From a virus: DNA of 30,611 nucleotides. The position numbers and the translations under genes are program-made. This document shows positions 1 through 30,611 of the stretch, one piece after another; positions within the stretch are counted from its first letter, which is position 1, and the number at the start of each line of letters is the position of its first letter. The notes below the pieces were generated by a model that was not told where the DNA came from, did not search any database, and saw nothing but the letters and a program-made list of their open reading frames with translations. The stretch is taken from IMG/VR virus record IMGVR_UViG_3300021137_000063, positions 1-30,611 of that record. One strand, 5' to 3'.

Positions 1-778
1 TTGTACCAGATAGGTTTGAACCAGACACGGCACCAGTTGCAGCAACCGATGTTGGTGTAATTGCACCTAATGTTAGCGTAATTGCTGGAGTCACCGTTGC
101 AGTGGCAATTGAACCGGATACACCGTTTGCTGTTACTACAGATACAGAGGTTACTGTGCCAATGTTAGCGCCAGTGGCGATGCTATCCAGTTTAATCTTA
201 TCTGCAGCAGAAAGTACACCTGCAGCAGATTCTGTCGCAGCCGCTAGAGTCGCGCCTGTACCTGTACTAGAACCAAGTGTTACCGATGTTGCGAGCGGTG
301 TGGTAGTTAGGTTGGTAGTACCGTTGATATTGTCGACGATATGGAACGCATTGTCGTTCAATACTTGGTACGCAAACGCGTCTGGAATCGATTGAACTCC
401 TGGAAAAGGCATTCCGACCAAATGCTTGAGTGCAGAGCGACGTGTGATATATCCAATTTGACCAATCGAATTGTTTACATCCGGTGCGCCGGTCGTGTTG
501 GCATTGGTAGCATCGTACGTGAAGCCGGCGGTGAATTGAGAGTATGTAGCTCCAGATACTGTAGTAATTGTGTAAGTAGTGTAGCTCCCTGTTTCGAAAC
601 CGGTCGTATCCAACACGACTACGTCTCCGACTTGAACTTGTCCACCAAGAAAGGTGCCTGTTGCGTCGTTAAACGAGAAAGTGCCAGTCCATGACGTCAT
701 TGCGCCACTAGAAGTATCAGTTAGTGTAGAAGGAGCGCCTAGTAGAACTACTTTACCGTTAAAAATCGATGATGACAT
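1..778 (-). CDS. Tail fibre-like protein, N-terminal part (cut by window edge)
   Basis: An open frame of 259 codons runs from ATG at 778 to the left edge with no stop, so the C-terminus is missing. A ribosome site (AAGGAAA, 786-792) and a TATAAATT late-promoter-like element (794-801) support the start. The protein is rich in Thr, Ser, Gly and Ala. Residues 1-95 look like a small beta-rich head. Residues about 154-205 carry a module (ending DKIKLDSIATGAN) also found in the preceding fibre gene, and residues 206-259 are of the GTVTSVSV...TPAITLTLGAITPTS type common in phage tail fibres. It is the last visible member of the leftward virion operon. I infer a distal fibre or fibre-associated role in host contact. 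The receptor-binding end is outside the window. Confidence 0.8.
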   Translation of the reverse strand, partial: MSSSIFNGKVVLLGAPSTLTDTSSGAMTSWTGTFSFNDATGTFLGGQVQVGDVVVLDTTGFETGSYTTYTITTVSGATYSQFTAGFTYDATNANTTGAPDVNNSIGQIGYITRRSALKHLVGMPFPGVQSIPDAFAYQVLNDNAFHIVDNINGTTNLTTTPLATSVTLGSSTGTGATLAAATESAAGVLSAADKIKLDSIATGANIGTVTSVSVVTANGVSGSIATATVTPAITLTLGAITPTSVAATGAVSGSNLSGT

Positions 779-793
779 GAGTTAGTTTCCTTA

Positions 794-801
794 AATTTAT
801 A
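794..801 (-). promoter_or_regulatory. Late promoter-like element TATAAATT
   Basis: On the minus strand TATAAATT lies 15 bases before the ATG at 778. It differs from the T4 late consensus TATAAATA at the last base and overlaps the stop of the upstream fibre gene. It is the weakest of the late-type sites in this window. Confidence 0.4.
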
Positions 802-3220
802 GAATGATTCTGATGGATACGCCGACGTTACTAGCGATGCCAGATTTAGTAATCGTCGCAGTTCCAGTTACGTTGGTTACCACAATATTAGAAGCTGTTT
901 GAAGAGCGCCAGCTTCATTGTACATTGTTAGAGTAGGCATCATCATATTGGTAATACCAGTGCGTCCAAACGGGTCTTGGTAACTTAGTGTGACAAAAGC
1001 GCCTGGATTAAATCCGCCGCTTGGATATGTAATCGTTACAGCAGTAAGTTGCAATCCAGATGGCATAGTTGGGAGTGTTACAGTTGATCCGCCGGTAAAT
1101 GTTACAACTATGCCATCAAGCAACGTTTGGGTACCTAATGCGTATAGATTTACGTAACCGGTCAACCCGTTGTTAACAAATGCGATAGAGCGAGCAACTA
1201 ATGCGCCTCCACCGCCACCAGACGCAGCGGAGATTGTACCGTCTCCAGCAATTGTGATGTTTGTACCAGCCTTAACACCACCTAAGATAGTCGTAGTTGC
1301 GATTGGTAGCGAGTAGTTGTTCGCGCCAGTAGCGATTCCGTCTAATTTAGATTTATCACTTGCTAGCATTACGCCAGCTTGGAATGCAGTAGCTGCCGTA
1401 ATTGTAGTACCTGTGCCCGAACTTGAGTTGACTGCAACTGCTACAAGAGATGCTATGTTAGAGAGATTGGTAGTTCCGGTCGCGGTAGAACTAAGTACTC
1501 CGGATCCGTCGATCGACAACCCAGTTCCAACCTTGATGCCACCTAATACAGAAGCAGATGAGATCGGAAGAGCGTAATTGGAACCGCCTGAAATTGATAC
1601 CGTAACGTCAGCGCCGGACGTAGTTGTTGTAACTCCAGTACCTGTGAAGTTTATGGAAGTAGCTGCAGTAGTAATAACAGTTCCACTAGCTTTAACTGCT
1701 ACTGATTGTCCAGATGAACCTGCTGGACCTTGTGCACCGGCTGGACCCGCTAGACCTTGTGCACCTGCTGGACCTTGTGGACCTGGTACAGTAGAGGCTG
1801 GACCTGCTGGACCTTGTGCACCTGCTGGACCTTGTGCACCTGGTACAGTAGAGGCTGGACCTGCTGGACCTTGTGCACCTGTTGCACCTGTTGCACCTGT
1901 TGGGCCTGGTACAGTAGATTCAGCACCTTGGGGTCCGGCTGGGCCAATCAACCCTTGTGGACCTGACGGGCCTGGCACAACAGATGCGGGACCGGCGGGA
2001 CCGGCGGGACCTTGACTACCAATCGCACCAGCTGGACCTTGTGGACCTTGAATGCCGTCTGCACCAATTGGACCTTGTGGACCAGCGGGGCCTGCTGGTC
2101 CAGTCAATCCAGCAGGGCCTGCTACAGTAGATGCTGAACCTTGAGGGCCGGCTGGACCTTGTGGACCTTGTGCACCTGCTGGGCCTTGTTGACCTTGTGG
2201 ACCAATCGATCCTTGTACACCAGTTGGGCCTTGTGATCCCATTGGACCAACTGTAGTAGAGTTGGTTACTACTAACCCATTTTGCATAGGGTTAAAGATA
2301 ATCGTATCCGGAGCGATTACTCGACCAATAGGCGGCTGGTGGCCACGGCCGGCATTTACAAGAACTGGGTCAGTGGCGGTGACGACGCCATTGACATCAA
2401 CGTATACTGAGGCGTTAACCAACGGGAAGTTCCAGCCAGGATTTTGAACGATTCCATTTGGAAGAATGCTGAGGCGTTCTCCAGGATTAGCTCCAACCAT
2501 CGCAATACCCATGCTAGTATTATCAGTATCTTCGTAGCGAGCTAACCGAACAGTTTCGAAGGCGTTGTAGCGTACCACCGAGTACGGAACGATAGATTCT
2601 GCTGCAGTCACCACTTGAAGATGAGTGCCGAATGTATTTGGAGCTGAAATCGTACCATTCACGTAGAATGAGTCTTCTGTAGTGAAGAATTCTCCTGAAC
2701 TCTTGGAGATCGGGAAGCCGGAGTTATCAAACGCTATTTTACCAGTTGGGTAGTCGTTGCCAAAAATGTTGATCTGAGAGCCGAATGGTTGGTACGCAAA
2801 CGTCGAGCCAGCCACAGATCCAACAAATACACGAGCTACTTCAACCCATACTCCATTTGTACGAACACGCATTGTTGTATTCAGTGTGTCGAACCAATGT
2901 TGATTTTCAATAGGAGATTGCGGACGAGCACTTTGGGTAATAGGAGGTACAGTTGTACTGCCGTATGTGATAACTGCCGTTTTCAGATCGATATCAATGT
3001 ATAGGTACGTTGTGGCACCTGGTGGAAGGCTAATCCAGGCTGCAGCGATTGCTTGTTCGACTGAAACGAGATAATTAGAATCAAGGTGAGCAATTGTTAC
3101 GACCAGGGGCACATTGGTTGCATTAATACCAACGTTTGCGCCCGCGACTTGTAAGAAATTAAGTTGATTCGAGCTGTTTACTGCTCCGGAAACGATACCG
3201 TGTCTAAAGTTAACAATCAT
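797..3220 (-). CDS. Collagen-like tail fibre protein
   Basis: An 807-residue fibre protein. The N-terminal 320 residues are non-repetitive and include a '[20 protein letters not shown]' type segment (about 108-127) seen in many phage fibres. Residues about 325-504 are an almost unbroken Gly-X-Y collagen-like stretch ([18 protein letters not shown]), broken by recurring STVPG spacers. Residues 505-680 hold fibre modules: two copies of a LPI..T.LGG(I/V)K segment (about 550 and 637) and one [14 protein letters not shown] segment shared with the next fibre gene. The last 130 residues may be a tip domain. Collagen-like segments in phage fibres form trimeric rods, so I infer a trimeric receptor-contacting fibre. 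A CTAAATA late motif lies 31 bases before the start, and a weak GGGG ribosome site precedes it. Confidence 0.85.
1709..2248 (-). repeat. Collagen-like Gly-X-Y coding repeat
   Basis: About 180 codons encode Gly-X-Y triplets (mainly GPA, GPQ, GAQ) inside the fibre gene. The DNA is correspondingly repetitive (ggacctgctgg, ccttgtgcacc on the plus strand) and creates long spurious open frames on both strands. Confidence 0.9.
1744..1923 (-). repeat. 57-bp tandem repeat within collagen region
   Basis: Copies at 1744-1800 and 1801-1857 are 57 bases each and nearly identical, ending in gtagaggctg on the plus strand. A third, 66-base copy with extra gcacctgtt units follows at 1858-1923. Each 57-base unit encodes 19 residues of the type [19 protein letters not shown]. 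Such arrays can change length by recombination or slippage. Confidence 0.85.
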
Positions 3221-3251
3221 TGTGACCCCATACTATGTTTAGGTTATCACG

Positions 3252-3258
3252 TATTTAG
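3252..3258 (-). promoter_or_regulatory. Late promoter motif CTAAATA before fibre gene
   Basis: Minus-strand CTAAATAC lies in the 60-base gap between the SWIM gene and the collagen-like fibre, 31 bases before the fibre ATG. It shares the core TAAATAC with sites before the giant protein, gp25-like and nucleotidyltransferase genes. Confidence 0.6.
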
Positions 3259-3280
3259 CATGGAGCGGTAGATTGTTGTA

Positions 3281-3757
3281 TTATTTTAGGACCCCTTGTG
3301 CAGATAACAGGTCAACAAATTTAATTAAGTGCTTACATACTCCGACTTTACCTAGATTTTGCGTTGCTCTATCTGTTTTGGGAATATACGGGCGGGTAAT
3401 TTTACCAAACAGCACCCCACGAGCCTGATCCGTTGTTGCAAACCTAAACACGAAATCTTCACAATCGCATGTAACCAAAGCTTGTGATGACTTCAATAAC
3501 GGAAGGATCTTTAGGGGTTGGCCTGACGCTGTCATTACTTCGACTGATTGAGGACCTTCATCCTTTTGCATTCCTGAGATTCGAAACTTCGGATTATGGC
3601 CAGTTGAGGTAGTACCTTGAAATATAATATCTTTACCAGATGGGACCGCTTGAAATCCGTTTGTAAATTGCACTTGATTCGCCACGTGTTGACGAGCTGG
3701 GGTATCGATGGTATTGGTAGATGTTACCAAATCTTGAATAGAGGCTTCAATTAACAT
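3281..3757 (-). CDS. SWIM-type zinc-finger protein
   Basis: A 158-residue protein with a SWIM-like zinc-binding pattern: Cys97-x-Cys99 (CDCEDFVFRFA) and Cys141-x-His143 (VCKHLIKF), separated by a basic loop. SWIM fingers (CxCx(n)CxH) bind DNA or protein. A family of small phage proteins with CxCxDF...RFA...CKH spacing occurs near virion genes, and this one fits it. Residues 1-90 are unlike anything I recognise. It starts 2 bases after the cysteine-rich gene's stop, so the two are likely co-translated and late. Its job is not known. A role in virion assembly or DNA contact is only inference. Confidence 0.7.
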   Translation of the reverse strand: MLIEASIQDLVTSTNTIDTPARQHVANQVQFTNGFQAVPSGKDIIFQGTTSTGHNPKFRISGMQKDEGPQSVEVMTASGQPLKILPLLKSSQALVTCDCEDFVFRFATTDQARGVLFGKITRPYIPKTDRATQNLGKVGVCKHLIKFVDLLSAQGVLK

Positions 3758-3759
3758 AG

Positions 3760-4485
3760 TTATCCCGGAAAGAGAGCTTGATTATCGACAGTTACAACAT
3801 CAAGGTTGATAACCGCTGCCGGATCGTACGCGTATATAGGGTTGAATGGTAGCGACCCCAACATATCGAGATATACGATAGGTCCGTCTGTAATGGTTAA
3901 GAACTCCGCAAATGTGGTGGATAACGTAGTCGGGGAAGCGTCTGTACACATGGCACCTGGAGACTGCGAGCTACATGGGCCAACATACACATGATTGCAA
4001 GTGTCGGTACACTCAGGATCAGAGGATTCGAAATCAGCAATATCGTACGACGACGTTTCAAATCCTTCAGGGCAGGAAGATTCTGGATCCCCGCACATTT
4101 CAGGAACGACAAATACTGGAGTACCTGCTGCACTGTAACCGATAAAGTTAAGTTGCCCAGCTGTTGGAGTAGTCGGCGGATATTCTGCAATTGTGTAACT
4201 AATCGTCGGTTCGAAGCCGAGGCCAAAATCATCGTACACTTCACTTTCAAATCCGTCACTGGTGCATGAAATTGGTTCAGTTTTGCAGTTCCCAGTGTGA
4301 GTATGAAACAATTGATCGACATTGAAGTGTAGCTGTTCAGTAATAGCAACTTTGATAGTATCTGTGAATAAGATTGAGATATCAGCTTGGACGATTTTCG
4401 TACGAAACGGTTTAGCATCAGCAGTAAAGGCAATAACCCCCGTTAACGGATCAAGGCACAATGGTGAAAATAGGTATGAACTCAT
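3760..4485 (-). CDS. Cysteine-rich protein of unknown function
   Basis: A 241-residue protein I do not recognise. Its ATG directly abuts the TAA of the giant structural gene (TAAATG), which suggests translational coupling and a virion or assembly role. It has nine cysteines, mostly in residues 67-180 (MCGDPESSC, ECTDTCNHVYVGPC, MCTD), unusual for a cytoplasmic phage protein. The middle is acidic, with recurring GFE(S/T)xxYD-like segments (about 78 and 141). The ends are more ordinary (VIAFTADAKPFRTKIVQADI near the start, PIYAYDPAAVINLDVVTV near the end). No signal peptide or membrane segment is seen. The cysteines could bind metal or form disulfides outside the cell. Confidence 0.75.
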   Translation of the reverse strand: MSSYLFSPLCLDPLTGVIAFTADAKPFRTKIVQADISILFTDTIKVAITEQLHFNVDQLFHTHTGNCKTEPISCTSDGFESEVYDDFGLGFEPTISYTIAEYPPTTPTAGQLNFIGYSAAGTPVFVVPEMCGDPESSCPEGFETSSYDIADFESSDPECTDTCNHVYVGPCSSQSPGAMCTDASPTTLSTTFAEFLTITDGPIVYLDMLGSLPFNPIYAYDPAAVINLDVVTVDNQALFPG

Positions 4486-7400
4486 TTAACCGACTACAAC
4501 TTTCTGAGAGGTTTGTAATGCGACATAGCTTGTTTTAAATAAACCATCGTACTGATAGCCACTGTACAAACCTTCGCGCAGGATGACAAATATAAAGCTA
4601 TTTAATAGAGTCGGAGGTAGATTAGCGTAAACGAATGTTAGTGCATCTGCGTATTTGTGTTTAGTTAGTAAAGCCATCCATTCAGTACCTGTCAATAATA
4701 CATATAACGTACTATCTACCAATGGGTTTGCAACAGAGAAGAAATTAGTGAACAATTCTTGTGCTCTGACTGGAGATATCAGAGTTTGCATTTGACCAGT
4801 TCCGTAACTCAAGGTCGTATCATACAGATAATCATACGCCACTCGATCTGGAGATGGTACTATAATCGTCGACGTTGGGTTAATTACTCGAGTGCCTATT
4901 ACTGTGGCAGCCACAGCGTTCCATATCGGAGCAGCTGGATAACCTTCCTGAAATTCTCGAAATAATACCCACTGTTCATTAGAGGGTTTAATTGCAGAAG
5001 AAGCGAAATACTTATCACGCATCGTTTTGTCAAGATCTATCGCGAGTGCTTTTTTATCAAGCTGGTGAGTACCATACAGTCCCCACAATGTGAGGAGTTG
5101 TCTGTCGGTATGAATAACCATGTAATCACCAGACTGAGGTTGTGTAAGTTGCGCGACAGTTGTAAGTAACGGTAACGGTTTGTTCGGATTATTCACAAGT
5201 GTTGGAATAGATGCCCAATAATAATACGAAGTGACGCTAAGTTGGTTCACGATTTGGGTGTATTCTGTATAGGGAACATCGATATCGACATAAGTTAGTG
5301 TCGGATCCGACAACATCGGTATTCCTGTCGCAGACATAGATTGTTGTGAATAATACACGGTAACTATATCAACAGGTCGTAACGACAGTAGTGGTGTACC
5401 CGATGCTGTAAACAGTGATAGTAAACCAGTATTCGTTACACTAAATGGTGTAGAACTCCCATTTACATTAACAACTACTGCAGACGAGGTTAAATCTTGT
5501 ATTACGAAGTTGGATTGGGTAGAGTCATTCGTCCAAGGCAATTGAAAAGTAGTGGCATTGATCGGGAATTCGCATACACTAAATGCGTACGAAAGTGGAT
5601 CAAGTTCTGTCACCACTGCATCGTTCCACCCACTTGTGACGAATAAGAGGTCAGTTTCTGCTCCTGTCGGGACCGTTAGCGTAACGCCGTTTTCAACGAG
5701 TGAGAATGTATTACCGCTGATGTTTTGTATCGTGTACTCGACGCCGAGAATAGTATCAAGATTAGGAGTTGGTATTGTAACCGATGGCCGTTTATACAAT
5801 ATAACTGTTCCATTATTCACGAACGGAACAGAAGTTGCTGTGAACGTTGATGCTGTTAACGTACATTCGACGTACGGACGCGTCTTTAACACGTGTCTAG
5901 TTAGTGGACCGTCTTTCGAGGAGATTGTAGGCGCAGTGGTATTTTCGATCCATTGATACGCAGTAGCCGTGAATCCATCAGCTAACTGTCCCCAGTTTAG
6001 AATACGAGCATCTAGTGAGAATATTTTATCATCAAAGTATGGTTTGTAAACAAGCGATGAACTATCCAACATATATTGTCCAACTTGATTAATACCCCAA
6101 GGAGAGGGAGATACATTAATCATAGTTCTGTTGTACAGTGCTGGGTTACTAGCAACAACGTAATCAAATTGAGCAATTGCGTTCGAGTGTAACGAATTTG
6201 CAGGGTCCCAAATAGGCAAGGTGTTGGTGACTAATTTGGTAGTAGCATCAATAACACGTACTGGAGATATCTCATTATACGCAGGTAGGTAACTTGTAAT
6301 CTCGATAGTTGCTGGAGTATCAATTGCACTAACATCAATGGTATTATGGTTGACGATTCTATCTGTAATGTCAACAGTGCCCGCCATCGCAGTAAATTTA
6401 TCTCCAGTTAAGTTAAAATGCAGAAACTGGGTAGCAATAAGTAACGGAATCGCAACAGATTCTTGTACGTTTTGTCCAAATACTGGGCCGTTCTGCCCTA
6501 CTTGATCGAGATAATTCGGAAAATCGATCCAACGAGATTGGTCAAGCGGAGTAATATTAGCGTAGTGATAACTGGTGGTACCAGATGGTAACGCAGTATC
6601 ACTGAAGAGAAATGTATTCGCTTGGTATAAGACGTCTCCGAGTTGAAATGCCATTTCAATCTGCTTACGAGTGTCTACCGCACCGAATGTACCAAGCTTC
6701 CATGCCCAGAACTCGTCATACTTCGCTTGATCGTATAACTTATGGCGAGTAAACGCAGCAACAGACCCTTTGGTGCCCTTCTCCCTAATCATTTGTTGCC
6801 AAAATTGAAACTCAGTTTTAGAAGTAACTGGAATATCCTGGAAGTACGATAGCGGAAGTTTACCTAACATCTGACGACTATCTATCGTCGATTGGATTAG
6901 TTCATTACTATTTGCAACATTATAATCATTTCGTTGATAATCTGCAGTAGTTTCAAAATTAGGAAGTGTTCCAGCTTGTGTTACCGAGAATCCCCCCATT
7001 ACCGGACGGTAATAGAAGTCTACTGATTTCTGGAATTCCAAGTTTAATAAAGTCTTCTGTAAATTAAAGAAGCGATCGAAAATCGTTAACCCATTCGAGG
7101 TTTGTTGATCGAATACCAACACATGTTCGTAAAAGTCTAGTGAAATTTCCCCAAACGCAATTCGACGAGATACATCTTGTCCAATGTTAACCGGACGAGG
7201 CGGTTGTGCATCGTTGAATACTACAGCCGTTATCCGATCTGTGCGCAGGGGGACCAGTTCAGCAGCTACAATCGGAGATGCAGTGTCGTCGAATAGTGCA
7301 GCTTTTGAAGTGAATTCGTTAACGTACGGAGTATGCTCAAAGTCGCATATCACTCCATCTGGAGTGTGGAAATATATAGCATTTCGGTACGGATTAATTT

Positions 7401-10400
7401 CAACAAACGGAATGCTAATTAGAGTACGATCCGTTGCAATCGGTTTTAACACCCCATCGGAATTAGGAATAAATATAGGTTTGTATCCTAATGCAGATAG
7501 TCCGTTGGATGTGAAAATACGATCAATTGCTTTTGTAATCTGCTGCTGCCATGATATTACAGCATTTGTATCCGGATCAAACGCTGGAGTTTCTCCAGCG
7601 TTAATAACAATGCCATCATCTTGCATATATTCTACATAACCAACAATAAAATCGATAAGCGGTTGCACTCCAGTAACGAGAATAGACTCTGCAAAGTTAA
7701 ACGACTGTGAAGAACGGCGATCCACCTCAACTGTTTCCCAATTAAGATTTCCAGCAGTAAACGTAGCTTTGACTGTTCTAAATTGGATTACCCCAATCAA
7801 GAGGTTTCCAAAATCAATCGGATTTGTACCCGCGACAGCATCGATTGCAGTATTGTATAGTCGAATTACACCATTTGCTCTGCTAATGTAGAACGAGTTG
7901 ATTAAGATTGATGGGGGAGGATTCACAATCTGTAACTGTTCTCCATCGAACCAACGTAGTTGAGTATCTGCAACGTCAGCAATATCAAATGCCAACGTAG
8001 CTGCATTCCATACAAAACCTTGCTGTAAGCTGTTGTATTTTTGTCGAACAGTCGGATCAGACTCACTGCAAGTTAAATTGAATATCCAATTTTCACCTCG
8101 GCCAGTGGAAGTTATGGTAGAGTCGATTGAGTTTAGAGTTACGATGATATTCGAAAATCTAATTTTTCGAACATTCTCACTTTTCTTTAATACCACACTA
8201 TATTCATTCAGATCGTAACAGTCTTGGTACACCTTGAGAGTCTGCGGAACGATTAAGCTGTTTGTTTGATATGCAAGTCGGGTAGACCAGGATTTCCACG
8301 CATATAGCGGTGAATTATTGTGCGATGAAAAGTTGTTGTGTCGTGCTAAGAACGTAAGAGCAGCAAATATCGTGGTATCAACTATTCCGTTTTCGCCGTG
8401 AAGAGGATCAGTATTTTTAGCAACATCGTTTGTGCGGGCATTAACTGATAAGCCAGCTAACATTCTGCGATTGCGATTGGTAAGCTTTGTTACAACAACA
8501 AGAGGATCTACTTGATATGCTGCGACTAGTCCCCGAGAAATACTCGTCTCATTAGTCTTCCAAATGTTTTCAATAAAACTACCTTGACTGAGTGTTGTTG
8601 GAAATATGCTGTACGCACCAAGATATTCAGTTGGATTGATCGAGTTTGCTGCAGATATCAGTACTATATTAACACCATTCGTTACTGAATAGTCCAGTAG
8701 AGCTGGATAGGTAGTAGTATCCAGGTACGGAGGAAGTAAATCATCTGGTGCGTACCCACCGATAGTAACACCAGATGTATTAACCGGGATAACAGCTGGT
8801 GCAACAAGTTGATGAGGGTTTCCTGTTCCTACTGTGTTATCTTCAAGCAATTTAGTGTAAGGAACAATTCCATTTGCGATGTTACTCCACATCGTGGTAG
8901 ACCAATATCGAGTGCCAGATACATCAAGATACTCAGAATCCCACCAGATTGGTTTATCAATCTGACCTTGTAGCTTCCAAGGTTGTTTGTGTGGGATTGG
9001 TGTATTGTACAAGTTGGTATACAATTCAAACACTGAATTCGCCCATTGTTGGGAATCGATACTTCCCCAGTTGATATTCACTAACTGGACATTACCGTAG
9101 TACCAAGTAAAGGGATCTGTAGCTGATGGTGCAGATAATAATCGACTAGTTAACTGCGTGTTAGTTGCTTGAGAATATTGATATGCAAAACTAGCGTACG
9201 AAGATGCAATAATAGCGTCATACTGAGTAGATGCCGTTGGTGCGACATCAATTATAGATAGGCTACGAGTGCGTATTAATGCAGCAATCTCGCGTTCCTG
9301 AAGTGCAAATACTTCTAAAATTAAACTGGATACGTCGAATAGTACCCAAAGTGTACTTACCACAATACCGTGCCAGTACGCACCTGTCCAAACGGACGCT
9401 GTTGGCGGTACTGGGGGCGATGCGTTAAGATTACCAGGATTGAACCAAGTTCTGCCGGCAATAGGAGCTGTTGGGGTAGATGTCGAAAAATAGTAACATT
9501 CAAATCGGTACGTTAATGCTGGGTTCTTTCTCCATACGCAGTAATTGGTTAGCGGAGTTGGAAAGATCGACCCTACCGCAATTGAAGTTGATAATGCAGT
9601 TTCCATTCCAACTGTTGCTGTTGGAGATATTGTAATATTGTAACGAGATCCATCGTGAGTAACAATAGAGGCGTGGTTGAGCTTTCGATCGGATTCAACG
9701 CTAATAGCACTCAGAGTACACAGTCCGAGAATGCCAAACGTTAAAGGAAAACTAGGGTACCCGAGATCGTCGTTTGCATCATACGACAATGTGTCACTAT
9801 ACACAGAATCTGCACCACCTGCATGCAGTGTTGCTGTTCTGAGTGAATTGTACACTAGTTGTGGGATATCCGCAACTGCTGTTACCGCAAGATTGGGGGT
9901 ATTGAGTAGTTGAATTTTTATTTGTTGCTCGAGCTGCAATCGAAACGTATACAACTCACTCGCAATAAAATTAGCAAGCGATGGGATCGATAGGTTATCA
10001 GCGATTGCCGACGACATTAAGTAATTGCCACCGTCGTCGGATATTCTAATGGTGCCCGGAAGGTTATCAGCCAGATTTTGAAAGTGGTTAATTACTTGAC
10101 TAAATGTGAAGGTAGACCGGGTTTCACGAAGTGGGTTATCGGTTAAAAGTCGAGATGGCTCCCAACCACCCGGAATAGTGAAATCTGACTGAGGGGTACG
10201 AGTAGCATCAACATACGATGGAATATGCGTTGACCGTGTTTTCCAAACGGTAAAATGTTCATCTGCTATAGGTGAATTACTTCTATACGATAGTAGAGCA
10301 CCAGTAGGGGAAACTAAATCTAACACAAACGGTAAATCAACAGAGTTGGTTACAACACGTTGGCCAAGTACTGCATCGATCGACTGGGCTGAATCTTGGG

Positions 10401-11727
10401 CGTATTTAACGACATACCCTGCTGTGGTCTGGTTATTGAATACACCAGTATCCCCAACAGCAGTTAGACTGTATAAATTAAATAATGGCAATTGATATTT
10501 AGTTAGACGACGCTGCCCCTGTAGTTTAAATTGGTATAAATCTCGATGCTGAGCAAGCGGTAACGCAGCACCTGTAGATGGAGTAAATGACGTAAACCCT
10601 GGCGCAAGATACACCAATTTTCGAGAAAGTGGACGGAATTCTTCTAAGCTGCAGTGTGCTCCAATATATGCAGTTAACGGCACAGACCCCAACGAGGCAA
10701 CTGGGACATCGATCTCAATTCCATACTGACCGAGTGTAGTATTTTCAACCTCAACAAAATCCGTAATCTGCTGATACTGGTCGCCTTGTAGCACAATGAT
10801 ATTGTTTTGATCGCGGAGATACTGACGAACATACCCGTCCGATTCGAATCGGTATCTAACCATCTGTGTAGCAACATTCGTCGATTGGTATACGCCAGTG
10901 GCTAACGTCGACGGTAGCATTAGGGGAGTAGTAGTGCCGTCTAAGTGATATTGAATTCCGCCAGTTGGTACTAGGGATTCAGATTGAAGTTGCCAATTAA
11001 TATCAGCAAGTTCCGAAAATCCACTAACTGGAATATAAGTCGGTGACATCCACTCGGGTTGATCTGTAGTATCAACGTACTCCCCCAGAAGTGGGTTAAG
11101 TTTCTTCCAAGTACGTTCTACAGTATACCAACGACATAATTCAATATCATCGAATTCGAGAATGGGGAGTTGAGCTTGTTTAGCAAATGCTAAGTTTCCA
11201 CCGAGCACTGCTTTATGAACCCACTTGTTAGAACTTGACCAATCATTAAATGCAGTTGGGTGCTTAGCTATCGTGACGTAATCAGGTTGCTCGATCGTAT
11301 CGACAGCGTTAACCCAGTAGTAGTTCGAATAATTCACGAACATGTCCGGATTTATTGGCGGAGAGAAATCAAACGCAGAAGTGGGTCCCCACTGTGGATA
11401 TTTTGTCGGATCTACTCCAGTAAACGCCAATTTACGTAAGATGTCGTTCCAATCCATAGTGAATTTTTCATCACCCTGTTCTCTGTAGAATACTGGATAT
11501 AATTGATATGCTTGACGAATCGCAGTAGATTCTTGAATAGCTCCAGCAAGTGGGGTTTTAGTAAATCCAATAGTCCCAGCCGAATTCGAGAGGTTAGCTT
11601 TAGATAACCAGCGTTGAAACAGGGTAGATAAGAGGCTGTAAGACGCTTCTGATTGATTAACAGCTGGAAGGAGACTGTTAAGTTGGATTGAAGCATTAGC
11701 GTAGTCTGTTCCGTACTGTTCGAACAT
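4486..11727 (-). CDS. Giant virion structural protein, likely baseplate wedge (gp7 position)
   Basis: A single 2413-residue frame, by far the largest gene here. The N-terminus carries a block typical of very large myovirus structural proteins: FDFSPPINPDMFVNYSNYYWV near residue 119, followed by PDYVTI and WSSSNKWVHK. Near residue 1640 there is FQFWQQMIREKGTKGSVAAF, another block I associate with that group. It follows the gp25- and gp6-like genes in the order 25-6-(7) known for T4-type wedges, where T4 gp7 has about 1030 residues, so it may be the gp7 counterpart, more than doubled in size. No enzyme motif was noticed. The leader lacks a clear ribosome site but contains a late promoter inside a palindrome. 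Homology to gp7 is inferred from position only; membership of the large structural family is firmer. Confidence 0.75.
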   Translation of the reverse strand: MFEQYGTDYANASIQLNSLLPAVNQSEASYSLLSTLFQRWLSKANLSNSAGTIGFTKTPLAGAIQESTAIRQAYQLYPVFYREQGDEKFTMDWNDILRKLAFTGVDPTKYPQWGPTSAFDFSPPINPDMFVNYSNYYWVNAVDTIEQPDYVTIAKHPTAFNDWSSSNKWVHKAVLGGNLAFAKQAQLPILEFDDIELCRWYTVERTWKKLNPLLGEYVDTTDQPEWMSPTYIPVSGFSELADINWQLQSESLVPTGGIQYHLDGTTTPLMLPSTLATGVYQSTNVATQMVRYRFESDGYVRQYLRDQNNIIVLQGDQYQQITDFVEVENTTLGQYGIEIDVPVASLGSVPLTAYIGAHCSLEEFRPLSRKLVYLAPGFTSFTPSTGAALPLAQHRDLYQFKLQGQRRLTKYQLPLFNLYSLTAVGDTGVFNNQTTAGYVVKYAQDSAQSIDAVLGQRVVTNSVDLPFVLDLVSPTGALLSYRSNSPIADEHFTVWKTRSTHIPSYVDATRTPQSDFTIPGGWEPSRLLTDNPLRETRSTFTFSQVINHFQNLADNLPGTIRISDDGGNYLMSSAIADNLSIPSLANFIASELYTFRLQLEQQIKIQLLNTPNLAVTAVADIPQLVYNSLRTATLHAGGADSVYSDTLSYDANDDLGYPSFPLTFGILGLCTLSAISVESDRKLNHASIVTHDGSRYNITISPTATVGMETALSTSIAVGSIFPTPLTNYCVWRKNPALTYRFECYYFSTSTPTAPIAGRTWFNPGNLNASPPVPPTASVWTGAYWHGIVVSTLWVLFDVSSLILEVFALQEREIAALIRTRSLSIIDVAPTASTQYDAIIASSYASFAYQYSQATNTQLTSRLLSAPSATDPFTWYYGNVQLVNINWGSIDSQQWANSVFELYTNLYNTPIPHKQPWKLQGQIDKPIWWDSEYLDVSGTRYWSTTMWSNIANGIVPYTKLLEDNTVGTGNPHQLVAPAVIPVNTSGVTIGGYAPDDLLPPYLDTTTYPALLDYSVTNGVNIVLISAANSINPTEYLGAYSIFPTTLSQGSFIENIWKTNETSISRGLVAAYQVDPLVVVTKLTNRNRRMLAGLSVNARTNDVAKNTDPLHGENGIVDTTIFAALTFLARHNNFSSHNNSPLYAWKSWSTRLAYQTNSLIVPQTLKVYQDCYDLNEYSVVLKKSENVRKIRFSNIIVTLNSIDSTITSTGRGENWIFNLTCSESDPTVRQKYNSLQQGFVWNAATLAFDIADVADTQLRWFDGEQLQIVNPPPSILINSFYISRANGVIRLYNTAIDAVAGTNPIDFGNLLIGVIQFRTVKATFTAGNLNWETVEVDRRSSQSFNFAESILVTGVQPLIDFIVGYVEYMQDDGIVINAGETPAFDPDTNAVISWQQQITKAIDRIFTSNGLSALGYKPIFIPNSDGVLKPIATDRTLISIPFVEINPYRNAIYFHTPDGVICDFEHTPYVNEFTSKAALFDDTASPIVAAELVPLRTDRITAVVFNDAQPPRPVNIGQDVSRRIAFGEISLDFYEHVLVFDQQTSNGLTIFDRFFNLQKTLLNLEFQKSVDFYYRPVMGGFSVTQAGTLPNFETTADYQRNDYNVANSNELIQSTIDSRQMLGKLPLSYFQDIPVTSKTEFQFWQQMIREKGTKGSVAAFTRHKLYDQAKYDEFWAWKLGTFGAVDTRKQIEMAFQLGDVLYQANTFLFSDTALPSGTTSYHYANITPLDQSRWIDFPNYLDQVGQNGPVFGQNVQESVAIPLLIATQFLHFNLTGDKFTAMAGTVDITDRIVNHNTIDVSAIDTPATIEITSYLPAYNEISPVRVIDATTKLVTNTLPIWDPANSLHSNAIAQFDYVVASNPALYNRTMINVSPSPWGINQVGQYMLDSSSLVYKPYFDDKIFSLDARILNWGQLADGFTATAYQWIENTTAPTISSKDGPLTRHVLKTRPYVECTLTASTFTATSVPFVNNGTVILYKRPSVTIPTPNLDTILGVEYTIQNISGNTFSLVENGVTLTVPTGAETDLLFVTSGWNDAVVTELDPLSYAFSVCEFPINATTFQLPWTNDSTQSNFVIQDLTSSAVVVNVNGSSTPFSVTNTGLLSLFTASGTPLLSLRPVDIVTVYYSQQSMSATGIPMLSDPTLTYVDIDVPYTEYTQIVNQLSVTSYYYWASIPTLVNNPNKPLPLLTTVAQLTQPQSGDYMVIHTDRQLLTLWGLYGTHQLDKKALAIDLDKTMRDKYFASSAIKPSNEQWVLFREFQEGYPAAPIWNAVAATVIGTRVINPTSTIIVPSPDRVAYDYLYDTTLSYGTGQMQTLISPVRAQELFTNFFSVANPLVDSTLYVLLTGTEWMALLTKHKYADALTFVYANLPPTLLNSFIFVILREGLYSGYQYDGLFKTSYVALQTSQKVVVG

Positions 11728-11740
11728 AAGTGGTGGAGTG

Positions 11741-11775
11741 AGCTTGGTGTAGGGTATTTAGTACTACACCAAGCT
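11741..11775. repeat. Perfect 12-bp inverted repeat with late promoter in loop
   Basis: AGCTTGGTGTAG (11741-11752) and CTACACCAAGCT (11764-11775) are exact reverse complements around the 11-base loop GGTATTTAGTA. The element begins 4 bases past the gp6-like stop (in the direction of transcription) and ends 13 bases before the giant gene's ATG. There is no T-tract on either side, so it is not a standard terminator. Confidence 0.9.
11755..11761 (-). promoter_or_regulatory. Late promoter motif CTAAATA before giant gene
   Basis: Minus-strand CTAAATACC lies 27 bases before the ATG at 11727, wholly inside the loop of the 12-bp inverted repeat. Spacing and sequence match the other late-type sites. 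Confidence 0.6.
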
Positions 11776-11779
11776 GATG

Positions 11780-14527
11780 CTACTGCCGCAAATTGGTTGA
11801 GGTGAGTTGAGTGACAATTTGGATGTCAGAGATTGACACGTCAGCTACGAATATTTCATCTGGCGCAGCTGTAAGTTCGTACAAATCACCGAACTGGTAT
11901 CCAGGGTATAACGGGATTAACAGTATCGACCCAAGAGCGTATCGGCTGTTATTCTGCAAATACGCACTCAGATTAGAAAAGTACAATGTATCACCAAATT
12001 GAATGTTTGAGATGTCGAAATATTGCCGAACCAACGTTACAACATCCTGTTTAACGACATCGGCGGATACTTGGGAACCTGGGGCAAGGACAAGTTGAAT
12101 CTGAGCGCGCAGAGTTGGATCACTATTTGGACCAAACAACACTTTAAATTTACCCGGACGGAGTACCAATTCGTCCGACATCATTGCATTCTGCATATAT
12201 TTTGAATATGCGGTAGACAATTGCAGTACAGAAGGAAGAGTAGGGCGAGCAATTCCACCAGTTTGTAACCAATTAAGAAAGTCCGAGTAGTATTGCTTTG
12301 TTATAACATAAAGATCAGTAATGTTGGTTCTAGCTGGATTAATTAGCTCAAATTGATCAGTAAAATGCTGCCACAGAAAGTTTAAACCAGTTCGACCCCG
12401 TTTGTGAGTGGTAACACCTGATACTGGATCTACGAATGGTATCAAATCCATTGGACCTATTAACGAATTAATAACATTAATCGCATTCAAGTTTAAACCG
12501 GTATCTACTAACTCAATTCGCGACAAATCGACACTAGCTTGGTATGGAATAGATTGCTGAAGTTGCAAATTATTCGATACCCGGAGTGCAATGTCAGATG
12601 GCAACATTGTAGAAATCGTAGGAGTAACAGTATTCACATTCGCTTGTAGGATAGTAATCAAGTCATTTGTTGGATTAGCAGTATCGTAGTCAATGCCAGT
12701 TACTGATGAATATTGCCAGAAGCGAGTCGATGCGCTCGATAATATAAGCCGGTTCGTATTGATCGTTATTGCCCACCCAGGGGTTGACGATAGTAGTGAA
12801 ATCGAGATATCTGGAGCATATGCTGGCTGATTAGCTACTGTCCAGCCAGCAGTTGGAGTGGATCCCCAAGTTAATCCAACTACGCTACCATACGACTGTT
12901 TCTGCAATGCAACAACAATATCCGTTTGTTCCGTCGGTAAAAAATACGTGCGAATTGTTGGCGATACCCCACGTTGAGCAATGTATGTCCACATTTCCGG
13001 ATAGACCAACATCTGAGTTAAGTTTTGTAATACAAATGACACAAACGATATAGATCCATTCGTATTAATAACTTCGGTCGTTTTTACAGCAGTATCGAGA
13101 TACAATACACCATCATTACTGAATATTTTAATATTTTCATAGCTTTCGCTGCCATCATACCAACTACTATATTTGGAGTGACCAGCAAAGGTACGATTAA
13201 CTGCTTTAAGTTTCGCAATCGAGGGATCTTGTAGAAGATAATTTTGATGATCCTGCGCATTAACCATTCGATCTTGTGTATAGAACACGCCAGGAACAGC
13301 TTGCTTTAATTGGTCGAGAGTTTCGGCGGCCGAACTAGTAGTGATCGGATTCTGTAGAGTGAACGTGCACGTCAGTGTTTGATTATTACCATACACGTCG
13401 AGGTATCCAACTGTAAATTGTTGGTTAGTAATCGAGCTAACAGGGATGGAGTTATTGAGTTCGAGACTAGTTCTGTACCAAATTTGAAAAGTGCCGTTAG
13501 GGATCGTTGCGTAATTCCCATCACCGAACACTAGAGATACTGCATCATTATCTAACGACACTACTTGGAATATGGTCGGAACAGCAGATTGATTGTATGC
13601 GACATTATCAACCTGAGACCAATTAGTTAAGTAAGTTCCGGCAGCATCGACAGTGTTTAACCAAATATCTGTATCGTTGATACCACTTGCGTTAATAGGT
13701 TGTGTCAGATTAACAATGCTACCGTCAAATGATATTGGAGTACTAGCTAAACTTCCCTGTTTTGTCAAGAACATGTATCCAGACGTAGGAGAAGAATCTC
13801 CGTAACCGTCATTAGCGTATAACACATCAATCGGACGATCGCCAGTTGGTGGTAATTCAGAGATTGAGTTAGTACCAAATTGAGTGCCAACTAACTCCAT
13901 AGGAACGGACAGACCGTTGACTTGAGTTGTGTATGGATACACGCCTTTCGATAGGGATTTTGTATTCATAACATACCGTTCGAATGCAACATTTTCAACT
14001 TGAGTTTTATCTGAGTCTGAAAATACTCCAGTAGAAGTATTCAAGATTCGTCTCATTACTAGATCAAACTGAGATTTCCAACGAACGTTCGTTGGATCGG
14101 TCCACTTGATTACACGACGTGCTAGATTAGATCCGTCTGAGTCAATGATAGATTCGGATGTAGTCACAGATGTAATTTTTACCAATCCTATAGCTGCTGT
14201 GCGACGAGAAGGTGCATACCCAAGCATGTTCGCAATCTGAAGCGCACTAGATTTAGCTGTAACAGATGATAAAATCTGCTCCTGAGTATTGATGTCTGTC
14301 CGATATGCATATAATTCACCCACATACGCAAATAACTCAATTAGTGCTAGCAATTCATCCGTTTCGGTCAAATTATTGAAACTTTCAGGATGGTATGTAC
14401 GCAAATAGTTGATTAACGAGAGCTTAATTCCATTGAAGTCAAATGCTTTGTAATTGATCGCTTTGTTGAGCTGAGTGTATTGGTTTATCCATTGCTCTGC
14501 AAAGTTGGTTGATGGTGGATTAATCAT
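11780..14527 (-). CDS. Baseplate wedge protein, gp6-like
   Basis: A 915-residue protein whose N-terminus follows the gp6 / phage P2 J-like pattern: a short amphipathic start, then FDFNGIKLSLINYLRTYHPE (about 49-68), LLALIELFAYVGELYAYRTD (about 83-102) and ALQIANMLGYAPSRRTAAIG (about 119-138). In T4, gp6 dimers link the wedges into the ring that holds the baseplate together. It is longer than T4 gp6 (about 660 residues), with the extra length in the middle and C-terminal part. It follows the gp25-like gene by 25 bases, which contain an ATAAATA late motif. Its TAG stop is followed at once by the large palindrome. The leader shows no good ribosome site. Confidence 0.9.
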   Translation of the reverse strand: MINPPSTNFAEQWINQYTQLNKAINYKAFDFNGIKLSLINYLRTYHPESFNNLTETDELLALIELFAYVGELYAYRTDINTQEQILSSVTAKSSALQIANMLGYAPSRRTAAIGLVKITSVTTSESIIDSDGSNLARRVIKWTDPTNVRWKSQFDLVMRRILNTSTGVFSDSDKTQVENVAFERYVMNTKSLSKGVYPYTTQVNGLSVPMELVGTQFGTNSISELPPTGDRPIDVLYANDGYGDSSPTSGYMFLTKQGSLASTPISFDGSIVNLTQPINASGINDTDIWLNTVDAAGTYLTNWSQVDNVAYNQSAVPTIFQVVSLDNDAVSLVFGDGNYATIPNGTFQIWYRTSLELNNSIPVSSITNQQFTVGYLDVYGNNQTLTCTFTLQNPITTSSAAETLDQLKQAVPGVFYTQDRMVNAQDHQNYLLQDPSIAKLKAVNRTFAGHSKYSSWYDGSESYENIKIFSNDGVLYLDTAVKTTEVINTNGSISFVSFVLQNLTQMLVYPEMWTYIAQRGVSPTIRTYFLPTEQTDIVVALQKQSYGSVVGLTWGSTPTAGWTVANQPAYAPDISISLLSSTPGWAITINTNRLILSSASTRFWQYSSVTGIDYDTANPTNDLITILQANVNTVTPTISTMLPSDIALRVSNNLQLQQSIPYQASVDLSRIELVDTGLNLNAINVINSLIGPMDLIPFVDPVSGVTTHKRGRTGLNFLWQHFTDQFELINPARTNITDLYVITKQYYSDFLNWLQTGGIARPTLPSVLQLSTAYSKYMQNAMMSDELVLRPGKFKVLFGPNSDPTLRAQIQLVLAPGSQVSADVVKQDVVTLVRQYFDISNIQFGDTLYFSNLSAYLQNNSRYALGSILLIPLYPGYQFGDLYELTAAPDEIFVADVSISDIQIVTQLTSTNLRQ

Positions 14528-14549
14528 TGTATGTGGTGCACTTAGTGGC

Positions 14550-14556
14550 TATTTAT
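14550..14556 (-). promoter_or_regulatory. Late promoter motif ATAAATA before gp6-like gene
   Basis: Minus-strand ATAAATAGC overlaps the TAA stop of the gp25-like gene and lies 22 bases before the gp6-like ATG. The leader between also holds a small palindrome, CACTAAGTG (14539-14547). Confidence 0.5.
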
Positions 14557-14921
14557 TGGAACGACAGATTTAAAATAAACGGCTCGGTGACATTTAGTTC
14601 AACGTAATGTAGATCTGCTTGTGCTAGAATTAAGCTGTTTTCGGGGACTGGAGTAACCAGTAGACTTTTAAGTAGTACTCTCGGATCTGATGCAAATACG
14701 TACGTTAAATCTTCAGTAATAACATCAACAGCACGCTGATCGATCTGTTCAAACAACAATCCAGGGATACGAGTGCCAAATGTGGTCATATTAAGCCTTT
14801 CGCCACGTGAAGTGTAGATGTGAGTCAATAGGTTTAATTTGACTAGATCCAAATCAGTTATTTTGGTGGTACCAGTAGATTGGTACTGGTGGAGGGAAAA
14901 CCCTCGATATAACGCACGCAT
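14553..14921 (-). CDS. Baseplate wedge protein, gp25-like
   Basis: A 122-residue protein of the gp25 family, close in length to T4 gp25 (about 130). The diagnostic part is the central segment GERLNMTTFGTRIPGLLFEQ (about 56-75), where gp25-type proteins have a conserved GER...FG(S/T) followed by a LLFE-type helix. The N-terminus starts with DLDLVKLNLLTHIYT-type residues typical of the fold. In contractile tails gp25 sits at the wedge core and helps nucleate the sheath. It is the first gene of the leftward virion operon, with an ATAAATAC late motif 26 bases before its ATG and a gene-free segment upstream. Confidence 0.9.
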   Translation of the reverse strand: MRALYRGFSLHQYQSTGTTKITDLDLVKLNLLTHIYTSRGERLNMTTFGTRIPGLLFEQIDQRAVDVITEDLTYVFASDPRVLLKSLLVTPVPENSLILAQADLHYVELNVTEPFILNLSFQ

Positions 14922-14947
14922 CAGGTAGGTATCCAGATAGTATTACG

Positions 14948-14954
14948 TATTTAT
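14948..14954 (-). promoter_or_regulatory. Late promoter motif ATAAATA at head of baseplate operon
   Basis: Minus-strand ATAAATACG lies 26 bases before the gp25-like ATG, matching the spacing of the plus-strand site before the nucleotidyltransferase. It is the best candidate for the main leftward late promoter. Confidence 0.65.
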
Positions 14955-15511
14955 TCATTTGGTAGACTTCGTCAAGTACTAGCGACATTTCAGCTATTCC
15001 TTTCAGTCATAGCTTCATATCACTCGAACTTACTCTTAGTTAAGCAAGTAATCAGATGGAAACTAAGTGCAGATTAGGTGTAATGAAGGTAGCTTCATCC
15101 CCCCTGACGGGCAATGGGTGCAGTCCGGGCAAAAATTTGCCAGTTGGTAACAAAGTAGAGATAAAGAGATTTGGATAAAGATAGAATACTTGTTGGTTTT
15201 TGCAGTTAAGTTCAGTACATTGCATACTGCTGCATCAGAAAGGTCAGTTGTTCAAACACGGCCTGGGGACAGGTCCGCCACTGTTGCTATCTGAGTTTAC
15301 AGGGTTGTTTGATACGGTTTATGAGCTCATTCTCAAGCTCCTGCAATAGGATATGCTCCTACAATACAGCTGTGTTATTTCACACAGTTTCGTAATCATC
15401 ACCTGAAAGCTGCCTCGCCACTAACGATGTCGCAGACTTCTGGAATGTCCTAATTTTAACAAGTATAAGAAGCAATAAGAAGGTTTGTACGGTACCAACA
15501 AACTGATGATG
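14955..15511. other. Gene-free segment with many inverted repeats; candidate structured RNA
   Basis: No supported protein gene lies here. The segment contains at least eight short inverted repeats: 14992-15014 (AGCTAT/ATAGCT), 15083-15098 (ATGAAG/CTTCAT), 15128-15141 (GGCAAA/TTTGCC), 15213-15229 (CAGTA/TACTG), 15260-15276 (CCTG/CAGG core), 15323-15340 (GAGCT/AGCTC), 15347-15361 (TAGGA/TCCTA) and 15370-15387 (CTGTGT/ACACAG). A weaker one (GTTTGT/ACAAAC) lies just past the nuclease stop at 15483-15503. Flanking genes are both leftward, so a transcript from the minus strand is more likely, but G-U pairing does not settle the strand. I could not match it to tRNA, tmRNA, RNase P RNA, a group I intron or a complete riboswitch. 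Confidence 0.5.
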
Positions 15512-16015
15512 TTATTTAAGTAAGTGGAGTAACGATACCCCAAGTACTAACCACTGATTTCCATCAGCTGCTTGATACTTAGAGTACGCGTTGAGCGTAT
15601 TGGCTGCAACACTATCAAAAGGGATACAAAAATAAGTGCCCTTTTTCGGGGTAAGTTTGAAAAACAAACAAGGAGTCTTATTTTTGAATCTTCCATCATC
15701 GGAAACTTGAGCGAGCCATTTATCGAGAGTACTGTCCGAACGACCTTCCATCACAGCATACGGATTCGGTCCACCAGTTGATGCGTAATTTTTACACTCG
15801 ATCGTGTATCGAAAATTAGCTGGAGTCGTCAAATCTCCAGCTAATGTTAGTTTTGCGTGCTCACTAGCACCAGCTTTTTTAAACGCGTTCGATTTGCCAA
15901 AAAACGCTCCTGACGTAGGAGCTCTGCAAAACTCTTGAGTATCGAGCAGGGTATTTAACATTGATGCTACCTCCCGTTCGAATGAATTTCCCTTAAGTTT
16001 TGCTTTGCTAGTCAT
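15512..16015 (-). CDS. PD-(D/E)XK nuclease, Holliday-junction-resolvase-like
   Basis: A 167-residue protein from the ATG at 16015. The frame stays open upstream to an ATG at 16090, but that stretch lies inside the gp46-like gene, and the conserved part begins right after MTSKAKLKGNSFEREV. The catalytic pattern of the restriction-endonuclease fold is visible: Glu15 in the first helix, Asp61 in LAGD, and Glu73-Cys-Lys75 in TIECKNYAS, with RAPTSGAFFG between. This arrangement is typical of archaeal-type resolvases and related phage nucleases. It sits directly after the gp46/gp47 recombination pair, so cleavage of branched or recombination DNA is a sensible role. The exact substrate cannot be read from the sequence. 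No clear ribosome site. Confidence 0.7.
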   Translation of the reverse strand: MTSKAKLKGNSFEREVASMLNTLLDTQEFCRAPTSGAFFGKSNAFKKAGASEHAKLTLAGDLTTPANFRYTIECKNYASTGGPNPYAVMEGRSDSTLDKWLAQVSDDGRFKNKTPCLFFKLTPKKGTYFCIPFDSVAANTLNAYSKYQAADGNQWLVLGVSLLHLLK

Positions 16016-16037
16016 ATTATGTGCGTATGGTGTGCAT

Positions 16038-17798
16038 CTACTTATCGCTACCAACCTCGACGTATGAAAACCCATCCTTTTGTTTAACAATTAATTGGTT
16101 ATCAAATGCATTTGACAATTCGTCTCGGTGAGTAATCACAAAAATAGCTAATCCCTCATCTCGAGCTTTACGTTTTAACAATCGAGAAGCAGCGGAAATT
16201 CCGTGTGCATCTAACCCAATATCAAGAACCTCGTCAAACAATTGAATATTAATTTTTTGATGAATCTTCTGCAGTAGATCCCCAAACGCTAGGGATAACG
16301 CGAAATTTACACGCGCTTTTTGGCCGTTACTTAACATATTGAACGACAACTCTCTGCCAAATTGTGAAATGTTAGCCGTTAAACTTGGTGTGAATTCTAC
16401 TGTATGTGGCAACCCAAGGTTATCAAGGTAGTACGCCATCCGTTCATTCAGTAGTGGAATATTTTTATGCAATAATGCCTTACGTAGGAACGAATCTTTT
16501 TTTGTTAGCAACTTTAACAGGAATTGCTGATGTTCATTTAAAGTTGCTAACTGATTCACAGTTTCAAATTCTGGAACTACAGGCTGAGCATCAATCAACT
16601 CCTGGAGTGTCTCGGTATGTGGGTTGAGTTGATCCTTTAATTGGGTCAACTTGGTAATTAAGTCCGCGTGTGTTGCTTTTAATTGGACGAGGTGATCAAA
16701 ATCGTTAACTGTAGTTTTCTTTTTCGAATTAGCTATCAAACTATCTAGTGTGCGAATCTCATTATCGCACGCTTGAATTTCAGAGTTTAGGTTAGTTAAC
16801 TGATCACTTGACTTTATTAACTGTTCTTGCACGTGTTGACGTTTCTCTGTTGCTCCGTCAAACTCTTGCTTGCAATATGGACATGTTGAATCAGCGAGAG
16901 CGGTAACTTCGTTTTTTAATTCCTTAACTTGTCTAACAACGGTTGCCACTTTAGATTCATGAATGCGTTTTTCATTGGCAACATCTCGCTTCGTGGCACT
17001 GCACTCAGTAATTACCAAATGGTGTTTTCGCTCTTCGTCGAAATTAACATGCTCGATTAATTCCAAATCTGCATTTAGTGTCGAAATATCGTCAATCCGT
17101 GTTTGCTCCCAACTATCTTTACGCATTTCAGTTTTCCCAACTAGTGTTTTGTGAGAAGTTAGTTGCTTCTCAGCTTGTTCGATTAAACGCTTTTGGGTGA
17201 CTAACTCTGTTTCAGTCAGTTTGATCTGCGCTTTAAGAGCTACAGCCTTCTCTGATAGCAATTGCAGATTGAATAACTGCTCAACCATATCAGTCTGGTT
17301 AGATTCGTAGTGAGAAGTGGTAGGCAAATCGAAAAAACTCTTATTTGTAGCACTGTATACCACAATTCTTGAAAATAATTCGAAATCGATGCCAATCAGC
17401 TCCTGGATCTTCTTATTGATATTGTCATTACCGGCTGGAGTTTTATCTTCACCGTTGAGTAATAGTGCGGCCCCGTTCTCGCGATTGCCTTTGCCGCCTT
17501 TGCGCCAACGTTTTACGATTACGGAATCTCCCTTAACAGAGAACGATACTTCACCGTACATATCAATCTTATTGGTGGTATTGATTAATTCATCCTTATT
17601 GACAGAATCAATCACCTTATCATACAACAACCACGTGAGTGCAAATAGAACAGAGGTTTTTCCCTGTCCGTTCGTTGTTCCGCCATCGTCGTTTTTACCC
17701 GTTAATAAAGTAGTGCCTGGTGATTCGAAATTCACCACCGTATCTACTTTGCCATATGACCGAAAATTACGAAATGAGATTTGTTTGATTTTAAGCAT
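16038..17798 (-). CDS. 46: Recombination exonuclease ATPase subunit, gp46/SbcC/Rad50-like
   Basis: A 586-residue SMC-like ATPase, near T4 gp46 length (560). Motifs run in order: Walker A NGQGKTS (43-49), two coiled-coil arms (about 180-300 and 320-400) meeting at a zinc hook CPYC (306-309), ABC signature LSNGQKARV (489-497), Walker B IQLFDEVLD with Asp522-Glu523, and the His switch VITHRDE (His557). With the gp47-like nuclease encoded just upstream it should form the complex that resects DNA ends for recombination-dependent replication. Its ATG follows the gp47 stop by 3 bases, so the two are likely co-translated. All key residues are present. Confidence 0.95.
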   Translation of the reverse strand: MLKIKQISFRNFRSYGKVDTVVNFESPGTTLLTGKNDDGGTTNGQGKTSVLFALTWLLYDKVIDSVNKDELINTTNKIDMYGEVSFSVKGDSVIVKRWRKGGKGNRENGAALLLNGEDKTPAGNDNINKKIQELIGIDFELFSRIVVYSATNKSFFDLPTTSHYESNQTDMVEQLFNLQLLSEKAVALKAQIKLTETELVTQKRLIEQAEKQLTSHKTLVGKTEMRKDSWEQTRIDDISTLNADLELIEHVNFDEERKHHLVITECSATKRDVANEKRIHESKVATVVRQVKELKNEVTALADSTCPYCKQEFDGATEKRQHVQEQLIKSSDQLTNLNSEIQACDNEIRTLDSLIANSKKKTTVNDFDHLVQLKATHADLITKLTQLKDQLNPHTETLQELIDAQPVVPEFETVNQLATLNEHQQFLLKLLTKKDSFLRKALLHKNIPLLNERMAYYLDNLGLPHTVEFTPSLTANISQFGRELSFNMLSNGQKARVNFALSLAFGDLLQKIHQKINIQLFDEVLDIGLDAHGISAASRLLKRKARDEGLAIFVITHRDELSNAFDNQLIVKQKDGFSYVEVGSDK

Positions 17799-17801
17799 TG
17801 T

Positions 17802-18842
17802 TTAGGATTTACCTAGAGCCTTGTACAATTCGACAAGGGTCTTACTGTTTATACCATCAACAGTAAGTTGGCTCAACATTTTGTGTACAAGTTCGTCAAC
17901 AGTTGATTTTGCGAGTTCGTCGCTGGTAATTCCTGGCAACGTCTCTGAAAGTATTGCTTTCGCTGCAACTTTATCCTCTTCGATGGAAATCGCTCGAACC
18001 CCGTATTGCTTAAGGAATGTATCCTTTAACATTGTATGCTCTTCGTACGTAATCTTAGTATCTGCAATGCAACGAACAAATGTTTTTGGAGTAAGGGTAG
18101 CGTTAACTTTACCTTCGGATAACTCAGTTAGAGTAGTCTTGATATATTGAGGACCGTCGGTCCAATTGAAGTACGTAGTTTTGGCTTTATCAAATTGATA
18201 CAAACAAGCGCCACGTTGGATATCATTTGCATCTGCAAATGAAGTGCTGAATGTGTTTCCAATATACTCAACATTGTGTGTTTTTTGACGCTTATGGAAG
18301 TGTCCGGACAAAATTTTCTTGTAATCCGCCAACTGAGTGCAATCTGGTCCGGCTTCCATTTTGATATTGTAACCGGTGATCACAAAATCTTTAAACTCGA
18401 AGTGTCCTAATAAGTGTTGAGCTGTTTGTCCGAGTAAGTGTTCATCGTACTCCTGATGAAATAAGAATGGGGAAAATAACGCACTACCATCAAACTCGGG
18501 CCGAACTACAGGTTGATCAATCACGATAAAATTTGACAACAGGTTTAAAAACACACAGCTGTGAATATTTCGATTGTGTTTATTGAATAAATCGTGATTT
18601 CCGACAACGAAGTAGATAGGTAGGTTAAGTTCATTTAACCGCTTAGTTAACTGATACGTTAGGTTTAGAGTATCCATGTGTAAGTGACTACGAGATTCGT
18701 GCCAATCCCCTAAAAACCCAATGCAATCGACACCAGGTGTCGATTGCACTAGATTGATAAACCAATCCATATACTCATTAGTGACAGAGGTATAAAATAA
18801 GTCTCGAGATTTACCGACATGGTAGTCGGTAAAAATCATCAT
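17802..18842 (-). CDS. 47: Recombination nuclease subunit, gp47/SbcD/Mre11-like
   Basis: A metallophosphoesterase-type nuclease of 346 residues from the ATG at 18842 (T4 gp47: 339). The frame extends upstream to 18962, but those codons overlap the sigma-factor gene, and the family's first strand begins immediately at MMIFTDYHVGK. Metal-binding motifs are in order: Asp6-x-His8, GDWHES (Asp46, His48), GNHD (Asn82-His83), GHFE (His147) and GHFHKR (His181, His183). It pairs with the gp46-like ATPase downstream. The gp55 stop precedes the start by one base (TAAaATG). No ribosome site is visible, so translation probably depends on coupling. Confidence 0.93.
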   Translation of the reverse strand: MMIFTDYHVGKSRDLFYTSVTNEYMDWFINLVQSTPGVDCIGFLGDWHESRSHLHMDTLNLTYQLTKRLNELNLPIYFVVGNHDLFNKHNRNIHSCVFLNLLSNFIVIDQPVVRPEFDGSALFSPFLFHQEYDEHLLGQTAQHLLGHFEFKDFVITGYNIKMEAGPDCTQLADYKKILSGHFHKRQKTHNVEYIGNTFSTSFADANDIQRGACLYQFDKAKTTYFNWTDGPQYIKTTLTELSEGKVNATLTPKTFVRCIADTKITYEEHTMLKDTFLKQYGVRAISIEEDKVAAKAILSETLPGITSDELAKSTVDELVHKMLSQLTVDGINSKTLVELYKALGKS

Positions 18843-18843
18843 T

Positions 18844-19452
18844 TTATTCAGTTGTTTGTTCGGTTTTTGCATCGTGCTGGGTAGTATCGGAAGAAGTATC
18901 GAGGTTTGCTTTATCTGTGTACGTGTATGACCCAGAATACGTGTACGAAGGATCGAGGCCATTTTCGATTAGTAGAGCATCTCGTATGTTGCGGTGCTTA
19001 CGTTCTTGATTGAGATATTGTAGGAATGAATTGTGGATGCAACTTGTGAAGTATGCGAATGGATTTTGTGATTTTTCGGGGTTGAAGCTCTTCCACGACT
19101 TAACAAGATTCATTAGAGCAAAGCTCTGCAGGTCTTCGTTGTACGTATAACTTGCATAACTGCCTCGGCGCGCATACCGTTCACAAATCAACATTACCAT
19201 TTTTGCAAGCTCTTTAGTCATTTCGCCTTTTTCGCGACTAACCTTGAATTCTGCTAACAGGGCTTTGTTTGTGACGTATACTCCACCAGCTGTGGGAGCT
19301 GCTCTTAATTTAGTTGCTTCGATTGATCCCTTAAATCCTTCCGCAAGAGCATCTGTATCAGTAATGACTTCCTCAATGATCACATCAGGTAATTCTTCGA
19401 TAATATCTGCAACAGCGACGGGTTCGGTAAGTTTTGTGGATTTTTTCGCCAT
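18844..19452 (-). CDS. 55: Late transcription sigma factor, gp55-like
   Basis: A 202-residue protein, similar in size to T4 gp55 (185). The region-2-like core spans about residues 75-155: MTKELAKMVMLICERYARR, then YTYNEDLQSFALMNLVKSW, FNPEKSQNPFAYFTSCIHNS and YLNQERKHRNIRD. The combination of a helix recognising the -10 element and the PFAYFT...FLQYL...RKHRN run is typical of the gp55 group. The N-terminal 45 residues are acidic and the C-terminal 40 are Tyr/Ser/Thr rich and probably disordered. It is the first gene of the leftward recombination operon, as in T4, where genes 55, 47 and 46 are close. It should direct host RNA polymerase to the TAAATA-type sites found here. Confidence 0.9.
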   Translation of the reverse strand: MAKKSTKLTEPVAVADIIEELPDVIIEEVITDTDALAEGFKGSIEATKLRAAPTAGGVYVTNKALLAEFKVSREKGEMTKELAKMVMLICERYARRGSYASYTYNEDLQSFALMNLVKSWKSFNPEKSQNPFAYFTSCIHNSFLQYLNQERKHRNIRDALLIENGLDPSYTYSGSYTYTDKANLDTSSDTTQHDAKTEQTTE

Positions 19453-19475
19453 GATTATTAGAATAGTACACTCTT

Positions 19476-19504
19476 AAAGTACTCCGTCTCGTGGATGGTG
19501 GCAA
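19476..19504 (-). promoter_or_regulatory. Possible sigma70-type promoter of the 55-47-46 operon
   Basis: On the minus strand TTGCCA (19499-19504) and TACTTT (19476-19481) are separated by 17 bases, 23 bases before the sigma-factor ATG. The -35 is a 5/6 match and the -10 a weak one. No TAAATA motif faces this gene, so an early or middle promoter is expected here. Confidence 0.35.
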
Positions 19505-19513
19505 CGGGATTAG

Positions 19514-19520
19514 ATAAATA
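19514..19520 (+). promoter_or_regulatory. Late promoter motif ATAAATA at head of rightward operon
   Basis: GATAAATACT lies 25 bases before the ATG at 19546. Sequence and spacing match the leftward site before the gp25-like gene. Together with the leftward -35/-10 pair at 19476-19504 it makes this 93-base gap a divergent control region. Confidence 0.65.
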
Positions 19521-19545
19521 CTTAACGAGTACCTATACCCTTACG

Positions 19546-20187
19546 ATGTTTAAAGCATTCTATTTATCGAAGCACGCTATACTGGAATCCCTAAAGGAAG
19601 AACGCGGAGACGCTGCTGATCCGGCGCCACCTGCGGTAGGTATGGTAATTGGCAAGTTTTCTCCATTGACAATCGGTCACAAAAAAATGATTGACCAGTT
19701 AGTGGCAGTTTGCAAGCAGCGTGAACTGATCCCAGTTGTCGCAATCATCGACACGGGCGCACTAAATAACACCGACCGGTTGATGACTGGAGATGAACGC
19801 AAGCAGCTGATATTAGATGCGTACGGATCCGGTATTGAGGTAATGGTAACTGGAAATGCATTTCAGGCGCTTGTTAATGTAAAGGAAACGGGTGCGGATC
19901 TGGGTGCACTGGTATGTGGTACTGATCGTGCTGAAAAATATACTCATCTATCAGCTCAGGTATTTGACCAATCGTACCAACGGCAACCTCCTGAAGTTGT
20001 AACGTTAACTCGCGCAGACGGTGATGATCCGACATCCGCAGCATCCAGCACAAAAGCTCGACAAGCTGCGAGTGATGATAACCTTGTATCGTTTTCAGCA
20101 ATTGTTGGAATGTCTCCAGCGCAAGCTCGTCCACTAATGTCACTACTGCGTGCAAGAATGGAGCAAGATGTCGTCAACCCTTCCTAA
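19546..20187 (+). CDS. Nucleotidyltransferase, HxGH/cytidylyltransferase-like
   Basis: A 213-residue nucleotidyltransferase. The nucleotide-binding motif is GKFSPLTIGHKKMI (36-49), where GxFxP...GH is the family signature with the first His replaced by Thr (TIGH). The second signature is SSTKAR (167-172), matching the ISSTxxR motif. The family includes NMN adenylyltransferases (NadM, NadR), FAD synthetase and CTP:phosphate cytidylyltransferases, and the substrate cannot be told here. I chose the ATG at 19546, because the upstream ATG at 19495 would put the late promoter inside the gene. Its end overlaps the next gene by 20 bases. Heading a tail operon with such an enzyme is unexpected. Confidence 0.8.
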   Translation: MFKAFYLSKHAILESLKEERGDAADPAPPAVGMVIGKFSPLTIGHKKMIDQLVAVCKQRELIPVVAIIDTGALNNTDRLMTGDERKQLILDAYGSGIEVMVTGNAFQALVNVKETGADLGALVCGTDRAEKYTHLSAQVFDQSYQRQPPEVVTLTRADGDDPTSAASSTKARQAASDDNLVSFSAIVGMSPAQARPLMSLLRARMEQDVVNPS

Positions 20188-22030
20188 TTATGTTAATGCG
20201 TTACTTAGTAATCCGTCTTCACAAATCTCACAAGACGGCATCAACTTAACAAAGAAGCAGCCACCAACCGCCGCCTCATACGCTAGAAGCACTGCATCCT
20301 CCTATACACTACCGCTATCTGCTCCGGCGGTAGTGTTACCTCGACCACCAATTCAATCACTAACGCCGATCATCAGTATTCCGTCAGGATACCAACCAAC
20401 GGTGAGGTTGCAAGTCGGGCTGGTGATTGCAGCAGTGCTACAAGCGACTCTCATACTATCAGGACAGCGCACTGGAGGTAGGACTCAGAATATTGACATA
20501 GGCACTCCGGTGTATACTGGGAACGTAGCTACACAACTATTTTCTGGAATCCGAGCATCCGTCTCCACTACTGCACCGCAATACGGAGTAACAACAGGGG
20601 TTGGACAAATTGCATCAGGAATGGCAGTCATGTCGAATGCTGCGGTCGGGGCTGGGAGAGCGAGTATGGTTGCCAGGTATGGCACAACAGTCCTCGATCA
20701 AACGCAGTATGCTGAGTTCAGTAGTGTGACGTTAGATAGCTTCAATACTCAGTTTGACAACCAACCTGATGTTCAAACGACAGCTGCATCAACTTCTCTT
20801 CGTAATACAACGTTAACAGCTCGAGCTCTGCCACCATCGACTAGCAATGGCAACCAAATTCAACAGCATCAGGTGTCAGTCCATGCTGCGAGTGCTAGTC
20901 AAAATGATCCTGCTGTTGATGTAATCAATCCCAATCCTTACACGTATAAAGTGTATTTGGTATCAACCATGAATAGTGGAGACATGTTCGTGTTTGGGGT
21001 TCAACCGTCTATCCAAGTTACTGAATCAGCTGAGTACTCAACGTTCTCACCATTGCATGCACCTGGTCAAATTTTATCATTCAAGAATAGCCCCGGACGA
21101 ACCTTTAATATTAGTGAATTTAAGCTAATTTCTCGCAATTCAGTTGAGGCATCCGCTAACTTAACCAATTTGCATGTATTGCGTGGTTGGACTAAACCGT
21201 ACTTCGGTCGTTCACAAATTCAAACTCCAACCCAGACAGAGGTTGTAGATCACTCGATGGACACTAGTGCCGGTATCAACGCGAGAGCAAACGCTCGAAT
21301 GGCTCGCCAAGGAGGAGTAGCCTCGGTAATAGCAGACAATGCCGCAGCAGCTGCAGAAGTTGCGAGACTCAATCGTGACCATCCCCAACCGTATGCTACT
21401 CCTCCTACTGCTGTTATTGCTAGTGGCACTATACAAACATCGTCGGATGCTATAAATCAAACAATCTCACCGAATGCCCAATTGCCAGCTATTACTGCTG
21501 CAAGTTCTCGAGCGAGAGTGGTTGCTGATGCAAATTATGAAAATCCGGTAGTATCCAGAGTCGGCTCCGGATCCAGTTCAGCAAGTTTTGCGATGCACGA
21601 TCCGCGTCGTTTGGATTTGAGTAACGGTACAGCCGGATCTGGCCGTGGCGGGCAAGGTGGTCCGACTGCGGCTGAGTTAGCTGCACAAACGACACCGATC
21701 ACTCCGACTGCAGAATCCGCACAATCAACAGGTCCTGAAGTTATCAAAAGCACACTCGGCGCACCTCCAGAAATCTTATACCTTTACGGATACAGTGCGG
21801 ATGGTAGTGCAGCGGTGGATGGTCCTCAAAATCTGCGCCGGATTCCAGTTGTCATAGAATCGCTTGTGTTTAACTACCCTAACGATGTTGACTATATACC
21901 AACACTCGATGGGGTTCCGTTCCCAACGGTTATGAATATTTCTATCGGACTCAAAGAAACGAAGTCTCCGTATGAAATTGAGCAGTTCTCGCTAGCTGAC
22001 TACAAACTTGGCAAATTAATAGGCTGGTAA
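20168..22030 (+). CDS. Baseplate/tail-tube junction protein, gp48/gp54-like candidate
   Basis: A 620-residue virion protein from ATG 20168, preceded by GGAG at 20160-20163. A GTG at 20150 in the same frame is an alternative. The N-terminal 160 residues are Ser/Thr/Ala rich with one hydrophobic run (VGLVIAAVLQATLILSG). A middle domain (about 265-360) contains FKLISRNSVEASANLTNLHV. A Thr/Ala-rich linker (about 370-525) follows. The C-terminal domain carries PVVIESLVFNYPNDVDYIPT and TVMNISIGLKETKSPYEIEQ. That last pattern resembles the tube-initiator proteins gp48/gp54, which cap the baseplate and start tube assembly. Position beside gp53, hub and spike genes agrees. A structural search would settle it. 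Confidence 0.6.
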   Translation: MSSTLPNYVNALLSNPSSQISQDGINLTKKQPPTAASYARSTASSYTLPLSAPAVVLPRPPIQSLTPIISIPSGYQPTVRLQVGLVIAAVLQATLILSGQRTGGRTQNIDIGTPVYTGNVATQLFSGIRASVSTTAPQYGVTTGVGQIASGMAVMSNAAVGAGRASMVARYGTTVLDQTQYAEFSSVTLDSFNTQFDNQPDVQTTAASTSLRNTTLTARALPPSTSNGNQIQQHQVSVHAASASQNDPAVDVINPNPYTYKVYLVSTMNSGDMFVFGVQPSIQVTESAEYSTFSPLHAPGQILSFKNSPGRTFNISEFKLISRNSVEASANLTNLHVLRGWTKPYFGRSQIQTPTQTEVVDHSMDTSAGINARANARMARQGGVASVIADNAAAAAEVARLNRDHPQPYATPPTAVIASGTIQTSSDAINQTISPNAQLPAITAASSRARVVADANYENPVVSRVGSGSSSASFAMHDPRRLDLSNGTAGSGRGGQGGPTAAELAAQTTPITPTAESAQSTGPEVIKSTLGAPPEILYLYGYSADGSAAVDGPQNLRRIPVVIESLVFNYPNDVDYIPTLDGVPFPTVMNISIGLKETKSPYEIEQFSLADYKLGKLIGW

Positions 22031-22031
22031 A

Positions 22032-22307
22032 ATGGCAAAAACAAGATACAATTTCGGTGGAACCACTACACAAAATGCTGTTGGTACTGGCGTGTGGACT
22101 CGCAAAGTGTTTGCACATCAAGCAGATGATGTCGTCATTAAGTTGACTGATCAAACTTGCACTCGGCTGAACATCATTACGTACCAACTGTATGGGGATG
22201 ATTCGCTCGGTTGGCTGGTGTTGCAATATAACAACATCATTGACCCTGTTGCGGAGCTATATGCTGGAATGATATTAACCATGCCCCACCCGTCGAGAAT
22301 TAAATAA
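22032..22307 (+). CDS. 53: Baseplate wedge protein, gp53-like (short)
   Basis: A 91-residue protein whose second half fits the gp53 / LysM-like pattern: ITYQLYGDDSLGWLVLQYNN (about 48-67), then IIDP and a final GMILTMP. In T4, gp53 (about 196 residues) joins wedges around the hub. This version is half that length and corresponds to the conserved core. It starts one base after the upstream TAA, and its own TAA is directly followed by the ATG of the hub gene. A gpX-like LysM tail protein is an alternative reading of the same fold. Confidence 0.7.
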   Translation: MAKTRYNFGGTTTQNAVGTGVWTRKVFAHQADDVVIKLTDQTCTRLNIITYQLYGDDSLGWLVLQYNNIIDPVAELYAGMILTMPHPSRIK

Positions 22308-24710
22308 ATGCGCTTCCCAACTCAGACAGCACCGAATGTTAGCCCAACTGCAATCGTTAACCGATTTGGTAACAAATTGGACCAATTTCGCACATATTCG
22401 TACTACCATGTCGTGGCACTATGTAGTGCAAAACATCTAATAAACGTAGCACCGGTATTTGAAAATGAAACACTGTTCAAGCAACTGCTTAACACTCCGA
22501 CATTGAAAGATGAATTTGGATACCGGTTACCGACATATCCACCAGGTGCGGTGCAGAACGATGAAAACATGTTCTACGTTCTAACCAACGGGTTGCAGGA
22601 TGTTGATATCATGGTTGAACAGTTGGAGTGTGAAACAACGGTCGCGAATCCGAAAATCTCAACTGGAACTGAAGCTTTGCAAACTCTTACTGGAACGATC
22701 GTTCTACGAGAACCTCTTGGTATAAAAATGTTAAGCATCTACCGACTTGCTTGTCTCGGATTGAACACAGTATCTCAGGACGTTCGTATAATTATCAAAA
22801 CCATCTTCATAGGTGAAACTGACGATCGGGACAGTAAACCAAGCAAAGTTGGGTATGTGCTTGACACTCCAGCAATTTACGGTTCCATTGATTCATTCAA
22901 AGTGAGCGTTACAGAACAAGGATCTGTATACACTGCTACCCTACTTAATATCGTTGGTGGGCTTGCGCTCGATCCAAACTTGACATCTTCAGCTAGTGGT
23001 CAACTAATTCGTGGTGCTGGCAGTTTAACTGACATGCTCAACGACTTGGCAAAGCAATACACCGCTGATGCAGCTGCCAATCTCAAGCATCTCGATCCGG
23101 AGATTGCGAGAGGTAAAGTACCTGTTCAATACGAGATCCGTATTCATCCTAGCTTATCCCGAATTGCGTCATGGACAACGACAAGTGAACGCAATACCAG
23201 ATCAGCTGCTAGCGGCGGGGCTCAGCCGGCTGTTATTCCAGCCAATGTGTCACTCGAAGGAGCAATAGCATACATCTTTAACGCGTGTCAACAATACTTA
23301 GACCAAGCTGCGACAAATCCTGCAATTGATGCATTTTTCTATAGAGTCGTAGCGACGCTTGAGGCTACTGCCACAGAAACCAAAGCTGTGTTTACGATCG
23401 TTCCGACCTACTTCAACAGACAACAGGAAATTGTCAAGGCTATGCGTACTGCTGATGATCCTGAAACTGCTCTTGCTGGTGCCCAGAATGTTGTAATATA
23501 TGACTACATTTTCACCGGTCACAACACTGACATCGAAGCTTTTGATATGCAGATCGAGGAGGGAATGGGGTACTTTTCTAGTATCACGAATATTCAAACA
23601 GTGAGTAGTAATTATAACGTGGGAAACACTACTACAAAGGGAACAACTCCATCGGCCGATGTTGCAACTCCGGACGGATCTAGTGTTGCAGGAATGCACG
23701 GATCCGTAGGCACTTCACAGGGATCTACTCAACAAACTTCTGGAAACCAAGGATTGTCGAATTCTAAAGAAGCGTACGACGTAACGCTAGATCGGACTTG
23801 GGCAATTGGTGCAGCAAAAACTGCTGTAATTGTGCGTACTCGTGGGCACACAGGTTGGTTCAAGCAATTTGCGATTGATCCGTATCAACCACAAGATGTA
23901 GCCGATGCGCTGTATATTGATATTCCAGACGTGTATTTGAACATTATGATGCCATCATCGGCAGCTGGCTTAGTAACTGCTAACTCTCGAGTTCAAACTT
24001 TTGAAAAATTCTGGTTTAAGGGATTGTGGAGAGTGCAAACAATTAGAAACAGCTTCTCGGAAGGGTCGTTCACGACTGAGTTGTCAATGCTAGCAATCAA
24101 TTTGAACCCAGTTACGTCAAATAGCAGTACGGCTAGTACAACAGGTAGTCCAACTCCTGAAAGTAAACAAAGCGCAACTACTCCACCAACACCGATCACC
24201 CCATCTGCACCATTCGTGTCAGGATCAAACAACGGTAGGTTTACTCTTGCAACTGCGTCTGCGGATACTAAACTGACAACAGACTTTGCACTACGTCACT
24301 TTACAGCCACCAGCAAAGTTCCACCAGGACAGAACGATCCAGCTTCGCAGGATATTCTCGATAACATTGCAAGTGTGGCAAATGCACTGCAATACATTAA
24401 GGATCAACTTAACCTCCCGGTTACTATCAGTAGCGGATACAGAAACGCAGTTGTCAATAGAGCTGTTGGTGGTGCTGCTGATAGCGATCACATGAAAGGG
24501 GAAGCTGTTGATTTCCAATCATCGAAATGGAAACCGAAGCAAATTGTCGATGCGATCATTTCATTAAACGTTCCCTTCAAGCAGTTGATATTGGAAGAAC
24601 CTCCTGGCAGAAACCCATGGGTGCACATTGCGGTATCTCGTAACCCTTCTAGTAACAAGAAGCAAGTGCTACATTACCAAGGCGGTAAATACTTGCCGTA
24701 CACTGGATAA
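22308..24710 (+). CDS. Baseplate hub protein with C-terminal M15 peptidase
   Basis: An 800-residue two-part protein. The first 600 residues are a structural hub-like region (beta-rich, e.g. GTIVLREPLGIKMLSIYRLA and ending LYIDIPDVYLNIMM...KFWFKGLWRVQTIRNSFSEG). A Ser/Thr/Pro linker (about 607-650) follows. Residues about 655-785 form a peptidase M15-type domain: ISSGYRNAVVNRAVGG, SDHMKGEAVDF and NPWVHIAV, with zinc ligands His728, Asp735 and His773. Such domains cut peptide cross-links of peptidoglycan. Neighbours are gp53- and gp5-like genes, so the first part probably serves as the gp27-like hub. I infer that the peptidase opens the cell wall during infection. The hub assignment is positional; the peptidase is clear. 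Confidence 0.8.
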   Translation: MRFPTQTAPNVSPTAIVNRFGNKLDQFRTYSYYHVVALCSAKHLINVAPVFENETLFKQLLNTPTLKDEFGYRLPTYPPGAVQNDENMFYVLTNGLQDVDIMVEQLECETTVANPKISTGTEALQTLTGTIVLREPLGIKMLSIYRLACLGLNTVSQDVRIIIKTIFIGETDDRDSKPSKVGYVLDTPAIYGSIDSFKVSVTEQGSVYTATLLNIVGGLALDPNLTSSASGQLIRGAGSLTDMLNDLAKQYTADAAANLKHLDPEIARGKVPVQYEIRIHPSLSRIASWTTTSERNTRSAASGGAQPAVIPANVSLEGAIAYIFNACQQYLDQAATNPAIDAFFYRVVATLEATATETKAVFTIVPTYFNRQQEIVKAMRTADDPETALAGAQNVVIYDYIFTGHNTDIEAFDMQIEEGMGYFSSITNIQTVSSNYNVGNTTTKGTTPSADVATPDGSSVAGMHGSVGTSQGSTQQTSGNQGLSNSKEAYDVTLDRTWAIGAAKTAVIVRTRGHTGWFKQFAIDPYQPQDVADALYIDIPDVYLNIMMPSSAAGLVTANSRVQTFEKFWFKGLWRVQTIRNSFSEGSFTTELSMLAINLNPVTSNSSTASTTGSPTPESKQSATTPPTPITPSAPFVSGSNNGRFTLATASADTKLTTDFALRHFTATSKVPPGQNDPASQDILDNIASVANALQYIKDQLNLPVTISSGYRNAVVNRAVGGAADSDHMKGEAVDFQSSKWKPKQIVDAIISLNVPFKQLILEEPPGRNPWVHIAVSRNPSSNKKQVLHYQGGKYLPYTG

Positions 24711-24712
24711 CC

Positions 24713-26275
24713 ATGAGTAACTTAACAACTACCTTTCTCAACAAACGCGCGGCGATCAATGATGAAAATGCTGGACTTCGGGGAAAGTTGTTCTACGGTA
24801 TAACAATCGGTCGCGTAGTTAGTACAGACGACCCTCAACAGATGGGGCGGTTGTTTGTACTCTGTCCTGATCTTGGTGACCCCCCTGACTTAGATCCAGC
24901 AGACTTTACCAGTATCCCCATCTGCACGTACATGACACCATTTGGTGGTTCTACTACTAGTGAATTGGCCCGCGGACCGGAGGATGATTATTCACAAGGG
25001 CCTCTTAACTATGGTATGTGGGCGATTCCAAAACTCGGAGCACTTGTTGGAGTGATGTGTATCAATGGTGTAGTCAACCAACGAGTTTGGGTGGGATCGA
25101 TATACGAACAGTTTGTGGTCAACACTCTTCCGCACGGTCGGTACTTTTATGAAGATCAGGATGGTACCGTTCCTCATCCAAAAGGTGCACCATACGGTCC
25201 GGTCACAGCAACTGAGAATCCAATCCAACCGTTGTACGATAACCAAACTGCAGCATTTACTTCCCGTCTTGGAAATTTCGAGTGGCGCACCCGAGGCGCT
25301 GATTTTCAAAATGCGGCAGTCATTGACGAAGACAACTATCAACCAAGTCCGTGTCACGTCAAAGATGATAGTCTCGTCGCATTTACTCAGGAAGACGGTA
25401 GCACAATCAATATAACACAAGGATTGATGCAAGGGCGAGACAATGAAGGTGCTCCTGATAATGAAACGTATTCCTGGACAACTCCTGGGTTCCACTCGAT
25501 TTCTATGGACGATCGCCGAGCAAACTGTCGCATTAAGTTTCGGACCACGGCAGGTCATCAGATCATCATGGATGATACGAATGAACGGATCTACATCAAT
25601 ACCGCTAAAGGCAATAATTGGATTGAAATTGACGAAGATGGTAGTATTGATATCTTTAGTACTGAAAAAATCTCAGCGACTGCAAAGCATATCAACCTAA
25701 CTGCAGAAGAGACGATTCGGTTATATGGCAAAACTGGTATACATCTCAAGAGTGATGCTGACATTCGTATCCAAGCTGGCGCCAATCTCGAAGTTACAGC
25801 TGCGGGTAACATTGATACAAAAGCCGATGGTCACTTGCACGAAACTGCTGGTGGCACTCGTCACACGAACGTCACCGGTACCTATAATTTACAAGCCACT
25901 GGTAATATCGAAATAAAGGCTGGATTAGACATACACGAAACAGCAGGTGGTAATCACGAAACTAATGCGGTGTCTGGCAGCATAAATGAGCAATCTGGTG
26001 GAGATAATAACACCAAAGCTGGTGGAACTATTTTAGAAACTGGCTCAACCATTCACATGAATGGTCCAACAGCAGCGGATGCTGCAATAGCAGCAGTTGC
26101 TATTGCAGATCAAAAAGCTCCAGATCTAGCTTTTCTTACTAATCGATATCCGCAACACGAACCCTGGGCCAGAACTGGAACCAAGGATGATACTACACTC
26201 GATCCGAAGTATCCATATAACGATCCAAACGTGGGGCGAGAACATAAAGTACGCGGAACTAACTGGCGTCGATAA
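24713..26275 (+). CDS. 5: Baseplate central spike, gp5-like
   Basis: A 520-residue spike. Residues about 25-135 form the OB-fold (GITIGRVVSTDDPQQMGRLF, then WAIPKLGALVGVMC...VWVGSIYE). Residues about 255-450 are the beta-helix needle, with IKFRTTAGHQIIMDDTNERI, WIEIDEDGSIDIFS and later short repeats rich in HETAGG, AGGN and TKAGG. Near the end is YPQHEPWARTGT (about 479-490), typical of the region after the needle. T4 gp5 has a lysozyme domain between OB-fold and needle, and none is seen here. The lytic activity sits instead on the hub encoded just upstream. It starts 2 bases after the hub stop. Confidence 0.9.
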   Translation: MSNLTTTFLNKRAAINDENAGLRGKLFYGITIGRVVSTDDPQQMGRLFVLCPDLGDPPDLDPADFTSIPICTYMTPFGGSTTSELARGPEDDYSQGPLNYGMWAIPKLGALVGVMCINGVVNQRVWVGSIYEQFVVNTLPHGRYFYEDQDGTVPHPKGAPYGPVTATENPIQPLYDNQTAAFTSRLGNFEWRTRGADFQNAAVIDEDNYQPSPCHVKDDSLVAFTQEDGSTINITQGLMQGRDNEGAPDNETYSWTTPGFHSISMDDRRANCRIKFRTTAGHQIIMDDTNERIYINTAKGNNWIEIDEDGSIDIFSTEKISATAKHINLTAEETIRLYGKTGIHLKSDADIRIQAGANLEVTAAGNIDTKADGHLHETAGGTRHTNVTGTYNLQATGNIEIKAGLDIHETAGGNHETNAVSGSINEQSGGDNNTKAGGTILETGSTIHMNGPTAADAAIAAVAIADQKAPDLAFLTNRYPQHEPWARTGTKDDTTLDPKYPYNDPNVGREHKVRGTNWRR

Positions 26276-26283
26276 ATAGAACT

Positions 26284-27372
26284 ATGGCTGATCCACGCTC
26301 TTCTAACATTCGGGTACCTCCACCGACAACCCAACGCAGTTATTCTAGTGCTCCTGTTGCAAACGACAGTGGGCAGGTTAGAGACGTCTCGGCATATGCT
26401 TCCGATTTGGCTACGTGGAATAGTTCGAGCAAGCATTCGTTTTTATTTGTTACGGAGATTGAACTCAATCCTGATTACGCGGGAATTGCTGACATGACTA
26501 GGTTTGCATTACTTACCCAAACTGCGTCTCGTCCGAAAATCAAATTCGAACACCAAGAATATAATGAATATGGGATCAGAAAAGGTGCATTAGTTAAAAC
26601 GACGTTCACTCCGATTGATCTAACTTTCGTTGACGACAACGCAAACAGCGTTATGCAGTTCTTTTCGAATGTTTTGAAATTAATGAGCCCTATCACTAAC
26701 ATTGATGATAGCTCCTTAGTCGACAATCGTCAATACGACTTCAAAACCGGTCTAGGATCGTTGACTAAGATTAACGCATCAGCTTCTGGAATAAACATAC
26801 AGGAGCGGAATACGGGCGATTTTAGACCCAATTTGTACGCACAGTCTTCGGGGTCGCCAGGTGACACAATAACGCACATGAAGGCCACCGGCACAGCAGC
26901 GACTTCATTGTTTAAGACTGTGCGAGTTCATCACGTACATTTGTTTGGTGCAGGTGTAAACACATTCTCATTTAAAAATCCACGGTTGACCGCAATGGAT
27001 TTCGACGATCTGACTATGACAGATAGTGGAGATACCACTTCTATGCTTAAGGTGCAGTTTGCGTACGATTACTTAACTACAGCATCCAGTCAAATGACTG
27101 CAGAAATTTCCAGACTTGTCGGTTCGGTAAATTATTATCTGAGGCGTGATTTGTCGAGTGATAGTGGTGGGCCCGTCAACCAACAGCAACAAACGTACGT
27201 AGAACCGAGTCTTGCTCAAAACACCTCGCAGTCGTCGCTGACGACTGCGCAAATCGATTCGATTACTACACAAATAGCTGCAGCGCAAGCTCAAGCTGCA
27301 CAAGCAACCTCCGCAGCTGAACAAGCTACGTACGATGCCACGGCAGCTGGACTACGTAGTGCACTCGGTTAA
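26284..27372 (+). CDS. Tail-tube-fold protein, gp19/gp54-like
   Basis: A 362-residue protein. The core (about 50-280) follows the contractile tail tube pattern: FALLTQTASRPKIKFEHQEY, VKTTFTPIDLTFVDDNANSV, FFSNVLKLM, VRVHHVHLFGAG...FKNPRLTAMDFDDLTM and QFAYDYL. A 45-residue disordered N-terminus and a Gln/Ala/Ser-rich tail (about 298-355), probably helical, flank it. As the last gene of the hub/spike operon it is more likely a tube-initiator or baseplate tube ring than the main tube protein, but the two share a fold. It lies 8 bases after the spike gene and ends just before the convergent terminator. Confidence 0.75.
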   Translation: MADPRSSNIRVPPPTTQRSYSSAPVANDSGQVRDVSAYASDLATWNSSSKHSFLFVTEIELNPDYAGIADMTRFALLTQTASRPKIKFEHQEYNEYGIRKGALVKTTFTPIDLTFVDDNANSVMQFFSNVLKLMSPITNIDDSSLVDNRQYDFKTGLGSLTKINASASGINIQERNTGDFRPNLYAQSSGSPGDTITHMKATGTAATSLFKTVRVHHVHLFGAGVNTFSFKNPRLTAMDFDDLTMTDSGDTTSMLKVQFAYDYLTTASSQMTAEISRLVGSVNYYLRRDLSSDSGGPVNQQQQTYVEPSLAQNTSQSSLTTAQIDSITTQIAAAQAQAAQATSAAEQATYDATAAGLRSALG

Positions 27373-27383
27373 TATTTAGACGT

Positions 27384-27406
27384 AAAAAAACCACCCGAAG
27401 GTGGTT
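27384..27406 (-). terminator. Factor-independent terminator with C(UUCG)G loop
   Basis: On the minus strand AACCACC-TTCG-GGTGGTT is a perfect 7-bp stem with the very stable UUCG tetraloop closed by C-G, followed by seven T's (27384-27390). It lies 20 bases past the stop of the leftward 109-residue gene, between convergent genes. On the plus strand the T-tract is missing. Confidence 0.93.
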
Positions 27407-27426
27407 GGAGAGTTCGAGGCTACGTA

Positions 27427-27756
27427 TTAGGTAGCGCTTAGATAGAAGTTATTATGCACGTATTGCGCATTCAACAGCTTTTCTAGCTCGACATCGATCT
27501 CCGAATCTGGAGCATCTAGCACTAACGCCTCTCCGACCTTTTGCACCCATTTGAGTACAAAGAACCCCAACTTACTGCGATCGTATTCCGGACCACGCTG
27601 GATCTCGTCAATAAAGTATACAAAGTGTGTTTGCAGACGCTTCAACATTGTGTTACCGAATGGGATTTGTTTAGTGACTCCGCGAAAAGTTGCGGAGAGT
27701 TTGTTAGTCATTGCAATGACTGGATCGTATTGTTGGGTTGATTCAACAGTTGCCAT
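27427..27756 (-). CDS. Small protein of unknown function
   Basis: A 109-residue protein I do not recognise. It is soluble and mixed alpha: LQTHFVYFIDEIQRGPEYDR (about 41-60) and LGFFVLKWVQKVGEALVL (about 63-80) look like amphipathic helices, and the last 20 residues are ELEKLLNAQYVHNNFYLSAT. There is no cysteine, signal peptide or membrane segment. A good ribosome site (AAAGGTG, 27764-27770) and its own strong terminator make it a stand-alone gene, transcribed against its neighbours. No TAAATA motif faces it; the palindrome at 27796-27809 lies 40 bases upstream and may control it. An early or regulatory role is possible but not shown. Confidence 0.7.
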   Translation of the reverse strand: MATVESTQQYDPVIAMTNKLSATFRGVTKQIPFGNTMLKRLQTHFVYFIDEIQRGPEYDRSKLGFFVLKWVQKVGEALVLDAPDSEIDVELEKLLNAQYVHNNFYLSAT

Positions 27757-27795
27757 TATAAAGCACCTTTAGAAATAAGTTGTTGATTGATATAA

Positions 27796-27809
27796 GTGAC
27801 CGCGGTCAC
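27796..27809. promoter_or_regulatory. 14-bp perfect palindrome, candidate operator
   Basis: GTGACCGCGGTCAC is fully self-complementary and unusually GC-rich for its surroundings. It lies between the divergent 109-residue gene and the dCMP deaminase, the typical place for a dimeric repressor or activator site. Confidence 0.55.
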
Positions 27810-27828
27810 CTACTACTAAATGTATTAC

Positions 27829-27855
27829 AATACTTGTTTGTGGCAAACAAGTATT
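27829..27855. repeat. Perfect 12-bp inverted repeat with 3-base loop
   Basis: AATACTTGTTTG and CAAACAAGTATT are exact reverse complements around TGG. On the plus strand the 3' arm runs into two more T's, so it could be a weak rightward terminator or insulator. It lies just before the late motif of the dCMP deaminase, and supports starting that gene at 27892 rather than at the in-frame ATG 27820. Confidence 0.85.
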
Positions 27856-27867
27856 TTCGCTGGTATG

Positions 27868-27874
27868 TTAAATA
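27868..27874 (+). promoter_or_regulatory. Late promoter-like motif TTAAATA
   Basis: TTAAATAGTT lies 17 bases before the deaminase ATG at 27892. It is a variant of the (A/C)TAAATA sites elsewhere, and a late site before a nucleotide-metabolism gene would be unusual, so confidence is limited. Confidence 0.4.
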
Positions 27875-27891
27875 GTTACAGTGCAGACCTT

Positions 27892-28311
27892 ATGAAAAAA
27901 GAAGATAGATTTAATCAAATGTGGATGAACGTTGCAGCGGTATTCGCGCAACAATCCCATGCAGTTCGTAGAAAAGTCGGTTGTGTCATCGTGCACCGTG
28001 ATAGAATCGTTAGTCAAGGTTGGAATGGCACTAGTGCTGGATTTGATAATGCTTGCGAAGATGAAGATGGGCACACTTTACCACATGTGATTCATGCGGA
28101 AAGCAATGCCATTACAAAACTAGCTCGTAGCACAGAAAGTGGGGAAGGAGCAGTTATATATACTACCACATCTCCGTGCATCGATTGTGCAAAACTTATA
28201 GCACAAACTGGAATACAACGAGTGTATTATACCGAATTGTACAAGTCGACGGATGGTATTGCATACTTGCAAAAATGTGGAATTCCGTCTATCCAGCTTG
28301 CAACCCTCTAG
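27892..28311 (+). CDS. dCMP (deoxycytidylate) deaminase
   Basis: A 139-residue zinc-dependent deaminase. The active site is complete: HAE (His68, Glu70) and PCIDC (Cys96, Cys99). The N-terminus has RRKVGCVIVHRDRIVSQGWN, the first strands of the ComE/dCMP deaminase group, and NACEDEDG...LPHVIHAESNAI places it near dCMP deaminases rather than tRNA or cytidine deaminases. The product dUMP feeds thymidylate synthesis. T4 Cd has 193 residues, so this is a compact form. I start at ATG 27892. An in-frame ATG at 27820 would translate through a 12-bp hairpin and the promoter motif. It stands alone between a small unknown gene and a tail adhesin. Confidence 0.85.
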   Translation: MKKEDRFNQMWMNVAAVFAQQSHAVRRKVGCVIVHRDRIVSQGWNGTSAGFDNACEDEDGHTLPHVIHAESNAITKLARSTESGEGAVIYTTTSPCIDCAKLIAQTGIQRVYYTELYKSTDGIAYLQKCGIPSIQLATL

Positions 28312-28339
28312 TGAGTAAGTAACTCATCTGCAAGTTGCG

Positions 28340-28346
28340 CTAAATA
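28340..28346 (+). promoter_or_regulatory. Late promoter motif CTAAATA before adhesin gene
   Basis: CTAAATATCC lies 25 bases before the adhesin ATG at 28372, in the 60-base gap after the deaminase. A ribosome site AAGGA (28359-28363) follows. Confidence 0.6.
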
Positions 28347-28371
28347 TCCAATATACCCAAGGATTTCGTAA

Positions 28372-30611
28372 ATGTCAGGTACATACATTGTCAAACACAG
28401 TGATACTACGGTAGCAGACATCTTAGTCGCACCACTAACACAAGACAACTCAACTTCACTAACGTTTGTTGGATACAGATTTCCGGTGTATGGTGAAGCG
28501 CTATGGACAAATTTCCTGCATTTGTTGGAAAATTTTGCGTCTTCAGTGGCTCCAGTCAATCCTGTAATTGGTCAAATTTGGGTAGACACTGCCACATCCC
28601 CAGGGGTTCCGAAAGTATACACTACTCAACGTCAATGGAGTGTTATCGCATCTGGGTTGAGCATCGGCAATAAACCTCCTACCCCGTCATTAGACCCATT
28701 GACTCCGACGGCTATTTGGTTTGATCCAACAACAAATTCCCTTAGCTACTATGCAACGCCTGATTGGATTGGAATCACGTGCACTGCATACGCATCTCAG
28801 ATTGAGTACAATGTACTAATTACTAGCATTACTGCGATTGCTACTGCAATCGGCATAACGCCGACAGCACAACGTGTTACAACAACGGTTACCTCATCTA
28901 ATGTCCATCCCACCTCTGCTCAATGGAACTCCCTACTAACGGATGTAATTACACTAGCTACGCACATACAGTCATACAATAGTTCCGTAACCCCAAAGCT
29001 TAATAACACGTACTGGGATAACACAATCGCAGTACTAAGCACCCACATCGGTGAAAACTTCTTGTGGTGTCCAGCAGGACCAGACGGGACAGGAAATATG
29101 CACGGATTATCGACGTACGACGATCTGTTGACCATTATCCATACAACACTTACTAACGTATCAGTTTGGCAATCAGCGCAACTGCCAACAGCGGGCATTC
29201 TACAGTCAGCAACGATTTCAACTCCAACCAATCCAACAATCTCCTTCGCTAGTAATTCGACTGGGGCAACTAGTTACTTGTGGTCGTTTGGCGACGGTAC
29301 TCTATCTACAGACGAAACCCCTACAAAGACGTTTGTGATCCAAGGCACGTATGTAATCACACTAACTGTAACAAACGCAAAAGGTCACGCAACTGCAACT
29401 AGTTCTGTGTTAGTGTATGCTATTCCCATAACTAATTTTCAAACAGCTGGTTCAACGACCGGAACCGCACCATTACCAGTTAGCTTTTTAGACACATCTG
29501 CAAATACGCCAACAAGTTGGATATGGACCGTGACCGACCGAGCCGCGAACCGGATCATCTTTACAGCATCTGCACAAACCTTCCAGTACACATTCCCAAC
29601 TATTGGCACCTATGACGTAACCCTAGTAGCAGCCAATCAAGCTGGTTCCGGTTCTCCGCATACTGTTCCTGTACAAGTGTCTTCTGCTCCAATTGCTAGG
29701 TTCACTCGCACTCCGACTGGTGCAGTGAACGGCACACTACCATTTACGGTGCAATTTACAGACACCTCGTCGAATGCGCCGACTAGCTGGTTGTGGGATT
29801 TTGGTGACGGTGCAACCTCTACTGACCGGAATCCGTCACACACGTATAACACGATTGGAGTTTTTGCAGTTTCGTTAACAGCAACCAACGTAAGCGGCCA
29901 CGATACTTGGATAATGCCCGCTGCTGCTGCGACTGTTATCCCACCAGTAGCTAGTTTTACATACCAAAATGCAACAGGTATAGCCCCAGTAGCTGTACAG
30001 TTTACAGATACTTCGTCCAACTTTCCAACTAGCTGGTTGTGGAATTTCGGAGACGGTAGCATAACATCTGCTGCCCAGAATCCGTCGCATACTTATACAT
30101 CAGGCGGATCATTCACTGTTTCGTTAACAGTGACTAATGCAAGTGGACACAACACGACCACGTTAGTCGATGTCATTAACACTCGATTTAGTTTTGATAT
30201 CACGGTATCACAAAGTCAAACAAACGTAGTGTTAACCACTCTGCTCCAATCTCACGGGTGGAACGGTAATTCACCAGTAGTAGGCACCGTTACGATCGCA
30301 CCATCTGTAGTCATTGGTGCAAGCAATCAAACAACACCTGCTCTCCGTACTGGCGCTACGTTTCCGGTCGGAAGTCAATTAGCTCTCGTTAACAATGGTT
30401 CCATAATAGGCGCAGGCGGGAACGGCGCTTTGTTAAATTCGGCAGGCGGCTTCGGAGGTCCGGCTCTTCAGTTTGACGGAGACATTGCGGTATCCATTAG
30501 CTTAACTAATAATGGGGTAATTGGTGGTGGTGGTGGTGGTGGTGGCACTGGATCTGCAGGATATGCTTCGAATCCTGATTACGGCTCGGGCAACCTATAC
30601 TGTGCAGGGGG
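28372..30611 (+). CDS. PKD-domain tail fibre/adhesin, N-terminal part (cut by window edge)
   Basis: An open frame of 746 codons reaches the right edge without a stop. Residues 1-130 carry fibre-like segments (NPVIGQIWVDTATSPGVPKV, TAIWFDPTTNSLSYY). Residues about 284-605 are four tandem PKD (Ig-like) domains with the core WxFGDG: WSFGDG, WTVTDR (degenerate), WDFGDG and WNFGDG, each followed by a YxVxLTxTN strand. After about residue 655 the protein turns glycine-rich (NNGSIIGAGGNG, NNGVIGGGGGGGGTG), like the polyglycine tips of phage adhesins of the gp38 type and some J-type host-specificity proteins. I infer receptor binding through the glycine-rich tip, with PKD domains as spacers or sugar-binding modules. 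It is oriented away from the two fibre genes at the left end. Confidence 0.85.
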   Translation, partial: MSGTYIVKHSDTTVADILVAPLTQDNSTSLTFVGYRFPVYGEALWTNFLHLLENFASSVAPVNPVIGQIWVDTATSPGVPKVYTTQRQWSVIASGLSIGNKPPTPSLDPLTPTAIWFDPTTNSLSYYATPDWIGITCTAYASQIEYNVLITSITAIATAIGITPTAQRVTTTVTSSNVHPTSAQWNSLLTDVITLATHIQSYNSSVTPKLNNTYWDNTIAVLSTHIGENFLWCPAGPDGTGNMHGLSTYDDLLTIIHTTLTNVSVWQSAQLPTAGILQSATISTPTNPTISFASNSTGATSYLWSFGDGTLSTDETPTKTFVIQGTYVITLTVTNAKGHATATSSVLVYAIPITNFQTAGSTTGTAPLPVSFLDTSANTPTSWIWTVTDRAANRIIFTASAQTFQYTFPTIGTYDVTLVAANQAGSGSPHTVPVQVSSAPIARFTRTPTGAVNGTLPFTVQFTDTSSNAPTSWLWDFGDGATSTDRNPSHTYNTIGVFAVSLTATNVSGHDTWIMPAAAATVIPPVASFTYQNATGIAPVAVQFTDTSSNFPTSWLWNFGDGSITSAAQNPSHTYTSGGSFTVSLTVTNASGHNTTTLVDVINTRFSFDITVSQSQTNVVLTTLLQSHGWNGNSPVVGTVTIAPSVVIGASNQTTPALRTGATFPVGSQLALVNNGSIIGAGGNGALLNSAGGFGGPALQFDGDIAVSISLTNNGVIGGGGGGGGTGSAGYASNPDYGSGNLYCAG
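29224..30175 (+). repeat. Tandem PKD-domain coding repeat
   Basis: Four domains of about 75-90 codons. The third and fourth are most alike, with matching DNA starting at 29752 and 29998 (period 246 bases, 82 residues), including actagctggttgtgg in both. The second has lost the FGDG core. Confidence 0.8.
30522..30545 (+). repeat. TGG/GGT microsatellite (polyglycine)
   Basis: Eight uninterrupted TGG units encode the polyglycine run of the adhesin. The array stays in frame when units are gained or lost. Confidence 0.85.

Follow-up and report, generated by a model that had tools for sequence, protein, structure and literature searches.

Few large structured RNAs are known from phages, and what they do is an open question. 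GOLLD RNA forms an RNA-only nanocage. The packaging RNA (pRNA) of phi29, a structured noncoding RNA of ~170 nt from small podophages, acts in phage assembly. GOLLD (Rfam RF01998) is a large structured RNA of phages and prophages that was reported to rise during lysis, and many of its members are >800 nt long and often located near tRNAs (PMC12286853). ROOL is a large, ornate RNA of phages and prophages, of unknown function, that forms an RNA-only multimer (PMC12286853). Jumbo phage CBB was described as having a gp55-like factor, with a TATAAATA-like motif preceding its structural genes (PMC5259590).

The stretch of DNA analyzed here (the window), a virus fragment of 30.6 kb from IMG/VR, belongs to a jumbo-type myovirus. 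Judged from its sequence and that of its relatives, a gene-free gap in the window very probably contains, on its minus strand, the gene for a new structured noncoding RNA of ~410 nt, from ~15507 to 15096 (15096..15507), with a conserved body and predicted ends. An earlier note on this DNA had suggested a novel structured RNA, and this reading is supported by homologous regions, covariation and the absence of an Rfam match. The predicted RNA is like GOLLD in being a large structured RNA of phages, but it is only half as long as many GOLLD members and, unlike these, has no tRNA nearby; neither the gap nor the window contains one. From ROOL it differs in a module layout that is not comparable and likewise in not lying beside tRNAs. 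With phi29 pRNA it shares the character of a structured phage noncoding RNA, but not the length. Searches with 4227 Rfam families gave no match at the gathering threshold in the window, and none at permissive E-values in the window or in the related contigs L015 and L002 (see below). The same holds for the GOLLD and ROOL models in both searches, and no similarity to pRNA was detected by the Rfam search. The best sub-threshold match inside the block was tmRNA, at 7.4 bits and thus at chance level; the earlier note had likewise matched the segment to no RNA class. GOLLD and ROOL are its nearest kind by host and by lack of known function, while membership fails by Rfam model and also by length and tRNA context.

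The baseplate wedge protein of the window shares 33-35% identity with its counterparts in Stenotrophomonas phages CM1/RAS14, Xanthomonas phage XacN1 and Pseudomonas phage Paride, and the relatives of its SbcC come from the same phage circle. The leftward gene order is a gp55-like late sigma factor (18844-19452; phrog_234, E 2.1e-29), SbcD, SbcC, a PDDEXK endonuclease (15512..16090, minus strand; PF24608, E 5.9e-22), the gap, a gp25-like baseplate wedge protein (14553..14921, minus strand; phrog_261 and phrog_43), a gp6-like wedge protein and a 2413-aa virion protein. A nucleotidyltransferase-like gene (19495-20187; phrog_3041 cytidyltransferase), which diverges from the late sigma gene, marks a switch of the coding strand. 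The gp55-like gene and the TAAATA sites before structural genes are like T4-type late units (gp55, TATAAATA); different from these, one TAAATA site precedes a noncoding block. The gap was previously placed at 14955-15511 with more than 550 bases. It exists but is slightly longer, 14922-15511 (590 nt), and is bounded by the stop of the PDDEXK gene (15512) and the start of the gp25-like gene (14921).

No supported reading frame was found in the gap, as had been claimed before. The longest start-to-stop ORF has 57 aa and no PHROG match, and a frame scan of the gap and comparison with L002 showed no open frame that is kept in relatives. In the RNA core, the window and L002 differ by isolated 1-nt indels at three places, which excludes coding for the RNA block. 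An unrecognised short protein gene or a decayed gene is thus hardly credible; L002 does have an open antisense frame of 133 aa, but this frame is broken in the window.

A search for DNA-level similarity among 50,697 phage records gave no real match, and single-sequence protein scans with gp25 and PDDEXK gave no relatives. Relatives were reached via a search with SbcC and then by a wider, alignment-based search with the gp6-like protein. The SbcC search led to contigs L002 and L003, in which SbcC is 79% identical and the gene order is that of the window except for an inverted PDDEXK gene. The gap block aligned between the window and L002 with 86.6% identity over 342 nt and 80% over 49 nt, starting abruptly at TTAAATAACATC. 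The gp6-like search led to a second clade (L015, L016 and L018; gp6 50-51% identical), whose gene order is the same and in which gp25 is again preceded by a gap. In L015 and L018 this locus holds a diverged homologue of the block, with its orientation unchanged. Pattern scans additionally revealed partial copies of the same types at the ends of contigs L093, L097 and L106, and five bacterial contigs matched a gapped pattern. The former three contigs end inside the RNA block (L093 1-112, L097 13903-14021, L106 1-101), as expected if the block is the most conserved stretch common to co-occurring strains. Two further sets of candidates were discarded: L006 and L092 have 19-20 nt in common with the block, which is chance, and L098-L105 matched the 3' pattern while the upstream motifs were absent. 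The search with Model R2 found a single copy in every carrier, whereas the complete genomes of RAS14, XacN1, Phosso and Paride and the other viral records searched had none. The RNA family was thus found only in a narrow clade of jumbo myoviruses.

Conservation is confined to the block. Between the window and L002 the RNA core is 86.2% and the whole block 84.0% identical, against 67.8% for gp25, 67.9% for gp6, 70.4% for SbcC, 75.3% for SbcD and 48.7% for the 3' linker to gp25. The RNA bodies of L015 and L018 differ at only 7 positions (98.0% identity), whereas the values are 82.0% for SbcC, 72.1% for gp25, 67.8% for gp6, 63.8% for the 5' flank and 58.7% for the 3' linker. In both clades the block is therefore kept far better than its coding neighbours, which include baseplate wedge and recombination genes, and conservation stops at the predicted RNA ends. 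Where genome space is costly, as it is here, such conservation implies that an RNA is under strong selection. The sharp jump in identity at both block edges in each pair would also fit a recent exchange of the segment between phages, with no selection on an RNA. This reading is already disfavoured and very improbable, as the same edges occur in two independent pairs, substitutions within the block are compensatory in helices, and the versions of the two clades are highly diverged and yet keep the module order and helix A.

The gap had also been described as rich in hairpins. Hairpins are present, but neither their density nor their energy exceeds chance. Folded as a single sequence, the minus-strand RNA of the gap reached -146 kcal/mol (z -1.5; 11/100 shuffles as good) and the plus strand z +1.1, so that on the folding-energy check proposed in the earlier note the gap alone folds no better than shuffled sequence on either strand. 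For this reason gap size and hairpin count, the evidence given earlier, were insufficient. The signal above chance is evolutionary, and consists of sequence conservation that ends with the block and a fold that is conserved and covaries. Covariation between homologous intergenic regions, another of the checks proposed, was found: the minus-strand consensus fold of the window and L002 (alifold) had z -5.3, with 0/150 column shuffles as good (column make-up kept, dinucleotides not) and four double compensatory pairs, and the domain A helix covaries between the clades. As the four main distinct sequences form two close pairs (window/L002 and L015/L018), covariation is counted on few independent changes.

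The plus-strand consensus fold was weaker (energy z -1.9; -3.5 with covariation) and was also better than shuffled, because symmetric stems fold in both strands. This would be compatible with a DNA element, such as a replication origin or a packaging or recombination site, in which the hairpins act in DNA. The position of the block between recombination and structural genes fits such an element, as does the varying orientation of PDDEXK around it, from which it follows that the locus has rearranged. Nevertheless, we regard a DNA element as quite unlikely. In each clade the fold is better on the RNA strand than on the complementary one (L015/L018: z -2.1 versus -0.4), the orientation relative to gp25 is fixed, and one-sided asymmetric bulges with conserved sequence together with promoter-like motifs on one strand fit an RNA.

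The predicted RNA, all parts of which lie on the minus strand, begins with a 5' hairpin, GUUUGU-UGGUACCGU-ACAAAC (15483..15503), which is invariant in L002 and hence carries no covariation information. In L015 and L018 the 5' hairpin is another one, with covariation between the two. The loop of the window's hairpin contains the palindrome GGUACC, which is kept in L002 and absent from the 5' hairpins of L015 and L018, and which could allow loop-loop dimers. A closing helix is formed by UACUUGUU (15458..15465) and AACAAGUA (15187..15194); between the window and L002 it shows a U-A to G-C double change, UACUUGU(U/G) pairing with (A/C)ACAAGUA. In domain A (15406..15440) an 18-nt loop (15414-15431) with the conserved sequence GAC...UUAG-N-GG-N-GAG is closed by an 8-bp helix that has one bulge. 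In domain B (15300..15405) CAGG/CCUG closes three hairpins (15370-15387, 15341-15369 and 15323-15340), the first two of which, B1 and B2, have a U-A to C-G double change at one pair each between the window and L002. Domain C (15235..15294) is a long irregular stem that follows a conserved UAAACUC and has a G-C to C-G double change. Domain D (15202..15233) abuts domain C and is a hairpin whose 3' side carries a one-sided bulge of 7 nt that begins with AAC. The 3' module (15097..15141) consists of a short hairpin followed by CACCC...AGGGGGGAU, and AGGGGGGAU is invariant in all four elements. Two further assignments were rejected. On inspection of the four sequences no conserved start codon follows AGGGGGGAU, which was considered as a Shine-Dalgarno sequence, and a pseudoknot between loop A and bulge D had only 2 shared pairs, by estimate not above chance.

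A fold common to both clades was supported by domain A. Its four-way alignment (A11; 45 columns, no internal gaps) was made by sequence alone, without reference to structure, and the 8-bp helix was 100% paired in all four sequences, with both sides changed between clades in 4/8 pairs. Controls in which the partner was slid by 1-3 columns were 33-63% paired and had 0-1 double changes, and the consensus energy (alifold) had z -4.8 with 0/3000 shuffles as good. Domains C and D of L015 folded independently to the same plan, with the stem after UAAACUC, the abutting hairpin and the one-sided 3' AAC bulge, although the stem sequence of domain D is largely different from that of the window. When the whole CD domain was aligned by sequence alone with MAFFT, the hairpins were misplaced, and this alignment was discarded; because a structure-fitted alignment was used, the cross-clade pair counts of C and D are weaker than those of helix A. 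In Sankoff-type structural alignments A, CD and the 3' module each scored above 100/100 column shuffles, and the whole element above 25/25. In an unfiltered covariance-model search with CD of the window and L002 only, the top match in 16 kb was the syntenic site of L015 (E 0.038). Since the cross-clade score of 14 bits was no better than the best chance match in a 70-kb mixture, homology between the clades also rests on synteny, the structural alignments and helix A.

A promoter-like site, CTTAAATAAC (15512..15519, minus strand), which is T4-late-like (TAAATA) and identical in L002, overlaps the stop codon of the upstream PDDEXK gene. At the matching place L015 and L018 have the full TATAAATA, where the window and L002 have TTAAATAA, and in each of the four elements the first hairpin follows TAAATA at a distance of 2-10 nt. 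In the clade TAAATA is enriched 17-fold 10-60 nt upstream of genes, as expected since a gp55-like sigma factor is encoded. Promoter use at the block is called putative here because the TAAATAA form of the window and L002 is found in 0/17 gene-upstream TAAATA sites. The block does not depend on read-through from the upstream gene: it keeps its place and orientation in L002 and L015, where this gene is inverted.

The block could alternatively be a cis-acting leader of the gp25 baseplate operon, i.e., a structured 5' UTR of a long transcript that controls the wedge genes. It is directly upstream of gp25 on the same strand in all four genomes, and no intrinsic terminator was detected after the 3' module or between the block and gp25. 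However, the block ends ~175 nt before gp25 in the window, and the linker from the 3' module to gp25 (140-180 nt) is among the least conserved positions (49-59% identity), whereas an expression platform should be kept; a conserved link from the structure to the ribosome-binding site was accordingly not found in it. Moreover, in the window, L002 and L015 (3/4) a late-promoter-like site of its own, ATAAATA, closely precedes gp25. In the window it lies at 14948..14954 (minus strand), 27 nt before the gp25-like start; the motif is enriched 34-fold 12-60 nt upstream of genes. Finally, related jumbo phages possess gp25 without the block: in RAS14, XacN1, Phosso and Paride other genes precede it at 16-70 nt. 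A leader is thus unlikely. Of the options listed in the earlier note, the structured RNA holds and is refined to the minus strand at ~15507-15096, and the gp25 leader and the DNA site have become less likely.

The TAAATA before the first hairpin in all four elements and gp25's own motif in 3/4 favor a discrete, late, trans-acting structured RNA of ~410 nt from its own T4-type late promoter over a gp25 leader, and we assign this reading a probability of roughly 0.65. Late promoter use, discrete ends and action in trans are what we infer from the sequences. The RNA would be transcribed late in infection from the block's own promoter, with the 5' hairpin near the start, would fold to modules A to D plus the 3' G-rich hairpin module, and would act in trans as a folded RNA. 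Our best guess is a scaffold-like or binding RNA, possibly multimeric like GOLLD and ROOL, with a role in late takeover, assembly or lysis. More tentatively, it may represent a class of large late phage RNA that is new and has no relation to GOLLD, ROOL or OLE, an RNA machine or RNA-only assembly in this branch of jumbo myoviruses with the strongly conserved 18-nt loop of domain A and the invariant AGGGGGGAU 3' module as its working parts. The locus, strand, approximate ends and helices are defined, and four sequences are available for building a family model.

The surroundings of the block showed two further features. In the window the PDDEXK gene shares its strand with SbcC; it is inverted in L002 (7762-8367) and L015 (6180-6677), and its protein is just 34-36% identical between the window and the other phages; this inversion and low identity beside the RNA block represent a local rearrangement or replacement. 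Just upstream of the RNA block, L002 contains a near-perfect inverted repeat (8444-8503; TGTACTAAATAGCGGTCA ... TGACCGCTATTTAGTACA) with sub-threshold, miRNA-like Rfam scores, and each of its arms carries the late-promoter-like hexamer in the form TAAATAG, one per direction.
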